64,000 nt of DNA from Pseudomonadota bacterium. Lineage in GTDB: Bacteria; Pseudomonadota; Gammaproteobacteria; Steroidobacterales; Steroidobacteraceae. Made by a program: the position numbers and the translations under genes. Location: positions 1 to 64,000 of the forward strand of contig JANXOV010000080.1 in assembly GCA_025357635.1 (NCBI GenBank), given 5' to 3'. The notes under the pieces are model-generated. The model saw only the letters and a list, made by a program, of their open reading frames with translations. It did no database searches and had not been told where the DNA came from. Of this stretch, positions 1 to 64,000 are shown piece by piece (position 1 is the stretch's first letter; each line of letters begins with the position of its first letter).

Positions 1-21
1 CTGGCAGATCCACTTAGCGCA

Positions 22-531
22 TCAAGAAATCTGTCCTAAGAACCGAAGCCACCCGTGTTCGATGGTGCCTATGGCGAGCACCTCGTCATTCGCGAGATCG
101 AGGTACTCCCGCATGGAGAGGTTCCAGCGCAGCGGGGCATAAAACGGACCCCAGAATCGATCGCCCGCCGGCGGATACCGCACTGCCCTCACGGCCGCCT
201 CGGCATCCGCACGACACGTCGTCATCGGGAAGCAAATGCCCATGGCGCCTAGGTCGAGGGGCGCCTTCGCATGCCACGCAGCACCTCCCGGAACACGTAC
301 AAATGGCACGAGTGGAGTGCCTGATGTAGCGGCGATCATCGCATGCGCGGCGCCCAAGTCGATGGCGCCATGCTCCATGTCGATCACGATCCAGTCCAAT
401 CCTGACCGCGCCATCACCTGAACCACCGAGACTGACGGGCTTGTGACGATTGCTCCGAATGTCACACCTCCATGCGCCCATACGTCGCGGAGACGATTGT
501 GATGGCCAGTTCCTGTGGAACGACTATTCAC
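22..531 (-). pseudogene. HpcH/HpaI-type aldolase, 3'-truncated
   Basis: The product matches the N-terminal two thirds of class II 2-oxo acid aldolases (HpcH/HpaI), which cleave 4-hydroxy-2-oxo acids to pyruvate and an aldehyde. Visible landmarks are the active-site His in DMEHGAID, the Arg in VRVPG and the metal-ligand Glu in IGTIEH. Right after that Glu the reading frame runs into about 10 unrelated residues and stops at 169 aa, where the family is usually about 250 aa. The second metal-ligand Asp and the C-terminal helices are therefore missing, so the protein should be inactive. The break looks like a recombination junction near position 65, because no family sequence resumes in the remaining 60 bases. 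It sits at the edge of a region full of broken genes. Confidence 0.75.
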
Positions 532-579
532 AAACCCTTACCTCCATCGTATGTGTGGCATGGTTCTAGTCCGGCAAGC

Positions 580-966
580 TCACGCAGCTATTCTGTTGCG
601 CGCGCGACCCCGCGGAACGAGCAAATCTGCGGAGATTTGAAAGCGCTCGCGGAGCCGACGCACCATTGTCATGCTCAAGTCCCGCTTTCCGCTCAGGACC
701 TCGCTCACGCGGCTGGCTGTACCAAGTAACGGCACGAGATCGGCGCGCGAAAGGTTATGCTGATCCATAATGTAGGCGAGAAGCACCGGAAGTGTCGGCG
801 CCGTACGTGGCCACTCCGAGCGCTCGTAGGCCTCGACCAAGCGGGCCTGGGCGACCATCCGTGCACGGTCCTTGGGATCGCTCGACCCCATCAGCTTCTC
901 GATAAGCTTCTTGGCGTCAGCGTGGTCCGCTTCATCTTGAATCACAATCAAGGTCGTTTTCATCAC
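580..966 (-). CDS. higA: HigA-type antitoxin (XRE-like HTH)
   Basis: Protein of 128 aa. The C-terminal half (about residues 60-115) reads as a helix-turn-helix DNA-binding domain, with LSRADLVPLLGTASRVSEVLSG typical of HigA antitoxins. The N-terminal half resembles the dimerising extension of the DUF/HigA subgroup (DEADHADAKKLIEKLM). The start codon overlaps the toxin stop by 4 bases, giving the toxin-first order usual for higBA. Its role would be to bind and neutralise the HigB toxin and repress the operon, probably through the inverted repeat at 1303-1327. It appears intact, unlike most genes around it. The family call is confident; function was not tested. Confidence 0.85.
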   Translation of the reverse strand: MMKTTLIVIQDEADHADAKKLIEKLMGSSDPKDRARMVAQARLVEAYERSEWPRTAPTLPVLLAYIMDQHNLSRADLVPLLGTASRVSEVLSGKRDLSMTMVRRLRERFQISADLLVPRGRARNRIAA

Positions 967-1274
967 ACCGTCTCCGCATTAATGCCGTCGTATTCCTCAT
1001 GCGATCCGAAAAAGCGGATCATCAAAACGCCATTCTCGTACTGGACCATCGCAATCAACCGATAATCATTGGCTTTGATATTGAAAACCACACGACCGCC
1101 CTTCAAAACGCTCGCCTTCGGATGCGCCTTTTTTACATCTTCCGGCGTCTTCCAGTCCGCTGTTCCTGCGATCGCGAGCCAGGCGTCATATTGAGACCGC
1201 GCAGCCTTGATTCCCCTATGACCAGCCCGTGATTTGAAATAGGCTTCCACGATATCTGTGCCGATAACGATCAT
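963..1274 (-). CDS. higB: HigB-type mRNA interferase toxin
   Basis: Protein of 103 aa matching the HigB toxin family (RelE-like ribosome-dependent mRNA interferases). The conserved run KASVLKGGRVVFNIKANDYRLIAMVQY and the C-terminal IRFFGSHEEYD are diagnostic. I chose the ATG giving MIVIGTD because family members begin there; an upstream in-frame ATG would add seven hydrophobic residues. The gene overlaps the antitoxin by 4 bases, so the two are translationally coupled. Family knowledge predicts cleavage of translating mRNA when the antitoxin is degraded. It is one of two complete toxin-antitoxin modules in this decayed zone. Confidence 0.87.
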   Translation of the reverse strand: MIVIGTDIVEAYFKSRAGHRGIKAARSQYDAWLAIAGTADWKTPEDVKKAHPKASVLKGGRVVFNIKANDYRLIAMVQYENGVLMIRFFGSHEEYDGINAETV

Positions 1275-1302
1275 GAAGGCAAAAAATAACATCAAAATCC
1301 CA

Positions 1303-1327
1303 AAAATGGAACTCGGACTTCCATTTT
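1303..1327. promoter_or_regulatory. inverted repeat, probable higBA operator
   Basis: A perfect 9 bp inverted repeat (arms AAAATGGAA and TTCCATTTT, 7 bp spacer) lies 28 bp upstream of the higB ATG. Antitoxins of this class normally repress their own operon through such palindromes, so this is the best operator candidate. No clear -35/-10 pair could be assigned with confidence. Confidence 0.55.
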
Positions 1328-1391
1328 ATGGAATACGAATCCGCTGGTTTTGCTGCGCTATCCGGTGAGATCCGTCGGCTTGACGAAATTC

Positions 1392-1812
1392 CCTTCGGCA
1401 TCTATCGCCGTCTATCGTCCCCAAGCGGAAGGTTTTGGCGGTAAATGTGACGGTAAATTTGGCGTACGCTGAGAAGAAGTCTAGTATTTTCAGTCGCTTA
1501 TCAGTGCCGGCGACAATTGAGTGGGAGTGATCGGATATTACATCGGTTTATTTATCTCAATAAAATCAGCATCGTGCAGCGCGCTGGAGACAATTGATAT
1601 TCAATCATTGCAGGCCGCTCAGGAAGTCGCTAACTCATTGAGTGATCAGGTGGCTTGTGATTTCACCTGCATATCTCGGCGCGTTTCAAGCAAACTATTT
1701 TGACGGTAAATCTGACGGTAAAAGTTTTCTGAGCATTTCGCTCCTGGGATTTACCTTCAACCGAAGTGGCCGGCGACGCCAAAGCCTATAAAAAAAGGCA
1801 TATTCTCAATTG
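1392..1812. repeat. degenerate ~420 bp repeat, copy 1
   Basis: This stretch aligns almost end to end with 6557-6976, and its first ~150 bases also align with 8171-8330. It starts with a 10 bp tandem unit (CTATCGCCGT), followed by paired TGACGGTAAAT-like motifs. Then come two versions of a GACAATTGA box (about 1511 and 1589), another pair of GACGGTAAA motifs near 1700-1720, and an A/T-rich end ending in GGCATATTC. No convincing protein is encoded. The bases from here to 1986 hold no gene that I can support. Nature unknown: it could be a non-autonomous mobile repeat or remnants of an integration site region. Confidence 0.7.
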
Positions 1813-1986
1813 GATATCGCCGGGCTTGGGAAATTCCCGAGGCACGTCGCCGGCTTTCTGCCATGCCGTGACCTCCGCCGTGCAAATGGTTCCTCAGGCA
1901 TGACCACGTCAAGGGCAATTCACCGGCGCCCATGGAGATGATTGCTTTGCTGCGCTAAGTTGACCGCCTGAACTCCCGCACCGCAA

Positions 1987-3397
1987 TCAAGTGGGCTCGG
2001 AACCAGCTCTGCGAGAGCAGTGCGCTGAGGACCGCGGAGTCGTGTGTATTCGCATTGCGTTCCGGTACGCTACTCCGTTCTTGACCACGACGTCGATGTT
2101 TGAGAGCACCACGATGTCAAATAGTGGATCTCCCTTCACGACTGCAATGTCGGCAAGCTTGCCGGCTTCGATCGTACCCAAGTCGTGGTCCTGGCCGAGG
2201 ATGCGCGCGTTCACGGACGTTAAGAGCGGCGATCACCTTCGCGGCTGGCATGCCGTGGTCGACGAATACCTTGGCTTCCCGCCACAGTGCATCCGCGTGG
2301 AAGTTGAGCGGCGAGCCGCTATCGGAGCCCATGCCTATGACAGCCCCGGATTTGACCCATTGGTTAATGGAGCCATCGCCGTTCGCCTCCTCCTGCTCGT
2401 GTTTGTTGAAGTAGCTGAGCTTCGAAATATCCCGGAATGATTCGCTCAGCTCTGTCCACATGGCCGACGGAAACTGCCTCCGCAGAAAGGGCTCGTCCAG
2501 TCTCTCGGGGAACTCGCGAGTGGCGGGAAGAACCCAGACGCGGTGTGCGGCGGTCGGCACAATCTGCCGGCCGGACTCTGCAATGTCCTTGACGAGCGCT
2601 GCGCTATAGGGCGGTGTTCCTGCCGAGCCAACGTGTTGGAGTACATCCACGCCAGCGGCGAACGCATTGCGCACATCCTCCTCGTCATAGAGATGGGTAT
2701 GCACCTTGATGTGGTGTTTATGGGCGACCTCAACGATCGCCGCGTATTGATCGGGCGTGAGGCCGCCGTGCAGCTTGATCACGTCGGTGCCGCCACGAAT
2801 GGCGTCCTCGGTGGCGCGGGCAGCTTCCGGCGCTGTACGGACGATGACCTGGTACTTCGTCGGGAAAATCGCGGGCGCTGGGATGAGCCAGGGACCGCTA
2901 ATGGAAAGCCTCGGGCCTGGAACAATGCCTCGGTTGATCCGGTCGCGAACCGCGATGCTTTCTTGTAGCGGCGCGCCGAGATCGGCCGCGGACGTAATCC
3001 CGGCTGCGAGTAGTTGTCGTGCGGAAAGCTCCATCACCCGCTGGATCGGAAATTGGCTGGGATGAGCATCAAGCCAGCTGAACCAGCGCTCGATGTCGCC
3101 ATGTCCGACCAAAACCAGGTGCGCATGAACGTCGATCATGCCCGGCATCATCGTCTCGCCGCTCGTGTCGATGACCGGGATACCCTCGGGCAGCACGATC
3201 TCGGAGGCCGGGCCAGCGGCGACGATTCTGTTGTTTTCGATGAGGACCGCGGCGTGATGGATTGGCGCACCGCCATAGCCATCCAGGAGCATGCCGCCGA
3301 CTAGTGCGAGCCGTGATTGGGGCTGCGCGTGGGCGCCGCTCGCCACCAGGGCCAATACACTCCATCCGAGTACGCCAAGAGACACTCCCTTTATCAT
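1987..3397 (-). pseudogene. secreted metal-dependent amidohydrolase with frameshift
   Basis: An amidohydrolase-superfamily enzyme with an N-terminal signal peptide (ends near GAHA-QPQ). It has the HAHL metal motif about 90 residues in, KLHGG, HTHLYDEED and GSDSGSP, as in imidazolonepropionase/prolidase-like enzymes. The frame is intact to about 2217, then shifts: the expected ALTSVNARILG is recovered only by removing one A from the TTAACG run (plus-strand CGTTAAG, near 2219-2223). The other frame then carries the normal C-terminus (GTIEAGKLADIAVVKGDP). All catalytic motifs lie before the shift, but the C-terminal barrel-closing strands would be lost. It is either a recent pseudogene or a sequencing error. 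The substrate cannot be told. Confidence 0.8.
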
Positions 3398-3492
3398 CGT
3401 TCTCCGTCCTCCGGAATCAAAATCTCAATCGCTCTTTATGAGATTGCATCCCGCGACGTGTATAGCGTGCAATTACTTGCACCAGCCGCGCG

Positions 3493-4926
3493 TTATCCAT
3501 CTGTCGCAGCGAGAGTCGTTTGTTGACGGCGATATCGCATCCACGCAAACACGGGCAAACCGGCACCGATGAGAACGAGCGCAGCGATCACCTCGACGCT
3601 GCCGCGCGCCACGGTCTCGACGATGAGCCAGAGCATCCCAACGAGAAACACGTAGGGCATCCATCGACGCCAAGCCGCCACTGGAGCGCCCTGCGCAGCG
3701 TTCCGATGCCGCCAAAGCAGCAGCCCGAGGGCGTTTAGCGCGAAGAACAAAATCGTTCCAAAAGTAGACATCGTGCTGAGCCGATCGTAGCCTGCGAGCA
3801 GCGCGAAGGTGGCCGCCACGGCGGCCAGCACGGTGATGGCGATGACAGGCGTGCGCGTCGTTGGCGATACACGGCCCAAACCCGCAGGCAAGAGGCCATC
3901 GCGGGCCATCGAAAAGAAAATTCTGGGAACCGCGAGCATATTACAGTGCAGCGTTCCGACCGCCGAGATCATGAATAGGAGGGGCAGTACTTTTCCGGCG
4001 CCGCTGCCCAAGGTCGCCACCGCGGCCCGACTTGCGACGCTCGATGCCCGTGGATAGGCGGTCGAGTTGGCCGTTACGACATCGACGAGAGGCAGGACAT
4101 AGAGGTACGCCATATTGACGGTAACGAACAGTGCAATGATGATGAGCAACCCCAGGGTCAAGGCCCAGGGTAGGTTGCGTTCGGGGTCCTGGACCTCGCC
4201 GCCGACCATCGCAACGTTCTGCCAACCGTTGTAGGCGACGGTAGCGCCGAGCAGAGCAGCGCCGTACGTATTCGGCGATACCATTGCGTGGACGGCGGCC
4301 GCGGTTACCGGTGCGGCCGCAGCGCCCGAAGGCGCGTGCCCCAGTACGACGATCGCAATGATCAGTGCCAGCAGACCCAGGGCTTTGATCGTGGTGATCC
4401 ACGATTGAAATCGCCCCGCCTCGCCGACCCCGCGGATATTGATGATGGCGAGGCCCACGATCAGGAGCACGGCGATCAGCTGCCGCGGCCCGATTTCGAT
4501 GAGGCTATTCGTGGAATTGGAGGGGTTGACGATCACGATCCAAGGTCCGGATAGCGATACTAGATCCGATAGAAATACGGTCGCCGCCACTGCCAAAGCC
4601 GCCACCGTGCCGACGCTGACCGTGAGCCGCATCCAACCGAAAAGAAATGCCGGCAGTTCCCCGAGGGTCACGCGCAGGAACGCGTATTCACCGCCGGAGC
4701 GTGGAATCCGTGCCGCTAGTTCGGCATAGGTTAAAGCGCCGGCGAGGCTCAGAGCTCCTGCGGCGATCCACGCGCTCAGGATCAACGGCACCGAACCAAG
4801 GAGCTGGGCCACTGAGGCCGGGCGAATATAGATCCCCGTACCGAGCATGCCACCAACGACAACGGCGAGCGCATGCCATCGCGTAAGCCCCCGGTGCAGT
4901 CCTTCTTCGGAAGGCGTCGCGCTCAT
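3493..4926 (-). CDS. APC-superfamily amino acid permease
   Basis: Protein of 477 aa with about 12 hydrophobic segments. The first carries the APC signature VVGGMLGTGIYIRPASVAQ and the second region has the PRSGGEYAFLR motif typical of amino acid transporters and exchangers (LAT/YfnA-like). It would sit in the inner membrane and move amino acids by proton symport or exchange; substrate specificity cannot be read from sequence. It lies downstream of, and in the same direction as, the lipocalin-like gene at 4984-5538, and upstream of the broken amidohydrolase, so the three may once have formed one unit. Length is normal and no defect was seen. Confidence 0.88.
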   Translation of the reverse strand: MSATPSEEGLHRGLTRWHALAVVVGGMLGTGIYIRPASVAQLLGSVPLILSAWIAAGALSLAGALTYAELAARIPRSGGEYAFLRVTLGELPAFLFGWMRLTVSVGTVAALAVAATVFLSDLVSLSGPWIVIVNPSNSTNSLIEIGPRQLIAVLLIVGLAIINIRGVGEAGRFQSWITTIKALGLLALIIAIVVLGHAPSGAAAAPVTAAAVHAMVSPNTYGAALLGATVAYNGWQNVAMVGGEVQDPERNLPWALTLGLLIIIALFVTVNMAYLYVLPLVDVVTANSTAYPRASSVASRAAVATLGSGAGKVLPLLFMISAVGTLHCNMLAVPRIFFSMARDGLLPAGLGRVSPTTRTPVIAITVLAAVAATFALLAGYDRLSTMSTFGTILFFALNALGLLLWRHRNAAQGAPVAAWRRWMPYVFLVGMLWLIVETVARGSVEVIAALVLIGAGLPVFAWMRYRRQQTTLAATDG

Positions 4927-4983
4927 GCGCCCGCGCTCTGCGGCTGGCGATGGATCAAAGGCCGAGTACCGATGGCATCCGCG

Positions 4984-5538
4984 TTACTTCAACCGGGTCC
5001 AAACCAAGGTCCGCACGACGGGCGTCCCATCTCGCAGCGTCGTATGGAATTTGATCGTCAGCGTGTCCCCAGCAAGCACGAAGTCCCGCTTGATGTCCTT
5101 GCCGATATCTCCGGGAAACAGAGCGCTTTCCAAATGGTGGGTGACAATTCCGGCCTTCACGTCGACCGTATAGGTACCGAAATACGCGTCGTAGCCCAGG
5201 ATCGTCTGCGCCGTATCATTGGTGCCTTTCACCTTCTCAGCCTCACGGCACTCATCGCCAAGCATATCCAACGTTCGGCCCGGGCGGGATAGCTGAGCGG
5301 CCACGTGCCCATAGCGATCGTAGATCAGGACGCCCCTAGGCGTTGCAGACAGGCCCGGATCGGAGAGCGCTTTCCCGTCCTCGGTGGTTGTAACTCTGGA
5401 AACGAGGCCCCAGCCGCCTACTAGCTGTTCAACGACGCCGGACGGGGTAACCGCGTCGGCGTTCGCGGTGGCCATGGGTGTCATCAGCGGCAGGCCCGCA
5501 AATACGACCGCCAGAACTATTAGATCACCGATCCGCAT
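4984..5538 (-). CDS. secreted lipocalin-like domain protein
   Basis: Protein of 184 aa. The chosen ATG gives a clean signal peptide (MRIGDLIVLAVVFAGLPLMTPMATANA); the frame stays open further upstream but that part looks random. The mature part fits the lipocalin-like family (Lipocalin_5): it begins LVGGWGLVSRVTTTEDGK and contains the family-typical GVLIYDRYGHVAAQLSRPGR and YDAYFGTYTVD. Such proteins are small beta-barrels, often encoded near catabolic enzymes, with no proven general function. It is probably exported to the periplasm. Ligand unknown. Confidence 0.78.
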   Translation of the reverse strand: MRIGDLIVLAVVFAGLPLMTPMATANADAVTPSGVVEQLVGGWGLVSRVTTTEDGKALSDPGLSATPRGVLIYDRYGHVAAQLSRPGRTLDMLGDECREAEKVKGTNDTAQTILGYDAYFGTYTVDVKAGIVTHHLESALFPGDIGKDIKRDFVLAGDTLTIKFHTTLRDGTPVVRTLVWTRLK

Positions 5539-5942
5539 TTTGGGCGCCTCGTTAATGACGATTAGTTCATTCCTTCCTGTTGGAAATACTATAGACCATC
5601 TACTGGCTACAATCCTGGGGTACCAAAAACCAATGCTGAACGGATCGCACATGCCTGCGGCGACCCCGTGATCTAAGTGGTTCCCGTGTCTGTTGCTGTC
5701 ACCTGACGAGGAGGCTCGAGGTCTTGTATATTCCCAATCATGATGCACTCAACAATCCAGGCGGCTGATGTGGTTTGCACCGCACCCTGCAAAGGTCGAT
5801 GTGGCTTCTGCGTCGATTTTGCTCAATTGATCAAGCTCTACCGCGAAGCAAGTCGATCACGGGGCGGTCTATGCGCTTGACGTCGATTACGGGTCTGATC
5901 AGCTTGATCATGGCCATATCGCCTGAGAGTGCTGTGCCGTAA
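5539..5942. other. stretch without a supported gene
   Basis: About 400 bases between the lipocalin-like start and a broken SnoaL-like gene. Short open frames exist on both strands but have no recognisable family pattern. The promoter of the lipocalin-like gene should lie at the left edge, but no clear boxes were found. Confidence 0.5.
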
Positions 5943-6340
5943 GCCTCCGCCGATAATCCGCGCGCTGCTTTCGAACGCTTCATCGCCGCCTTCAACGCGC
6001 TAGATTGGAAAGCATTTCGAGACTGCTTTGCGGACACGGCGACTCTGTTCAATCCCGATATTCTGGACGCGGTGTCGCTTCATCGATTAAATGGCCGCAC
6101 TGACATTGAACGAAGCTTTCCGCTGTGTTCAATGCGGCGCATGGTCACGGACCCAAAATTCGCCCTGAGAACGTACGCATTCAGGAATTCTCAGATACGG
6201 CGATCGTCACGTTTGAGTTCAGTCGGCCGAAACACTCTTTCGGCCGTCGGACGATCGTCTTCAATAGGCAGGGCGCCCAGTGGCTGATCGTTCACGTTCA
6301 CGCATCCAACGTTGTTTCTTCGGTAGAGTCGGGCAATTGA
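5943..6340 (+). pseudogene. SnoaL-like/DUF4440-type protein, frameshifted and 5'-truncated
   Basis: Reading from 5943, the frame gives NPRAAFERFIAAFNALDWKAF, then CFADTATLFNPD, typical of small SnoaL/NTF2-like proteins. Near 6118 the match jumps to another frame, which continues FNAAHGHGPKIRPENVRIQ, then TIVFNRQGAQWLIVHVHAS, and ends at 6340. Restoring one missing base in AGCTTTCCGCTG would join the two halves. Upstream the frame meets a stop at 5940, so the start and any signal peptide are gone. The gene is therefore broken twice. Such domains usually form small enzymes or ligand-binding cones; no specific role can be given. Confidence 0.7.
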
Positions 6341-6556
6341 GTGCTCCGCGGGCTGGCGGCATATCCACCGTTGGGTGGATGTCAACGTCTACCGCGAGTC
6401 TACCGATCAACTGACCACAACGAGGTAACCGCGTGATTTCCGAGCAGGAAAACACTTCAGCGCCGACTATCGTCAGAGGCCCTGGACTAAGACTTCCTGA
6501 CTGTCGTAAGGATCCACTGATGGCTGTTCTCGTCACATGGCCGCCAAAGCGCATTG

Positions 6557-6976
6557 ACCCTTTCGGTACCTATCGCCTTCTATCGCCCTCAAGTGGAATG
6601 TTTTGGCGGTACATGTGACGGTAAATTTGACGCACCCTGAAAGGAAGTGCCGTATTTTCAGGTGCTTATACGGGCAGGAGACAATTGAGTGGGAGTAATT
6701 CGGGCACCTCATCAAAAATAGTGCATATTGATCAATAAGTTATCCGTGCCGGAGACAATTGATATTCAATCGTCGCAGCCCCCTTTGGGGGTCGCTAAGT
6801 GCTTGAGTCATCAGGTGTTTTGTGATTTCGCCTGCATGTCTCGGCGCGATCCAAGCGAACATTTTTGGCGGTAAATATGACGGTAAAAGTTTTCTGGGCA
6901 TTTTGCTCGTAGGATTTACCGTCAGACGGAGTGCTAGGCGACGCCAAAGCCTATAAATAAAGGCATATTCGCAATG
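6557..6976. repeat. degenerate ~420 bp repeat, copy 2
   Basis: Direct-orientation partner of 1392-1812 with the same order of motifs: 10 bp CTATCGCC tandem, paired TGACGGTAAAT motifs, GAGACAATTGAGTGGGAGT, GAGACAATTGATATTCAATC, then a second TGACGGTAAA pair. Here the TGACGGTAAA at 6878-6887 faces a perfect inverted TTTACCGTCA at 6915-6924. The two full copies bracket about 4.7 kb containing the amidohydrolase, permease, lipocalin-like and SnoaL-like genes. No protein is encoded. Confidence 0.7.
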
Positions 6977-7046
6977 GTCTCTCACCGCGCTCCGGGAATC
7001 CTCGATTTACATCGCCGACTCCCTCACATCATGATCCGGCAGTTGC

Positions 7047-7075
7047 TTGCGAATAGGTAACGTAAACGTTACTAT
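7047..7075 (+). promoter_or_regulatory. promoter and palindromic operator of the second toxin-antitoxin module
   Basis: A TTGCGA box (7047-7052) and a TACTAT box (7070-7075) are 17 bp apart, a good sigma-70 arrangement. Between them and reaching into the -10 is a 16 bp palindrome (arms GTAACGT and ACGTTAC, 7057-7072). Transcription would start about 6-7 bases after the -10, that is at or next to the toxin ATG at 7082. A repressor bound here would block the polymerase, as expected for autoregulation by the antitoxin. Confidence 0.6.
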
Positions 7076-7081
7076 AAGAAA

Positions 7082-7441
7082 ATGAAAATCTGGGTCGAAG
7101 AATACATTCGCCCTGATGGGTCGAGTCCATACGCAGAATGGTTCGATACCCTGGATGCCCGAGCGGCGGCGAAGGTCACGACCGCGAAGCTGCGCATGGA
7201 ACTCGGCAACACGTCCAATGTGAACTGGTTTGCAGGCATCGGCGAATACGTAATCGATTGGGGTCCGGGTTATCGGATTTATCTGGCGAAGGACGGCGAA
7301 TCGCTGATCGTGTTGTTTGGCGGTGGAACCAAGCGCCGACAGCAATCAGATATCGATCGGGCGAAAGCGCTGCACTCGGAGTACAAGGCCCGAAAGGCGC
7401 CTCGGCCGGTCGACCACAATGCCAAGAAGCGAAAGAGGTAA
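7082..7441 (+). CDS. RelE/ParE-superfamily toxin (phage Gp49/HigB-like)
   Basis: Protein of 119 aa with the Gp49-like/HigB addiction-module pattern: MKIWVEEYIRPDGSSPYAEWFDTLD, then KVTTAKLRMELGN and the core YRIYLAKDGESLIVLFGGGTKRRQQSDIDRAK. The family consists of RelE-fold toxins, generally ribosome-dependent endonucleases. It is followed after 5 bases by its antitoxin. No Shine-Dalgarno sequence precedes the ATG, which fits the leaderless transcript predicted from the promoter. The basic C-terminus (KKRKR) is common in these toxins. It belongs to a different toxin subfamily from the HigB at 963-1274, so the two modules are not duplicates. Confidence 0.87.
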   Translation: MKIWVEEYIRPDGSSPYAEWFDTLDARAAAKVTTAKLRMELGNTSNVNWFAGIGEYVIDWGPGYRIYLAKDGESLIVLFGGGTKRRQQSDIDRAKALHSEYKARKAPRPVDHNAKKRKR

Positions 7442-7446
7442 AGACC

Positions 7447-7779
7447 ATGGCACTTACTCGTGATTTCAAGAAGTCAGTCGTTGCTCGCGTCGAACGTGAT
7501 CCCGCGTTCGCGAAGGCGCTCCTGGATGAGGCGGCAACGATGTTTCTGGGTGGCGAACCGGAGACGGCGCGTCTCATTCTGCGCGATCTCGTGAATGCGA
7601 CTCTCGGTTTTGAAAGATTGGCCAAGGTAACGGCCACGCCGAGCAAGAGTCTCCATAGGATGCTGTCGCCGAAAGGCAATCCAAGCATGGATAACCTGGC
7701 GGCAATTTTTGATGCAATAAGGAAGTGTCTCAAAGTGGGCCTCAAGGCCCATACGGTGAACCTGCGGAAAGTGGCGTAG
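7447..7779 (+). CDS. addiction-module antidote protein (HigA-like HTH)
   Basis: Protein of 110 aa. It begins MALTRDFKKSVVARVERDPAFAKALLDEA and carries a Cro/CI-like HTH in its second half (LAKVTATPSKSLHRMLSPKGNPSMDNLAAIFDAIRKCL). This is the usual layout of antidotes paired with Gp49-type toxins, where the N-terminal helices bind the toxin and the HTH binds the operator. The ATG at 7447 is preceded by AGAGGTAAAGACC, giving a usable ribosome site. It is translated just behind the toxin and likely represses the promoter at 7047-7075. Confidence 0.87.
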   Translation: MALTRDFKKSVVARVERDPAFAKALLDEAATMFLGGEPETARLILRDLVNATLGFERLAKVTATPSKSLHRMLSPKGNPSMDNLAAIFDAIRKCLKVGLKAHTVNLRKVA

Positions 7780-7784
7780 CGGAA

Positions 7785-8131
7785 GTGGCGTTCGCTGAGA
7801 TTGAACTGGCGCGGGTGCACAGAGCGATGGATTCATTCATGCAACGTCGTCGACCGCCTGCACATATCCGTCCGTAGATCTTGCATTCCGCATAACGGAT
7901 CAGAGCGTTGAGATTTTTGAAATCCGACCTGCCTGGCAGGGCCCGGCAAACGAGAAGCAGGAATCGCCGGTAGCGAAGGCGACCTACGTCAGATCTCGTG
8001 GTGTGTGGCGCGTGTTCTGGCAGCGTCGCGATTTGAAATGGCATTGCTACGACCCAACGCCAGAGGTGAAGTCCGTCGAGGAATTTGCATCACTGGTAGG
8101 CGAGGACGCGCATGCTTGCTTCTTCGGTTGA
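7785..8131 (+). pseudogene. DUF3024 protein, frameshifted
   Basis: The first frame from GTG 7785 reads VAFAEIELARVHRAMDSF followed by RRRPPAHIRP and then stops. A second frame resumes at once with LDLAFRITDQSVEIFEIRP, then VAKATYVRSRGVWRVFWQRR, LKWHCYDP and EFASLVGEDAHACFFG. Together they give a complete DUF3024 protein of about 115 aa interrupted near 7878 by loss of a few bases (total length is not a multiple of three). DUF3024 proteins are small, of unknown function and common in accessory DNA. It begins 5 bases after the antitoxin, so it may once have been a third gene of that operon. Confidence 0.78.
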
Positions 8132-8170
8132 GCATGGACCCCGTAACCGCTTACGCAATGCCGTTCGAGC

Positions 8171-8330
8171 TATTCGCGATCTATCGCCGTCTATCGCCGT
8201 CTATCGCCGTCTATCGTGCTCAAGCGGAAGTTCCGGGCGGTAGATTTGACGGTAAGTCCGGCGTGCGCGGCAAAGAAGACTCGTAAAGTCAATGGTTTAT
8301 CCGTGCCGGAGACGATTGAGTGGGAGTAAG
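8171..8330. repeat. degenerate repeat, half copy 3
   Basis: It matches the first ~150 bases of the repeats at 1392 and 6557. The 10 bp unit CTATCGCCGT occurs three times in perfect tandem (8181-8210), followed by a fourth partial unit. Then come GGCGGTAGATTTGACGGTAAG and GAGACGATTGAGTGGGAGTAAG. The second half of the element is absent. The following 240 bases up to 8572 hold no gene that I can recognise. Confidence 0.65.
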
Positions 8331-8572
8331 GGGCCCCGTTCAATATTGCCATGGTTACTGGCTGTGGTGGGAGAGCGGAACCTATGGGGAAACTGGCAAT
8401 GACTCGGTGTGCCGTGCGCGCGCGAATTGACTCAACACGGGGCTTTCTGGGAAGACCTGGGGAGCTTTATTGGTTGCTGTGGAGCAGCCATTCTCGGCCT
8501 GCGCTACTCTGACGCTGGCGTTTGTGCGCCCTGGCGGCCAGACCCGCATGATTTCATCGGAAGGTAATACTG

Positions 8573-9061
8573 TTGCGGACGAAAGGATCTGTATTCATCA
8601 ATTGGCGGGCCGCGTTTTGGGCGGGCATAGCCTATACGATAGCCGTATTCGTGTTCGCTTTCGCCGTTGGTACGATCCGAGTTACGGTGGTCGTTCCTCG
8701 GCTGGGCTCACTTCTTGCGGTGATCATCGAAGCGCCTATCGTGCTCGCCGTGAGTTGGTTCGCTTCGCTGTGGTGTATTCGGCGTTTCAGTGTGAGTCAC
8801 GACGCTAGCGCTCGGACACTGATGGGAGCAGTAGCCTTCATGTTCCTCATGCTACTCGAGCTGGGTTTCTCGGTTTTCGTATTTGGTGAGCCGGTCGGTC
8901 ACTACTTCGCGAAATTCACATCAATACCCGGCGCAATCGGCTTAGTGATGCAAGCCTGCTTCGCGGCACTTCCCTGGGTCCAATGCAATCTGCCCTCCAA
9001 AGCCGGGCAGATTTTGGCATCGAAGTCCGGTGAGCAGCCTCCTGAGGCACGACAGCAATAG
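8573..9061 (+). CDS. small integral membrane protein, unknown function
   Basis: Protein of 162 aa with about four hydrophobic segments (roughly residues 13-35, 42-66, 80-105 and 115-133) and a short polar C-terminus. No known family is recognised. It stands alone between the third repeat copy and an oppositely directed membrane protein gene. The coding call rests on length, clean membrane-protein composition and lack of a better frame. The start codon is uncertain. Confidence 0.5.
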   Translation: MRTKGSVFINWRAAFWAGIAYTIAVFVFAFAVGTIRVTVVVPRLGSLLAVIIEAPIVLAVSWFASLWCIRRFSVSHDASARTLMGAVAFMFLMLLELGFSVFVFGEPVGHYFAKFTSIPGAIGLVMQACFAALPWVQCNLPSKAGQILASKSGEQPPEARQQ

Positions 9062-9130
9062 GTGAGGTTCTGACGAATTGCATATGCTGCAAGCACCGGC
9101 ATGGTGGCGACTGGCACCAAGATCGACTGG

Positions 9131-9799
9131 TCAGTGCGCCGCGTTGCTCGTACTCGGTGCTCTGCGCAGCATGATCGCCAGCATCAGCATGAAAAGGGGC
9201 GCCGTGATCGCCCATGGAAGCCCCAGAAAAAGTAGCCTGGCGGAAAAAGTCGGAGCGAAATAGACAATACAGATGAGCGGGGTGACGAGAGCGTTGGCGA
9301 AGAGTGATCGCCTGACCCAGCGCTCAAAGCCGGTGCTGTTGAGTGCGGGTATGGCGAGCAGACATGCCAAGCCCATTGCGATATAGCCAATTGCGTCATA
9401 GTCCCAAAACATGGAATGGGGAGTTTGCTCCAGAAGTCGAGTGGCGTCCGTTATCCCATGCAGCTTTGCAGGGATGACTGTTGCGAGTTGGACGACATAA
9501 TTTGCACTCGCGAAGACCGCGTAAACAACCGTAAAGACCAGTGCTGCGTGTGTCCAGAATTGCTTCTCGACAGCTGTTACGTAATGAAGTGCCAGCATCT
9601 CCAGAATAAATGGCACGACGATACAGAGTGAGGTCCCGTAGATCAGAATTTCGTCGACCGGAAAACGAAGTATGCCGGCGACCTGCAGGATCTGAACGAA
9701 GTCGAAGGCGACGGTCGACGTGAAGGCCGCCAGACCACACCAATATCCTATGTTGCGCATACTCCAGCTTGATGGCGCTCCTTTGTTGGACGCGCTCAT
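9131..9799 (-). CDS. six- to seven-segment membrane protein, unknown function
   Basis: Protein of 222 aa with six or seven predicted membrane helices beginning at WCGLAAFTSTVAFDFVQILQ. The layout, with a conserved-looking WDYDAIGYIAMGLACLLAIPAL segment, resembles DUF4386-like hypothetical membrane proteins, but I cannot name a family firmly. It would sit in the inner membrane. It lies next to a destroyed hydrolase and shows no defect itself. Confidence 0.6.
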   Translation of the reverse strand: MSASNKGAPSSWSMRNIGYWCGLAAFTSTVAFDFVQILQVAGILRFPVDEILIYGTSLCIVVPFILEMLALHYVTAVEKQFWTHAALVFTVVYAVFASANYVVQLATVIPAKLHGITDATRLLEQTPHSMFWDYDAIGYIAMGLACLLAIPALNSTGFERWVRRSLFANALVTPLICIVYFAPTFSARLLFLGLPWAITAPLFMLMLAIMLRRAPSTSNAAH

Positions 9800-9920
9800 C
9801 AGCGGTCGAGCCCGTTGTGAATGTTTGTCACCTCGAACAAAGCACCTTCCGGGTGGATCAGATGCTGCGATCCGGGAATTGGACGGTGGGCGAAGTGCCG
9901 CTTTGTCCTCTTAGTTTGCT

Positions 9921-10640
9921 TCATGCGGTTGGCCCTACGCTCGATTCAGGCTCCAGGCAGTGAAGCCGCCGTCTGGTAGACCCGCGCCGTTGCCTGATCC
10001 GAATTGCGATCTCAACATGCGGAGACTGGCCGGATTCCTCAAACCTGACAAGTCGCTTCGAGGGGGCCGACAGCACGTCGAAGTAGGCCGCGCTGAATGT
10101 TGGGTAGATCGAAGATCGACGACTCCGGGCCCCCGAGTACGATTCGCCCAATCTCCCACGTGGACGTTCCCCCTGGGTGCCCGCGACACGATCAAGCCAC
10201 GTGCGCTGCACCCACAATTGTTCGGCGCTATGGGGCGGCGCGCCGATGAAACGAAGTTCCTTGATGCCCTTGCGGTTGTTGCAGCGATCCAGTTCGGCCA
10301 GCTCGAACGCATATGATGACGGCTCGCCCGCCGGCCAGTCGCCAATCTGTCCGCTCCCGACATAGGCCGCGACTTTGCCTGGAAAGCGTGCGGCATAGAG
10401 CACGCCCAGTGCCGAGCCCCACGAGTGCCCGAAGATCGTAACCTTGCGGGTTCCAAGCCTCTTCCTGATCACATCGATTAACTCGTCCAGATCGGCGATG
10501 AACTGCTCGACCGTCATGGGGGATTTGACGGTTGTGCGGTCGAACGATTTAACGGCGCCGCGCTGGCCCCAGTTGACGACCGTGAAACACTTCTCCAGCG
10601 GGGCGTTGAAGTGACGGAAGAGACGCATCTCTGTGAACAG
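9921..10640 (-). pseudogene. alpha/beta hydrolase (proline iminopeptidase-like), heavily broken
   Basis: Clear pieces of an alpha/beta hydrolase remain: LFRHFNAPLEKCFTVVNWGQRGA, MTVEQFIADLDELIDVIRKRLG, the nucleophile elbow GHSWGSALGVLYAARFPGKVAAYVG, and near the end AYFDVLSAPSKRLVRFEESG. The oxyanion-hole region (HGGPG in relatives) is missing upstream. A different frame carries WEIGRIVLGGPESSIFDLPNIQR around 10080-10150. That piece then joins directly to the C-terminal piece, so about 60 residues containing the cap and the acid residue are deleted. With at least two frameshifts and a deletion, this cannot be functional. Confidence 0.75.
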
Positions 10641-10725
10641 GCACGGAAGATTGACCAGGAATATCGCGTGTCGTGCGAGGCGGATCAACACGTTGCGGCG
10701 CCGGGCAGCGTCCAAAGCGGACGCC

Positions 10726-10833
10726 GGTTTACCTACCTGGCCGCACGCGCGCAGTTGGGGCTATGGTCCCAGCGGCATTGTCGGGGTGGTGCTGATCATC
10801 GTGATCATCCTGTATTTGATGGGGCGCTTGTAA
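10726..10833 (+). pseudogene. DUF3309 family 3' fragment
   Basis: The 35 residues from 10726 read LPTWPHARSWGYGPSG followed by a hydrophobic tail ending LYLMGRL. This matches the second half of DUF3309, a tiny membrane protein family whose conserved core is PxWPxSRxWGYxPSGxxG. The first hydrophobic helix that should precede it is absent; the upstream frame contains unrelated basic residues opposite the broken hydrolase. It is probably a deletion junction product. Confidence 0.65.
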
Positions 10834-10835
10834 AG

Positions 10836-10976
10836 GTTTTCGATTTATCGCTCTGGCTGTTGGGGCGCTGGCTGGCGACCGGCGTTTGCCTCGCCGGAGC
10901 GGGGGGTTGCGCCTCACTTCCCGATCTCTGGCAACAGCGGGCTATAAACCAGGCCAGCCCCGTGGTGCCTGGGTAA
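10836..10976 (+). pseudogene. lipoprotein-like N-terminal remnant
   Basis: The frame reads VFDLSLWLLGRWLATGVCLAGAGGCASLPD and ends after some 15 further residues. It looks like a lipoprotein signal peptide with a lipobox (GAGGC), but there is no ATG and the mature protein is only about 20 residues. It follows the DUF3309 fragment and overlaps the 3' end of the opposite regulator gene. Weakly supported. Confidence 0.3.
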
Positions 10977-11682
10977 CAAGGTGTCTTGCATACGACTGCA
11001 GGCTGGTTGCGTAGCAGCCGCAGGCAGCGCCTTCCAAGCCCTGGCGGTCAATGACCGTGAGCTCCCCGCGGCGATACTTGATCAATCCACGGCGCTGCAA
11101 AGCATTCGCAGCATTGGTAATGCCAACGCGTCTCACGCCAAGCATGTAGGAAAGAAACTCGTGGGTGATGCGGAAGCTTTCGCTGGCGGCGCGATCCTGT
11201 GTCATCAATAACCAACGGGCAAGCCGCGGTCCAATCTCGTGAAAGCGTATGCAAGCCGCGTTAGCGCTCAGTTGGCTCATCATGACGAATACATATCGAT
11301 CTATGCATTTAAGCAATGCAGGGCTTCTGTCGAATTCCTTGCAAAAATCTCGTGCCGTGATCCGCCATGCAGAGCCCGCACCCTGAACCAACAATTGGAA
11401 CGGCGAGGTCTTCACGCCCAACACCATCGTCACCCCCACCATGCCCTCGTTGCCGACCATACCCACTTCGAGCACCGGTTTATCCCGTATCACGGCGATC
11501 AGCGATACAAACGATCGAGTTGGAAAGTAGACGTGTCGTATTGGTTTGCCGCTCTCACACAGGATTTCCCGCAAGACCAGCTGGACCGGCTCGCTGACCG
11601 CCAGAAGCCGCGTCCGCTCTTTGCGCGGAAGAAGATCGAAAATGCGGTTCGAGGCATCGGGCAAATTGTTTCTCCGGCGCAT
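10942..11682 (-). CDS. Crp/Fnr-family transcriptional regulator
   Basis: Protein of 246 aa from the ATG giving MRRRNNLPDASNRIFDLLP. The first ~140 residues form a cyclic-nucleotide-binding-like sensor fold (RHVYFPTRSFVSLI, then VLEVGMVGNEGMVGVTMVLG). The C-terminal part is a Crp-type winged helix, with SFRITHEFLSYMLGVRRVGITNAANALQRRGLIKYRRG as recognition region. This subfamily lacks the FNR cysteine cluster and the usual cAMP contacts, so the signal is unknown. The gene is divergent from the histidine kinase at 11892, with about 210 bp between them in which both promoters must lie. Confidence 0.85.
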   Translation of the reverse strand: MRRRNNLPDASNRIFDLLPRKERTRLLAVSEPVQLVLREILCESGKPIRHVYFPTRSFVSLIAVIRDKPVLEVGMVGNEGMVGVTMVLGVKTSPFQLLVQGAGSAWRITARDFCKEFDRSPALLKCIDRYVFVMMSQLSANAACIRFHEIGPRLARWLLMTQDRAASESFRITHEFLSYMLGVRRVGITNAANALQRRGLIKYRRGELTVIDRQGLEGAACGCYATSLQSYARHLVTQAPRGWPGL

Positions 11683-11891
11683 GGTAGCGGCGGCGGGAAG
11701 TTCAATGTGCCCACAATTCGCTAGGCGCCATGGAAACACATTGAAGCGGAGTATGCACAATTCGTTCTTGCGGCACTGTCTGCCAGCACACATACCGCCG
11801 AGATCCGCGAAACCGGTCATATGTACGATGGCGTACAGACGCGAACCGGTATCGACAGTAGTTTGATCGAGTTGAAGGGCAGGGATCGTTG

Positions 11892-13208
11892 ATGCTGAGG
11901 GAACAACCGGTCCATGCGAACGATAACTCTGAAGAATCCGACCAGGATATCGAGGCGATTGCGCGCATCTGTGCCGTACCTATCTTATTGAATGTTTTGT
12001 GCGATTCCATTGGCGCGAGCTTTGCCGCGATCGTTCGCACCAACCGCAATGGCGGAAGTGTCTGTGCTGTAGAGCATCGCATGCTAAGCGGTCTGAAAGC
12101 AGGCGATCCGTTCTCGTGGGGGTTGATTTTGCGCGCTGGCCGGCATCACTCGAACGAAACTTCCGGCGGCAGCAAAAGCTCTGCACCACCGATGCCCACC
12201 GAAAACCACATCTATGAACCCATTGTCCTGACCGACGGTCGCCATGTCGGCGATCTGTGCGCCGTTCATCGCCGGCCTTCGAGTGAACTGCAACCGTGGA
12301 TGAAACAGATGTTCCGCAGTTTCTCGAAGCTCATCGGGCTGGAGCTCGAAAAGGAGCTGAATCGTGGCCGAGAGAATGCCGCACTGATCGACGAACGCGC
12401 CGCGGTTGAATTGAGAGAGCAATTCGTCGCGATCCTCGGCCATGATTTGCGTAATCCTTTACATGCCATTTCGACCATCGGCGTGCTTCTCCAGCAACAT
12501 TTGACCGACCCGCGCATGATCGACATGGCCGCACGTATCCGCACCAGCACACGGCGCATGTCCACTCTGATCGATGACACACTTGATTTCGCGCGCGTAA
12601 GGCTCGGGGGCGGATTGAGTGTGGAGATCAAGGAAGTCGCGAACATCGAAGTTGCATTGTCCGCTGCGGTCCGGGAACTGCAAGACGGTCACCCTGCGCG
12701 TCGTATCACCTCCGATATTTCCGTGAGATACCCGGTCAGATGCGATGTAGGGAGGCTTCAGCAACTCGTGTCGAACCTGCTCAGCAATGCTCTCAGCCAC
12801 GGATATGCTGACAGCACGGTCCGATTCACGGCCAAGTCAGATTCTCACTATCTGGTCTTGGAAGTGTGGAATGACGGCGACCCATTGTCGCCGACGATCA
12901 TCGCGCAATTGTTTCATCCGTTTTGGAGATATAACGTTGAGAGAACGCGCGAAGGACTCGGACTGGGGCCTCATATCTGCAATCAGATCGCCCGCGCGCA
13001 TCATGGAAACCTTACGGTAACTTCCGAACGCCACGGCGGAACCACGTTTACCGCCCGATTGCCGTCAAGCGAATTGTCTCGTCGCGCGGCTGTTGATCGA
13101 GACCAATCCGCGCCGGCGTTCGATAGCGGCGCTCCGCGACCAATCAATTTCAGCGAATCAACCAGTATTGGCGCGACGGAAATCCCGCGTAACTCAGTGC
13201 GAAATTAG
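11892..13208 (+). CDS. sensor histidine kinase, GAF-like plus kinase core
   Basis: Protein of 438 aa without membrane segments. Residues about 20-155 look like a GAF-type sensor. The dimerisation helix carries the phospho-acceptor in GHDLRNPL (His184), followed by the N box NLLSNALSHG (about 296-304), the G1 WNDGDPL and a G2-like LGLGPHI, so the kinase core is complete. The C-terminal 45 residues after ARLPSS are low-complexity. No response regulator gene is adjacent, so it is an orphan kinase, presumably cytoplasmic. Divergent from a Crp-like regulator. Confidence 0.88.
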   Translation: MLREQPVHANDNSEESDQDIEAIARICAVPILLNVLCDSIGASFAAIVRTNRNGGSVCAVEHRMLSGLKAGDPFSWGLILRAGRHHSNETSGGSKSSAPPMPTENHIYEPIVLTDGRHVGDLCAVHRRPSSELQPWMKQMFRSFSKLIGLELEKELNRGRENAALIDERAAVELREQFVAILGHDLRNPLHAISTIGVLLQQHLTDPRMIDMAARIRTSTRRMSTLIDDTLDFARVRLGGGLSVEIKEVANIEVALSAAVRELQDGHPARRITSDISVRYPVRCDVGRLQQLVSNLLSNALSHGYADSTVRFTAKSDSHYLVLEVWNDGDPLSPTIIAQLFHPFWRYNVERTREGLGLGPHICNQIARAHHGNLTVTSERHGGTTFTARLPSSELSRRAAVDRDQSAPAFDSGAPRPINFSESTSIGATEIPRNSVRN

Positions 13209-13288
13209 CTGCCGGCGTTTGGCAGCGGGGGATCGAGGATTAGCAGCCGATTCGTCGCCGCCACTGAATGCCTGATCGGAATCAATCC

Positions 13289-14482
13289 TCAATGCAGCGC
13301 TTGGGTTACCGCCAGAAAGAAGGCCGCATCATCGATCTGCATCGAGGGGCTGGGCTTGGAGCGCGCGCTCAAGACCACGATCACCAGCGCTTCGTGCCGG
13401 TTCACGTAAATATACTGGCCGAAAATTCCGTCGGCCTCGAAGGCTCCGGCCTGCAATGGCTGCTTCTGATCGGGAATCCACCACATGAAGCCGTAGCCCA
13501 CCGGCTTGCCGCCGATCAGATGATCCTTGCCAGCCTCATCGAACCAGCCATCTGGCAGCAGTGACTTGCCGTTCAAACGCCCGGCGGCGGCGATCAGGCC
13601 GAAGCGGCCGTAGTCGCGCAAGGTCGCAGCCAGGCCGGTGCCGGCCACGCCCATGCCGTTCGGACTTTCGACCCACCAGGTGGCATCGTGCTCCATGCCC
13701 GCCTGGGACCAGATCTTCTGGCTCAAGTAATCGGCCAGCGAACGGTGTATGGCGCCTTCAATCACGGCCCCGAGCACGATGGATTCGCCGGTGTTGTAGT
13801 TCCAGATGGTGCCCGGCGGAGCGGAGCGGCCACGCGAGTTCATGAACTTGAGCAGTTCACCTGGCTTCTGCGCAATCTGCAATTGCAACAGCCGGCGGCG
13901 ATCGGAGTTCGGATCGGTGTAGGTCTCGTTCCATTTCACGCCCGAACTCATGGTGAGAATCTGCCGGATGGTCACGTTCTCATACACGCCGCCACGCAAT
14001 GCCGGCGCATAGCGGCCGGCGGGGTCGTCGAGACTGGAGATGAATCCGTCCGCGATGGCCGCGCCCGCCAGGGTTGAACTGATGGACTTCGCGAGGGACC
14101 AGGATGACCAGCGCGTCTCAGGTCCCGCTCCCAATTCATAGTGTTCGAGCGCCACTTCACCGTTCTTGAGGATGAGCAGCCCCGCGACCCGGTTGGTCGC
14201 CAGATAGTCGAACAGGTCGAACTTGTTGCCGTGGTCCTGGATCTGGATCGGCGGAAAAGCTGCGGCCCGCCTGCGCAGTGGCTGCACGGCACCTGCGCGA
14301 TGCACGATGCGCACCGGCAGCAGCCGCTCCGTGTGCGACAGCGTAGCCACCGCGACACCCGGAAGCATCGCGCCGTCATATAGCTGCGGGACGCTGGCAA
14401 GCGCGGGCTCCGCGGCGCCGAGCGCGGGAGCCGCCGAGCAAAAGCCCCACAGCAGCAAACCGGCGAACTGAGCTGACTTCAT
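13289..14482 (-). CDS. secreted serine hydrolase, class C beta-lactamase fold
   Basis: Protein of 397 aa with a signal peptide (cleavage near ALGAA). The nucleophile motif S-x-x-K is SLAK (Ser129-Lys132), followed by ISSTLAGAAIADGFISSLDDP, and the YxN-type motif is in WNYNTGES. A C-terminal GYGFMWWIP segment is typical of the EstB/6-aminohexanoate-hydrolase branch. Such enzymes are mostly esterases, amidases or peptidases rather than true beta-lactamases. It would act in the periplasm or outside. Single gene; substrate unknown. Confidence 0.88.
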   Translation of the reverse strand: MKSAQFAGLLLWGFCSAAPALGAAEPALASVPQLYDGAMLPGVAVATLSHTERLLPVRIVHRAGAVQPLRRRAAAFPPIQIQDHGNKFDLFDYLATNRVAGLLILKNGEVALEHYELGAGPETRWSSWSLAKSISSTLAGAAIADGFISSLDDPAGRYAPALRGGVYENVTIRQILTMSSGVKWNETYTDPNSDRRRLLQLQIAQKPGELLKFMNSRGRSAPPGTIWNYNTGESIVLGAVIEGAIHRSLADYLSQKIWSQAGMEHDATWWVESPNGMGVAGTGLAATLRDYGRFGLIAAAGRLNGKSLLPDGWFDEAGKDHLIGGKPVGYGFMWWIPDQKQPLQAGAFEADGIFGQYIYVNRHEALVIVVLSARSKPSPSMQIDDAAFFLAVTQALH

Positions 14483-14652
14483 TATCCGTTCTCCAAGCGC
14501 GCGCCCATCATCCTGGCACCATGCTGTCCCCTTGCCAGTGCGGCAGCGCTGCCGACTTTACCAGTGCGAACAACGGGTATGTCAGAAATCTTGTGGAGAC
14601 TTTCTGGCGTAGAATGATTCGACAAAGGGTTGTGTTATTCGGCTCGACAACT

Positions 14653-15366
14653 ATGGAACGGGAGTCAGCGGTGGGTGTTGCCAGGCGACCAACATTGATT
14701 GGGATTTCGGCTAGCGGGTGCGGCTTAATTGGATCGAGCTTGCATGCCGTAGTGTTGTTATGGCTTGTCACCGGTATCTGCGCCGCTGATGTCCCCACGC
14801 CCCAGCAAGAATGTGAATATCGCAACCTCGCCGTGTGCAGCTTCGCTCCCTCAGGGATGCAATCGATGCAGCCCGGCCCGTGCCCGCCCGGGTCACAGAC
14901 GATCAAAGCGGCCGGGGACGAAGATTGCAGCGTCGATGCGATCGCCGCGCGCCCGGTGATTGCGCCAACGCCTGCCATACAAACGCCGCAGCCGCCCCGG
15001 CGCGATGACTTCGCACGACTCGGCAGCATCGAACGCTGGCTCATACCGGCGCTGATCTACGCCGCAATCGGGGTCGCCGCATTGTTGGCCTGGAGCCTCT
15101 GGCGCCGGCGCAGCGCCGCCAGCACCGGTGCACTAAGTCAAGCAGCTGCCATGCTGATCAGCGCCGGCTTCGCCGTTTCTGCTGGCTGGAAGGTCGCTGG
15201 CAACGCGTTCAGTCGCGCCTTCAATGCCTACGACAATCACGACTCCGCCGCGCCGGCATTGCTGGCGAGCCCGGTTTGGCTCGTCACGTTCTTGCTCGTC
15301 TCGTTCGGTGTGTTCGCATTGCTGATGCTGTGCTGGAGGCTGTTTCGCGGAGTCGGCAAGCGCTGA
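14653..15366 (+). CDS. membrane protein with proline-rich linker, unknown function
   Basis: Protein of 237 aa from the ATG giving MERESAVGVARRP. An N-terminal hydrophobic segment ending near ICAAD looks like a signal peptide. A short Cys-containing region (ECEYRNLAVCSFAPSG, then GPCPPGSQTI) and a proline-rich linker follow. The second half has three hydrophobic helices (WLIPALIYAAIGVAALLAWSLW, the ISAGFAVSAGW region, and VWLVTFLLVSFGVFALLMLCW). No family recognised. The start is uncertain because the frame stays open 130 bases upstream. Confidence 0.6.
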   Translation: MERESAVGVARRPTLIGISASGCGLIGSSLHAVVLLWLVTGICAADVPTPQQECEYRNLAVCSFAPSGMQSMQPGPCPPGSQTIKAAGDEDCSVDAIAARPVIAPTPAIQTPQPPRRDDFARLGSIERWLIPALIYAAIGVAALLAWSLWRRRSAASTGALSQAAAMLISAGFAVSAGWKVAGNAFSRAFNAYDNHDSAAPALLASPVWLVTFLLVSFGVFALLMLCWRLFRGVGKR

Positions 15367-15403
15367 GTGCGATCAGGCATGACGCTGCCATGTGACTCGG
15401 TGT

Positions 15404-16492
15404 CTAGAGCGGCGCGCCCGCCGATCCCAATGGCGCCCACGCCAGCAGCGATGCATCGCCTTCGAAGGTATTGCGCACCAATCTTGCGCCGACGCTGTCG
15501 GCCATTTCTTTGTACTGCATCCATGATTGCACGGCGAGGATGGGCGTGCCGCGCCCCGAGTCGAACTGCAGCGGGCCATACACATTGGCTGTGTAGATCA
15601 GATCGTCGACACCAACTCGCTGGGTGGCTTCGTGCCGCGCTCCGGCCGGTTCATAGAACCACACGCCGGGGCCATAGCCCTCGGGTGGTCCGGCGCGATA
15701 GCCGATCCGACCATTCAAGATCAGAAAATCGGCGGCGCCGAGATGGTAGTGCGGACCGGCCACGCCGTTGTGCCGCACGATCAGGGACGTGATGCCGGTT
15801 TCTTCGCTGACACGCAGGATTTTGAGCCCCATATCCGGCACGGCGGGGTTTTCGATCCAGGGTAGGGCGCGAGTGTCGATGAAATGCGGGTTCACCTCGC
15901 GTACCGTGTTCGCTCGCCGGCCAGCCGAATCATCGACCAGGATTTTGGAGGCCGTGCCCGCCATGGCCAGAGGTTCGGCGGGACCGCAATAGCCGTTCGG
16001 TCTTGGCGCCATGCATTGCGCCAGCGTGTTGGGGATCAGCGCGATGCCGCGCTCGCGCGCTGCCGCCTGCAGGTCCAGTGCGGTCAGAACACTCCTCACC
16101 TGCCGGCCGTCAGCGTCAAGAAACGCCACCGGGCCATGGAAGTTGCCAAAAAACTCCGTGTCGGTGGTGGCGGTCAGTGAGCGGATGCGCGCGTTGGCCG
16201 GCATATAACCCCAGGTGCCGGGGTTCAACGTGCTGGCGAGCGGACCGTCGGAATAATTCATCGAACCGGACAAAATGATCATATCCATGGCGCCAAGATG
16301 AACCAGGCCGTGCAGGGTGGTGCCCGCTTTGATCTGCAGGATCGCTGAGAACATGCCGCTTTCACTGCTGGCTCGCAGCGGCTTGATGGACACGCCGGGC
16401 GCCGGCAGCAGCCGGATCCACGGCAGGGTATTGGTGTCGACACCGCCTTCGATGCCGGTGGGATTGAATTCGGGGTTGTGGATTGTTTTCAT
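15404..16492 (-). CDS. bicupin, ChrR/2,4'-dihydroxyacetophenone dioxygenase-like
   Basis: Protein of 362 aa made of two cupin repeats. Each begins with a similar phrase (NTLPWIRLLPAPGVSIKPLR and RALPWIENPAVPDMGLKILR). Each also has a metal-site loop: TTLHGLVHLGAMDMIILSG in the first and GPHYHLGAADFLILNG in the second. This resembles the ChrR-like cupins that include 2,4'-dihydroxyacetophenone dioxygenase and acetylacetone-cleaving enzymes, which are Fe(II) C-C bond cleaving dioxygenases. Only the second site has the full HxH pattern, so that one is the better active-site candidate. Function is inferred from fold only. Confidence 0.72.
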   Translation of the reverse strand: MKTIHNPEFNPTGIEGGVDTNTLPWIRLLPAPGVSIKPLRASSESGMFSAILQIKAGTTLHGLVHLGAMDMIILSGSMNYSDGPLASTLNPGTWGYMPANARIRSLTATTDTEFFGNFHGPVAFLDADGRQVRSVLTALDLQAAARERGIALIPNTLAQCMAPRPNGYCGPAEPLAMAGTASKILVDDSAGRRANTVREVNPHFIDTRALPWIENPAVPDMGLKILRVSEETGITSLIVRHNGVAGPHYHLGAADFLILNGRIGYRAGPPEGYGPGVWFYEPAGARHEATQRVGVDDLIYTANVYGPLQFDSGRGTPILAVQSWMQYKEMADSVGARLVRNTFEGDASLLAWAPLGSAGAPL

Positions 16493-16588
16493 GGGTGCTG
16501 GCTCCGGCTTTCCAATGATAGCAGCGGGCCGGCGCTTATACTGACGGTGACTTCGCCCGTATCAGTCAACAGCAATAGCGAGGCCGCC

Positions 16589-17530
16589 GTGTTCCTCAAC
16601 TCCGCTCTGGCGCCGCTGCGCACCCTGGTCATCGTGAACCCAGCCTCAGCTGCGGGCGCCACCGGCCGGCGCTGGGAACGCACGGCACGTCAATTGAGCG
16701 CCGCGCTGGGTTCATTCGAGCACGCTTTCACGCGCGAACCGGGCCACGCTACGAGCCTTGCACGGCGCGCGCTGCGCGAAGGGTTCGAAATGGTCGTGGC
16801 GATCGGCGGCGACGGCACGCTCAATGAGGTCGTTGGCGGCTTCTTCGAGGCGGGGGTTGCCTTAGCGCCTGAGGCGTTGCTGGGCATTGTCGCGCTGGGC
16901 ACGGGTTCGGACTTCGCCAGAACAATTGGCGCAACGAGCCTCGAGGGCGCCTGCGAGCGACTGCGCGGACACATGAGCCGCCGTATCGATGTCGGCCACG
17001 CGAGATTCACTGATCACAGCGGCGCACCGGCTGAACGCGTATTCCTGAATGTCGCCTCCTTCGGTTGCAGCGGCCAGGTTGCGCGGTTGGTCAGCCCTGG
17101 CTTGAAGCGCGCCAGCGGCTCGCTGGCCTTCGCGCTCGCGACGGTGCGGGCGCTGCTCACGTACCGCGATCGGGTGGTCGCCATCCAGTTCGACGATGAA
17201 CCTTCTCGCGATTACTCCATCACCAACTGCGCGTTTTGCAACGGGAGGTACTTCGGCGCCGGCATGATGGTGGGTCCGGACGCTCTGATCGACGATGGCC
17301 GATTCGACGTCACCGTCTGGTCGGGATTCGGCCTTGCACACTTTGTGCGCAAGCAAGGCTCGCTGTACAGCGGCACCCATATCCACGAGCCCGGCGCGCT
17401 GTCCTTGCGAGTCTTTCGCGCGCAGGCGACGAGTCTGTTGGAGGTGCTGCTGGAACTCGACGGCGAGAGTGTCGGCCGTCTGCCGGTTCAGCTGCGGATC
17501 CTCCCGCAAGCGCTCCGGTTGAAGGTTTGA
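16589..17530 (+). CDS. diacylglycerol kinase-like lipid kinase
   Basis: Protein of about 313 aa with the DAGK catalytic domain: LVIVNPASAAGATGR near the start, the nucleotide loop AIGGDGTLNEVVGG and the ALGTGSDFARTIG motif, then NCAFCNGRYFGAGMMVGPDA. This is the YegS/BmrU/DgkB group, cytosolic enzymes that phosphorylate diacylglycerol or related lipids with ATP. I chose GTG 16589 because the family sequence begins just after it; the frame continues open into the opposite gene's start region. Convergent with the permease at 17549. Confidence 0.87.
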   Translation: MFLNSALAPLRTLVIVNPASAAGATGRRWERTARQLSAALGSFEHAFTREPGHATSLARRALREGFEMVVAIGGDGTLNEVVGGFFEAGVALAPEALLGIVALGTGSDFARTIGATSLEGACERLRGHMSRRIDVGHARFTDHSGAPAERVFLNVASFGCSGQVARLVSPGLKRASGSLAFALATVRALLTYRDRVVAIQFDDEPSRDYSITNCAFCNGRYFGAGMMVGPDALIDDGRFDVTVWSGFGLAHFVRKQGSLYSGTHIHEPGALSLRVFRAQATSLLEVLLELDGESVGRLPVQLRILPQALRLKV

Positions 17531-17541
17531 TTCAACCTTCA
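17520..17541. terminator. possible bidirectional terminator hairpin
   Basis: An 8 bp inverted repeat (TGAAGGTT and AACCTTCA, 6-base loop) lies exactly between the convergent stop codons of the lipid kinase and the permease. There is no good T-run on either side, so it is only a candidate. Confidence 0.35.
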
Positions 17542-17548
17542 GCCGTGT

Positions 17549-18919
17549 TCATTCGCGCGTCGCACGCTGCCGCATTTTGTTCAAGGCGAACGGAATGATG
17601 CCGATGACGATGCCACCCACGCCGACGATATTCGTCACCAGATCGAACGTCGGCACGCTGTAAACGGCGATGAACACCAAGAACAGCGCGCTGAACGCCG
17701 GCCAGAGGAACAAGAACACGAACCGGTCTGGTGAACTCAGGGCCGAAGAGCGGAAGTGCCAGGCGCAGGCGAATCCGGCCAGGCTGTAATAGCAGGCAAC
17801 CTGGAAGCCGATGGCGTTCACCGATACCTTGATGAGCGCGCCGACCGAGGGCATCAGCGAGGACAGGAAGATCAGCACCAGACCAATGCCGGTGATCAGT
17901 GCGGTGGCCACCCAGGGCGTTTGCCAGGTCTTGTGAAGCGTTGCGTAGCGCGGGTGCAGCGCGCCGTCGCGTCCCTTGGCGTACATCGTCCTCGTAAATT
18001 GCAGGATCTGCGTCTCGAGCGTGCCGATCGTGCTGAACATGACCGCGATGATGGCCATATAGCTCCATGGACTGGGGAGCAGTTTCTGGGCGAGCGCGAA
18101 AACGACATTGGTGCTCGATTGCTCGATTTCCTCGTCGGTCAGCACCAATTGACAGGAAATCACGAAGAAAACGAACAACAAAGCCACAATGATCATCGCC
18201 GATACCGCGCTGCGACCTGGCGCATTGGCGGCGTCGCGCGTTTCCTCGGTGAGATTCAGCGTGACGTCCCAGCCCCAGAAAAAAAACAAACCCGTCAATG
18301 CTCCCGTGGCGAACAGCGTCGGGGTGAACTCGGTGATAGAGAGCGACCGCCAAGTCAGGACATGAGTGGGATGTGAGCCATACTGGATGATTGCCGCGAC
18401 GATCAGTATGACAAGCACGCCGACCTCGACGACCGTCATGACCACCTGGGAAAAGCTCGTGGGTTTGATGCCGCGCACGATGATCAGGCTCACCAGAATG
18501 AGCCAGATGGCGGCCACTACGGAAATGGCGGCCGGGTTGGTCGCGTATTGGGGACTGATCAACACCAAGGTGGCGGTGGCGGCCGGCGTTGTGCCCGAGA
18601 CCATGAACACGGCGGATGCCACCAGCAGCGACCAGCCCGCGATGAAGCCTGCCGCAGGGCCGAAGACCTGCCCGACCCACGCATAGGAAGCGCCCGCGCT
18701 TGCGATCACCCGGTTCAGGTGCATGAAGGCGAAGGTCACGCCAAACATGATGAGCCCGCAGTAGAGCAGACTGCCCGCGGATAGCGAGCCCACCGCTGCG
18801 ATCAGTGCGGCCGTCGTTGCCGCGAGACTGAAGGCCGGCGCCGTACCGGCGACGCCCATGACGACGGATTCGCCGACGCCGAGGGCGTTCTTCTGAAGCC
18901 CGGTTTCCTGATTGATCAT
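17549..18919 (-). CDS. APC-superfamily amino acid permease
   Basis: Protein of 456 aa with about 12 membrane helices. The first region, GESVVMGVAGTAPAFSLAATTAAL, and SAGASYAWVGQVFGPAAGFIAGW match APC transporters of the AAT/GabP-like group. LFFFWGWDVTLNLTEETRDAANAPGRSA is the well-conserved helix 6-7 motif of this branch. It imports or exchanges amino acids or amines across the inner membrane; specificity unknown. A second APC permease lies at 3493-4926 but is of a different subgroup. The direction fits co-transcription with the upstream peptidase gene at 19023-20537, which could supply amino acids. Confidence 0.87.
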   Translation of the reverse strand: MINQETGLQKNALGVGESVVMGVAGTAPAFSLAATTAALIAAVGSLSAGSLLYCGLIMFGVTFAFMHLNRVIASAGASYAWVGQVFGPAAGFIAGWSLLVASAVFMVSGTTPAATATLVLISPQYATNPAAISVVAAIWLILVSLIIVRGIKPTSFSQVVMTVVEVGVLVILIVAAIIQYGSHPTHVLTWRSLSITEFTPTLFATGALTGLFFFWGWDVTLNLTEETRDAANAPGRSAVSAMIIVALLFVFFVISCQLVLTDEEIEQSSTNVVFALAQKLLPSPWSYMAIIAVMFSTIGTLETQILQFTRTMYAKGRDGALHPRYATLHKTWQTPWVATALITGIGLVLIFLSSLMPSVGALIKVSVNAIGFQVACYYSLAGFACAWHFRSSALSSPDRFVFLFLWPAFSALFLVFIAVYSVPTFDLVTNIVGVGGIVIGIIPFALNKMRQRATRE

Positions 18920-19022
18920 TCGGCAAACCCCTCCTGCGTCGAATTTGACAGACGATGGCCTATCTTAGTGTTCGGAGCCAGCCAGGCCAGGGTCTTGTTA
19001 CATCTTCCGGATCGACCGCCGG

Positions 19023-20537
19023 TCATTCCGCAAGCGGCTCGGCGCACCGCACGACCTCGTGTCGAGTGCTGAGGGCGCTCATTGTCGAGCCCAGTGGCGC
19101 TCTGTATCCGTATAGAAGCCGGTGCCGCGCCTCGATGCTCCCCAGCAATGAGTCGCCGAGGTTCAGTGCATCCATCGCACGCTGGCTGCTGTAGTTCGTC
19201 AGTGTCTCGCGCGCCATGGAGGACTCGCCGGCGTCCAGCAATTTAGCGGCTCTTGCCTCGATGGAGGTAATCTGGGCGATGCTCTGGTTCTCGAATGCGA
19301 CCAGCGCCTCAGTCACCTCGGGCAGGAACTTCGCGGGTTTGTCGCAGGTGTAGTACATCAAGCGTTTGAACGTCACGTAGGCAAATCGCGACGCTTCTTG
19401 AATCTGAAAATCCTCGGTCACGAAGCGCTCCGACTCTCCGGTGCTCAGGTAGCGATGCTTGCCGAACTCCGGGAGAACCTTGTCGACCCCGATCCAGTAA
19501 GGCACGAACGGCGCCGTGATGGACCCCGTCGCGGCAACCCAGAGCACATTGAGGTCGGGGCGCGCGATGCCCTGCCGCAGATGCGCAACCTGTCCGTAGC
19601 CATTGTTGTCCCTCGAGATCAGCGGATCGCGGACCGTATCAAGAAGGTCTCGAAGCGTGATCTTCGCGGTCTTGGCTTTTGTCCGCAGCCGTTCTTCGAT
19701 GACCTGCACGGTCGGTGACCGACCCTTTCCTTGCTGATAGATGGCATTGACATTGAATGGCTTGCCCGACTTCATGTCGTACCAGCCCTGATCAACCGCG
19801 AAGGAAATGAAGTTCGCCGAGCCGCGGTATTTGTCCGGGTGCTTTTGAAAGTCGAGCGGAATTTCCAGAATGTATCCCGGATAGGACATTCGGATTTCCT
19901 CCGGGCCAATGCGCTCGGCAATCCACAGACCCTTTCCACCGGCAAAGTCGATCAGCACCCAGCCTTCCTTCGAATCGGCAAAAAAATGGGAATTCCCGCC
20001 GTAGGTTGCGTAGCCGTACTTGTCAATCAGCGCTCCGACGATCTCGACGGCCTCGCGGGCCGTGCGGGCGCGTTCCATGACGATCCGCGACAGGTCGCTG
20101 TAATTGACGCCGTGCTGGGGGTTCGGCGTCATTTTCTTCAGCTCCTGGCGCGACGGAGACCAGACATCGCGCGCAGCCACCGCGTACTCGTTCAGCCCGC
20201 CATTGGTCAGCGGCGCAGGAAAGCCGTCATATTCACTGTAGTTCATGGTGATGTACTTGGCGGTCACCGGCACCTGCGGAATCTCGATCAGCTCACCGGG
20301 GAAATTGGCTTTGTTGTCGACGCCGACCCGGATTGTCGTGCCTGGTGCGTGGGATTTGCGCGGAACAATTTCCAGCCAATGACTGGATGGCTCATCACCC
20401 GTGCCACCGAGCAGAGTGCTGCCATCCGCAGTGAGGCTGCTGCCGACGAAGATTGCATAGCTTCCCCAGGCGCTGCTTGAACTGAGACAGAAGGAGAACA
20501 ACGCAAGCGCTGCCAATACGGGTCTTAGGCTGTTCAT
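19023..20537 (-). CDS. C69-family dipeptidase-like protein with Ser at the nucleophile position
   Basis: Protein of 504 aa. The ATG giving MNSLRPVLAALALFSFCLSS provides a signal peptide. The N-terminal nucleophile region of C69 dipeptidases normally reads C-T-x-x-x-V-G. Here it is SYAIFVGSSLTADGSTLLGGTGDE, placing Ser26 where Cys is expected. Other landmarks are GFPAPLTNGGLNEYAVAARDVWS, DLSRIVMERARTAREAVEIVG and YGYATYGGNSHFFAD. I recall a periplasmic subfamily with Ser or Thr here, so this may be a natural variant rather than a loss. It would hydrolyse dipeptides or act as an N-terminal-nucleophile amidase. It is upstream of an amino acid permease on the same strand. Confidence 0.82.
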   Translation of the reverse strand: MNSLRPVLAALALFSFCLSSSSAWGSYAIFVGSSLTADGSTLLGGTGDEPSSHWLEIVPRKSHAPGTTIRVGVDNKANFPGELIEIPQVPVTAKYITMNYSEYDGFPAPLTNGGLNEYAVAARDVWSPSRQELKKMTPNPQHGVNYSDLSRIVMERARTAREAVEIVGALIDKYGYATYGGNSHFFADSKEGWVLIDFAGGKGLWIAERIGPEEIRMSYPGYILEIPLDFQKHPDKYRGSANFISFAVDQGWYDMKSGKPFNVNAIYQQGKGRSPTVQVIEERLRTKAKTAKITLRDLLDTVRDPLISRDNNGYGQVAHLRQGIARPDLNVLWVAATGSITAPFVPYWIGVDKVLPEFGKHRYLSTGESERFVTEDFQIQEASRFAYVTFKRLMYYTCDKPAKFLPEVTEALVAFENQSIAQITSIEARAAKLLDAGESSMARETLTNYSSQRAMDALNLGDSLLGSIEARHRLLYGYRAPLGSTMSALSTRHEVVRCAEPLAE

Positions 20538-20696
20538 GGCGGGCTCCTCGAAGGCATTGTGGGACGTCTTGTTGATGTGAACATACTCTACCCGGCCTGG
20601 AGGCGGGGATGTAGGCCTCCGCCGGCGTCCCTGCAACGAATTCTTCATCTTTCGGGGCCATCCTAGGCCAAACATCAAGAACACGGCGGATCCCCA

Positions 20697-20978
20697 ATGA
20701 GTAAAAAACGGCCATTGCACCTATTACTGCTGATCGCGCTCGGCCTGACAGTCGCGGCATGCAGCACGCAACGACAAACCTACGTGCCCGATGGCCGGCG
20801 TGGCTATGTGATTACCTGCGGCGGCCTGCTCGCCAAAGAGTCGAGTTGCCTGGTGAAGGCGGGTCGAGCCTGCGGCAATCGCGGCTACGATGTGATCAAG
20901 GGTAATGAGGAGGACGGCAGCCTTCTGATCGCGTGCAAGGTGCCGCCCATTGCGCCGCCGGAACCTGCCCGGCATTGA
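20697..20978 (+). CDS. small lipoprotein, unknown function
   Basis: Protein of 93 aa with a textbook lipoprotein signal (LLIALGLTVAAC, lipid-modified Cys22). The short mature part (GRRGYVITCGGLLAKESSCLVKAGRACGNRGYDVIKG) has four cysteines that could form two disulfides in the periplasm. The pattern, with a Cys pair spaced in CxxKAGRAC, resembles small lipoproteins annotated as hypothetical in many proteobacteria. Single gene; role unknown. Confidence 0.75.
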   Translation: MSKKRPLHLLLLIALGLTVAACSTQRQTYVPDGRRGYVITCGGLLAKESSCLVKAGRACGNRGYDVIKGNEEDGSLLIACKVPPIAPPEPARH

Positions 20979-21095
20979 TCGTGCCTGGCGCGCCGCAAGC
21001 GAAATGCTGCGGCCGAGCCCGAGCAACTTGCTCCATGTTAGAGGTGCGCGCTACGTTCGGCTTCTTGCGATCTTCGATCTGTTTCGCGAGGTAGG

Positions 21096-21197
21096 ATGAA
21101 GAACTTCGCCATTGTCACCGCCAGCCTGAGCCTCGGCGATGACGTTGAAGTGATCATCGAGGCCGAATTCAGCGGCCCGCCGTTCTCTGTGAAGTAA
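21096..21197 (+). other. possible 33-residue coding fragment
   Basis: A short frame MKNFAIVTASLSLGDDVEV, then a short tail ending FSVK, lies just before the DUF1428 gene. It may be the tail of a lost gene or a chance frame. It has a GAGGTAGG ribosome-site-like sequence in front. Nothing else is seen between 20979 and 21211. Confidence 0.25.
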
Positions 21198-21211
21198 CCC
21201 AGGAGATCACC

Positions 21212-21451
21212 ATGAAGCGCTATGTCGATGGATTTGTACTCCCCATCCCCACGAAGAATCATGCCGCTTATGCGCGCATGGCCAGGATCTCGGCCAAGGT
21301 TTGGCTCGAGCATGGTGCGCTTGAGTATCATGAATGCATTGCTGATGATGCGGTGTTGGCTAAAGTCATGATGGACCCGAAGAAAATGCCCTTTGATGGC
21401 AAGCGCATGATCTACGGGGGTTTCAAGACTGTTGTATCCAAGAGCCGTTGA
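21212..21451 (+). CDS. DUF1428 protein, internally shortened
   Basis: Protein of 79 aa. The start MKRYVDGFVLPIPTKNHAAYARMARISAKVWLEHGALEYHECIADD and the end AKVMMDPKKMPFDGKRMIYGGFK are both characteristic of DUF1428, a dimeric alpha-beta-barrel-like small protein family of about 115-120 aa. The middle strand region between them (about 35 residues, usually including VFSWI and YKSRAHRD-like segments) is missing, with the reading frame kept. It has a good AGGAGA ribosome site. Whether the shortened protein still folds is doubtful. Confidence 0.75.
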   Translation: MKRYVDGFVLPIPTKNHAAYARMARISAKVWLEHGALEYHECIADDAVLAKVMMDPKKMPFDGKRMIYGGFKTVVSKSR

Positions 21452-21461
21452 CGGAGAACCC

Positions 21462-21947
21462 ATGTTACGTACACGATTTCAAGTGACACGCCACGCTTGG
21501 CTCCTCTTGCTCGCGGTGGCTTGCATGACGCCCGCGCACGCGCAGGAAGGCCGCTGGGCCGATGCGAAAGACCCGACTGCGAAGATGCTGATCGATTGGG
21601 AGCGTCAATGGGCGGAGGAGGCCTGTACGCACAACGGAATCCAGCAGACGATTCTGGCGGAGGATTTCCATGGCACCGCGCCGGACGGATCACTGTATTC
21701 AAAGGGTGAGTCAGTGGCGATGGCACTCGCCGCAAAGTCCAAGGAGGAAGACTGCGTGATGTACGATGTCAAAGTGCACTTTTTTGGCACCAGTATGGCG
21801 GTTCTGTACGGCAGCGAGAGTGCGGTGCGCTCCGAGCCCGACGGCCGCAAACATCGTGTGAAGCTGACCTGGACGGACACTTGGCTGAAACGTCAGGGCA
21901 AATGGCAGATTGTTGCAGCTCAGGATATGCCCTCAGAGATGAAGTAG
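21462..21947 (+). CDS. secreted SnoaL/DUF4440-like protein
   Basis: Protein of 161 aa with a signal peptide (HAWLLLLAVACMTPAHA). The mature part is an NTF2-like cone: MLIDWERQWAEEACTHNGIQQTILAEDFHGTAPDGSLYSKGE, then VMYDVKVHFFGTSMAVLYGSESAVRSEPDGRKHRVKLTWTDTWLKRQGKWQIVAAQD. This layout matches DUF4440 proteins, often described as SnoaL-like or ketosteroid-isomerase-like, with no proven reaction. It has the same broad fold as the broken SnoaL-like gene at 5943 but is intact. It lies between DUF1428 and the DMSP-lyase-like gene, 5 bases before the latter, suggesting an operon. Confidence 0.8.
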   Translation: MLRTRFQVTRHAWLLLLAVACMTPAHAQEGRWADAKDPTAKMLIDWERQWAEEACTHNGIQQTILAEDFHGTAPDGSLYSKGESVAMALAAKSKEEDCVMYDVKVHFFGTSMAVLYGSESAVRSEPDGRKHRVKLTWTDTWLKRQGKWQIVAAQDMPSEMK

Positions 21948-21952
21948 GCGCG

Positions 21953-22579
21953 ATGCGTTGTCAGGCTGCCGGATGGCAGTTCGCTGCCACCGCTGTTGCT
22001 CGCGCACACGATTTTCTCACTGGATTGCACACCCCCGAGCTGGCGGCGTTCCTCGACGAATGGCCGGCCGTTTTGCAACCGCGACTCGTCGTGCCGTCGG
22101 CTGTTCCGGTCATTCGCTGGCTGTCCGATGTCCCGGTTGGCGCGCCAGAGTCCAGTGCCAAATTGGTTTCCGCCCTCGTCGCTGCCGCACACATCCTCGC
22201 ATGGCAACGCAGTTACAGCGCTGCCGAGGTCGACGCGGCGTTCTTTGAGAATTACGGTTGGACCGAACTCGTCGGCCTTACGGGACCTGCGGCTTCCGAA
22301 CGTCTGGCCTGCGGGGTGCTGCTGCTGGGACCGCACGTCACCTACCCGAGCCACCGGCACGAGGCCCGGGAGATCTACGTGCCCGTCGTTGGCACAGCGG
22401 CATGGCAAGGCGGAGACGGCCACTGGCTTGATCGCTCCCCCGGAAGCGTGATCCAGCATGCCCCGTACGAGCCTCACGCGATGCGAACCGGGCAATCCCC
22501 GCTGCTGGCCCTTTATCTCTGGCGCAGCGCCAACCTTGCGCAGAAATCCCGCCTGGACCCGACGCCAGCGCAGACCTGA
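21953..22579 (+). CDS. dimethylsulfoniopropionate lyase-like cupin
   Basis: Protein of 208 aa. The C-terminal half is a cupin with the metal site GPHVTYPSHRHEAREIYVPVVG (His134, His136, Glu140, Tyr142) and a second motif HAPYEPHAMRTG (His175). This matches the DddL/DddQ/DddW-type DMSP lyase family, which splits DMSP to dimethyl sulfide and acrylate. The helical N-terminal domain (about residues 1-110) also fits. Most members of the wide family are not proven DMSP lyases, and no acrylate-processing genes adjoin, so the substrate is open. Five bases downstream of the DUF4440 gene. Confidence 0.7.
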   Translation: MRCQAAGWQFAATAVARAHDFLTGLHTPELAAFLDEWPAVLQPRLVVPSAVPVIRWLSDVPVGAPESSAKLVSALVAAAHILAWQRSYSAAEVDAAFFENYGWTELVGLTGPAASERLACGVLLLGPHVTYPSHRHEAREIYVPVVGTAAWQGGDGHWLDRSPGSVIQHAPYEPHAMRTGQSPLLALYLWRSANLAQKSRLDPTPAQT

Positions 22580-22648
22580 GAAACGTGAATGCCGTTTCAC
22601 GGTTTATACTTGCTGTCAGGGACTGCTTTTTCAGGTTGGATTTGATTT

Positions 22649-23506
22649 ATGAAAATTTACAATTTGGCAGGGTTAGCGACGATCGCTTTTCAGCTGTTGT
22701 TGTCGGCGTTTCTCGCGCCGCCTTGGCTCGGCCCGTGGTGGGGAATGGCCGTTGGACTCGGGTATCTCTTGATTTCCTGGTTCCTTGGCGGAGTCTATCT
22801 CTCTGACGTAATTCACCTGGGCATTGCGCACCGGGCACTGGATTATAAGCGGTGGTTCATCAAAGCAGTGACGCTCGTCAACAACACGGTGGGCGTCTAC
22901 ATCGATCCAGTGAGTTGGGTCAATCGCCACCGCCTTCATCATCAGTTTGCCGACCACGCCGGCGATCCAAACAAGCTGGACTCGGACGGTTTTTGGAGAA
23001 CAATGTACCTCTGTGTTTTTCCCTACCCGTGCACCGCCAACCTGGCAACTGATGCCATCTTAAAAACATGGCCGTTCCGTTTGGTCTCACATCCTGTGTT
23101 CATGTGCATCTCTCCGATCCTGAGCTGCGGCCTCTTGTGGTGGATCGTTGGGGATTGGAAGTTCGCCGTCGGCGTCTGGCTCGGCGTCCGGGTCTTCGCG
23201 CTATGGGTGAACATGGTTCAGAACTATTGGACCCACGACCGCCGGTTTGGTATGCGGCGCTATGACGATGAACGAGACAATGCGATGAACATCGGCGACT
23301 GGCTCCCGGTGACGGCGACGTTCAGCGCTTGCTGGCAAAACAACCATCACCATTACCCTCATCTGCTGCGGACCACTCACGATCCGGGCGAATTTGATTT
23401 TGGCTATCACACCGTTCGAGTCATGAGCCGCTGCGGGCTGGTCAAGCCTTCCAGGACAGGAACGAGCAAGCCGGACGATCTGGCTCTGGCGGAAGTTTCC
23501 CTCTGA
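22649..23506 (+). CDS. acyl-CoA/fatty acid desaturase
   Basis: Protein of 285 aa with the three His boxes of membrane di-iron desaturases: HLGIAHR, HRLHHQFADHAGDP and NNHHHYPH. Spacing and the WVNRHRLHH context match stearoyl-CoA delta-9-type desaturases, which introduce double bonds into membrane lipid acyl chains at the inner membrane using O2 and an electron donor. Length is normal for the bacterial group. It is convergent with the sterol-desaturase-family gene at 23514, whose product has a different His pattern. Regiospecificity cannot be told. Confidence 0.9.
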   Translation: MKIYNLAGLATIAFQLLLSAFLAPPWLGPWWGMAVGLGYLLISWFLGGVYLSDVIHLGIAHRALDYKRWFIKAVTLVNNTVGVYIDPVSWVNRHRLHHQFADHAGDPNKLDSDGFWRTMYLCVFPYPCTANLATDAILKTWPFRLVSHPVFMCISPILSCGLLWWIVGDWKFAVGVWLGVRVFALWVNMVQNYWTHDRRFGMRRYDDERDNAMNIGDWLPVTATFSACWQNNHHHYPHLLRTTHDPGEFDFGYHTVRVMSRCGLVKPSRTGTSKPDDLALAEVSL

Positions 23507-23513
23507 CGGCGGC

Positions 23514-24638
23514 TTACTTGCGTGTGAACGGAGCGGTGAACTGGGCGAAGAAGCCCGAAGGGACCGAGCGGTTGATCAGGCCGTAGCGCTGCGGCCAGGC
23601 GTCTTTCGGAAGATAGTAAGTCCCGAACAGGCGGTCGATGAAGGGCAGGTGGATGGCGAAGTTGACGTCAGCGGCCTCCGGGTGTGCCGCGTGATGCCAA
23701 TGATGATAGCGGACCGTAACGAAGTAGGGCTCCAGCCAGATGGTGCGCGGACGAAAGTCCGTGTGGCAGAAGGTGGCGTGGAAAGAGACAAAAACCAGAT
23801 ACCCTGCCATCGCGCTCTGCGAGAACCCGCAAAGGGTCATCGGGATGAGGATCAGACTGCGTGTAACGAGGATGTCCACGAAGTGCGAACGCGAGCCGGC
23901 GATCCAGTCCATCGTTTTGATCGAATGATGGATGGAATGAAAGCGCCATAGAAATGGGATCTTGTGGAAGGCGCGGTGCGTGGCGTATTGCGCCAGATCC
24001 GCCACCACGATGGCCAGTGGCAGCTGGACCAAGAAGGGCAGGTTTCCCACGGTCTGCGTGAGCGCCGGGATCGACAGCCATTGGGAGGCGGCGGTGGCAG
24101 GCAGGAGCATCACGAAGGTGATCAGCTGCGCGGGCAGATGAGTGGCCACGAAGTAAAAGGCGTCGGTGCTCCACTCGGGGCGGAAGGTTTTCTGCGCCGG
24201 GTGCAGCGGCCAGAACCGCTCCACCGGGACAAAGACAATGGTCATCACCAGCAGGTCCAGTAGAAACCAATCGAAACCCAGGCCGACTCTCGAGGCGACT
24301 TCGTCGGGCAGCGGGGTGCTTCCGCCGCCGAGCAGCGCCGCCGTCAGACCCAGAGCCACGCCCGTCAGCGCCAGGATCTTGCGTTGACGCAGGATCGCGG
24401 AGAGGGCGCCGAGCACCAGCGCAATGGCGATCGTCCCCTGGATCAGCAGTCGAATGACCGCTACCGGATAGTGCGCACGGGCATCTGGAAGCGTCAGCAG
24501 TGCGGGGAAATGCAGACAGAGTGCCCCGCCAAGCCCGAGCATTCCGAAGAAGACGGATGACACGCCGCTGACCCAGCCGCTGCCCAGGTGGGTCGGTTCC
24601 GAGTCTCCGAACAATTTATTGAAGAAAGCGTCGGACAT
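23514..24638 (-). CDS. sterol desaturase / fatty acid hydroxylase family protein
   Basis: Protein of 374 aa. The N-terminal third has about four hydrophobic helices. The C-terminal catalytic domain has the eight-His pattern of the fatty acid hydroxylase superfamily: HRAFHKIPFLWRFHSIHHSIKTMDW, HFVD, HATFCHTDFRP and HHWHHAAHPEAADVNFAIHLPFIDRLFGTYY. Members use a di-iron centre and O2 to hydroxylate or desaturate lipids, sterols or hopanoids. A second, shorter family member is at 35183-36052. Lipid substrate unknown. Confidence 0.88.
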   Translation of the reverse strand: MSDAFFNKLFGDSEPTHLGSGWVSGVSSVFFGMLGLGGALCLHFPALLTLPDARAHYPVAVIRLLIQGTIAIALVLGALSAILRQRKILALTGVALGLTAALLGGGSTPLPDEVASRVGLGFDWFLLDLLVMTIVFVPVERFWPLHPAQKTFRPEWSTDAFYFVATHLPAQLITFVMLLPATAASQWLSIPALTQTVGNLPFLVQLPLAIVVADLAQYATHRAFHKIPFLWRFHSIHHSIKTMDWIAGSRSHFVDILVTRSLILIPMTLCGFSQSAMAGYLVFVSFHATFCHTDFRPRTIWLEPYFVTVRYHHWHHAAHPEAADVNFAIHLPFIDRLFGTYYLPKDAWPQRYGLINRSVPSGFFAQFTAPFTRK

Positions 24639-24739
24639 TTCATCTTCTCCAGAACAAACAGACGCTATTCCGCGAACGCCAGCGCGTCAATCGCGATGCT
24701 TGTATTCTGTTACCAGCGTCGCATCTTCGGCGCTTGGGG

Positions 24740-25153
24740 TCAGGGGGGCGATGCGCGAGCGTCCAGCGACGCTCTTGGCGCGCCCCGTGCCGCCAGAATC
24801 AATAGTCCGGCGAATATGGCCAGATTCTTGACGAAGTTCTGTGTCTCATGCTGCTGGCTGCCGCCCTCGTAGAGATTCCAGAAATCATGCATGTTCACGT
24901 TGATCATCAGTGTCAGGCCCGCCAGCATCAGCGCCACCCACTGCGTCCGCCAGCCCGCGATCAACGCGAGTCCGCCTCCGACTTCCAGCACGATGGTCAA
25001 TATCAACAGGGGCTGCACCCATGGCACGCCATGTTGGGTCATGTAAGCCTGCATGCCGGCATAGCCGGTGATTTTCATCAATCCGGGCACCAGGAAATAC
25101 AAGCCCAACAGCACCCGTCCAAGCACATCCATCGGCAGACTTAGAGCTTTCAT
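24740..25153 (-). CDS. DoxX-family membrane protein
   Basis: Protein of 137 aa from the ATG giving MKALSLPMDVLGRVLLGLYFLVPGLMKI. Four hydrophobic segments and the phrases GLYFLVPGLMKITGYAGMQAYMTQHGVP, EVGGGLALIAGWRT and NFVKNLAIFAGLLIL are typical of DoxX/DoxD-like proteins. These are inner membrane proteins, sometimes linked to redox stress, with poorly defined activity. Same direction as the sterol-desaturase-family gene downstream, about 100 bases apart, so they may share a transcript. Confidence 0.85.
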   Translation of the reverse strand: MKALSLPMDVLGRVLLGLYFLVPGLMKITGYAGMQAYMTQHGVPWVQPLLILTIVLEVGGGLALIAGWRTQWVALMLAGLTLMINVNMHDFWNLYEGGSQQHETQNFVKNLAIFAGLLILAARGAPRASLDARASPP

Positions 25154-25290
25154 GAGCTTCGCTCCTGTTCTTGTCATTGGTGGCGACACGTTAGTTGACG
25201 GCCGATGCGGTGTCTACAGAGGCGCGGCCGGAATTTGCTATGCTCGCGCTTCACTGCCTGGACAATCAAGCAGGTTAAATCAGCGGTCGC

Positions 25291-26808
25291 ATGAAGAAGC
25301 CATTGTTCGCCAATTGTTCAGCCCGTGCCGCTTGCGTGCTGGCGTTGTTTGTATTGCCGGGTGTGCACGCCCAGTCCACCTCACCGCAGCCTTGGGCTTT
25401 TATCGATGCCCAGATCGCCGCCCATGCGCGGACCACGGGCGTGTTTGTGCTCGAGCGCGGCGAAGAGGCGTTGCTGGCACGCGCGTGGTTCACCGATAAC
25501 GCCCGCGAAAGCATCGATGTTCAATACTTCATCTGGAGCGCCGACAATGTGGGCGAGCTGGCCAGCGCCGCGCTGCTGCGCGCCGCGACTCGCGGCGTGA
25601 GGGTGCGCGTCATCGTTGACGACCTGCTGATCGATGCGCCCGACAAAGCGCTGCTGGCGCTGGCAAAGCATCCGAATATCGACATCCGCATCTACAATCC
25701 GCGCCACTCGGTGGGCACGCCTCGGGCCAGGCGTCTGCTCAACATTGTCAGCGATTTTCGCGGCGCCAATCAGCGCATGCACGACAAGACATTTACGGTG
25801 GATGGCAAGATTGCGATCACCGGCGGCCGCAACATGGCTGACGAGTACTTCGACTTTGATCATGCCTACAACTTCCGCGACCGCGAGGCGCTGCTGGTGG
25901 GCGCGGTCGTGCCCGAGGTGCAAGCCAGTTTCGAGCGCTTCTGGACCAATCCGTTGGTCGTGCCGGTCGAAGAGTTGTACGACGGCTGGGGTCTGATGAA
26001 GAAGAACGTCAAGGTGGACTCGCGCGAGGTGCAGGAGGTCTACCAGGAATTGAACCGGTATGCGGCCGACGACGAGAACTTCTCGCCCGCCATTCGCGCC
26101 ACCATTGAATCGATTCCACAATCCTTCCCTGAGCTGGCCGGCCGGTTGCGCTGGACCAGCGCGCGCTTTTTGAGCGATACGCCGGGCAAGAATCCGTCCC
26201 GTTTCAGTCTCGAGGGCGGCGGCCGGACAACGGCGGCCCTCGCGGGTCTGTTGGAATCCGCGCGCAGCGAGGTGCTGATCGAATCGCCTTATCTGGTGCT
26301 CTCGACCCCTGCGTTGGAGCTGTTTAAAAAGTTGCGCTCGCGCGGTGTGCGCGTGCGCATCTGCACCAATTCACTGGCCTCGACCGACAACCTGCAAGCC
26401 TTCAGCGGCTATCGCAATCAGCGCTCGACACTGCTGAGTCTGGGCATCGAGGTTCATGAATACCGACCGGATCCTGCCATCCAGATGCAAGTCATGCAGC
26501 GATACGCAGACCTGCGCCGCGAAGCCCCGGTGTTCGCCCTGCATGCGAAAACGCTGGTGATTGACGGCGCCGTGGCGGTCATCGGCACCTACAATCTGGA
26601 TCCGCGCTCGGAAAATCTCAACACCGAGGCCGGTGTGGTGATTCAGGATGCGGCGGTCGCCGCAGAGGTGGCGCGCAACATTCTTGCTGACATGCGCCCG
26701 GAAAACAGCTGGGATGCGGCAAAGGATGATCCGGATCAGTTCGCCGGGTTTGTTAAGCGCAGCAAGGTGCGGTTTTGGCAGGTGCTACCGATCAAACCGC
26801 TGCTGTGA
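25291..26808 (+). CDS. phospholipase D-family protein (cardiolipin synthase-like)
   Basis: Protein of 505 aa with a signal peptide (cleavage near VHAQS). Two HKD catalytic motifs are visible: MHDKTFTVDGKIAITGGRNMADEYFD and LHAKTLVIDGAVAVIGTYNLDPRSENLNTEAG. The N-terminal ARAWFTDNARESIDVQYFIWSADNVG is typical of the exported PLD/ClsC-like group. Such enzymes transfer phosphatidyl groups (cardiolipin synthesis) or hydrolyse phosphodiesters. Because it is exported, it probably acts in the periplasm. It lies 112 bases before the sulfur operon on the same strand but is not obviously related. Confidence 0.88.
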   Translation: MKKPLFANCSARAACVLALFVLPGVHAQSTSPQPWAFIDAQIAAHARTTGVFVLERGEEALLARAWFTDNARESIDVQYFIWSADNVGELASAALLRAATRGVRVRVIVDDLLIDAPDKALLALAKHPNIDIRIYNPRHSVGTPRARRLLNIVSDFRGANQRMHDKTFTVDGKIAITGGRNMADEYFDFDHAYNFRDREALLVGAVVPEVQASFERFWTNPLVVPVEELYDGWGLMKKNVKVDSREVQEVYQELNRYAADDENFSPAIRATIESIPQSFPELAGRLRWTSARFLSDTPGKNPSRFSLEGGGRTTAALAGLLESARSEVLIESPYLVLSTPALELFKKLRSRGVRVRICTNSLASTDNLQAFSGYRNQRSTLLSLGIEVHEYRPDPAIQMQVMQRYADLRREAPVFALHAKTLVIDGAVAVIGTYNLDPRSENLNTEAGVVIQDAAVAAEVARNILADMRPENSWDAAKDDPDQFAGFVKRSKVRFWQVLPIKPLL

Positions 26809-26920
26809 CGCTGTCGGGTGAGCGTCGCTGTCAGGCGAGCTCTTGCAAAGCCGGAATCGAAAAACCGTCAAAAGCTGCGTAGACTAGTCGCGCAACCGCA
26901 ACCAGCAACGCAGGTTGGTC

Positions 26921-27994
26921 ATGATCTTTCGCCAATTGTTCGATCCGCAGTCCTCGACCTACACCTATCTGTTGGCCGATCCGGGGACGCGCGAGGCGGT
27001 GCTGCTCGATCCAGTGTTCGAACAAGCGCGGCGGGATTCGGCGCTCGTCAAGGAACTCGGTCTGAGGCTGCTGTGGACGCTGGAGACGCACCTGCATGCC
27101 GACCACGTCACCGGCGCGTGGCTCATGAAACAGCGGCTCGGCAGCCGCATCGCGCTGTCGCGCAGTTGTGGCGCCGAGGGCGCGGACCGGCAACTCGTCG
27201 CCGACGACGTGCTGGATTTCGGCACGCGCCGCCTGCTGGTGCGTGCCACGCCCGGCCATACCGGCGGTTGCCTTACCTATGTTTTGGATGATTGCAGCAT
27301 GGCCTTCACCGGCGATTGTCTGCTGATCCGCGGCACCGGCCGCACCGATTTCCAGCAGGGCGACCCGGGCGCGATGTTCCATTCGGTGCGCGAGCAGATC
27401 TTTTCGCTGCCTGACGAATGCCTGCTGTATCCCGCGCACGACTATCGCGGCATCACGGTCACCAGCGTCGCGGAGGAAAAGCGGTTCAATCCCCGATTGG
27501 GCGGCGCGATCGGTCTGAGCGATTTCACCGGCTACATGGCGAACCTGAAGCTCGCCCATCCCAAGCAGATCGATGTCGCCGTGCCGGCCAACCTGCTGTG
27601 TGGCCGGCCGCAGCACGATGGCGCCGCCGCCGCCGATCCTGGCTGGGCGCCGCTCACTTACACATTCGCCGGCATCTGGGAGATTCAGCCGCATGCGCTG
27701 GAGGAAAGCGGTGCAAATGTGCAGATTCTCGACGTGCGCGAGCAAGGCGAGTTCAGCGGCCCGTTGGGCCATATCCGCGGCGCGATCCTGATCCCGCTCG
27801 GCGAACTGGCGGACAGCATCGATAAGCTTGAGCGGGACCGCCCGATTGTTGCGGTCTGCCGCGCGGGCGGCCGCTCCGCCCAGGCCCTCAACATCCTCAC
27901 TCAGGCCGGTTTCCGCGAACTGGCGAACCTGGCCGGCGGCATGCTGCGCTGGCGTGCCGAGGGGCATGCGGTGGAGGGCGGCGAGTCGACCTAG
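26921..27994 (+). CDS. persulfide dioxygenase-rhodanese fusion
   Basis: Protein of 357 aa. Residues 1-240 are an ETHE1-type metallo-beta-lactamase domain: THLHADHVTGAW supplies the first metal His, then the TPGHTGG His, FTGDCLLIRGTGRTDFQQGD and the YPAHDYRG His. Residues about 255-350 are a rhodanese domain with the active Cys in VCRAGGRSAQAL. ETHE1 enzymes oxidise glutathione persulfide to sulfite; a fused rhodanese moves sulfane sulfur between sulfite, thiosulfate and glutathione. It is the first gene of a five-gene sulfur operon followed by sqr and soeABC, which supports this role. Cytoplasmic. Confidence 0.9.
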   Translation: MIFRQLFDPQSSTYTYLLADPGTREAVLLDPVFEQARRDSALVKELGLRLLWTLETHLHADHVTGAWLMKQRLGSRIALSRSCGAEGADRQLVADDVLDFGTRRLLVRATPGHTGGCLTYVLDDCSMAFTGDCLLIRGTGRTDFQQGDPGAMFHSVREQIFSLPDECLLYPAHDYRGITVTSVAEEKRFNPRLGGAIGLSDFTGYMANLKLAHPKQIDVAVPANLLCGRPQHDGAAAADPGWAPLTYTFAGIWEIQPHALEESGANVQILDVREQGEFSGPLGHIRGAILIPLGELADSIDKLERDRPIVAVCRAGGRSAQALNILTQAGFRELANLAGGMLRWRAEGHAVEGGEST

Positions 27995-28055
27995 AAATTG
28001 CTGATGGAGTCGGGTTCCATCGAATGCTTCGAATAAAACTAAAGGAGAACGATCC

Positions 28056-29306
28056 ATGGCCAATGCCAAGCATCATCAGATCCTGATCCTCGGCGGGGGC
28101 GCCGCCGGCATCACCGTCGCCGCCGGCTTGCGCCGCAGCGGCCCGCGATCGCTCGACATCGCGATCGTGGAGCCCTCCGAGACGCACTACTACCAGCCGT
28201 GCCTCACACTGGTCGGCGCAGGAGCCTACGATATCGCGAAGATCAAGCGGCCCGAGAGCAGTCTCATTCCCGCCGGCGTCACCTGGGTCCGAGGGGCAGC
28301 CAAGGCATTCGACCCCGACAACAACAGCGTCTCACTGGACACCGGCGATACGTTGTCCTACGACTATCTGATCGTCTGCACGGGTGTGAAGCTGAATTGG
28401 GACAAGATCGACGGGCTGTCCGCGGCGTTGGGCAAGAACGGCGTGTGCAGCAACTATTCATCGCAGTACGCCCCCTATACCTGGCAGTGCGTACAGGGTT
28501 TGAAGCCGGGCAGCCGCGTGGTGTTCACGCAGCCCCCGCTGCCCTTCAAGTGCCCTGGCGCGCCGCAAAAGGCCGCTTATCTGACGGCGGACCATCTTCG
28601 CCGCGCCGGCATGCTGCCCTCGTGCGACCTGCAATATTACGTGCATGCGCCGGTGGTTTTCGGTGTCCCGTTCTTCGCGCGCGAACTGATGAAAGTGATC
28701 TCGCGTTACGGCATCAAGGCGCAGTTCCAGCAGAATCTCGTGGCGGTCGATGGCGCGGCGAAGACCGCAACGTTTGAGACGGTGGGCGGCGATGACAAGG
28801 GCAAGCGCACAATCGTCCCCTTCGACATGCTGCACGTATCCCCGCCACAAAGTCCGCATGAGGAGATCGCGAAGAGTTCGCTGGCCAACGCGGCCGGCTG
28901 GGTGGAGGTCAATCAGAACTCGATGCAGCACGTCCGCTACCCCAACGTCTTTTCCCTGGGCGATGTATGCTCGACGCCGAATTCCAAGACCGCTGCGGCC
29001 GTGCGCAAGCAGTCGCCCGTCGTCGTGCGCAACCTGCTGCGTATGATGGCCGGTACGCCGGTGGAGGCAGGATACGACGGGTATGCCTCGTGCCCGCTCA
29101 CCACGGCCCAGGGCAAAGTCATCCTGGCCGAGTTCATCTATGGCGGCAAAGTCACACCGTCGCTGCCCCTGGACCCAGCGAAGGAACGTTGGATCGGTTG
29201 GTGGATCAAGGTCACCGGACTGCCGGTGTTTTACTGGAACTACATGCTCAAGGGCCACACCTGGTTTTGGAAGCACGACACCGCGTTCAAGGGCGACGCC
29301 GCCTGA
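28056..29306 (+). CDS. sqr: sulfide:quinone oxidoreductase
   Basis: Protein of 416 aa. An N-terminal FAD-binding motif (ILILGGGAAGITVAAGL) is followed by the redox-active Cys region YYQPCLTLVGAGAYDI. The loop FKCPGAPQKAAYLTADHL and the FSLGDVCSTPNSKTAAAVRKQ FAD-contact near the C-terminus are both typical of SQR. The enzyme oxidises sulfide to persulfide or polysulfide and reduces the quinone pool, attached to the inner membrane by its C-terminal helices. A very strong AAGGAGA ribosome site precedes the ATG. It lies between the persulfide dioxygenase and soeA. Confidence 0.92.
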   Translation: MANAKHHQILILGGGAAGITVAAGLRRSGPRSLDIAIVEPSETHYYQPCLTLVGAGAYDIAKIKRPESSLIPAGVTWVRGAAKAFDPDNNSVSLDTGDTLSYDYLIVCTGVKLNWDKIDGLSAALGKNGVCSNYSSQYAPYTWQCVQGLKPGSRVVFTQPPLPFKCPGAPQKAAYLTADHLRRAGMLPSCDLQYYVHAPVVFGVPFFARELMKVISRYGIKAQFQQNLVAVDGAAKTATFETVGGDDKGKRTIVPFDMLHVSPPQSPHEEIAKSSLANAAGWVEVNQNSMQHVRYPNVFSLGDVCSTPNSKTAAAVRKQSPVVVRNLLRMMAGTPVEAGYDGYASCPLTTAQGKVILAEFIYGGKVTPSLPLDPAKERWIGWWIKVTGLPVFYWNYMLKGHTWFWKHDTAFKGDAA

Positions 29307-29328
29307 GCGTGCGATAAAACCACCTGCA

Positions 29329-32196
29329 ATGACCATCCCCGCCGAAAACCGCCCGCTTGCGGTCGAGTCGCCGCGCGAGCGCAAGGTGCATTTCACGACC
29401 TGCTACATGTGCGCATGCCGCTGCGGCATTCAGGTGACGGTCGACGACGGCCGCGTGCGCTACATTCAAGGAACCCCAGGCCATCCGGTCAACGATGGGG
29501 TGCTGTGCGCCAAAGGATCGGCGGGCATCATGAAGCAGTACTCGCCGGCGCGCCTGCGCAAGCCGCTCAAACGCAAGCCCGAGGCCGTCCGCGGCAGCGG
29601 TGAGTTTGAGGAAATCGAATGGGACGAGGCGCTCGCGATCGTGGAGGCGCGCCTGTCGCACATCCGCGCAACCGACCCGAAGGGGCTCGCGTTTTTCACG
29701 GGCCGCGACCAGATGCAGGCGTTGTCGGGGCTGTGGGCACAGCAGTTCGGCACGCCCAACTGGGCTGCGCACGGCGGTTTTTGTTCCGTGAACATGGCGG
29801 CGGCCGGGCTTTACACGATCGGCTACTCCTTCTGGGAGTTCGGCGCGCCTGACTGGGACCGCGCCCGGTATTTTCTGCTGTGGGGAGTGGCCGAGGACCA
29901 CTCGTCGAACCCGATCAAGATCGGTCTGGACAAACTGAAACGCCGTGGTGCGAAGTTCGTCTCGATCAACCCCGTGCGCACCGGCTATTCAGCGATCGCA
30001 GACGAATGGATTCCGGTGCGGCCCGGCACCGATGGGTTGCTGGCGCTTGCCATCGTGCACGTGCTGCTGACCGACGGCAGCATCGACTTCGAGTTCCTCG
30101 CGCGCTACACGAATGCGCCGTGGCTGGTCGTGCAGGCGCCAGGATCGGCCAACGACGGGTTGTTCGCGCGCAACGCGGCAGGTCAGCCGATGCTCTGGGA
30201 CGAGGAGTTGGGATGCGCGGTCGGCGGGATGACGCGCCAGACCAAGCCGGCGCTGTTCGGCACCTGGACCTTGCCGGACGGGCGCACCGTCAAGACCGTA
30301 CTGGCGCTGGCCGCGGAACGCTACCTCGACATTGAGTATGCCCCGGAGACGGTGGCCGACGCGTGCGGCGTGCCTGCCGAGACCATCACCCGGATCGCGC
30401 GCGAGATCGCGCACGTCGCGTTCAGCGAGACGATCGTACTGCCCATCGCGTGGACCGACGCGTGGGGCCGCCGGCATGACTCGGTCATTGGACGCCCGGT
30501 TGCGATGTACGCGATGCGCGGCGTGTCGGCACATTCCAATGGGTTTCAGACATGCCGCGCGCTGCATCTCATCCAGATGCTGCTGGGCGCGCTGGATGGA
30601 CCCGGCAACTTTCGAGCGCGGGCGCCGTATCCGAAATGCATTCCGCCGCACCAGCGTCCCAACACGGCGCAGGCGATGCCGGATACGCCGCTCGCGCAGC
30701 CGCTGTTGGGCTTTCCGATGGGGCCCGAAGATCTCGCCATCGATCGCGACGGCCGGCCACTGCGCATCGACCATGCGTATTCGTGGGAAGCGCCGCTGGC
30801 GGCGCACGGCCTCATGCACATGGTCATCGCCAACGCAGCAGCGGGCGATCCGTATCCAATCGACACCTTGATGCTGTTCATGGCGAACATGGCGTGGAAT
30901 TCGGCGATGAATACGGCGGGCACGCGCGACATGCTCGCCGCGCGCCATGCGGATGGCTCGTACAAGATTCCGTTTGTGATCGTCGCCGATGCGTTCTCAT
31001 CCGAGACCGTCGCCTTCGCCGACCTCGTGCTGCCGGATACGACTTATCTCGAGCGCTACGATGCGATATCGCTGCTCGACCGACCCATTTCCGAGCCGGA
31101 TGCACCGGCTGATGCGATCCGCCATCCGGTGGTTGACCTTGACCGGGACGTGCGGCCGTGGCAGGAGGTGCTGGTCGAACTCGCATCCCGGCTCAAGTTT
31201 CCCGCCTTCACCCATGCGGACGGCACGCGCAAGTTCCGCGACTACCAGGACTTCATCGTTCGCTACGAACGCGCGCCGGGCATCGGATTTCTCGCCGGAT
31301 GGCGCGGAGTCGATGGCGGGCAATCCTTTGTCGGTGCGCCCAATCCGCGGCAGTGGGACGCCTACATCGAAAACAAATCCTATTTCGCGTATCAGCTTCC
31401 CGAGCAGATCAAATGGCATCGCTACGCAAACGCCGGCTATCTCGAGTTCGCGAAAGAAGTGGGTTTCATCGACGAGGCGGAACCGATCGTGATGCAGTTG
31501 TATAGTGAGCCGCTGCAGAAATTCCGGCTGGCAGGGCAGGGGGTTTACGACGGACCACGCCCCACCGATCCTGATGATCGTGCGCGGCTGGTGCGCTACT
31601 TCGATCCGCTGCCTTTCTGGTACCCGCCGCTGGAAATGGAGGCAAGCGGTCAGGGCCGTGCGGACGACGCCTATCCATTCCACGCCCTCACGCAACGGCC
31701 GATGATGATGTACCACTCCTGGGATGCGCAGAATGCATGGCTGCGGCAGATCATCGCCGACAACGCGTTGTACCTCAACGTCGCGACCGCAGCGGCACTC
31801 GGACTTGCCGATGGCGACTGGGCGCGCGTCGAATCCCACCACGCCAGGCTCAACTGCCGCATCCGCACCATGGAAGGGGTTGAGCCCAACACGGTGTGGA
31901 CATGGAACGCCATCGGCAAGCAGGCGGGCGCGTGGGGTCTTGCGCCGGACGCGCCCGAGGCTACCAGCGGCTTCCTGCTCAATCACCTGATCGCCGAACA
32001 CCTGCCCGTCGCGCCGGGGAGTACGCAACGGCGTATCACAAACTCAGACCCGATCACCGGCCAGGCGGCCTGGTTCGATCTGCGCGTGCGCATTGCGAAG
32101 TGCACGAGCGCTGAGGCGGGTCCCCATCCGACATTCGAAGCGCTTCCTGATGTCGGCGCGCCGCGCCCCGCCGTGTTGCGATGGAGCTCCAGGTGA
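29329..32196 (+). CDS. soeA: molybdopterin sulfite dehydrogenase subunit A (SoeA-like)
   Basis: Protein of 955 aa of the DMSO reductase family. An N-terminal [4Fe-4S] motif (TTCYMCACRCGIQ, then DGVLCAKGS) is followed by the molybdopterin domains; GVSAHSNGFQTCRALHLIQMLLGALDGPGN is a typical segment. There is no twin-arginine signal, so the enzyme faces the cytoplasm, as SoeA does. SoeABC oxidises sulfite to sulfate and passes electrons to quinone. I chose the ATG giving MTIPAENRP, 22 bases after the sqr stop; the frame is open further upstream inside sqr. The alternatives, polysulfide or thiosulfate reductase, are less likely because those are exported and because of the oxidative neighbours. 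Confidence 0.85.
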   Translation: MTIPAENRPLAVESPRERKVHFTTCYMCACRCGIQVTVDDGRVRYIQGTPGHPVNDGVLCAKGSAGIMKQYSPARLRKPLKRKPEAVRGSGEFEEIEWDEALAIVEARLSHIRATDPKGLAFFTGRDQMQALSGLWAQQFGTPNWAAHGGFCSVNMAAAGLYTIGYSFWEFGAPDWDRARYFLLWGVAEDHSSNPIKIGLDKLKRRGAKFVSINPVRTGYSAIADEWIPVRPGTDGLLALAIVHVLLTDGSIDFEFLARYTNAPWLVVQAPGSANDGLFARNAAGQPMLWDEELGCAVGGMTRQTKPALFGTWTLPDGRTVKTVLALAAERYLDIEYAPETVADACGVPAETITRIAREIAHVAFSETIVLPIAWTDAWGRRHDSVIGRPVAMYAMRGVSAHSNGFQTCRALHLIQMLLGALDGPGNFRARAPYPKCIPPHQRPNTAQAMPDTPLAQPLLGFPMGPEDLAIDRDGRPLRIDHAYSWEAPLAAHGLMHMVIANAAAGDPYPIDTLMLFMANMAWNSAMNTAGTRDMLAARHADGSYKIPFVIVADAFSSETVAFADLVLPDTTYLERYDAISLLDRPISEPDAPADAIRHPVVDLDRDVRPWQEVLVELASRLKFPAFTHADGTRKFRDYQDFIVRYERAPGIGFLAGWRGVDGGQSFVGAPNPRQWDAYIENKSYFAYQLPEQIKWHRYANAGYLEFAKEVGFIDEAEPIVMQLYSEPLQKFRLAGQGVYDGPRPTDPDDRARLVRYFDPLPFWYPPLEMEASGQGRADDAYPFHALTQRPMMMYHSWDAQNAWLRQIIADNALYLNVATAAALGLADGDWARVESHHARLNCRIRTMEGVEPNTVWTWNAIGKQAGAWGLAPDAPEATSGFLLNHLIAEHLPVAPGSTQRRITNSDPITGQAAWFDLRVRIAKCTSAEAGPHPTFEALPDVGAPRPAVLRWSSR

Positions 32197-32906
32197 AGCT
32201 CGGCCTGGTCATCGATCTGGACACCTGTGTGGGCTGCCACGCGTGTGCAACCGCGTGCAAAGAATGGAACGGCAGCTCGGCGATTTCCGGGCCACTGTCT
32301 GACTACGATCCCTATGGAGCGGAGCCATCCGGCGTCTGGTTCAATCGCGTCAGACACTACGAAGTGGGGCAGTACCCGGACAGCAAGACCATCAATTTCC
32401 CGATGTCCTGCCTGCATTGCGAAGATGCAGCCTGCGTAACCGTCTGTCCCACGGGAGCCTCCTACAAGCGCGCCGACGGCATCGTGCTGGTCGACCAGGA
32501 CAAGTGCATGGGGTGCAATCTGTGCGCCTGGGCCTGCCCTTACGGTGCGCGTGAGCTGGACGAGGAGTCGGGCTGCATGAAGAAATGCACACTATGCGTC
32601 GATCGGATCGACAACATCACGCTGCCCGAAGCCGAGCGCCAGCCCGCGTGCGTGCTGGCCTGCCCGACGCACGCACGGCATTTCGGGGACTTCGACGACC
32701 CGCAATCCAATGTCTCGAAACTCACGGCCGAGCGCGGCGGCTTCAAGCTGCTCGACGAGCTGGGTTATGCCCCCGTCAACCGATACCTGCCGCCGCGCGC
32801 GCCGCCGGCGGTTGCGACCGCTGCGCCGGCCTCCGAGTCCGCAGTGCGAGGCGAGGGTGCTCTGAGTCGGCTGGTCCGGCTCGCCCGGCAGACCCTTGCG
32901 CGCTGA
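32181..32906 (+). CDS. soeB: iron-sulfur subunit of sulfite dehydrogenase (SoeB-like)
   Basis: Protein of 241 aa with four [4Fe-4S] cysteine clusters: CVGCHACATACKEW, CLHCEDAACVTVCPTGA, CMGCNLCAWACPYGARELD and CTLCVDRI with CVLACP. This is the DmsB/SoeB-type electron-transfer subunit that links the molybdenum site to the membrane partner. The start overlaps the end of soeA by 16 bases, so translation is coupled. The C-terminal 40 residues (PPRAPPAVATAAPASE) are a low-complexity extension. No export signal. Confidence 0.9.
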   Translation: MELQVKLGLVIDLDTCVGCHACATACKEWNGSSAISGPLSDYDPYGAEPSGVWFNRVRHYEVGQYPDSKTINFPMSCLHCEDAACVTVCPTGASYKRADGIVLVDQDKCMGCNLCAWACPYGARELDEESGCMKKCTLCVDRIDNITLPEAERQPACVLACPTHARHFGDFDDPQSNVSKLTAERGGFKLLDELGYAPVNRYLPPRAPPAVATAAPASESAVRGEGALSRLVRLARQTLAR

Positions 32907-32936
32907 GCGGCCCCTGTTGCGCAGCGCGCGATACGC

Positions 32937-33929
32937 ATGAAGCCTGCGTTCTCGGTCCTGTTCTTCACCGTGCTGTCGGGCGCCGGACTGGGCGCGCTCG
33001 CGCTGCTGAGTGCGCTTGATCTGTTTGCCATGTCGGGCGCGCTGCGGATGCCGATCCCGCCGCCGCTCATGCCGATCGCGCTCGCCATCGCGCTCGCCTT
33101 TGTCCTCACCGGGCTGTCTTCCTCGACGCTGCATCTTGCGAATCCGAAGAACGGCTGGCGTTCCGCGACGCGCTGGCGCACCTCGTGGCTGTCGCGCGAG
33201 GCCCTCATTGCAATTGTTCTGGTCCTGATGGCCTCCTGCTACGGGCTCGCGTGGTGGTTGATCGCGGCGCCCACCTTGCGTCTGCTGCTGGCGCTGTGCA
33301 CGCTGCTCGCCGCGTGGGGAACGCTGCATTGCACGGCGATGATCTATGCGAGCTTGAAGCCGATCAGGCAGTGGCACACATGGCGCGTGCCGCTCAGTTA
33401 CTTCTTGCTCGGGCACGCCTCCGGTGCGCTGCTGGTCGCCGGCATTGCGCGCAGTGTGGGGCTTTCAGGCGATGCGGTGATCGCGATCGCCTCCGCCTTC
33501 CTGATCGCTGCCGCGGCGGCAAAGATCGAATACTGGCGTTACATCGCCTCAGAGGCCGGCGTGATCACGATCGAGCGCGCGATCGGCGTGGCCCACGGCG
33601 TGCATGGCGCGCCGGTGCCTGGCCGAAGTGCAGCGTCGAGGTCGGTGATGGCCGCGCGGCTCTTTGATTCCGGACATGCGCGCGGAACGTTCCTGATGCG
33701 TGAATTTCTCGTCACCGTCACAGCGCGCCGCCGTCGCGGGGTCCAGTGGGTCATGTGGATCGGGGCTTTTGTGCTGCCGCTCGCGTGGCTCACGTTCGGC
33801 TCGCCGCACTGGCCGGGGGCGCTGCTTGCCGTGTCCGCGAGCATTATCGGCTTGCTGGCTGAGCGCTGGCTGTTTTTCGCCGACGCGCGGCATACCGTAC
33901 GGCTTTTTCACGGTGATCCGCGCACTTGA
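32937..33929 (+). CDS. soeC: membrane anchor subunit of sulfite dehydrogenase (SoeC/DmsC-like)
   Basis: Protein of 330 aa with eight or nine hydrophobic helices. The DmsC signatures SSSTLHLANPKNGWRSATRWRTSWLSREALIAI and MIYASLKPIRQWHTWRVPLSYFLLGHASGALL are clear. This subunit anchors SoeAB to the cytoplasmic face of the inner membrane and hands electrons to quinone. It follows soeB by 30 bases and is the last gene of the operon; the next gene is on the opposite strand and the two stop codons are 22 bases apart. Confidence 0.9.
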   Translation: MKPAFSVLFFTVLSGAGLGALALLSALDLFAMSGALRMPIPPPLMPIALAIALAFVLTGLSSSTLHLANPKNGWRSATRWRTSWLSREALIAIVLVLMASCYGLAWWLIAAPTLRLLLALCTLLAAWGTLHCTAMIYASLKPIRQWHTWRVPLSYFLLGHASGALLVAGIARSVGLSGDAVIAIASAFLIAAAAAKIEYWRYIASEAGVITIERAIGVAHGVHGAPVPGRSAASRSVMAARLFDSGHARGTFLMREFLVTVTARRRRGVQWVMWIGAFVLPLAWLTFGSPHWPGALLAVSASIIGLLAERWLFFADARHTVRLFHGDPRT

Positions 33930-33951
33930 TGGTTGGTTGCGTGCGCCCGGA

Positions 33952-35088
33952 TCACTGCCCGGTCTTGAACTTCTGCCACAGGCGGGTGATGGCGCGTAGT
34001 TGCTCGGGGGAATAGTCCGTGGGCAAGAACACGCGCTGTTGCTGCTCTGCTGTTGGATAGATAGCCGTGTCAGAGGCGATCGACGGGTCAAGAAGCGGTG
34101 TCGACGCGGCATTGGCGTTGGCGAATCCGATCGCGTTGGTGGTGTGTGCCATGACCGAGGGCGTCAACAGATAGTTGATCAATCGGTGGGCGTTGGCCGC
34201 GTGCGGAGCATCCTTGGGAATCGCCAGCAGGTCGAGCCACATGAGCGACCCCTCTATAGGCACGACATAGCGAATGCGCTGGCCGTTGTTTGCTTCCACC
34301 GCCCGCTTTCGCGCTTGCACGATATCCCCGTTGTAGCTGAGCGACAGGCAAAGATCCCCATTCGCCATGGCCTCTATTTCGCCGGAGGTGTCGATGTTTC
34401 GGACGTACGGACGGATCGAGATCAGAAGTCGCTCGACATCCGCCAGGTCCTGGGGTGTCGGCGCGCCGGGTTGCCTCTGCAAGTACTTGAGCGCGATCTG
34501 TACGACGCTTACCGGATCGTCGATGAGATTGATTCCGCACGGCGCCAACCGCGACGCCGACGCCGGGTCAAAAAGCACCTTCCAGGAGTCGAGCGAAGCA
34601 CCAGGCAGACGCGCGTTGACCATCTGCTCGTTATAGCCAATGCCGATGGTTCCCCAGGTGTAGATGACCGCATGCTGATTTCCCTGATCCTGCTGCGACG
34701 CGCGGGACATCAGAGCGGGATCGAGATTGACGAGGTTCGGGAGTCTGGCTTTGTCGAGAGGCGCGAACATACCGCTGCGAATCTGCCGCTTCAGGACAAC
34801 GCCGGTGGGGATCACCACGTCAAAGCCGCTACGCCCCGCGCTGATCCGCGCTTCCATGGTCTCGTTGTTGTCGAAGTAGGCAACGTTGACCTTGATGCCG
34901 GTTTGCGTTTCAAAAGTGGACAGCGTGTCGGGCGCCAGATAGTCGGGCCAGAAGTACAGATTGACGACGTTGTCGGGGTTCGCGGTCGGCGCAGTGGTGC
35001 CGGAGCCAGAACTGCCTCGGCTGCAGCCAATCAAGACTGCGCAAGCGGACAGAATCGATGCAAATGCGGTCAATCGTGTTGGACGCAT
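33952..35088 (-). CDS. PotF-like extracellular solute-binding lipoprotein
   Basis: Protein of 378 aa. The ATG giving MRPTRLTAFASILSACAVLIGC has a lipobox (VLIGC). The mature part is a type 2 periplasmic binding protein of the spermidine/putrescine group: VVNLYFWPDYLAPDTLSTFETQTGIKVNVAYFDNNETMEARI, then GFDVVIPTGVVLKRQI, YTWGTIGIGYN, and the C-terminal LRAITRLWQKFKTGQ. Family members bind polyamines and deliver them to an ABC transporter, but no transporter genes are in the window. It shares length and most motifs with the gene at 37681-38817. A stub of a third copy sits 12 bases upstream. Confidence 0.87.
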   Translation of the reverse strand: MRPTRLTAFASILSACAVLIGCSRGSSGSGTTAPTANPDNVVNLYFWPDYLAPDTLSTFETQTGIKVNVAYFDNNETMEARISAGRSGFDVVIPTGVVLKRQIRSGMFAPLDKARLPNLVNLDPALMSRASQQDQGNQHAVIYTWGTIGIGYNEQMVNARLPGASLDSWKVLFDPASASRLAPCGINLIDDPVSVVQIALKYLQRQPGAPTPQDLADVERLLISIRPYVRNIDTSGEIEAMANGDLCLSLSYNGDIVQARKRAVEANNGQRIRYVVPIEGSLMWLDLLAIPKDAPHAANAHRLINYLLTPSVMAHTTNAIGFANANAASTPLLDPSIASDTAIYPTAEQQQRVFLPTDYSPEQLRAITRLWQKFKTGQ

Positions 35089-35099
35089 GGTTTGGCTTC

Positions 35100-35160
35100 C
35101 TATTGCCCGGTCTTGAACTTCTGCCACAGGCGGGTGATGGCGCGAAGATAGTCGGAAGTA
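35100..35160 (-). pseudogene. 3' stub of a third PotF-like gene
   Basis: The minus strand here reads YLRAITRLWQKFKTGQ and stops, the same end as both PotF-like proteins. A 41 bp stretch (35104-35144) is identical to 33956-33996 inside the neighbouring gene. Upstream of 35160 the similarity is lost and the end of the fatty acid hydroxylase-family gene begins. This is most simply the leftover of a tandem copy whose body was deleted or replaced. Confidence 0.75.
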
Positions 35161-35182
35161 TCCCCGGTTGGGTGGATGCCGT

Positions 35183-36052
35183 TCACCCGGGTGTGGATGC
35201 CGATCGAGCCCGGCGCCACGCCATCAAAGGCCGAAGCGGAAAGAGGAACTGCTCGGCGATCGACAGTCGACGGAGCTCATCCTGGCCGACGACAGTGGCT
35301 TCGCCTTCGCGATAGGTGCTGAACAGATGGTCCAGCAGGATCAGCACGTTCGCGTAGTTGCAGCGGGTGTCCAGGAAGCCGACTCGATGATGCAGGCTGT
35401 GGGTTTCGATCGTCGTAAAAACATACGCATACCAACGCGGAGGGTCAAAGCGTACGTTGGCATGGGCGAACGCGGCGACGGCAGTCAGGATGTTGAAGGC
35501 GCAGAACGTTGCATTCAATGGTACGTCCAACAATCCTGTGACTCCGATGGAGATCAACAGCAATTCCAGTGGATTGCCCACCAGGCCCTTCACCGCGTTC
35601 AGTTGCGTGATGTGGTGATGTGGCGCATGTGTCCACCATAGAAACGAGTTGTGCATCAGCCGGTGAAGCCAGTATTGACCCAATTCAAACACCAGGAGGG
35701 TCAGTGCCACCTGTGCGACAAAGGGAAGCTGCGTGGCCCACGCGGCAGATATCCCAAGAGATTCCTTCGCGGATAACAACGGGTCGTCGAACAGCCACGT
35801 TTCTAGTTTCCCGATGACGGTGTAGAACAGGATCATGTAGAACAGATCCGTGAGCAGCTCCCGGATGTTCATCCGCCACCCGGCATGACGCTCGTTGAGG
35901 AACTCGAGGGTCTGCACCAAGAGCAGCGTGACGATGCTGATCGCGGTCGGGAACCAGGCCACCTTGAGCCAATCCGCGGGAATCGTGGCCCAGAGCACGA
36001 CGATCAGGACGAGTGCGGTTGGCTGAAACAGCATGAACACCGTTTTTTTCAT
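35183..36052 (-). CDS. sterol desaturase / fatty acid hydroxylase family protein
   Basis: Protein of 289 aa. Four hydrophobic helices lead to the His-rich catalytic core: ELGQYWLHRLMHNSFLWWTHAPHHHITQLNAVKGLVGNPLE, then AHANVRF and ETHSLHHRVGFLDTRCNYANVLILLDHLFSTYREGE. This is the complete di-iron pattern of the fatty acid hydroxylase superfamily. It would hydroxylate or desaturate a membrane lipid at the inner membrane. It differs in length and sequence from the family member at 23514. It lies inside the PotF-like gene array; no functional link is evident. Confidence 0.87.
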   Translation of the reverse strand: MKKTVFMLFQPTALVLIVVLWATIPADWLKVAWFPTAISIVTLLLVQTLEFLNERHAGWRMNIRELLTDLFYMILFYTVIGKLETWLFDDPLLSAKESLGISAAWATQLPFVAQVALTLLVFELGQYWLHRLMHNSFLWWTHAPHHHITQLNAVKGLVGNPLELLLISIGVTGLLDVPLNATFCAFNILTAVAAFAHANVRFDPPRWYAYVFTTIETHSLHHRVGFLDTRCNYANVLILLDHLFSTYREGEATVVGQDELRRLSIAEQFLFPLRPLMAWRRARSASTPG

Positions 36053-36240
36053 GGGCGGATTCCTTCGAGCAATCCCAAGACAGTGAGCTCTACATGACGC
36101 ATGTGTTCATCCCTGCCGGCATTTCCCGCGCGCCGATGAGAAGAACTGTATATCGGGCGCAGGCGGTTTGCACCTGGTGTCGGGCGCCGACCGTCGAGAA
36201 AAACTGACCCGGTCGGTTGCGCCGTGCCTTGTTGATGAAG

Positions 36241-37185
36241 TTACTTCGATACAGCGTTTGCGTTGAAGAGCGCCTTTATCTGCTTTGGATTGAGGGTATT
36301 TACCGGTATTGACCACTCATCGTTACCGGCCGCCTTCGGCGCCAAGGTCGTTCCCCCGCCGCCCACGGTCAACTCGTCGACGAAATCCAGGTGATGACCT
36401 TCGCGCCAGGGCAATGTGGATTGATGAATCTCCCAAGGCACCGATCCGCCTCGGATTAGGCCTAATGAAAACTCGCAATCCAAGTATTCCACAACCTGCT
36501 CGCGAGACGCCTTCGTCGCTTCGATCAACGCGTCAAGTGACGAAGCCCGCGGTAGCTCCCTGGCTCGGTTGCGGACATAGATGAAGCGGTCTCCAACGAC
36601 CACCAGAGAATGAAGAAGCCGCCCGAAGTGCTTTACGCGCACCACCAAGAATTGTCGTGATCCATCCGGCACGCGGCTCCACGACTCGGTGAAGGATCCA
36701 TCGAGCCCGACTTCAAGCATCATGTTTGGCGGCTTTCTCTCCAAGCGACTGGTATCCGGAGTGCCGGTGTACGGTTGAAATGCTATTTCGTCGCTCCAGG
36801 TCGCGATGTTTCCTACCAATGTGGTCAGACCCGTCAATCCGTTCTGGCTTGCCAACTGCCGCAACTGCTGGTCGGTCAAGTCGGCAAAGGATTTCGCAGT
36901 CGAAAAGCCAGATCTTTCTTTGGGAATTCGTATGTCAGCGAAAAACGTCGGTGTTTGCAGATAGTGGACGTCAAGCGGACTCGATTTAGATTGTCCGACG
37001 AGTATCCAATCTCGGGTCCACACCCCCCACAACCATTTGGGTAGCGGGGTCTCGGATCCCGGTATCGATGCTCCGGCGGCAGCTCGCGTTGAAAGCGCGT
37101 CGTTTGCTGTAGCAGAGGGCGCCACCCAACACAGCGAAAGGCAGCACAAGAGCGAAGCGTGCAGACTTACTCGTTGATTGTTCAC
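36241..37185 (-). CDS. secreted protein of unknown function
   Basis: Protein of 314 aa with a signal peptide (cleavage near SATANDALS). The mature part contains LPKWLWGVWTRDWILVGQSKSSPLDVHYLQTPTFFADIRIPKERSGF. That layout resembles short-chain exported proteins with a lipocalin-like fold (W-G-x-W start), but no family is named with confidence. The rest has a beta-rich composition. The region between it and the next gene upstream is long and gene-poor. Role unknown. Confidence 0.65.
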   Translation of the reverse strand: MNNQRVSLHASLLCCLSLCWVAPSATANDALSTRAAAGASIPGSETPLPKWLWGVWTRDWILVGQSKSSPLDVHYLQTPTFFADIRIPKERSGFSTAKSFADLTDQQLRQLASQNGLTGLTTLVGNIATWSDEIAFQPYTGTPDTSRLERKPPNMMLEVGLDGSFTESWSRVPDGSRQFLVVRVKHFGRLLHSLVVVGDRFIYVRNRARELPRASSLDALIEATKASREQVVEYLDCEFSLGLIRGGSVPWEIHQSTLPWREGHHLDFVDELTVGGGGTTLAPKAAGNDEWSIPVNTLNPKQIKALFNANAVSK

Positions 37186-37680
37186 ATTAGCCCCACAGCA
37201 ATTGTACCCAGGTTACCGCGTCAAATCGCGATTCGGTAACAACCGATCAGCGCCAATTGTATAGCTGCCTCAAACGATCGCAATTGAGCATTCCAAATCG
37301 ACCCGCTGATGGCCTTCATTGGCCTGGTAAGAGCATTTTGTCCGTGACGTGAAACCGATGACCGGGCTGGGTTGGACCGTCGTCGGCGTCGTGCTGCTCA
37401 CGGCGCTGTTGCTTGGCTTCTCGTGGTGGATAGGTTCGGAGCTGGTGCGGCGTCCGTAGACCAGTGCCCGGGGTCATCGGCGATGGACGAACGCATTCGT
37501 CGAAGCCCCCTTCATTTGGTCGGCAAGGACCAAGGGGCTGAGCTGGCATCAAGTGGATGCAGCGTGCGAGGCGCTGGAATTGATTGATCTTCGTTATCAG
37601 GCGTTGTGGGCGCGGGTGGAGATGGAGGCGGTGTTTGCGGCTGAATTGGACAATGCCTAATCGCCACTGGGCCCGACTCC
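37186..37680. other. gene-poor stretch with possible coding remnants
   Basis: On the plus strand, a 37-residue frame near 37347-37459 (KPMTGLGWTVVGVVLLTALL, then WWIGSELVRRP) looks like a membrane-anchored N-terminus. A second frame, ending at 37660, reads FVEAPFIWSARTKGLSWHQV and continues through EALELIDLRYQALWARVEME to its end. The latter has no start codon. Both look like pieces of decayed genes; no family was recognised. Confidence 0.35.
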
Positions 37681-38817
37681 TTATTGCCCGGTTTTGAACT
37701 TCTGCCAGAGGCGGGTGATGGCACGGGTCTGGTCGGGAGTGAGCTCTGATTGGATGGCCAGGCGCTGTTCCTGATCGGCCGTGGGGTACACGGCGGAGTC
37801 CGCCACGATGGCTGGATTGAGCAGCGGTATTGCATCCTTGTTAGCGTTGGCGAAGCCGGTGTAATTGGAGATATTGGCATTGACTGCCGGGTCCATCAGA
37901 TAGTTGATCAGCCGATAGGCATTGTCTGGGTGCGGCGCGTCTTTCGGAATGGTCAGCAGGTCGAACCAGAGTAAGGATCCTTCGTTGGGAATGAGGTATT
38001 CGATTGCGATGCCATTTTTCGCATCTGCCGCGCGCTTGCGCGCCTGCACGACATTGCCGTTGTAGGCAACCACCACGCATAGGTCGCCGTTTGCCAGAGC
38101 CTGGATCTGACTGGACGTGTCTATGTTGCGGATGAAAGGGCGAATCCTTGCCATAACTTGTTCCGCATCGGCCAAGTCCTGAGGACGTGGATCATTGGGA
38201 CTGCGTCCCATCAAAATGAGTGCCAAGCGCACCACTGCGACCGGATCGTCAATGAAATTGATGCCGCACCCTTGAAGCTTACTGGCTAGTGCGGGGTCGA
38301 AGATGAGGTTCCAGCTGTCCAAGGCAACGCCGGGCAGAAGCTTTGACACCATGGCTTTGTTGTAACCAATGCCCATGGTGCCCCAGTCGTAGATGACGGC
38401 GTGTGCGTTACCGGGATCGCTGTTGGCCACACGCGCCATCAGAGCAGGATCCAGATGGGTGAGGTTGGGTAGCTTGGTCTTGTCGAGAGCAACGTACGCT
38501 CCGCTGCGGAGGTGTCGTTGAATGAACGCATCGGATGGCATAACCACATCGAATCCGCTGCTGCCCGTGAGCATGTGGGATTCGAGCATTTCGGGGCTGT
38601 CGAAATAGGAGACGTTGACCTTGATCCCGGTTAGCTTCTCGAAGGATGGCAAGGTGTCGGCGGCAATTTCATCCGCCCACATATAAAAGTTGACGGTGTT
38701 GTCGCTGGTGGGGTGGGTGCTGTTCCTGGGAACTTTGGCGGATCCGCAGGCCTGTAGCAGGCAGGCGGCCAGCATGAGCACTCTGAACGCCAACGGTCTT
38801 GCCTGACGCATATCCAT
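37681..38817 (-). CDS. PotF-like extracellular solute-binding lipoprotein
   Basis: Protein of 378 aa from the ATG giving MDMRQARPLAFRVLMLAACLLQAC (lipobox LLQAC). It closely parallels the protein at 33952: NTVNFYMWADEIAADTLPSFEKLTGIKVNVSYFD, GFDVVMPSDAFIQRHLRSGAYVALDKTKLPNL, YDWGTMGIGYN, the NGDLCVVVAYNGNVVQARKRA hinge and the same last 14 residues. Ligands of PotF/PotD relatives are putrescine and spermidine. The pocket residues cannot be checked reliably by eye. No ABC permease or ATPase is nearby, so it must pair with a distant transporter or act as a sensor. Confidence 0.87.
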   Translation of the reverse strand: MDMRQARPLAFRVLMLAACLLQACGSAKVPRNSTHPTSDNTVNFYMWADEIAADTLPSFEKLTGIKVNVSYFDSPEMLESHMLTGSSGFDVVMPSDAFIQRHLRSGAYVALDKTKLPNLTHLDPALMARVANSDPGNAHAVIYDWGTMGIGYNKAMVSKLLPGVALDSWNLIFDPALASKLQGCGINFIDDPVAVVRLALILMGRSPNDPRPQDLADAEQVMARIRPFIRNIDTSSQIQALANGDLCVVVAYNGNVVQARKRAADAKNGIAIEYLIPNEGSLLWFDLLTIPKDAPHPDNAYRLINYLMDPAVNANISNYTGFANANKDAIPLLNPAIVADSAVYPTADQEQRLAIQSELTPDQTRAITRLWQKFKTGQ

Positions 38818-38971
38818 CCCTGTCGGCGGTTCTCGATCACCGATGAGCCGGACTGTATCGCGGGGCGCGCGGGATTGCACTCTTGAGTGGGATCAGGGGG
38901 ATCGAGCCCGGGCGAAGTTGATCGGGCGGCGGCGGTTTGACTTCGAGCTGGGCGGACCGGTACCTTGAGAC

Positions 38972-40396
38972 ATGCCAACGGAAGGCCCACCGCTTTGGAA
39001 GCGAATCCTGCGACGGTTAGGACAGGTCGTTGGCGGCTTGGCAGCCGTGGTGATTGTGCTGATCCTCATCGCTGTGGCGATCAACGCCCGGGATGAGGAC
39101 CTCTCACCGGAGGCGAAGGCGCTGCTGGTGCCACCTCCCAACCCGTTCCCCGACAAAGACAATCTCTATGTGGCGCTGATGGGCTTTGATGCGCCGGCGG
39201 ATCAGACGCCGCTGCAATTGGGGGCTGCGCGGATCAAGTATTACAACGATACGATCGATGCGCGGTTGCGGCACCCGGACTTCGGCAATGACGGTCCATT
39301 GGCGTCGCCCCCGGGCGTTCTGAAGTTCCAAGGCAATACTGGACCGTGCAGGCTGTTGCAAGAATCCGTGTGGGGGTTGGCTCGGCAACAGCAATCGGAT
39401 ATTGCCGCTGACTGGGCGACCAATCGAATTCTGATGGATCGCTACCGGCAACTGCGCAACCTGACAGGCTATTACGAGACCGAGCGACCCAGCGTATTGA
39501 TGCATTTTTTTGCGGTTCCTCCGAGTGACGTTCGCTGCCTGTTTTTGAAGAAGGTCGCATTGGATCTGCAGTCGGGGAAGGCGGAGCAAGTACGCCAAGG
39601 AATCGAGGATCTCACTGCGGATCTGACAATGCACCGGAAGATCATGAGCGGCGATGGCGCACTGATCTCCAAGATGATCGGGGCCGCATTTATACACGCC
39701 GGCTTAATCTTGTTGTCGGATGCCGTGGCGGATCCCACAGTGGATATCACGGCGATAGCGGCGCAGGAACCTGCGCTCTTCGAGTCTGCCCCGATCGCTT
39801 CGTGGCGGATTGGGTCGGTATTCACCAACGAGATGCGATTTGCCGACTCGGTGTTTCAGACAACTGGGATTAAGCGCGGATCTCTATTCGACAAAACAGA
39901 TGATGCAACCGTGTGGCAGCGCATGGGTGCGCAAGTCGAATCCTTGTTCTTCAAGCCGGACGTGACTACCAATATAAGCGCCGAGCTGGCGGTCAATCTG
40001 CAAAAGGTGGCGGACGGCGATCCGTCGACCTTCTCTGCGCGGCGAGCAGCTTTCGAACGATGGACGGCGGAGCAATCCAAATTGTCAATTCGCTGGGTGA
40101 GTAACCCCTCTGGAAAGTCGATGACGTGGATGGTGTTGCCGGCGTACCTGGATTATCCCGCGCGCGTCTATGACGTGGCGGCGTTTCAACGCCTGGTATG
40201 CCTGGCGTATCAGATCCGTCAGCAGAAGATCGGGCGGGAGGCGGTGGCGGCTTTTATGCAGCAGCATCTGGAACTGTCGAGACATCCGATCGACAACCAG
40301 GCATTTGAATGGGATGCGAAGTCGGGGACGATTTCAGTCAAGACGGTAGGGCCGCGGCCGGCAGAGCGACGGTTTCGCGTGAAGGTGGCGGGATGA
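38972..40396 (+). CDS. single-pass membrane protein, unknown function
   Basis: Protein of 474 aa. One N-terminal transmembrane helix (VGGLAAVVIVLILIAVAI) precedes a large, probably periplasmic domain. No recognised motifs; the phrases NLYVALMGFDAPADQTP and FFAVPPSDVRCLFLKKVALDLQSGKAEQVRQGIEDLTADL suggest a helical fold. It resembles uncharacterised proteins of gammaproteobacteria and myxobacteria only in general layout. The stop overlaps the start of the next gene by 4 bases (ATGA), so the two are coupled. Confidence 0.65.
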   Translation: MPTEGPPLWKRILRRLGQVVGGLAAVVIVLILIAVAINARDEDLSPEAKALLVPPPNPFPDKDNLYVALMGFDAPADQTPLQLGAARIKYYNDTIDARLRHPDFGNDGPLASPPGVLKFQGNTGPCRLLQESVWGLARQQQSDIAADWATNRILMDRYRQLRNLTGYYETERPSVLMHFFAVPPSDVRCLFLKKVALDLQSGKAEQVRQGIEDLTADLTMHRKIMSGDGALISKMIGAAFIHAGLILLSDAVADPTVDITAIAAQEPALFESAPIASWRIGSVFTNEMRFADSVFQTTGIKRGSLFDKTDDATVWQRMGAQVESLFFKPDVTTNISAELAVNLQKVADGDPSTFSARRAAFERWTAEQSKLSIRWVSNPSGKSMTWMVLPAYLDYPARVYDVAAFQRLVCLAYQIRQQKIGREAVAAFMQQHLELSRHPIDNQAFEWDAKSGTISVKTVGPRPAERRFRVKVAG

Positions 40397-41037
40397 AATC
40401 CAGCAGGAGCCATATTGTCTTGTCGGTACAAGTCGTATCGGCGTCGATTGCGCAGACCGTGTCAGAAGCGGGCGCTGTCGTGGTACGTACACCGCTTCGA
40501 ATCGATCCCAAACATCCCATGAGATTTGGCGAGGACCTGTATCCGTCGGAGTCAAAGCTCGCCGGAGAAGAGGGCGTCGGTAAAGCGCGGGTAGATGTCG
40601 ATGCCAATGGGCGAGTGGTGAAGGCGGAGTTGGTCGACTCGACAGGCTTTGCGAGTCTGGACGCGGCGTGTGTGGAGGGCTTTTCTCATGGTAGATTCAT
40701 TCCGGCAACCGAGAATGGCAGCCCCGTCGCTTCCAGTTCGGTCTTGCCGCTCGTCTGGCTTTTGGCCGAACCCGCCAAGTTCGAAGTGGGACCTGCATTT
40801 TATCCGCCTGCCGCATTGGAAATGAAGCAGGAGGGCGACTGTGTGGTGCGTTTTCAGGTTTCCGAATTCGGAGACACGAGCCAAGTCAAGATCGTACAGT
40901 CGAGCGGGTTCAATACGCTTGATTACGCCTGCGTGATGGCGGTCCGGCATGCGCACTTCGTCCCTCAGCATGCCGATGCGCATCCCGTGGAGTCCACGAC
41001 CACGATCAACATCGAATGGAAGTTGCCGAAACCCTGA
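40393..41037 (+). CDS. periplasmic protein with two TonB C-terminal-like domains
   Basis: Protein of 214 aa. A weak N-terminal signal (MKSSRSHIVLSVQVVSASIAQ) precedes two repeats of the TonB_C pattern. The first is GVGKARVDVDANGRVVKAELVDSTGFASLDAACVEGFSHGRFIPA; the second is GDCVVRFQVSEFGDTSQVKIVQSSGFNTLDYACVMAVRHAHFVPQ. Canonical TonB has one such domain and a proline-rich spacer; this protein has two domains and no spacer. It is coupled to the membrane protein gene upstream, so the pair may form one envelope device. It might not energise any receptor. Confidence 0.7.
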   Translation: MKSSRSHIVLSVQVVSASIAQTVSEAGAVVVRTPLRIDPKHPMRFGEDLYPSESKLAGEEGVGKARVDVDANGRVVKAELVDSTGFASLDAACVEGFSHGRFIPATENGSPVASSSVLPLVWLLAEPAKFEVGPAFYPPAALEMKQEGDCVVRFQVSEFGDTSQVKIVQSSGFNTLDYACVMAVRHAHFVPQHADAHPVESTTTINIEWKLPKP

Positions 41038-41106
41038 CAGTTTGCGGCGTGGGGATACGACTTTAACCTATGGATATCTGAGCAAAACGTACGTCTCCAA
41101 AAGTTC

Positions 41107-41688
41107 TTGGCAGGTGGGTTGCTCGTGGTGATTCTGCTGGTGGTTGGCGCGGTGGTCTCGGTGGTGCGCATCCCCGGGGTGCCACCCTCAGATGCGGCGA
41201 TGATCCGGCAGTTCGAGAAGCATACCGCGACGTTCCAGACCCTGATCACCATGATCGGCGCCGACCGGGGATTGTTGCGCGTTACGGACGAGTGGACCAA
41301 TCCCACGGATACGCGAAGTGTGGGGGTCTCGGCTGAACGACTGGACACGTATCGGCGGTTGCTGCGCGAAGCCGGTATTCCTGGTGGCTTTGGGGTGGAG
41401 AGGCCGGGATCGGACGTGAACTTCTTCTTGTTCTGGTTCCGCGAGTCGGTCAACTCGCCGGATTTGCTGAAAAATTTGGCGTACCGACATCATCCACCGG
41501 CGGAGATTTATCCGTCTCTCGATGGCATTGAGCACGATCCGAGACGTGTGTCCCTAGCCTATCGGCATATCAGGGGAAACTGGTATCTCGTGTATCGCGA
41601 GGCAGGCGGATACGAGTGCGCTGCGATGGGATTACAAGGCGTTTCTTCGGAAGATGAATCTACCCGAATTGTGAAAGATCGAAACTAG
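41107..41688 (+). CDS. membrane-anchored protein, unknown function
   Basis: Protein of 193 aa if read from TTG 41107; the frame is open upstream to about 41038 without an ATG, so the start is uncertain. An N-terminal helix (GGLLVVILLVVGAVVSVV) is followed by a soluble part with SDAAMIRQFEKHTATFQTLITMI and SLAYRHIRGNWYLVYREAG. No family recognised. It is in line with the two genes upstream and with the broken hydrolase 6 bases downstream, forming a likely four-gene unit. Confidence 0.55.
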   Translation: MAGGLLVVILLVVGAVVSVVRIPGVPPSDAAMIRQFEKHTATFQTLITMIGADRGLLRVTDEWTNPTDTRSVGVSAERLDTYRRLLREAGIPGGFGVERPGSDVNFFLFWFRESVNSPDLLKNLAYRHHPPAEIYPSLDGIEHDPRRVSLAYRHIRGNWYLVYREAGGYECAAMGLQGVSSEDESTRIVKDRN

Positions 41689-41694
41689 GGCCTT

Positions 41695-42337
41695 ATGCGT
41701 ACGACTTTGCTATTTGCTGGATTATTAGTGGTGGTCTATGCGGCGCTGTGCGCGGCCCTGTTCGCCCGACAGCGGGCGCTGATCTACTATCCCACGCAAG
41801 CGCGTGAGCAGCAGCCTGCCCGCCTATGTCAACGCCTTTCCCGATCACGCTGTGTACGGCATGCACTACCGGGGGTACAGCGGCAGTGCCGGAAGCCCGT
41901 CGGAATCGGCACTGCGGGAAGACGCGCTGCAGCTGTATGATCGCGTCGCGAGGTCCCACCCTGAGGTGATGCTGGTGGGGAGAAGTTTGGGATCCGGCGT
42001 GGCGGTATGGTTGGCGAGTCAGCGGCAGGTGTCCCGGCTGATCTTGATTACTCCGTTCAACAGCTTGCAAGAAGTTGCGGCGAGTCAGTTTCCGTATTTT
42101 CCGGTGAAGTGGTTGCTACAGGACAAGTATGAGTCGTGGCGATTTGCACCGGCTGTGACTGCGCCGACCTTGATTCTGGAGGCGGAGCGGGATGAGGTCA
42201 TACCCGGCGCCAGTACGCGGGCGTTGGTGACGCATTTTCGGCCCGGGCTGGTGACGTTCAACGTGGTGGCAGAAGCGCATCACAATACGATTTCGGAGCA
42301 TCCGCAGTTTGGGGAGTTTCTGCAGGAATGGCGCTAG
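41695..42337 (+). pseudogene. alpha/beta hydrolase (YfhR/FrsA-like) with internal deletion and frameshift
   Basis: The first frame encodes MRTTLLFAGLLVVVYAALCAALFARQRALIYYPTQ, the usual membrane anchor and YYPT motif of this family. It then shifts near 41805, where a second frame carries LPAYVNAFPDHAVYGMHYRGYSGSAGSPSE, the nucleophile elbow GRSLGSGVAVWLASQ, the acid in AERDEVIP and the His in AEAHHNTIS. About 45 residues between the anchor and LPAYVN, including the oxyanion-hole loop, are missing. The triad survives but an active enzyme is unlikely. Confidence 0.72.
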
Positions 42338-42390
42338 TTTTGTATCGGGGTTTGTGCCCTGAAGGTCGGCTACGCTCAGGCTATGAACGC

Positions 42391-42419
42391 AACCCCGCTC
42401 TCTTGCGGGGTTTTCTTTC
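42391..42419 (+). terminator. rho-independent terminator
   Basis: A perfect 8 bp stem (AACCCCGC and GCGGGGTT, 6-base loop) is followed by TTCTTTC. It lies 53 bases after the broken hydrolase and should end the transcript starting upstream of 38972. The same hairpin also lies at the 3' side of the opposite gene ending at 42422. Confidence 0.8.
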
Positions 42420-42421
42420 GC

Positions 42422-42697
42422 TCAATGAAGTGGATCGCCAAAGGGTACGTCGAGTTCATCACCCAACTCTTCGAGGTCCTCGAGACGAATGCCAGTCATC
42501 GCGCAACAGCGTTTCAACAGGTCGGCTTCGTCGGCGGGCAATGGAAAGTACTTCACGGCTGCATCGATCACGTCACTCTCATCGTTATAGTAGCCTGTTC
42601 CGATGAATGCCCAAATTCGATCAGCGACTTCTTGGCTCACGGTAATCGCCAGCTGGATAGATTGATGATTGTTCGAGACGGTCTGTGGGTTGCTCAT
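42422..42697 (-). CDS. ribbon-helix-helix-like protein (ParD-type)
   Basis: Protein of 91 aa. The stretch IQLAITVSQEVADRIWAFIGTGYYNDESDVIDAAVKYF matches the ribbon-helix-helix layout of ParD antitoxins (strand, helix, GxYxxxSDVID turn, helix). The acidic C-terminus (LEDLEELGDELDVPFGDP) could be a toxin-binding tail. No ParE toxin follows; about 300 bases upstream, up to 42993, hold nothing recognisable. It may be an orphan antitoxin or a solitary repressor. Confidence 0.55.
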   Translation of the reverse strand: MSNPQTVSNNHQSIQLAITVSQEVADRIWAFIGTGYYNDESDVIDAAVKYFPLPADEADLLKRCCAMTGIRLEDLEELGDELDVPFGDPLH

Positions 42698-42993
42698 TTA
42701 TGAGGTACTCAAGGGTGAAGAGAAGAAGTTCGCACAAATGACATCGTACGCGCCCACGCCGGCAACTGCCTTCATGATCAGTGTAACGGTGCAGGGAATG
42801 TGGGTGGGACCGGAAGAGCAGGAATCATCGTCAAATCAAGGAGCGGCACCGGCGCAAGGCGGCGATGACCGGGATGCCTTCATCAGTTAAGCCTCTCTCG
42901 ATGCGCGAATCGCCAAGGAACTCGTCGGGATCCTGGAGGACCGTCCAACGGGAAAGCGAAGTGGCGCATAGGCAACCACTCTCAATCCTCAGA

Positions 42994-43425
42994 TCAGGGC
43001 TGCAATTCCGGGGGTGTCGGCATCTGTCGCTCGATCCGCTCGTCGATTTCTCCGATGCACGCCGCAAGCGTGTTGGTCGCCCCCGTCAGTTCTTCCCGCA
43101 GTGTCTTGATCTGGGTCTCGATGTACTTTTGCAGTTCCGTGAACCGCGATGCTTCGGCCTGATTTGCCAGTTCACGCTGCGTGCGCAGTTCCGCGGACTG
43201 CTGGCGGCTATCGGCGAGCGTGGTGATGTGCAGCTTGAGCACGAGGCTGAGCAGCACCGCAGAGATTAATGCGGTGATGCCGAGCATGATCAGTCCGAGC
43301 GGGGCGTCTATGCTTGTGACCAATAGTGACAAGTGGGTCGGCGCCACGAACGCGGACCAATTGATCAAGGCAAACAGGACCAGCAGGCCGAATGCGACGG
43401 CGACGACAATGGTGCGAACGCTCAT
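42994..43425 (-). CDS. LapA-like membrane protein with coiled coil
   Basis: Protein of 143 aa. Two N-terminal helices (TIVVAVAFGLLVLFALINWSAFVAP and APLGLIMLGITALISAVLLSLV) match LapA-domain proteins. The C-terminal half is a heptad-like coiled coil (SAELRTQRELANQAEASRFTELQKYIETQIKTLREELT). A GGAGG ribosome site precedes the ATG. LapA-type proteins help assemble lipopolysaccharide or organise envelope complexes in some bacteria; the role here is unknown. Confidence 0.75.
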   Translation of the reverse strand: MSVRTIVVAVAFGLLVLFALINWSAFVAPTHLSLLVTSIDAPLGLIMLGITALISAVLLSLVLKLHITTLADSRQQSAELRTQRELANQAEASRFTELQKYIETQIKTLREELTGATNTLAACIGEIDERIERQMPTPPELQP

Positions 43426-43553
43426 GGACTACCTCCAGGGTTGATCGGGGGGACTCATGGACCTATTAACGGGCAAATGTAGCAGTTGACGCTGCGGCCC
43501 TTCGCTCAGCGAATAATCTCGAAGCCGGCGTGACTGGATCCGATCTATCTCAT

Positions 43554-43835
43554 CTAGACGACGACGCTGACGCCCTTCCAAAAGGCGACTCGACCCTTGA
43601 TTTGGCTGGCGGCCTCCTTGGGTTCGGGATAGTACCAAGCGGCGTTTACGTTACGGTCACCGTTGATGTTCAGTGTGTAATAGTTCGCCGTGCCTTTCCT
43701 GGAACACGCACTCGTGTGCGTACTGGGTTCTAGCACGGCCGCTTTGACCGCTTCGAGCGGAAAATAATAGTTGCCCTCTACAACGACGGTGTCGTGGGAG
43801 TCGGCGATCACGGTGTCCTTCCATACTGCTTTCAT
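43554..43835 (-). CDS. DUF427 protein
   Basis: Protein of 93 aa covering a complete DUF427 domain: MKAVWKDTVIADSHDTVVVEGNYYFPLEAV, then SACSRKGTANYYTLNINGDRNVNAAWYYPEPKEAASQIKGRVAFWKGV. DUF427 proteins are small beta-barrels of unproven function, common and often single genes. Length is normal. It is oriented like the LapA-like gene downstream, but they are separated by 128 bases. Confidence 0.88.
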   Translation of the reverse strand: MKAVWKDTVIADSHDTVVVEGNYYFPLEAVKAAVLEPSTHTSACSRKGTANYYTLNINGDRNVNAAWYYPEPKEAASQIKGRVAFWKGVSVVV

Positions 43836-44222
43836 GTTTCTTCCGAATTCGATGTGGGTTTGTGAGGCTCTATAATGTCAGCGACGACGCGGTTCGCGGC
43901 CGTTGGAGGCTTTTGGGTCCATGGTGCGGTCTTGCGCTCGTGGGTCTTGACGATCGCAGGGAGAATTTGGAGCTACCGACAGCCCTGGCGGGTTGCTCGT
44001 GCTGCGATCTGATTTAAAGGCAGACTTGACGCTCGGCGGCGGGCCACCAAGAGGAGTTGGGCGGAACTGTTCGGTCATTCAATCGGTGATCATCGGAAAC
44101 TACACAGCATCGACATCATTCACAGGGAACTATGGCATGCCTCAGGAGAATGGATGGCATCTCACCCACTGGCGGCTTGGCAGTCGGTCGAGTTCGCTGT
44201 TTTCAGAAGTCAGGACGGCGCG
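43836..44222. other. stretch without a supported gene
   Basis: About 390 bases between the DUF427 and LecA-like genes. A 66-residue frame on the minus strand and a 70-residue frame on the plus strand exist, but neither has a recognisable pattern or a good ribosome site. Confidence 0.5.
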
Positions 44223-44903
44223 TTAAAAGGCCAGTTTCACCGTGAGCGGATCGGCTGAATTATCAGAGTTCAGGCAATCGTTCATGCCCAGCTGCAGTAC
44301 AGCCGCGTGCTTCGGTACGGCCACGAATTGAGTTGCTGATGTCACCGGGAATGGCTTGCCGACAATCACGCCGTTGGACTTGGTAAACACGCCAACGACC
44401 TGGAATACCCATGTCGGGTAGTTCGATGCATCCATAAAGGCGCTCGGATAGTAAGTTCCACACGCTGGTTGGAAGACATCGTCAGTTGGGGGAAAGCCGA
44501 ATCCTTTCAATCCTTCGCATCCGGTTTGCGGCAGGCCCCCAGCATTGGTGGTGCCGCCCGTACATGCTAACGAAATGTAATCGCCGGACCTTATTCGGTA
44601 GCTCGCCAGCACCACCATGCCCGGCGCAAAGGCATCGCCGCTGGCGGAGTAGACCTTGGTGGGATTCAACGACTGATCCCAGGGGTTGGATCGACCCGAT
44701 ACGACGATGGGCAAAGAGCCGTGAAAGCAACGCGATATAGACTTGACGCCAGCCGATGAAATGACCGGCGAATCCACCGGGTAGCAACGTGCGCTTTCCG
44801 TTTCGCGGGAGTCGCCTCGATCATCGTCATCCGCAATCACGGTCGTGGCAAACAACAATGTAGTAACCGCGACTACTCGAGCAAGTTCTTTGAACATTCT
44901 CAT
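44223..44903 (-). CDS. secreted protein with LecA (PA-IL)-like domain
   Basis: Protein of 226 aa from the ATG giving MRMFKELARVVAVTTLLFATTVIADDDD, which has a signal peptide. The C-terminal half resembles the LecA/PA-IL galactose-lectin sandwich: IRSGDYISLACTGG, PTWVFQVVGVFTKSNGVIVGKPFPVTSATQFVAVP and the end LQLGMNDCLNSDNSADPLTVKL. This parallels the LecA Ca/sugar loop and last strand (ND followed by DN(S/N)). Two Cys pairs occur in the loops. It may bind a carbohydrate outside the cell. The match is by eye. Confidence 0.6.
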   Translation of the reverse strand: MRMFKELARVVAVTTLLFATTVIADDDDRGDSRETESARCYPVDSPVISSAGVKSISRCFHGSLPIVVSGRSNPWDQSLNPTKVYSASGDAFAPGMVVLASYRIRSGDYISLACTGGTTNAGGLPQTGCEGLKGFGFPPTDDVFQPACGTYYPSAFMDASNYPTWVFQVVGVFTKSNGVIVGKPFPVTSATQFVAVPKHAAVLQLGMNDCLNSDNSADPLTVKLAF

Positions 44904-45131
44904 TACCTTGCTGGATTTTGTGAATAGTGATCGATTGCTACATGTTTTTGATTCTGCTCGCATCTGAAGCTTTCGTCAAAACACGCGACATTGAATGTTG
45001 AATTTGGAATGCGCTTCGCGTGGCGGCTAGAAAGACTGGTCAGTGGCGCAGATCGGGAACTGTTTGACCTGTGGAACTGCGCTACCATCACGTTCGTTGC
45101 GCCCGGAGTGTCGGAGCAGTGGAGGAAGGTC

Positions 45132-45545
45132 ATGTCAATTCAGGGTGGATGTCTGTGTAAGGCCGTGCGATACGAGAGCCAGGCGGAGCCGGTGATCACG
45201 CGGGTGTGCTGGTGCCGCGTGTGTCAGTTCGTTGCAGCGGGCAATGCCACGGTCAATGTGTTCTTTCGTACGGAGTCTTTTTCGACGCATGGCGAGACCG
45301 GAGACTTCCGAAGTTTTGCGGATAGTGGAAACATCATTCATCGACAGTTCTGCAGGCAGTGCGGCACTCCGCTGTTCACTTCTGCCGAGGCACGACCCCA
45401 TGTCATTGGCGTACGTGCGGGGACGCTTGATGACCCCGACTTGGTGCAACCTGCGATGACCATCTGGACATCCTCGGCGCCGCGCTGGGCCTGCATTGCC
45501 GAATCGATCCCGCGCGTGGAGCGTCAACCGCCGCCATTGGCTTAG
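45132..45545 (+). CDS. GFA (glutathione-dependent formaldehyde-activating-like) family protein
   Basis: Protein of 137 aa with the zinc cysteines of the GFA/CENP-V fold: GGCLCKAVRY, VCWCRVC and RQFCRQCGTPLF. The ATG giving MSIQGGCLC fits the family start and has a GGAGGAAGG ribosome site. The name derives from a Paracoccus enzyme that may aid formaldehyde-glutathione adduct formation; most members have no known activity. Single gene. Confidence 0.88.
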   Translation: MSIQGGCLCKAVRYESQAEPVITRVCWCRVCQFVAAGNATVNVFFRTESFSTHGETGDFRSFADSGNIIHRQFCRQCGTPLFTSAEARPHVIGVRAGTLDDPDLVQPAMTIWTSSAPRWACIAESIPRVERQPPPLA

Positions 45546-45646
45546 GCAGCGCCGCGTTCTAACGCTGCCCGAGTTCCGCAATGCATTGCTTGGCGGCGCA
45601 TCAAGGCGGTGATCGGGGTGGAGATCAAAGTGTGAGTGGATCTTTA

Positions 45647-45670
45647 CTGTCAATACGTGCGTATTGACAG
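45647..45670. promoter_or_regulatory. perfect 24 bp palindrome, probable operator
   Basis: Two perfect 11 bp arms (CTGTCAATACG and CGTATTGACAG) with a 2-base centre lie 28 bp in front of the ribbon-helix-helix gene at 45699. This size and symmetry fits a repressor site for a dimer of dimers. The likely binder is the RHH protein encoded just downstream. Confidence 0.7.
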
Positions 45671-45698
45671 CGGGGGATTGGTGAATTAGCGTGTATCG

Positions 45699-46190
45699 AT
45701 GAGCCGATCGGCAAAAACCGGACAATTGCAGGTGCGGGTATCCGAGGATCAGAAGGCGGCGATCCAACGGGCGGCAGCGCGCGCGGGAATGGATATGTCG
45801 ACCTACGTGTTAAGCCGTGTATTGTCGGCGCCCGCGGAGCGATTTTCCAAACTGGTACGGGCCGTCCCTGCCAATGAGCGCTATGCGTTGGCGGAACTGA
45901 ACAGTTTCTTGTCCTCATTGACGACCGGGGAATTGCGGGAGGCAGTCGCATCGGGTCCTGGCATCCGATTGTCGGAATACCGATCAAACTATGTGGCGGC
46001 CATGGTGGAGCTGGTCTGCGCGCAGCGGGGCGTGGAAGTCCCGGGCTGGGTGGGTTCCGTTCCGGCGCTTCCCGTGCCCGTTTTCGGATCAAGCTTGCAA
46101 AGCGTCCGGCTGCATCTTTTGATGCATTCACCCGCACCGTTCCGGCGTCGCAACCTGTTCGTCGACGCCAGTGTCGGGGATCAGGTGTAG
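45699..46190 (+). CDS. ribbon-helix-helix DNA-binding protein (antitoxin-like)
   Basis: Protein of 163 aa. The N-terminal 50 residues (GQLQVRVSEDQKAAIQRAAARAGMDMSTYVLSRVLSAP) are an RHH domain of the DUF1778/Arc type. The remaining ~110 residues are a longer helical part than normal antitoxins have, which could bind its partner. It is followed after 4 bases by a nucleotidyltransferase-like gene, and a 24 bp palindrome lies upstream. The pair thus looks like a toxin-antitoxin or other two-gene regulatory system. The antitoxin role is inferred. Confidence 0.7.
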   Translation: MSRSAKTGQLQVRVSEDQKAAIQRAAARAGMDMSTYVLSRVLSAPAERFSKLVRAVPANERYALAELNSFLSSLTTGELREAVASGPGIRLSEYRSNYVAAMVELVCAQRGVEVPGWVGSVPALPVPVFGSSLQSVRLHLLMHSPAPFRRRNLFVDASVGDQV

Positions 46191-46194
46191 GGCG

Positions 46195-46728
46195 ATGCCG
46201 CCGCTGAATCAAAAGGATCTGCGTCGCCTGTTCTCTCTGTTGGATGAGGAATTGGGCAAGGCGGACATCCGCGGGGAATTGTATCTCGTGGGCGGAGCGG
46301 TCATGTGCCTCGCGTACAACGCCCGGCCATCGACACAGAATGTCGATGCGACGTTCAGACCATCCGTGCAGGTTCGAGAAGCGGCAGCGCGGGTGGCGGT
46401 GCGCGCCCGTGTGTCAACGGACTGGCTCAATGACAGCGTCAAAGGCTACCTGAGCGAGCAGGGCGACTTTGCACACTTTCTGCAACTGCCGCACCTGTCG
46501 ATTCTGATTGCAAAGCCCGAGTATCTTCTCGCAATGAAATGCCTCGCGTTTCGGATTGGGGCGGAATTCCACGATGAAGACGACATCCGCTACCTGTTGC
46601 GCAATCTGGATATCCGTCAATACGAAAAGGCAATCGAGGTGATCAGTCGTTACTATCCGACGGAGCGCTTTCCTCAGAAGACGCTGTACGCCCTGGCGGA
46701 ATTGTTGCCGGCACGCAAAGCTCTCTGA
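46195..46728 (+). CDS. DUF6036-type nucleotidyltransferase-like protein
   Basis: Protein of 177 aa. The segment LYLVGGAVMCLAYNARPSTQNVDATFRPS matches the GG(S/A) helix plus DxD-like strand of minimal nucleotidyltransferases in the DUF6036/AbiEii neighbourhood. Here the acidic pair is reduced to N-V-D-A, leaving one clear Asp where two are usual (D-x-D). The rest (HLSILIAKPEYLLAMKCLAFR, DEDDIRYLLRNLDI) fits the helical C-terminal domain. Such proteins can be toxins that modify tRNA or proteins. It has an RHH partner 4 bases upstream. Confidence 0.72.
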   Translation: MPPLNQKDLRRLFSLLDEELGKADIRGELYLVGGAVMCLAYNARPSTQNVDATFRPSVQVREAAARVAVRARVSTDWLNDSVKGYLSEQGDFAHFLQLPHLSILIAKPEYLLAMKCLAFRIGAEFHDEDDIRYLLRNLDIRQYEKAIEVISRYYPTERFPQKTLYALAELLPARKAL

Positions 46729-46740
46729 GCTGCTGCGCCG

Positions 46741-47070
46741 TTAGCCTTTCTTGCGCTTTTGTACCGCGCTTGCCTGACCCCAATTCGCGTCATACCAATC
46801 TCGAAGCCTGGACGCGAAAAGAATGGGCTGCGTGGAGATGACGCCGGTTTCACCCAGTGCGAGCGATTCGCCGACGATACTATTGAGGTATTGAGCGATT
46901 GCGCTGACGCCCGCGCCGGACTCGAGCAGTTGCAGTGTCGGCTGCAGATAATCGTCGTACTCATCGCGCGGCCAATCCGGATCATCCAGCACGCCGATGG
47001 GATCCCATTCGCACCACAGAGCGCGGATCTGCGCCTTGCGTTGCTCGGCCTGTAATGAGGACTTCGCCAT
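46741..47070 (-). CDS. small protein with WDPIGV...DEYD pattern, unknown function
   Basis: Protein of 109 aa. The motif ALWCEWDPIGVLDDPDWPRDEYDDYLQPTLQLLESGAG is typical of small proteins, DUF1871-like, that often occur beside accessory genes or as possible immunity proteins. The basic tail (SAVQKRKKG) is not conserved. It is convergent with the nucleotidyltransferase-like gene, with only 12 bases between stop codons, and divergent from the RraB-like gene. No clear function. Confidence 0.6.
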   Translation of the reverse strand: MAKSSLQAEQRKAQIRALWCEWDPIGVLDDPDWPRDEYDDYLQPTLQLLESGAGVSAIAQYLNSIVGESLALGETGVISTQPILFASRLRDWYDANWGQASAVQKRKKG

Positions 47071-47264
47071 TGCTGTGATCCTTATGTCAACCAGCGAAAC
47101 CGAAGCTTAGCCCCGGTACGACATGCAAAATGCGAACTCCTTCACATTGCCGTCTTAGGTGTTGCATTCTGGCAAGATGTAATCCGATTCCATGGATGTC
47201 GGCATGGGTACCGACAAAGGCAGTTGATAGGCAATGGCACAGCGGCGCAAATTGGACATGCTCT

Positions 47265-47621
47265 ATGAAATATCCGGATGATTCTGACGGTGAGGTTCTG
47301 CGATCAGTCGTCGATGCCGGCGCGGACATGTCGCGCTCAATGATCATTGATTTTGCCGTGGTCGCTGCGGATGAACGCGCGGCACGTGCCATCGCAGACC
47401 TTGTCGCCGATCAGGGCTTTGATCCGTCCCTCTCTGATAACGGTCGCGGCGGCTCGTGGTGCGTGTACTGTTCGAAATCAATGCTTGCGACTTATGAAGG
47501 CGTGGTCGCCGCGCAAGAGCATCTGGGTAAGCTGGTGGCGGGGCACGGGGGTCGCTGCGACGGATGGGCCACCTTTGGGAACGGCGGTCCGTCGCCGGCT
47601 GATTGTCACGATGAGGCTTGA
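47265..47621 (+). CDS. RraB/ribonuclease E inhibitor-like protein
   Basis: Protein of 118 aa from the ATG giving MKYPDDSDGEVLRSVVDAGADMSRSM. It follows the RraB-like pattern: YPxDxDGxVLR, DMSRSMIIDFAVVAADERAARAIADLVADQGF, SWCVYCSKSMLATYEGVVAAQEHL and the GGRCDGWATFGN ending. RraB inhibits RNase E in Escherichia coli; many relatives are stand-alone proteins of uncertain role. Single gene. Confidence 0.78.
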   Translation: MKYPDDSDGEVLRSVVDAGADMSRSMIIDFAVVAADERAARAIADLVADQGFDPSLSDNGRGGSWCVYCSKSMLATYEGVVAAQEHLGKLVAGHGGRCDGWATFGNGGPSPADCHDEA

Positions 47622-47642
47622 ATCCCCTTGTCTGGGCGCTCG

Positions 47643-49853
47643 TCAGCGGGTCAATGCAGCCCGCGATGCGGACAGGATGGGTAAGGTTCGAATGCGCTTG
47701 CCGGTCGCGGCATAAATGGCGTTGACAACCGCTGCGGCGATGGGCGGCACTCCCGGTTCGCCCAGCCCGCCGCGCGGTGCGTGTGAAGCGATGAAGTGCA
47801 CCTCAGTCAGCGGCGAATCCGCCATGCGCGCAACCGGGTGATCGCCGAAGTTTCCCTGCACGACAGCGCCTTTGTCGATGGAGATTTCGCCGTAGAGGGC
47901 CGCGGACAATCCAAACACGATGCCGCCTTCTATTTGTGCCGCGCCCGAATCAGGATTGACGACATCACCGCAGTCCACCGCGGCCACGACGCGATGTACT
48001 TTGAATCCGCCGTCGCTGAATGCCTCTACTTCGGCAACTTCACACACGATGCTGCCAAAACTTTCAACGAGGGCGATGCCGCGCGCGCGACCCGCAGCGA
48101 GCGGCGTGCCCCACCCGGATTTCTCAGCCGCCAATTCCAGCGCTGCTTTGTGACGTGGCTTGTCGATGAGCAATGCGCGGCGAAATTCAAAGGGATCTTG
48201 TCTGGCTGCATGCGCCAGCTCGTCGATGAAAGATTCGGTGAAGAATCCATGCTGCGAGTGATCCACCGAACGCCATGAGCCCAGGCGTACATGCGTGCTC
48301 ACATCGCTGCGTGAAATGGCTTGATTCGCAATCGCATACGGCAGCTCCGCCGCCTCCTCACCCGCTTCGCCGCTGAAGCGGGCCGCCCACACCTGTAGTT
48401 TGCCGGCGGCATCGATGCCGCCTTGATAGCGGCCAAGCGCCGCGCTGCGGTAATAGTCATGGCGCAGATCTTCTTCGCGGCTCCAGATGAGTTTTACCGG
48501 TTTGGGCGAGACAGCCTGCGCGACCCGCACGGCCTGATCAACGAAATCCAGATTACCGGGCAAGCGGCGGCCAAATCCACCGCCCAGTGGCAAGTTGTGT
48601 ACGGTCACCTGCTTCGCACCAAGGCCTGCGGCTTGCGCCGCGACTTTCCGCGCGTTCAGGGGATCTTGTGTGCCTGCCCACACCTCGCACTGCTTATCGC
48701 TGAGGCGCGCGGTGGCGTTCATGGGCTCCATCGTGGCGTGGGCAAGATACGGCACGCGATACTCGGCGGAAACTCTGATCGCAGCCCTGTCCAGCGCGTC
48801 AGCCCCGGCGCCTTTACGGACGACCTTCTTGCCGGTTCCTTTGCCGAGCGCATCGGCAAACTTCTGGAAAATGGCTTCGCTGGTTACCGATTCATTGCCG
48901 CCGGCGTCGAACACCGGTTGCAACGCATTCAATGCCTGCTGGGCCCGCCAGTAGCCGTCCGCGACGACGGCCACTGCATCGGCAAGCGGCACGACTTTTA
49001 CCACGCCAGGCATCGACAGGGCGGGTGCGCCATCAACCGACAGCAGCCGGCCGCCAAACACGGGGGCGGCTTTGATCGCCGCGTACAGCATCCCGGGCAG
49101 TTGCACATCCAACCCGTACGTGGTGGCGCCGTTGACCTTGTTGGGAATATCAAAGCGTGGCTTGGGCGTACCGATAATCGTGAACGACTCGCGTGCCTTC
49201 AACGCAGGATGTGCCGGCACATCGAGTAACGCGGCGTCGCTTGCCAGCTCGCCGTAACTTGCGCGCTTGCCAGAGGCGGAATGCTCAATATACGAAAGCC
49301 TGGCGACACATTCACCGGCGGGCACACTCCAGCGGGCCGCCGCCGCCTGCAACACCAGGTGCCGGGCGCTGGCGCCGGCGATGCGCATGCCGAATTCACC
49401 GGTGAAGCGAATGCTGGCGCTACCGCCGGTCACTTGCAGGTCCATCCAATCGGCCACTTTATAGGTGAGGTGATTCAGGCCGCGCAACATGGCCGGTGGT
49501 GGATCGCCAGCGCCCAGGCCGAAGCCGCGCACCATGTAACCGGCGGCAAACTCATCCGATGCCGCTGCTTCTTCGACGCGGACGGTGGCCCACTCAGCCT
49601 CAAGTTCCTCGGCCAACATCATTGCCAATCCGGTTTGGGAACCTTGGCCCATTTCACAATGAGGCACGACCACGGTGACGGTGTTATCCGGGGCGAGCGT
49701 GATCCAGGTGGTGAGTCGCACACGATTGGCCTCGGCAGGCGGCGCGAGCCGCAGGCGATTGGGGGCGAGCACGAACTCGCCGATGCCAATGGCCAGGCCG
49801 CCGCCGAGTACGCCGCCTGCAGCGATGAACGAACGCCGCGTCCACTTGTTCAC
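47643..49853 (-). CDS. IorB-like molybdopterin oxidase, large subunit
   Basis: Protein of about 736 aa of the xanthine oxidase family. It starts with a twin-arginine signal ([30 protein letters not shown]). The molybdopterin-binding domain shows [19 protein letters not shown], the phrase [11 protein letters not shown], and the active-site region with [18 protein letters not shown] containing the catalytic Glu. It matches the isoquinoline 1-oxidoreductase beta subunit group, which oxidises aldehydes and N-heterocycles in the periplasm. I chose GTG 49853 because it overlaps the stop of the small subunit by 4 bases (GTGA) and gives the signal peptide. Confidence 0.85.
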
Positions 49854-50317
49854 GGCATGCTCCCGTCTTGCGTCGCGACTGCATGAATCGCAGCGCGAAC
49901 GCGTTGGTAAGTTCCGCAGCGGCAAATGTTGGTGATATACGCGTCAATCTGCGCATCGGTGGGATTGGGATTGACAGCCAGCAAGGCTGCCACCGCCATG
50001 ATCATGCCGGATTGGCAATAGCCACACTGCGGCACTTGGTGCGCAACCCATGCAGCTTGAACGGCATGCAACCCGTCACCCGCAGAGAGCCCTTCGATGG
50101 TCGTCACCTTGGCGCCGTTGGCGGCTCGCAAGGGCAACACGCACGAGCGGACAGGTTGCCCGTCCAGATGTACGGTGCACGCGCCGCATGAGCCAATGCC
50201 ACAACCAAATTTGCTCCCCGTGAGACCGAGGTTTTCACGTAACACCCACAGAAGGGGCGTTTCTGGATCGACCTCCAGCGTTACCGCGCGGCCGTTGACG
50301 GCGAGCGAGATGGCCAT
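49850..50317 (-). CDS. IorA-like [2Fe-2S] subunit
   Basis: Protein of 155 aa with two [2Fe-2S] domains: [16 protein letters not shown] plus RSCVLPL, then [11 protein letters not shown] and [14 protein letters not shown]. It is the electron-transfer partner of the large subunit encoded downstream, and both should be co-exported. The complete ferredoxin-like and helical domains are present. Divergent from the TonB-dependent receptor gene, with about 220 bp between them for both promoters. Confidence 0.9.
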
Positions 50318-50534
50318 GGCGTGGTCTCGTGATGCGAACGGCCTATCATTGAATCGGAATCGGTTAAATGAAACAAGGGCGCTCTGAGCGGCGCGTGCCG
50401 TTGTTAACGGGCATCAAGATACCGCCGGCAGGGGGTGCAGGAGTGGCCGGAAGAGGGTTAGACTCCGACAGTAGAACAATGATCGCCGGGCGCCCGCATA
50501 TGTAGCGTCTGGGCAACAACAGAGGGAGCAGACC

Positions 50535-53051
50535 ATGAAGACTTCGATCCGTGTGGTGTTGTTAGTCGCTGCGACGTTCAGCGCAGCCGTGGCGATGGCC
50601 CAGGAAACGAGCGCACTCGAGGAGATCGTGGTCACCGCCTCCAAGCGCGAGCAGACCCTGAGCGACATACCGTCGGCGATCAGCGTAACCACGGCCGACA
50701 CGCTCGAAAAAGCGCACATCACCGACATCCTTGACCTGCACACGGCGGTGCCGTCGCTGCGCACCTCGCAGCTGCAGACCTCGACACAGACGAACTTCAT
50801 CATCCGCGGCTTTGGCAATGGCGCGAACAACCCGGGCATCGAGTCCTCCGTGGGCGTGTTCATTGACGGTGTGTACCGATCGCGGTCTGCGTCCCAGATA
50901 GGGGATCTCGTCGATGTGCAGCGGATCGAAGTGCTGCGTGGCCCGCAGAGCACCCTCTTCGGCCAGAACGCCTCCGTGGGTGTCATCAGTGTGGTCACCA
51001 AGAAGCCTTCGTTTACGCCGACCGGGTCGATCGAGGTCGGTTTCGGCAACTACAGCGCCAAGTCGGTGCGCGCAGGCTACTCGGGTCCGGTTTCCGATCG
51101 CGTGGCTTTCAGTCTCTCCGGCAACTACAACGAACGCGACGGCTACTTCAAGAACCTGACCGACGGACAGAGCCTCAACGATCGCAAGCGCTGGGACCTG
51201 CGCGGGCAATTACTTTTTCAGGCCACGGAAGACCTGTCGTTTCGACTGATCGCAGATGTCAGCAACATCGACGAGCGTTGCTGCGGCGTCGTCAACCTGC
51301 AGAACGGACCGACGGGCGCGCTCATCACTCAGATCGGCGGCCAGATTTACACCGGCGATCCGTTCGACCGCCGCGGTTACATCAACAAGAACCCCTACAA
51401 CCGCGTTGACAACAACGGCGTGTCGCTGCAGGTGGACTGGAAACGCGGCCCCTTGACGGTGACGTCGATCACGGCCAAGCGCAACCAGAAAGCGAAGTTC
51501 GACTACGATGCGGATTTCACCAGCGCCGACATCCTCGCGACGAATCTCAACGACTCGCACATCGACACCTTCACGCAGGAACTGCGCCTGGCATTCGATA
51601 ATGACGGCCCTGTGACCGGGCTGCTCGGCGGATACTATTTCAATGAGCACGTCCGCTATTCCAATTCGCTTGCCTGGGGCAGCTCGATCCGCCCGTACGC
51701 GACCGGTCTCATTTTCGCGCAGACAGGCAGCCTCAATGTACTCAACGGCCTGGAGGTGGCCCTCGGTCTGCCGCCGGGAACTCTCCTCGCCGGCGGCCAG
51801 GGACAGGTCATCGACACGCGCCAGGACAACGATTCCTCGACGCTCTTCGGTCAGCTCGACTGGAAGATTGTTGACCGCTTGACGCTTACCGCAGGGGTGG
51901 CCTATACGAAGAACAACAAGGACGTGTCGGTCGCTCAGACCAACACCGATGTGTTCTCATCGCTCAACTTGGTCAACATCGGCTTTGCTGGCGCGTTTGC
52001 CGCATTGACAGGAGGGCAGCCACCGACGCCGGCCAATCTGGCGGCGTTTCCTGCGCAAGCTGGGCTTGCCGACCAGATCAGCGTGACGGGGTGCTCGGCG
52101 ACGAGCCCGCCGCCGTTTTGCAACTCGGCACTCGGCTTGTACCCCTTTCAATTCCTGTCTCCGGTCGTTCCGTTCTCGAATGGTCGTTCGAACGATGGCA
52201 AGGCGACCTATACCGCCCGCCTGGCCTACCAGATCAGCGACGGCATCAAGGTCTACGGCGGTGTCTCGACGGGCTTCAAGGCGACCTCCTGGAACCTGTC
52301 GCGTGATACGCGACCCGTGCAGCCGGTGCCCGGCGATCGTTCTCCGCTCGGCCTCGCTGCGAATCCTTACTACGGCCGCTACGGCACGCGCTTCGCAGGG
52401 CCAGAAGAATCCACAGTGTACGAGATTGGATTTAAGGGTAAATGGTCGCAGGCCGCGCTCAACATCGCGGTGTTCGACGAGGAGATCAAGGACTTTCAGT
52501 CCAACACCTTCCTCGGGACGGGTTTCGGCCTGCTCAATGCCGGCAAGCAGTCGGTCAAGGGCGCCGAGCTCGACCTGCTGTACGCACCGACGGAGCATTT
52601 GGAACTGTCGTTCGCAGGAACCTACCTGGATCCAAAATACGATTCGTTTGTCCTGGGGCCGGCGGTGCAGAACCTGCCGAGCGACCCCTCAACCACTAAC
52701 CTGACCGGCACCAAGCCTGCCGGCATTTCATCAGTGACCTACGTGATCGCCGGAACCTACAAGTGGTCATTCGGGAACTTTGCAGCTTTCGTGCGTGCAG
52801 ACTTTGACCATGAGAGCAACGTGACGGTGATCGAGAACGTGCCGTCAGGCGTCGCCTCGCGCAAGGTCGATACGCTGAATCTGAGTGCCGGTGTCTCAAG
52901 AGGCGGCTGGGATCTGAGCGTGTGGGCGCGCAATTTGACTGATGACGATTACCTGATCAGCGCGTTCCCGTCGGTGGCGCAGTTCGGCAGCTATTCGGGG
53001 TATCCGAGTCAGCCACGAACGTTTGGCGTCATCGTGCGCAAGAGCTTCTGA
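50535..53051 (+). CDS. TonB-dependent outer membrane receptor
   Basis: Protein of 838 aa. Signal peptide (ending AVAMAQ), a TonB box region (LEEIVVTASKREQTLSDIPSAISV), the plug with IIRGFGNGANNPGIESSVGVFIDGVYRSRSAS and VLRGPQSTLFGQNASVGVISVVTKKP, then a 22-strand barrel ending in FGVIVRKSF with terminal Phe. It takes up scarce nutrients through the outer membrane, driven by TonB. The group without siderophore-specific signs often imports aromatic or plant-derived compounds. It is followed by a Rieske oxygenase after 51 bases, probably its catabolic partner. Confidence 0.92.
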   Translation: MKTSIRVVLLVAATFSAAVAMAQETSALEEIVVTASKREQTLSDIPSAISVTTADTLEKAHITDILDLHTAVPSLRTSQLQTSTQTNFIIRGFGNGANNPGIESSVGVFIDGVYRSRSASQIGDLVDVQRIEVLRGPQSTLFGQNASVGVISVVTKKPSFTPTGSIEVGFGNYSAKSVRAGYSGPVSDRVAFSLSGNYNERDGYFKNLTDGQSLNDRKRWDLRGQLLFQATEDLSFRLIADVSNIDERCCGVVNLQNGPTGALITQIGGQIYTGDPFDRRGYINKNPYNRVDNNGVSLQVDWKRGPLTVTSITAKRNQKAKFDYDADFTSADILATNLNDSHIDTFTQELRLAFDNDGPVTGLLGGYYFNEHVRYSNSLAWGSSIRPYATGLIFAQTGSLNVLNGLEVALGLPPGTLLAGGQGQVIDTRQDNDSSTLFGQLDWKIVDRLTLTAGVAYTKNNKDVSVAQTNTDVFSSLNLVNIGFAGAFAALTGGQPPTPANLAAFPAQAGLADQISVTGCSATSPPPFCNSALGLYPFQFLSPVVPFSNGRSNDGKATYTARLAYQISDGIKVYGGVSTGFKATSWNLSRDTRPVQPVPGDRSPLGLAANPYYGRYGTRFAGPEESTVYEIGFKGKWSQAALNIAVFDEEIKDFQSNTFLGTGFGLLNAGKQSVKGAELDLLYAPTEHLELSFAGTYLDPKYDSFVLGPAVQNLPSDPSTTNLTGTKPAGISSVTYVIAGTYKWSFGNFAAFVRADFDHESNVTVIENVPSGVASRKVDTLNLSAGVSRGGWDLSVWARNLTDDDYLISAFPSVAQFGSYSGYPSQPRTFGVIVRKSF

Positions 53052-53102
53052 TCCGGCGGGTCATCCTGCGGACGGCTATTGCGTGCGCGAGGAGGGTCAT
53101 TT

Positions 53103-54179
53103 ATGTTTCTTAAGAATTGCTGGTACGTAGGTGCCTGGGATCACGAGCTGATCGACGGCAAATTGCTGAGCCGTGTGCTCTTGAACGAGCGTGTGCTGCT
53201 GTATCGAGGGGAGAGCGGCAAGGTCGTCGCAGTCAACGACCGCTGCCCGCATCGCGGCGCGCTGCTGTCCGACGGACGGCTCGAGGGCGATGCCGTGCGC
53301 TGCATGTACCACGGCATCAAGTTCGACGGTACCGGCAAGTGCGTGCAGATTCCCGGACAGGAATTGATCCCGCCGAAAATGCGCGTGCGTTCCTATCCCG
53401 TGCACGAGGTCGGCCATCTCGTGTGGGTCTGGCTGGGTGATCCGGCCAAAGCGGACGTTTCCAAAATTCTGAATCTTCCTTACATGACGGACCCGAATTG
53501 GAAAGGGCTGCCAGGGTATCTGCACTACGATGCGAACTACCTGCTCATCGTCGACAACCTGAGTGATCTGGCGCACCTTGCCTTCGTGCACACGAATACA
53601 CTCGGCGGTTCCGAGGAGTATGCGTATGTATCCAAGCCCGCGTCGATCCTCAAGAACGAGCGCGGTTACACGCTGGAGCGATGGCACACGAACATCGATC
53701 CGCCGCCGTTTCACAAGAAGGTCATCCCCAACAAGCATGACAAACTCGACCGGCGCAACCGCGTAAACATGTATGTCCCGGGGATTTTCGATATGGCGAC
53801 CTTGTTCGCACCGGCAGGCCAGGGTGCGGAAACTGGCGCCGCGGTGCCCGGCACGCGTGAATACCGCAACTGCCAGTTCATGACGCCCGAGACGGACACG
53901 ACCACGCATTTCTTCTGGGCGTATCTCAACAATTTCGAAGGATCGGACTCGACCATCTCGCGCTCACTCCTGGACAGCCTCATCGAGGGGTTCATGGAAG
54001 ACAAGGCGATCATCGAGCGTCAGCAGAAGACGCTCGAGGAAGACCCGGCCTTCGAAAGTCAGATGCTGGCAATTCGTGCAGACGCGCCCCTCGTGCACTT
54101 CCGGCGCACGCTCAGCGGGCTGATCGATGCGGAGCAGGGCGTTGCGGCGGCTGTCGGTTCCCCTGCGGCGGTGGGTTAG
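53103..54179 (+). CDS. Rieske oxygenase, vanillate O-demethylase-like
   Basis: Protein of 358 aa. The Rieske centre is CPHRG...CMYHG (about residues 47-68) and the mononuclear iron site is in DNLSDLAHLAFVHTNTLG. Start and order (MFLKNCWYVGAWDHEL) match the VanA-like group, which removes O-methyl or other groups from aromatic acids using O2 and electrons from a VanB-like reductase. No reductase gene is in the window. The chosen ATG has a GAGGAGGG ribosome site. Likely in one operon with the receptor upstream. Confidence 0.88.
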   Translation: MFLKNCWYVGAWDHELIDGKLLSRVLLNERVLLYRGESGKVVAVNDRCPHRGALLSDGRLEGDAVRCMYHGIKFDGTGKCVQIPGQELIPPKMRVRSYPVHEVGHLVWVWLGDPAKADVSKILNLPYMTDPNWKGLPGYLHYDANYLLIVDNLSDLAHLAFVHTNTLGGSEEYAYVSKPASILKNERGYTLERWHTNIDPPPFHKKVIPNKHDKLDRRNRVNMYVPGIFDMATLFAPAGQGAETGAAVPGTREYRNCQFMTPETDTTTHFFWAYLNNFEGSDSTISRSLLDSLIEGFMEDKAIIERQQKTLEEDPAFESQMLAIRADAPLVHFRRTLSGLIDAEQGVAAAVGSPAAVG

Positions 54180-54190
54180 CGCCGGGCTAT

Positions 54191-57100
54191 TTACCCGATC
54201 CGCACGCGCATGATATTGCGTGCCGGCGCAAGTTTCGACGTGACCGCCTCGAGCGAAACGCGCGCCCCACCGCGGCGATGCGGATTGGCGTCCTGGCTGA
54301 ATGACAAGGGTTGTCCGTTCAGGGAAATCTCCTCGACGCCGCAGCCCGCACTGCCGATCTGATAGACGAGGGTCATCGTTCGACCCAAGAGCATGGTTTG
54401 CACTGTCAGACCATCCAATGCGCAAGGGATGACGGGGTCGATGAGCAGCGAGCTGGCTTCGTGATTCAGTCCCAGAAAATGCCGGGTTATCAAGCCCAGC
54501 GCAATCCCGGCGCCGCTGGAGTACACGCGCCAGCCGCCCTCCAGTTTAATTTCGCCTCGGGCAACACGATCGTACTCGGCGCTTGCCTGGTGACGGTCTT
54601 TGAACGCCGCATCCGAACTTGAGTAGTAGCAGTTCGCCTGGCGCAGCGCGGCTTGGGGAACGATGGAACGCAGCCCGATCGGATTGGCCCGGCACAACGC
54701 GTCGAAGAATTCGTCCGCCCGTCCCAGCTGCGCCAACGCCTGTGCGTAGCGCAGATGCGCATGCATGTACATGAGTCCGATTTCACGGCCGAAAAAAGTG
54801 GCGCTTTCGGCGCGCTGAAATATGCGTTGCGGACCGCCGTGGTACGCCATCGGGCGGTTGAACAATCGAATGCCATCGCTGGCGTGCAGGTGGTCATCGA
54901 TCAGCGCAAGGTGATCGCGGATTTGCGCCGGCGTCAGCAAGTCCTCGAGGATGGCATGAATCATCGCCAGCGCGCTGTAGTGCACGCCGGTGATTTGATC
55001 GCGCGGATGCAGCAGGTAGCGCACGCTGCCGGCGTCCTCGAACAGCGCATAACCGGTGAGCACACCGTCCACGACGAGCAGGCGCTGAAAGTCGTCGCGC
55101 ACGACCGCGGCGCGAGCTTCCAGCGGCGCTGCATCGCTGGCGCGGCCGATCGAGCGCAATGCACGTGCCAGAGTGGTCAGGGTCTGGTAGTTCAGCGTAA
55201 CCGTCCAGGCGCTGCACAGCCGCTCGCGCAGAGCGGGGTCTGCAGGCTGCAGCGAATCGTTCCAATCGCCGTGCCCATAGGCGGCCAGCGCCGTACCCGG
55301 GATGACGCGCCGTTCGATGAGCGCCAGCGCGCGCTGCGCATGCTCCCATAGCGTCGCTTGCTCGCCGGCTTCGGGACCGCGCGAATCGAAAAAGGGCACA
55401 CGTTCATCCAGTACGCCGGCATCGCCGGATGCCAGCAGATACTGCGCCAGTACGAGCAAAGGCCAGAACACGACATCTCCGTGCGAGTCGCCGGGCCGGA
55501 TGTTGCGTTCGCGCTCGAAGAACATGAACCATTGCGGCCAGTCGCCGTCCAGGTTCTGCATGCGCATCACACGCAGCAGCAGATCGCGGATCGGCTCCAC
55601 GCGCCCGAGCCCAAGCAGCATTTCAACCGGTCCCTGGCATACATCGCGCGTGCCCCAGCCGCCGCCGGAGAATTGCTCCAGGCCGCGCGGCGACAGATAG
55701 TGCACCAGCGCATTGTGGGTGAACCAGGGCACGATGTCGGCAAGCCGCGTCACTGCGTCGGCGCGCGGTCCCGGCTTCGCCGGCTTTACCGTAAGGGTGG
55801 GGATCAGACTCGACGCGCAGTCCGCACGCAATGGCGCCTGGGTCTTCGTATCGATCAGATTCGCACTGATGCGCAGGCCCAGGCGTGCAGTCGGCGTGCT
55901 GAGGATGCAAACGTAGGGCTGCTGACGCGAACGGCCGTCGGTGAACAGCAGTTCATCGCCCCCGACCTGCTCGAAGTGCGTTCCCGGCGCCGGCGTGATG
56001 CGCAAGCGCCCGTCGGGAAAGCGGCGGCCCACATCGCTGTCGGGCACGGCCGCGACCACAATGGCGTCATTGTCGACACCCCAAAGCGCCGGTCCCGGCG
56101 TGCTGCCGTCGTCACCATTCAAGGCCACGTGATGCGAGAACAGAAAGCGTGCCGGCGCGCCCGTGCGCACATCGATGGACAGCGTCAATTCCTGCGGTTC
56201 ATGAGTCGCGCCCGCACACACCTCCAAGGTGCCGCCGGCGTGGCGATAGATCCAGCGGCATGAGCCCGGTGCGATCTCGAAGGCGGAGGGCAGATCCAGC
56301 AGCCGCCACACTCCGTCCAGTTCGACGAAGACGCGCAACCCCTGCGAGCGGAACATGCCGAGATAGCTGCGTACCGTCGATAGAAACCGGTTGATGCTCA
56401 CATGGCCTTGCGTGACCATGGAATGAAACACGCCATCCATCCAAGCGGTGGAAGTCAATGCGGACTCGTCGGGAGTCAGGTGCAGTCCGGTGCGCAGCAG
56501 ATGACCGTGCGGGCGCAGGACGCGACGCTCCTTCTCGGCCAATACGACGTGGCGGTCTGGGCCGCAGAAGAATGACAACAGATCGCCGTGCTCGTCGAAC
56601 TCTTCGTGCCGCCAGTCCGACCCGAACAACCCTCGAAGCGCATCTGTGTCAAGATCGAGCACCTCCAGTGGCGCCGCGGCACTGAACAGCGTGGCGTTGC
56701 GGGTTGGGAAAGATCTGCGCTGCGCGACCGCCGGCGGCGCCGCTTCCGGCAGCGCCAGCGCGTCGTCCACGCGCGCCAGATCGGATGGCGAAGTCGCATC
56801 GGGATGATCCGCGAGGAAGCGGCCGAAAAAGCCCGCCGTGACGGTGGCATGGGCTGCCAGCGAAATCGGCGCATCGCGGATGACCGCCATTGAATGCTCA
56901 TGCTGCAATCGCTCGCTGGGCAAGTCGCCGGTGAGTCCGGCGGGCGCCGCATCGCCGCGCCGCGCGAGACTGTAAAACTGCAGGGCATCGGTTGCATATT
57001 CGACACCCCTGCGCAGCGAGCCCAACACCGACCAGGGAAATTGGCCGTCGGCCGCCTGGTTCTGGCGCGAGGCGAGCACCACGCCGTTGCGAGCGTGCGG

Positions 57101-57568
57101 CAACGGCGTGTGGTCGATGTACTGACTCACGTAGAACTCGTTCATGCGCACGGCACCGTAGGAGGCCAGCGCCAGATCCTGGGCATAGGTCAGATCCACG
57201 CTCATGGCGAGCGCCGTGGTGTTCTCGAGCCGCATATGCCAGAACCACGCGGGTGTACTTTGTGCGAGCACCAATGCGATCGAGTAGCGGATGCCGTGCC
57301 ACATCCCGGATCCAACCAGGGTACCGCTGGCGTCCTGCTCGAAGTGAGTGGGGCTTTCCGGGCCGAGCAGTGGCGTCCACTCGAGTATCGCGCCGAGCTG
57401 CCGCAGGTACAGATTCGCCGGGCCGCTTTCCATCTCATTGCCGACGAACAGCAGTAGCGAGATGGCGCCGTGATCGAAGCGCCGCAGCGACCCGTTCGCG
57501 TTGATCTCAAGACTCAGTCCTGAGGCGCTGGTCAAGCGGATTGCGGGATCGATGAGACTGTCAGTCAT
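54191..57568 (-). CDS. very large GH94-type glycoside phosphorylase-like protein
   Basis: Protein of 1125 aa. The N-terminal part (about residues 1-300) resembles the GH94 supersandwich domain. The catalytic barrel is in the second half: FSGGGWGTRDVCQGPVEMLLG, GDWPQWFMFFERERNIRPGDSHGDVVFWPLL and the acid-bearing GHGDWNDSLQP. These match cyclic beta-1,2-glucan synthase C-terminal/cellobiose phosphorylase-like enzymes. There is no NdvB-type glycosyltransferase domain. It should phosphorolyse or rearrange a beta-glucan. The start overlaps the end of the upstream amidohydrolase gene by 4 bases. Confidence 0.82.
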   Translation of the reverse strand: MTDSLIDPAIRLTSASGLSLEINANGSLRRFDHGAISLLLFVGNEMESGPANLYLRQLGAILEWTPLLGPESPTHFEQDASGTLVGSGMWHGIRYSIALVLAQSTPAWFWHMRLENTTALAMSVDLTYAQDLALASYGAVRMNEFYVSQYIDHTPLPHARNGVVLASRQNQAADGQFPWSVLGSLRRGVEYATDALQFYSLARRGDAAPAGLTGDLPSERLQHEHSMAVIRDAPISLAAHATVTAGFFGRFLADHPDATSPSDLARVDDALALPEAAPPAVAQRRSFPTRNATLFSAAAPLEVLDLDTDALRGLFGSDWRHEEFDEHGDLLSFFCGPDRHVVLAEKERRVLRPHGHLLRTGLHLTPDESALTSTAWMDGVFHSMVTQGHVSINRFLSTVRSYLGMFRSQGLRVFVELDGVWRLLDLPSAFEIAPGSCRWIYRHAGGTLEVCAGATHEPQELTLSIDVRTGAPARFLFSHHVALNGDDGSTPGPALWGVDNDAIVVAAVPDSDVGRRFPDGRLRITPAPGTHFEQVGGDELLFTDGRSRQQPYVCILSTPTARLGLRISANLIDTKTQAPLRADCASSLIPTLTVKPAKPGPRADAVTRLADIVPWFTHNALVHYLSPRGLEQFSGGGWGTRDVCQGPVEMLLGLGRVEPIRDLLLRVMRMQNLDGDWPQWFMFFERERNIRPGDSHGDVVFWPLLVLAQYLLASGDAGVLDERVPFFDSRGPEAGEQATLWEHAQRALALIERRVIPGTALAAYGHGDWNDSLQPADPALRERLCSAWTVTLNYQTLTTLARALRSIGRASDAAPLEARAAVVRDDFQRLLVVDGVLTGYALFEDAGSVRYLLHPRDQITGVHYSALAMIHAILEDLLTPAQIRDHLALIDDHLHASDGIRLFNRPMAYHGGPQRIFQRAESATFFGREIGLMYMHAHLRYAQALAQLGRADEFFDALCRANPIGLRSIVPQAALRQANCYYSSSDAAFKDRHQASAEYDRVARGEIKLEGGWRVYSSGAGIALGLITRHFLGLNHEASSLLIDPVIPCALDGLTVQTMLLGRTMTLVYQIGSAGCGVEEISLNGQPLSFSQDANPHRRGGARVSLEAVTSKLAPARNIMRVRIG

Positions 57569-58362
57569 GGCACGGCTGCCTGGGACAGCAGCGCGGCTTC
57601 CGCATCGCGCAACGCGGCCGCAATCCGCTGCGCCCACTGAATTTGTCCGGCCTCATCGCTCACCAGGTCCTGGCGAATTTCTATTTCGACGTGCGGCAGG
57701 CCGCGCGCCTCGGCATGAACGGGAATGCTGTAGTCGGTTGCGTCGCTGACGAAGTACGGTTCGTTGTCGGCGACGATCAGATCGGCCTCGCGGCGCAGGC
57801 GGTCCAGCACCAAACCTGCGAAGCGGCGGTCACGGTTGTACAAGATCGCCGCATGCATGGGCCGGCGGACGCCATGATAAACATCTGTCATGGTGTGCTG
57901 CGCAACGACAATGCAGGGTCTGCCGGTCGTGAGCCGTTCATCGATCAATGCGCGGATGTGATCGTGATACGGCCAGAAGACTTCCGCGCGCCGCTCGGCG
58001 ACCTCGGTTTCGCTCATTCCGCGATTGCCGGGGACCTCGCTTGATTCGCTCACTACCGGAATCGAACTGGACATGTCCGGATGACGATTGCAGTCGATCA
58101 CCAAGCGCGAATAGTTTTGCGCCACCAGCGGCGCATGCAGTGCAGCCGCCACACGGCTGGCCACGCCGAGGGCGCCGATGTCCCAGGCGATGTGCCGCCG
58201 CAGTTCGGCTGGCGGCAGGCCCAGGTTTCCCAGGCGCCGAGGGATGAGTGCGCTGGCATGATCGACCAGGATGATGAAATTCGACTGTCCCTCGCGCCGG
58301 GTCTCAAACCAGGGCGGCGGCTCATCGGAGGCAAGCAGTTGCAGGTCTGAATCCTCAGTCAC
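57565..58362 (-). CDS. N-formylglutamate amidohydrolase-family protein
   Basis: Protein of 265 aa. The family pattern is VDHASALIPRRLGNLGLPPAELRRHIAWDIGALGVA, VDCNRHPD-like (VIDCNRHPDMSSSIP), VFWPYHDHI and HVEIEIRQDL. These are zinc amidohydrolases of the HutG group (PF05013), which in histidine breakdown split N-formylglutamate. No hut genes are nearby. The stop overlaps the GH94 start by 4 bases (ATGA), so the two are co-translated. A role in sugar-related deformylation is possible but only inferred. Confidence 0.85.
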   Translation of the reverse strand: MTEDSDLQLLASDEPPPWFETRREGQSNFIILVDHASALIPRRLGNLGLPPAELRRHIAWDIGALGVASRVAAALHAPLVAQNYSRLVIDCNRHPDMSSSIPVVSESSEVPGNRGMSETEVAERRAEVFWPYHDHIRALIDERLTTGRPCIVVAQHTMTDVYHGVRRPMHAAILYNRDRRFAGLVLDRLRREADLIVADNEPYFVSDATDYSIPVHAEARGLPHVEIEIRQDLVSDEAGQIQWAQRIAAALRDAEAALLSQAAVP

Positions 58363-58452
58363 GGCGATATGTTTTGCGTCCGGTTGCAGCGGACGGGCCA
58401 GTTCGGAAAGGGTACCATCGTTTCTGGTTTTTGACCGAGCAGGAGTACGACC

Positions 58453-58968
58453 ATGCGGATTTCAAGCTTTCTGGGTTCCCTGTTGATTGCACTGCCGCCG
58501 CTGGCACTGGCGGCTGATTCACTCGATGTGAAGCTGGGGTTATGGGAGGTGACGTACGCCACCGAGATGCAAGGCTCGATGATTCCGAAATCTGTGTTGG
58601 ACAAGATGCCGCCGGCGCAGCGCGCCAAGATGGAAGCGGACATGCAAAAGCGGGCCGCCGGTGGGCCTGAAGCGCACGTGCACAAGAGTTGCGTGACGGC
58701 CAAGGACATCAAAGAAGGAGCGTTCCGCGCCTCCGAAGACAAAGGTGATCATTCCTGTAAGACGACGATCAGCGCGCAGTCGAGCACGCTGCAGGAAGCA
58801 ACCGTGACGTGCGGCGGGAAAGAGCCGCGCACGAGTCATATCAAAGTGCAGTCCCAGGGACGCGAGCGCATGACTGGCAGCATCGAGAACACGATGGAAC
58901 GCGGCAAGATAACTGTGAAGCTGTCGGGTAAGTGGATCGGCGAGAGCTGCACCGGAGTCAACGAGTGA
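58453..58968 (+). CDS. secreted DUF3617 protein
   Basis: Protein of 171 aa with a signal peptide (cleavage near LALAADS). The pattern KLGLWEVTYATEM, MPPAQRAKMEADMQKR, HKSCVTAKDIKEGAF, CKTTI and MTGSIENTMERGKITVKLSGKWIGESCTG is that of DUF3617, a periplasmic family in proteobacteria with unknown role. Two disulfides are plausible. Single gene. Confidence 0.87.
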   Translation: MRISSFLGSLLIALPPLALAADSLDVKLGLWEVTYATEMQGSMIPKSVLDKMPPAQRAKMEADMQKRAAGGPEAHVHKSCVTAKDIKEGAFRASEDKGDHSCKTTISAQSSTLQEATVTCGGKEPRTSHIKVQSQGRERMTGSIENTMERGKITVKLSGKWIGESCTGVNE

Positions 58969-58990
58969 TGCGCAGCAACGGTCGGCCGGG

Positions 58991-60688
58991 CTATTTCGCC
59001 CGGTAAACCCACTCGCCGCCCACCATGGTCCACAGGACCTGGGTGTCGCGCATCTCATCGGCTGGCACGGTCAGCACGTCGCGGTCCACCAGTGTCATAT
59101 CGGCCGCTTTACCGGGCTCGATGGAGCCGATGGATGCCTGCTGGTTCATCGCACGCGCTGCGTTGATGGTGTAGGCGTACAGCATGGCTTCGCGCGGCAT
59201 GACCTGGTTTGCATCCAGCACGCCTTTGTCCCCTTTGCGCGTTTCGGCGATGTATATGCCGTTAAACACATTGGGTGTCGACACCGGCCAGTCGCTGGCG
59301 CCGGCGATCACGGTGCCTGCATTGAGCATGGAGCGCGCCGGGTACTGCCATGGGTATATTTCCGCGCTCACGTAAGGCTGCACCAGATCGATGCTGTCAG
59401 TGCCGGCGGCCGCCCACAGCAGCTGATAGGAGGCGATGACGCCAAGTGGCTTGAAGCGCGGCACATCCTCGCTACGCACGAATTGCAGATGCGTGATGGT
59501 GTGCGGCAGGCCGCTGTTGCCATTGGCCTTGCGCGCCGCTTCGTAGCCGTTCAATGCCTCATGCACGGCCAGATCGCCGATGGCGTGCGTATGCACGATC
59601 AGGCCCTGCTTGTCGGCGTCGACGCACATCTGCGCAAACTTTGCCGGCTCAAACAGCAGATCCCCCATCTTGCCGGTGTTCTTGTACGGCGCGGTCATCG
59701 CTGCGCTTTGTGACGGATACTCCACCACGCCGTCGGCGAAAACTTTCACGCCGGGCACGGTGAGGTTGGGCACGTTCGCAAATTGGGACTTCAGCGCCAG
59801 CGCCTCGGCCAAGGGCTTCGCTTCATTCGCCTTCACGACGACAAAGGCGGCGACGTGCGCGGTGAGCTTGTTGGCGGCCGCCAGATCGCGGTAGGCCGTG
59901 AGCTGGGCGGCATCGACCGCAGGGTCCAGCCAGGAGGTGATACCCAGTCCGTGCAGGTACTTCACGGCCGCTTCGGCGCCGGCGAGTTGTTTGGCCGCAG
60001 CGGTCGGGGGGATTTTCTTCTGGATGATTTCCAGGCCTTCATCCACACCAAAGCCATTGGGCGTAAGGTCCGCCTCCAGGCCGTAGTATTTGCGCTTGGC
60101 CTCGCTCAGTTTCGATATGTACGCCTTGTTCAGGCCCGCGCGCTTGCGCAACGCCGCGTTCGACCAGCCGGTGTGCCCGTCCATGCCCCCAAGGAAGACA
60201 GGTTGGCGCGCGTAGGCGCCGGCATTGAATCGCGCATTCAATTCGGGAATGTGCGACCAGGTTTCCAATGCCACGCCGGTCACGACCAGCACGTCGCCGC
60301 TCATGCCACGGCCGGTGGCCTTCGCGTCGGCAACAAATTTTTCCAGCGCATTAAGGTCGTGGATTTGATCCTGCGCATCGGCCGAAATGAGGCCGATACC
60401 GCCATAGATCGCATGCACGTGGCTGTCGATCAGGCCCGGCAACAAGGTCTTGCCCCCCAGGTCAACAACCTGTGCGCTGTCGCCAACGCTTGCTTTCACA
60501 TCGAAGCGATTGCCGACAGCAACGATCTTGCCGTCGCGGATGGACACGGATTCCGCGTACGGACTTTGTGGGTTGCCCGTGAAGACCTTGCCATTCACCA
60601 GCAAGACCTCGTTGGCGGACGCGGCGAGGGCGCCGCTGCAGCAGGCGGCGATAATCAGACAGACACGGGCGACACGCATAGAACTCAT
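58991..60688 (-). CDS. secreted amidohydrolase, YtcJ-like
   Basis: Protein of 565 aa with a signal peptide (cleavage near LAASANE). The metal motifs are DSHVHAIYGG, GWSNAALRK context, HTHAIGDLAVHEAL and the SDWPVSTPNVFNGIY region with the last metal-ligand Asp, and the C-terminal IEPGKAADMTLVDRDVL strand is present. This is the YtcJ/amidohydrolase-3 branch; substrates range from amides to imides and are unknown here. Intact, unlike the amidohydrolase at 1987. Confidence 0.88.
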   Translation of the reverse strand: MSSMRVARVCLIIAACCSGALAASANEVLLVNGKVFTGNPQSPYAESVSIRDGKIVAVGNRFDVKASVGDSAQVVDLGGKTLLPGLIDSHVHAIYGGIGLISADAQDQIHDLNALEKFVADAKATGRGMSGDVLVVTGVALETWSHIPELNARFNAGAYARQPVFLGGMDGHTGWSNAALRKRAGLNKAYISKLSEAKRKYYGLEADLTPNGFGVDEGLEIIQKKIPPTAAAKQLAGAEAAVKYLHGLGITSWLDPAVDAAQLTAYRDLAAANKLTAHVAAFVVVKANEAKPLAEALALKSQFANVPNLTVPGVKVFADGVVEYPSQSAAMTAPYKNTGKMGDLLFEPAKFAQMCVDADKQGLIVHTHAIGDLAVHEALNGYEAARKANGNSGLPHTITHLQFVRSEDVPRFKPLGVIASYQLLWAAAGTDSIDLVQPYVSAEIYPWQYPARSMLNAGTVIAGASDWPVSTPNVFNGIYIAETRKGDKGVLDANQVMPREAMLYAYTINAARAMNQQASIGSIEPGKAADMTLVDRDVLTVPADEMRDTQVLWTMVGGEWVYRAK

Positions 60689-60733
60689 GAGGACTCCCTG
60701 ACAGAAGGACGGAGGTACGAACGCGGCGGCGCT

Positions 60734-61393
60734 TTAGGGCGCTTTGCCGTATTTGGGATTGTAAGGCCCGAAGGGCAGGCCTGCGTCTTTTTTGAAGAAC
60801 ATGAGTTGATTGGCAAGCTGGCTTACCTGATGACCCGGATCAGTCTTGGAATTGATGGCTTGGCTTACGGCGGCGGCCACAAGATCGGCGATGATGTTGC
60901 CTGTACCGGACCCGCTGGAACCCTGCTGCGCCAGTCCCTTGCCTTCCCACAGCAGCGAGCCGGTGCGCGTATCTACCAGTTTCGCCTCGGCCGACACAGT
61001 GGTCGTGCTGCTGATCACCTGATACTGGCTGCCGTACTTCTTAAGAGTAACGAACAGGATCGAATCCGCACCGAAGATCTCTGCGGCTTTTGCAAGCGGT
61101 ACCTGATGCATCTCCCCCGCGGTGGGCATGCCATTCTCTTTCAGGAACTGATCCACTATCTCCACCGGGAACACGTAGTAGCCCAGTTCCGCCAGCGGCT
61201 GCGTGACCGTCGACAGATAGCTGTAGGTGCCTTGCACCGCTGTGCTTTCGTTCAGCGGCGGCAGCACCAGGATGGAGCGGGGCGGATGCGCGCGGAAATT
61301 GGTGTAGTCGTAGGGCTGGACGGTCTTGCAGCCGCTCAATACCCACGGCGCACACAGTGCGGCGGCGATCAGTCGGGCAGTGCGCAGGTTCAT
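60734..61393 (-). CDS. DUF799 lipoprotein
   Basis: Protein of 219 aa. Lipoprotein signal with LSGC. The family signature of DUF799 (GNA1162-like) is visible: RSILVLPPLNESTAVQGTYSYLSTVTQPLAELGYYVFPVEIVDQFLKENG, FGADSILFVTLKKYGSQY and the LVDTRTGSLLWEGKG region. It is the last of three lipoprotein genes in the order CsgG-like, DUF4810, DUF799; it starts by a 4-base overlap (ATGA) with the DUF4810 gene. In relatives this trio is kept together, suggesting an outer membrane complex. Confidence 0.88.
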   Translation of the reverse strand: MNLRTARLIAAALCAPWVLSGCKTVQPYDYTNFRAHPPRSILVLPPLNESTAVQGTYSYLSTVTQPLAELGYYVFPVEIVDQFLKENGMPTAGEMHQVPLAKAAEIFGADSILFVTLKKYGSQYQVISSTTTVSAEAKLVDTRTGSLLWEGKGLAQQGSSGSGTGNIIADLVAAAVSQAINSKTDPGHQVSQLANQLMFFKKDAGLPFGPYNPKYGKAP

Positions 61394-61740
61394 GGCTGCT
61401 TCAACCTGGCAATCAGCCGGTCCACGAACACCGCGGATTCGGGGAATTCCGCTTTTTCCGTCATGAATTCCTGCCGCGCTTGATCGGATTTGCCGATCTG
61501 GTAATACAGGTAGCCCAGCTGCGCATGCCATCCCGGCGGCAGACGCTGATTGGCGCCGCGGGCCGCTTGATAGTCCTTCTCCAAGGATGCGATCTGCGAT
61601 TGCGCATCGCCGGCGCCAGGAGTCGCGTGGTTGGAATAAATGAGTTGCTCGTAGCTGCCCCAGGCGTACATCGGTTTTGGCGGGGTCGCGCAACCCACAA
61701 GCGCCGCGCCCAGCATCAACATCGCGTACAACCGCAGCAT
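61390..61740 (-). CDS. DUF4810 lipoprotein
   Basis: Protein of 116 aa. Lipobox LVGC at the signal end, then YAWGSYEQLIYSNHATPG, SLEKDYQAARGANQRLPPGWHAQLGYLYYQIGKSDQARQEFMTEKAEFPESAVFVDRL. The second half looks like a tetratricopeptide pair and matches DUF4810. It is the middle gene of the trio with the CsgG-like and DUF799 genes, with 5 bases and a 4-base overlap at the two junctions. Confidence 0.87.
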   Translation of the reverse strand: MLRLYAMLMLGAALVGCATPPKPMYAWGSYEQLIYSNHATPGAGDAQSQIASLEKDYQAARGANQRLPPGWHAQLGYLYYQIGKSDQARQEFMTEKAEFPESAVFVDRLIARLKQP

Positions 61741-61745
61741 GGCGG

Positions 61746-62438
61746 TTACTTCGTCGGAGTCCAGCTGCCTTTTTCAGCGCCTTCGACCAGCCGGTCTACA
61801 GCCTCTCGCACTGCCAGGTCAAGCACCTTGCCGTTCAGGGTGGAGTCATAGCTGGCCGTGCCGCCAAATCCGATGACCTCGCGACTGCTCAAAGCGTACT
61901 CGCCTGCACCGGAGACCGAGTACACGACCTGCGAGGTGAGCACATCGACCACATTCAAGGTGACCTTGGAGTAGGCGACCTGCTTCTTGCCGCTGCCCAA
62001 GATGCCGAATAATTGCTGATCGCCGCTTTCCTTGCGGCCGAATTCCACGACATCGCCGGTGATGATGTATTGCGCGCCTATGAGCTTTTGATCCTTGCCC
62101 GCAAGTTTCGCTTCGCGCGCATTCTCGTCCATGTTGTCGCGGTCCATGACGCTGAAGCGCCCGGTCTGCTGCAGATGGCCGATGAGAATGGTCTTGGCCT
62201 GACCGCCCAGACGGTCCACTCCGTCGGAAAACAAGCCGCGCAGATAGCTGGAGCGGTTGTCGAACTTGCCCACCGCCAGTGAGCTCTTCGGGCCGTTGTA
62301 GGCGGGCGCAGTGGCGGCAGCGGCGGATTTTTCTACTGCGACGGATTGATGCGATTCGGTGGCGCAACTGGTCAGGCCACAGGCTATTGCGGCCGCGCAG
62401 GCGATGCCGCGGAAGGAAACGAAAGAGCGGGCGTGCAT
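61746..62438 (-). CDS. CsgG/HfaB-like lipoprotein
   Basis: Protein of 230 aa. Lipobox LTSC. The CsgG family segment reads SSLAVGKFDNRSSYLRGLFSDGVDRLGGQAKTILIGHLQQTGRFSVMDRDNMDENAREAKLAG, followed by GAQYIITGDVVEFGRK and VTLNVVDVLTSQVVYSVSGAGEYALSSREVIGFGG. In curli systems CsgG forms the outer membrane secretion pore, but no csgA/B/E/F genes are here. Together with DUF4810 and DUF799 it likely forms a different envelope lipoprotein complex. Confidence 0.87.
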   Translation of the reverse strand: MHARSFVSFRGIACAAAIACGLTSCATESHQSVAVEKSAAAATAPAYNGPKSSLAVGKFDNRSSYLRGLFSDGVDRLGGQAKTILIGHLQQTGRFSVMDRDNMDENAREAKLAGKDQKLIGAQYIITGDVVEFGRKESGDQQLFGILGSGKKQVAYSKVTLNVVDVLTSQVVYSVSGAGEYALSSREVIGFGGTASYDSTLNGKVLDLAVREAVDRLVEGAEKGSWTPTK

Positions 62439-62638
62439 GCGATGTCCTTATAGTGATTCGACCGCGATGAAGGTCTGATCGCGTATCGCACGGATGATAC
62501 CGCAATTGCCGATTTTCGAGGTAACTTTGCCGGCAGGAACTCGCGCAGATAAGCAAGACAGGCGATTCCGGCGTGCCGCTGCATGAGCGGCGTGATCCTG
62601 CGCCATTGAATCATCGGCAACTGATTGAGGCATTGCTC

Positions 62639-63457
62639 ATGGGTACGCAAACAAAAGTCATCCTCGTGACCGGAACCTCCTCCGGTTTCGGCAAAGCAAT
62701 CGCCGAGGCGCTGCACGCGCGCGGCCATGAAGTATGGGGCGCATCGCGCAGTGCCCAGCCGGCCGCCCGATTTCGATCTGTCGCAATGGATGTGACCCAG
62801 GATGACTCGGTGCTCGCAGCGATCGCGGCAATCATTCGGGAATCCGGACACATCGATGCGGTGGTCAACAACGCCGGCTGCGGCATTGCCGGGGCCATCG
62901 AGGACACCACCACCGAAGAAGCCCGCAGTCAGATCGAAACCAATTTTTTCGGCGTTCACCGCGTTTGCCGGGCCGTGATGCCGCATATGCGCGCGGCAGG
63001 TTCGGGCCGGATCGTCAACATGTCCTCGCTCGGCGGGATCGTATCGCTGCCATTCCAGTCGTTCTATGCCGCATCCAAGTTTGCCGTCGAGGCCTACACC
63101 GAGGCGCTGCGCATGGAACTCAAGGCGTTCGGAATTCACGTCTCGATGGTCGAGCCCGGCGATTTTTCCACCGGCTTCACGGCGAACCGGCGCATGACGG
63201 CTGCAACATCGCCGCAGTCCCCATACTTTGAGCGTGCGACGAGGGCTGTGGCGAGAATGGCCGAGGACGAAAGCAAGAATAAGGATATTTCGTCCGTCAT
63301 CGGTGCGGTGATTGCCGCTTTGGAGGCTTCTTCGCCGCGGCTGCGCTATCCTGTTGCCAGTGCCATACAGCGGTTTCTGGTCGGGTTGCGGCCGTTCTTG
63401 CCGCAGCCGTGGTTTGAATATCTGATCATGGACAACTATAAGATGCGCCAACCCTGA
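62639..63457 (+). CDS. short-chain dehydrogenase/reductase
   Basis: Protein of 272 aa. The nucleotide motif is VTGTSSGFGKAIAEALHARGHEVWG, the NNAG motif is in DAVVNNAGCGIAGAI, and the catalytic Ser-Tyr-Lys are in NMSSLGG and YAASKFAVEAY. It is a classical SDR using NAD(P)H, related to the retinol-dehydrogenase-like group. Substrate unknown. The chosen ATG gives MGTQTKVILVTGTSSG; a longer frame exists upstream. Single gene. Confidence 0.9.
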   Translation: MGTQTKVILVTGTSSGFGKAIAEALHARGHEVWGASRSAQPAARFRSVAMDVTQDDSVLAAIAAIIRESGHIDAVVNNAGCGIAGAIEDTTTEEARSQIETNFFGVHRVCRAVMPHMRAAGSGRIVNMSSLGGIVSLPFQSFYAASKFAVEAYTEALRMELKAFGIHVSMVEPGDFSTGFTANRRMTAATSPQSPYFERATRAVARMAEDESKNKDISSVIGAVIAALEASSPRLRYPVASAIQRFLVGLRPFLPQPWFEYLIMDNYKMRQP

Positions 63458-63533
63458 ATCGCGACGCGGTTATCCTGGCGGGTGGCCGCGCGGCCTTGTA
63501 ATCTGCGGGACCTGTGTAGCTGCGGAGATCACC

Positions 63534-64000
63534 GTGCCCGAATCTTCCAATCCGTCCGTCAACGCCGATCAGATCCAGTACTGGAACGACAAGGCGGGTG
63601 AGACCTGGGCCCGGTTCCAGGATCAATTGGATCGGCAGATCCAGCCATTGGGTCAGGCGGCAATCCGCGCGCTGGCACCGCGGCTGGGCGAGCGCATTGT
63701 GGACATCGGCTGCGGCTGCGGACAAACAACGCTGGAGCTGGCGGCGGAAGTCGGCACCCACGGCTTCGTGCTCGGCGCTGACATCTCTCGGCCGATGTTG
63801 GATGTGGCGATTGCCCGTCCGCGCGCAAGCGGCAACCCTCGCATTGAGTTCCGGCTACTCGACGCACAGTCTGACGACCTGGCTGCCGTGGGCGGTGGCG
63901 CATTCGATGCGGCCTTTTCGCGGTTTGGCGTGATGTTCTTCAGCGATCCGGTTGCCGCGTTTGCGAACATCCGCAAGGCGTTGAAGCCCAATGGCCGCCT
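63534..64000 (+). CDS. class I SAM-dependent methyltransferase (partial, runs off the window)
   Basis: The first 155 residues from GTG 63534 are visible. SAM-binding motif I is RIVDIGCGCGQTTLELAAEVG, followed by GADISRPMLDVA and IEFRLLDAQSDDL, and post-II FDAAFSRFGVMFFSDPVAAFANIRKALKPNGRL. This is a Methyltransf_25/UbiE-like methyltransferase of the group with QIQYWNDKAGETWARFQDQLD at its N-terminus. The end lies beyond the window. Confidence 0.88.
   Translation, partial: MPESSNPSVNADQIQYWNDKAGETWARFQDQLDRQIQPLGQAAIRALAPRLGERIVDIGCGCGQTTLELAAEVGTHGFVLGADISRPMLDVAIARPRASGNPRIEFRLLDAQSDDLAAVGGGAFDAAFSRFGVMFFSDPVAAFANIRKALKPNGR

Follow-up and report, generated by a model that had tools for sequence, protein, structure and literature searches.

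We propose that the degenerate direct repeats in a 64,000-nucleotide stretch of DNA from a Steroidobacteraceae bacterium (the whole stretch is hereafter the window) are attachment sites of hybrid make-up that separate tandemly arrayed, integrase-less cassettes at the guaA 3' end, a reading to which we assign a probability of about 0.87. Related bacteria appear to swap these small cassettes via a phage-type integrase, in an integron-like manner.

Composite repeats and stacked units

The initial annotation reported two ~420-bp repeats and a third, partial copy. A DNA search of the own genome confirmed them (E = 1.4e-95 and 2.3e-26) and retrieved a further copy of their first part on a separate contig (G000:C152:430-551, E = 1.0e-18). 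The motifs named at the time are present as well: TGACGGTAAA occurs 14 times in the window with at most one mismatch (1.66 expected), 10 of these falling within the three repeat copies, and CTATCGCCGTCTATCG five times with at most two mismatches (0.03 expected). The facing pair noted in copy 2 also held, with TGACGGTAAA at 6878-6887 opposite TTTACCGTCA at 6915-6924 across a gap of 27 bases.

In each ~420-bp repeat, a 139-bp right end (RE) and a ~280-bp left end stand back to back, the two halves belonging to different units. A CTATCG tandem and a TGACGGTAAA arm pair lie in the RE together with the final ~27 bp of guaA; it is this 3' end of the gene, previously overlooked, that forms the first 'GACAATTGA' box. 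Copy 3, whose CTATCG tandem starts at 8181, is an RE alone because the next unit carries a different left end. The elements are listed below with bit scores from an RE profile whose training set includes window copies 1, 2 and 3.

1392-1812, repeat copy 1, ~420 bp
6557-6976, repeat copy 2, ~420 bp
8171-8330, repeat copy 3, first part of the repeat only
1392..1530, + strand, RE of copy 1 (P arm and core), right end of the upstream unit; 132.7 bits (training-set copy), alignment of 12 REs
1504..1530, + strand, core of copy 1, the guaA 3' end; exact ATTGAGTGGGAGTGA at 1516-1530
6560..6698, + strand, RE of copy 2; 121.0 bits (training-set copy), core ATTGAGTGGGAGTAA at 6684-6698
8191..8329, + strand, RE of copy 3; 107.9 bits (training-set copy), core ATTGAGTGGGAGTAA at 8315-8329
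1531..1812, + strand, type-B left end of cassette 1, with an arm pair at 1701-1722 and an inverted arm at 1750-1759 (one mismatch)
6699..6976, + strand, type-B left end of cassette 2, with an arm pair at 6866-6887 and an inverted arm at 6915-6924
8330..8415, + strand, type-A left end of the following unit; left-end listing and pattern sorting

Left ends were sorted by hand-made patterns that gave no class to 45 of 77 junctions, missed some clear type-A ends (G344, G363) and made a doubtful assignment in G027; therefore, class counts are rough. At 62 of the 77 junctions, a TGACGGTAA-type arm was absent within 330 bp rightward.

Both cassettes, 1531-6698 and 6699-8329, lie between two guaA-type cores, and their right ends bear arms. 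The right end of the unit starting at 8330 was not found in the window. The 4.7-kb gene block between the repeats was at one time taken as a single element, a candidate that was dropped because the stack comprises this unit and at least one more. Of the two origins first offered for the repeats, scars of repeated site-specific integration was right in essence, as they look like att junctions; the non-autonomous mobile element was wrong, the recurring unit being the DNA between the repeats. No tRNA gene, suggested earlier as a possible flanking target, occurs in the window, and positions 1-12000 contain no known RNA family at gathering score. The units and their genes are as follows.

580..966, - strand, antitoxin-like gene (PD-Lambda-2_B-like) in the unit that closes at copy 1; PADLOC PDLC03982, E=1.2e-26, covering 120 of 402 profile positions; HTH_3 match below the Pfam cut-off
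963..1295, - strand, gene for a HigB-type toxin (PD-Lambda-2_A-like) in that same unit; Pfam HigB_toxin, E=1e-25; PADLOC PDLC03979, E=2e-26
1531..6698, + strand, cassette 1, 5168 bp
2117-3397, - strand, amidohydrolase of cassette 1 (Pfam)
3493-4926, - strand, amino-acid permease of cassette 1 (Pfam)
4984-5748, - strand, lipocalin-like gene of cassette 1 (Pfam)
6699..8329, + strand, cassette 2, 1631 bp, common to G289 and G166
7082..7441, + strand, RelE/ParE-type toxin of cassette 2; NCBIfam TIGR02683, E=3.9e-21; no match in Pfam or PADLOC
7447..7779, + strand, probable antitoxin partner in cassette 2, from position only; no match in Pfam, PADLOC or NCBIfam

Recurrence of units in related genomes

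The arm-to-core pattern matched 28 of 396 genomes of the order, and the reversed pattern matched 4. In the fetched stretches of those 28 genomes, the RE profile yielded 66 copies, 43 of which had been used to build it. The spacing from TGACGGTA to GAG is 71 bp in 47 of the 50 core copies with an upstream arm, and all 13 REs that share a stretch with guaA (8 genomes) lie downstream of it and co-oriented. Up to five REs occur on a single fetched stretch, and one genome has nine when its fetched stretches are taken together. The scanned ORFs of the arrays often encode cargo of toxin-antitoxin (TA), Fic, AbiE or AAA-DUF4143 types. Viral contigs gave no match to the arm-core pattern, and one RE (from G201) had none in plasmids or phages.

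The same units recur across genera. Window positions 6560-8335 match G289, which belongs to another genus, at 85.7% over 1784 bp, in an alignment that begins 138 bp ahead of one core and stops 6-8 bp past the next; guaA of this genome pair is 72.6% identical over 1362 bp, and the DNA flanking the shared unit has no similarity. Likewise, window positions 555-1530 match G344 and G380, ending exactly at the core. Similar toxin genes are also found outside RE arrays: among 12 matches to the cassette 2 genes, 8 had no RE in the fetched flanks.

These data bear on the alternative that the units are ordinary decayed islands (CIMEs) accreted at guaA and inherited rather than swapped as cassettes. A three-step route to such structures is set out in PMC5704250, and in G021 and G285 an IS240-type DDE transposase frame carries a fused integrase arm domain, perhaps a remnant. 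The 34 closed units have cores at both ends, and such arm-domain remnants lie in two of them. However, units shrink to 888 bp with standardised right ends, and their cross-genus identity far exceeds that of guaA, with dissimilar flanks in G289. We thus regard simple accretion as a serious but unlikely explanation.

A candidate integrase beside guaA

In some relatives, guaA is accompanied by a tyrosine integrase with Pfam arm-binding (Arm-DNA-bind_3), central and catalytic domains, a set that we label P4-type. An integrase start, guaA and arms occur together in 7 of 217 family genomes, including that of the integrase query, and the same arms mark guaA-side integrases and REs. The gene adjoins guaA in 11 of 12 genomes (relatives of at least 57% identity plus integrase starts), and none of the 21 integrase loci of at most 41% identity lies beside guaA. 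The fetched 1.5 kb of G216, whose integrase is 98% identical to the query, holds no guaA, core or arm, and of the four guaA-side relatives at 57-61% identity, two (G281 and G393) lack an exact TGACGGTAA. The integrase is also 52% identical to one beside guaA, with ISCR2 downstream, in Escherichia coli XJW9B263, where the internal core of the island has a 12-bp-spaced arm-like pair ~70 bp upstream.

The 418-aa integrase (G246 type) has no match within the 34 closed units. A fixed flanking integrase, as the initial annotation had envisaged, exists beside guaA in relatives but has no close counterpart in the own assembly, where the best match reaches 31% identity (contig C100). Own guaA lies on a different contig from the window, with no arms in the 400 bp to its right. 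Among 16 own-genome tyrosine recombinase loci, 15 have no arms nearby and the last, L025 on C100, has a single arm-like 8-mer inside the 3' part of the integrase gene itself.

One-ended, IS91/ISCR-like rolling-circle transposition from the core, carrying neighbouring genes along, would account for the IS91-type transposase genes directly right of guaA in G013 and G008 (partial in G207), and PMC9376610 places the beginning of the proposed terIS of CR2 within the att core. The fixed-spacing arm pairs, the guaA-side integrase genes with the same arms and the lack of any transposase match among the five proteins scanned from the two closed window units make it improbable, and PMC9376610 also reports a requirement for integrase and att sites. 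If no site-specific recombinase were involved, spread of the repeats through gene conversion or homologous recombination would fit the 76-82% mutual similarity of own-genome REs, yet it leaves the guaA-end core and arm anatomy unexplained and shared-unit edges coincide with cores; we give it very little credence, even if exchange between REs may proceed by homologous recombination. An integron with attC sites, evoked by cassettes that are small, share one orientation and in several cases carry TA genes, is highly improbable: the sites have an arm-type anatomy, and folding of three REs on both strands against shuffles revealed no clear excess (z -1.6 to +0.8).

A model of cassette exchange

In the favoured reading of a guaA-targeted cassette array, each unit would consist of a left end, cargo and the 139-bp right end finishing in the guaA 3'-end copy. 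On excision, the two ends of a unit would be brought together as an attP-like site, and integration at a guaA-type core would place the unit in the same orientation and leave a fresh core behind; units would therefore stack head to tail. The likely catalyst is the guaA-specific P4-type integrase encoded beside guaA in relatives, predicted from sequence to bind the TGACGGTAAA arms, to recombine the guaA core at ATTGAGTGGGAGT and to act in trans on integrase-less units. Transfer of units between cells is a probable corollary. Several observations weigh against the model: the own assembly has no close integrase and its guaA is on another contig, most junctions have no arm in the left end, similar toxin genes occur outside such arrays, and the integrase loci of G216, G281 and G393 depart from the pattern.

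In a broader version, for which we see even odds, guaA is a second, integron-independent cassette platform. Units rich in TA and defence-type genes, sharing the standardised 139-bp right end, would be captured, stacked and exchanged in trans by GIsul2-family integrases across genera of Beta- and Gammaproteobacteria, and CR2-sul2 (ISCR2) would be one clinical cassette of an older environmental system. The model offers a testable account of how single TA or defence operons that encode neither transposase nor integrase could be mobilised, suggests a possible source of ISCR2-type units and provides, in the RE, a sequence signature for finding further arrays.

Comparison with known systems

Integron cassette arrays consist of small, tandem, co-oriented cassettes in which TA genes are frequent. 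The arrays described here differ from them in that their sites are not attC-like, their candidate integrase is P4-type and their target is guaA. The guaA islands used for comparison we take to be GIsul2, a name given from context (integrase, rep/trb, ars, ISCR2 and guaA) to records that do not bear it. The repeat anatomy, which the initial annotation could assign to no element class, resembles the att sites of such guaA-integrating islands; the related P4-type integrase and the arm-like pair at a similar distance upstream of the core are further parallels. Insertion at the guaA 3' end with a duplicated core is seen in relatives, own guaA being elsewhere, and an element-borne GIsul2-family integrase is present in relatives' elements, with no close counterpart in the own assembly.

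Like the arrays here, GIsul2/CR2-sul2 uses the guaA 3' end with the core GAGTGGGA. An internal att site bounds an integrase-less unit there, and according to PMC9376610, GIsul2 Int catalyses excision and integration not only of GIsul2 but also of such a unit between guaA-type cores. The two window cassettes, with two guaA-type cores and an arm-bearing right end each, share this layout. The systems differ in arm sequence (CATGGTAT there, TGACGGTAA here), in unit number (one internal unit against up to five REs per fetched stretch) and in cargo (drug resistance there, often the TA, Fic, AbiE and AAA-DUF4143 types here). CIME and tandem accretion, as outlined in PMC5704250, likewise produces tandem stacks of integrase-less units between att sites; small units, a common right end and recurrence across genera set the present arrays apart. 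Among the titles listed by searches of the open-access PMC literature, none described guaA cassette arrays of several units. Our findings extend the known GIsul2/CR2-sul2 case at guaA, a two-unit arrangement from resistance islands, to multi-unit environmental arrays of small cassettes.

Repeats built around the end of guaA

A search of the own genome bore out the positions given for the repeats in the initial annotation, on contig C84. Alignment of the repeats and comparison with relatives revealed that the first 'GACAATTGA' box runs on as GAGTGGGAGTGA. Translated, this gives PATIEWE-stop, the C-terminal end of GMP synthase (guaA). Two relatives (G013 and G008) carry the repeat's second half immediately 3' of the guaA stop codon. 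Units (cassettes), i.e., the DNA between consecutive guaA-type cores, are closed by a right end (RE; arms plus core) that is followed by the left end of the next unit. Copy 3 had been described as repeating only the first part of the others. It does share their RE, and its partial likeness is explained by its left end, which is of type A in copy 3 and of type B in copies 1 and 2.

Repeats and units of the window
1392-1812: copy 1, RE and left end B
1531-6698: cassette 1, with metabolic genes as cargo (Pfam)
6557-6976: copy 2, RE and left end B
6699-8329: cassette 2
8171-8330: RE part of copy 3, followed by left end A
8330 onward: type-A left end of a further unit, whose right end was not found in the window

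A fourth RE of the own genome has as its neighbour an antitoxin gene that resembles Phd/YefM weakly, below the Pfam cut-off (L035:96-353 and 429-556, on contig C152). The own guaA is near the end of contig C137, and the window starts C84. An HpcH/HpaI aldolase is seemingly split between window positions 22-531 (Pfam) and the end of C137 (L062:3097-3318, by eye), the apparent parts on C84 and C137 being N- and C-terminal. This split suggests that the contigs are neighbours, with C84 following C137, which ends shortly behind guaA.

A standard right end

The arm-to-core pattern (ACGGTAA, 50-75 bases, GAGTGGGAGT) was present in 28 of 396 genomes drawn from the order, against 4 for the reversed control. 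Across the stretches fetched from these 28 genomes, an RE profile built from 43 copies called 66 copies that include a core end (E<1e-8), training copies matching by construction, with at most nine per genome (G380 and G166). Alignment of the four own copies with eight others set the RE length at 139 bp. The RE seems sharply bounded on the left (majority base ≤0.66 in the preceding 80 columns, ≥0.82 in the first six inside; 38 copies), a contrast that is partly selection, since the profile had been cut at the same place; among the matches listed, unselected BLAST matches begin 138-139 bp 5' of the core in three pairs and 156 bp in one. The TGACGGTA-to-GAG spacing is 71 bp in 47 of the 50 core copies with an upstream arm (83 in two, 72 in one). 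Wherever guaA and REs shared a fetched stretch, all 13 REs (eight genomes) were downstream and co-oriented.

Beyond the order sample, the fixed-spacing pattern occurs on at least 80 stretches of named GTDB contigs, a set overlapping that from the 28 genomes. The taxa comprise Steroidobacteraceae, unclassified gammaproteobacterial bins, Ferrovum and many Burkholderiales (Variovorax, Ottowia, Comamonas, Diaphorobacter and others among the matches listed), plus bins assigned to other phyla, perhaps through misbinning. The profile matched 78 of the 80 listed stretches; 13 carry guaA, 12 of them with a called RE, always downstream and co-oriented. In a phylum-wide draw of 398 genomes the pattern is scarce, with two matches, the own genome among them, against one for the control. 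Viral contigs searched with the arm-core pattern gave no RE, nor did plasmids and phages queried with a single RE.

Units, cargo and sharing between genomes

The 34 closed units span 601-14,456 bp (median, 2,299), some boundaries, the smallest unit's included, being degenerate. Five left-end types (A to E) follow the core, 45 of 77 junctions having no assigned type. Type B has arms at about +170 and +182 (seven junctions), and type C at about +116 and +128.

Thirty of the 101 unit ORFs were scanned, hand-chosen mostly from small units and, being non-random, unsuited to an enrichment test. Eighteen match toxin-antitoxin (TA), Fic, AbiE, PIN, AAA_14/DUF4143, nucleotidyltransferase or TOTE-type models. 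Of the remaining 12, some encode transporters, enzymes or regulators and some gave no clear match. The window units hold one HigB-type toxin, whose pair scores with PD-Lambda-2 defence models, and one RelE/ParE-type toxin.

Whole units recur across genera. Window 6560-8335 (RE, unit, RE) is 85.7% identical to G289 over 1784 bp, the match beginning 138 bp before one core and stopping 6-8 bp past the next, with no match in the flanking DNA on either side; the guaA genes of the two genomes are 72.6% identical over the 1362 bp compared. Cassette 2 also occurs in G166 (90% over 1449 bp, reaching within 32 bp of a contig end). G344 (87.6%, 977 bp; guaA, 73.1%) and G380 (87.7%, 970 bp) both have a counterpart of the TA unit that ends at copy 1, each match stopping exactly at the core, and a Fic unit is common to G166 and G181 (96% over 1234 bp). 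A family search with the cassette 2 interior, scoring at most two candidates per genome, found 12 matches, spread over 11 of 217 genomes, the window being one. Both full-length foreign matches lie between REs (G289 and G166, the right RE of the latter cut by the contig end), and a partial match in G281 has an RE on both sides. The remaining eight had no RE within the fetched flanks (up to 1.5 kb); therefore, relatives of these genes also live outside such arrays. Whole-unit sharing was seen among genera of one family, past which only the RE was traced.

An integrase beside guaA

Seven of 217 family genomes (G014, G267, G301, G289, G246, G218 and G383), one of them the source of the search query, have left end C together with an integrase gene start behind guaA, with TGACGGTAA arms there in all seven. 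The complete 418-aa integrase was read from G267, G246 and G216; that of G246 has Arm-DNA-bind_3, Phage_int_M and Phage_integrase domains (Pfam). A family protein search, scoring up to eight candidates per genome, added relatives at 57-61% identity in G379 and G437, with exact TGACGGTAA arms, and in G281 and G393, without them. The gene or its start adjoins guaA in 11 of these 12 genomes; the exception, G216 (98% identity; L189/L173, contig C117), has no guaA, core or TGACGGTAA arm within the fetched 1.5 kb. None of 21 loci with integrases at ≤41% identity has guaA. The own assembly yielded no close integrase (best, 31%), and closed units searched with the 418-aa protein gave no match, the sole one being a truncated gene beside guaA in G014.

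In G021 and G285, units carry open frames that join an integrase arm-binding domain to an IS240-type DDE transposase (L072:7683-8771 and L147:10828-11904); these look like integrase genes broken by insertion.

Relation to GIsul2-type islands

The G246 integrase is 52% identical (206/397) to that of an Acinetobacter baumannii ATCC 17978 plasmid, and the same accession adjoins guaA in Escherichia coli XJW9B263, followed by arsenic genes and ISCR2. The internal core upstream of that ISCR2 has, about 70 bp ahead of GAGTGGGA, CATGGTAT and CATGGCAC at a 12-bp spacing; no CATGGTAT was found from core to ISCR2. Ahead of the integrase gene of a third relative (57.8%), inspection by eye shows a CTATCG tandem, a CAAGC box and TGACGGTAT arms. 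Layout thus seems to go with the integrase family, with arms that differ in sequence. IS91-type transposase genes lie directly 3' of guaA in G013 and G008 (L033:20-1534 and L034:9420-10934), and the first unit of G207 holds part of one (L146:4235-5269), reminiscent of the ISCR2 that follows the internal att core of a GIsul2-type island. A Sphingomonas record of 3975 bp, circular and annotated as a plasmid (L304, NZ_CP155767.1), has three annotated features only: guaA, a related integrase and an AlpA-family gene.

PMC9376610 states that neither the GIsul2 island nor its internal integrase-less unit moves without the GIsul2 integrase and att sites. By analogy, a circle would carry the joined RE and left end of a unit as attP, and its insertion at a guaA-type core would deposit the unit together with a new core; we infer this mechanism for the window's units from GIsul2. 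Arm-less type-A units are plausible, given that the left end with which CR2-sul2 moves apparently lacks arms.

Islands at guaA, internal att sites and accretion of integrase-less units between att sites (CIMEs) are already known (PMC9376610, PMC5704250). Among the titles listed, our search of the open-access PMC literature found no report of arrays in which many small units, shared across genera, are closed by a standard right end.
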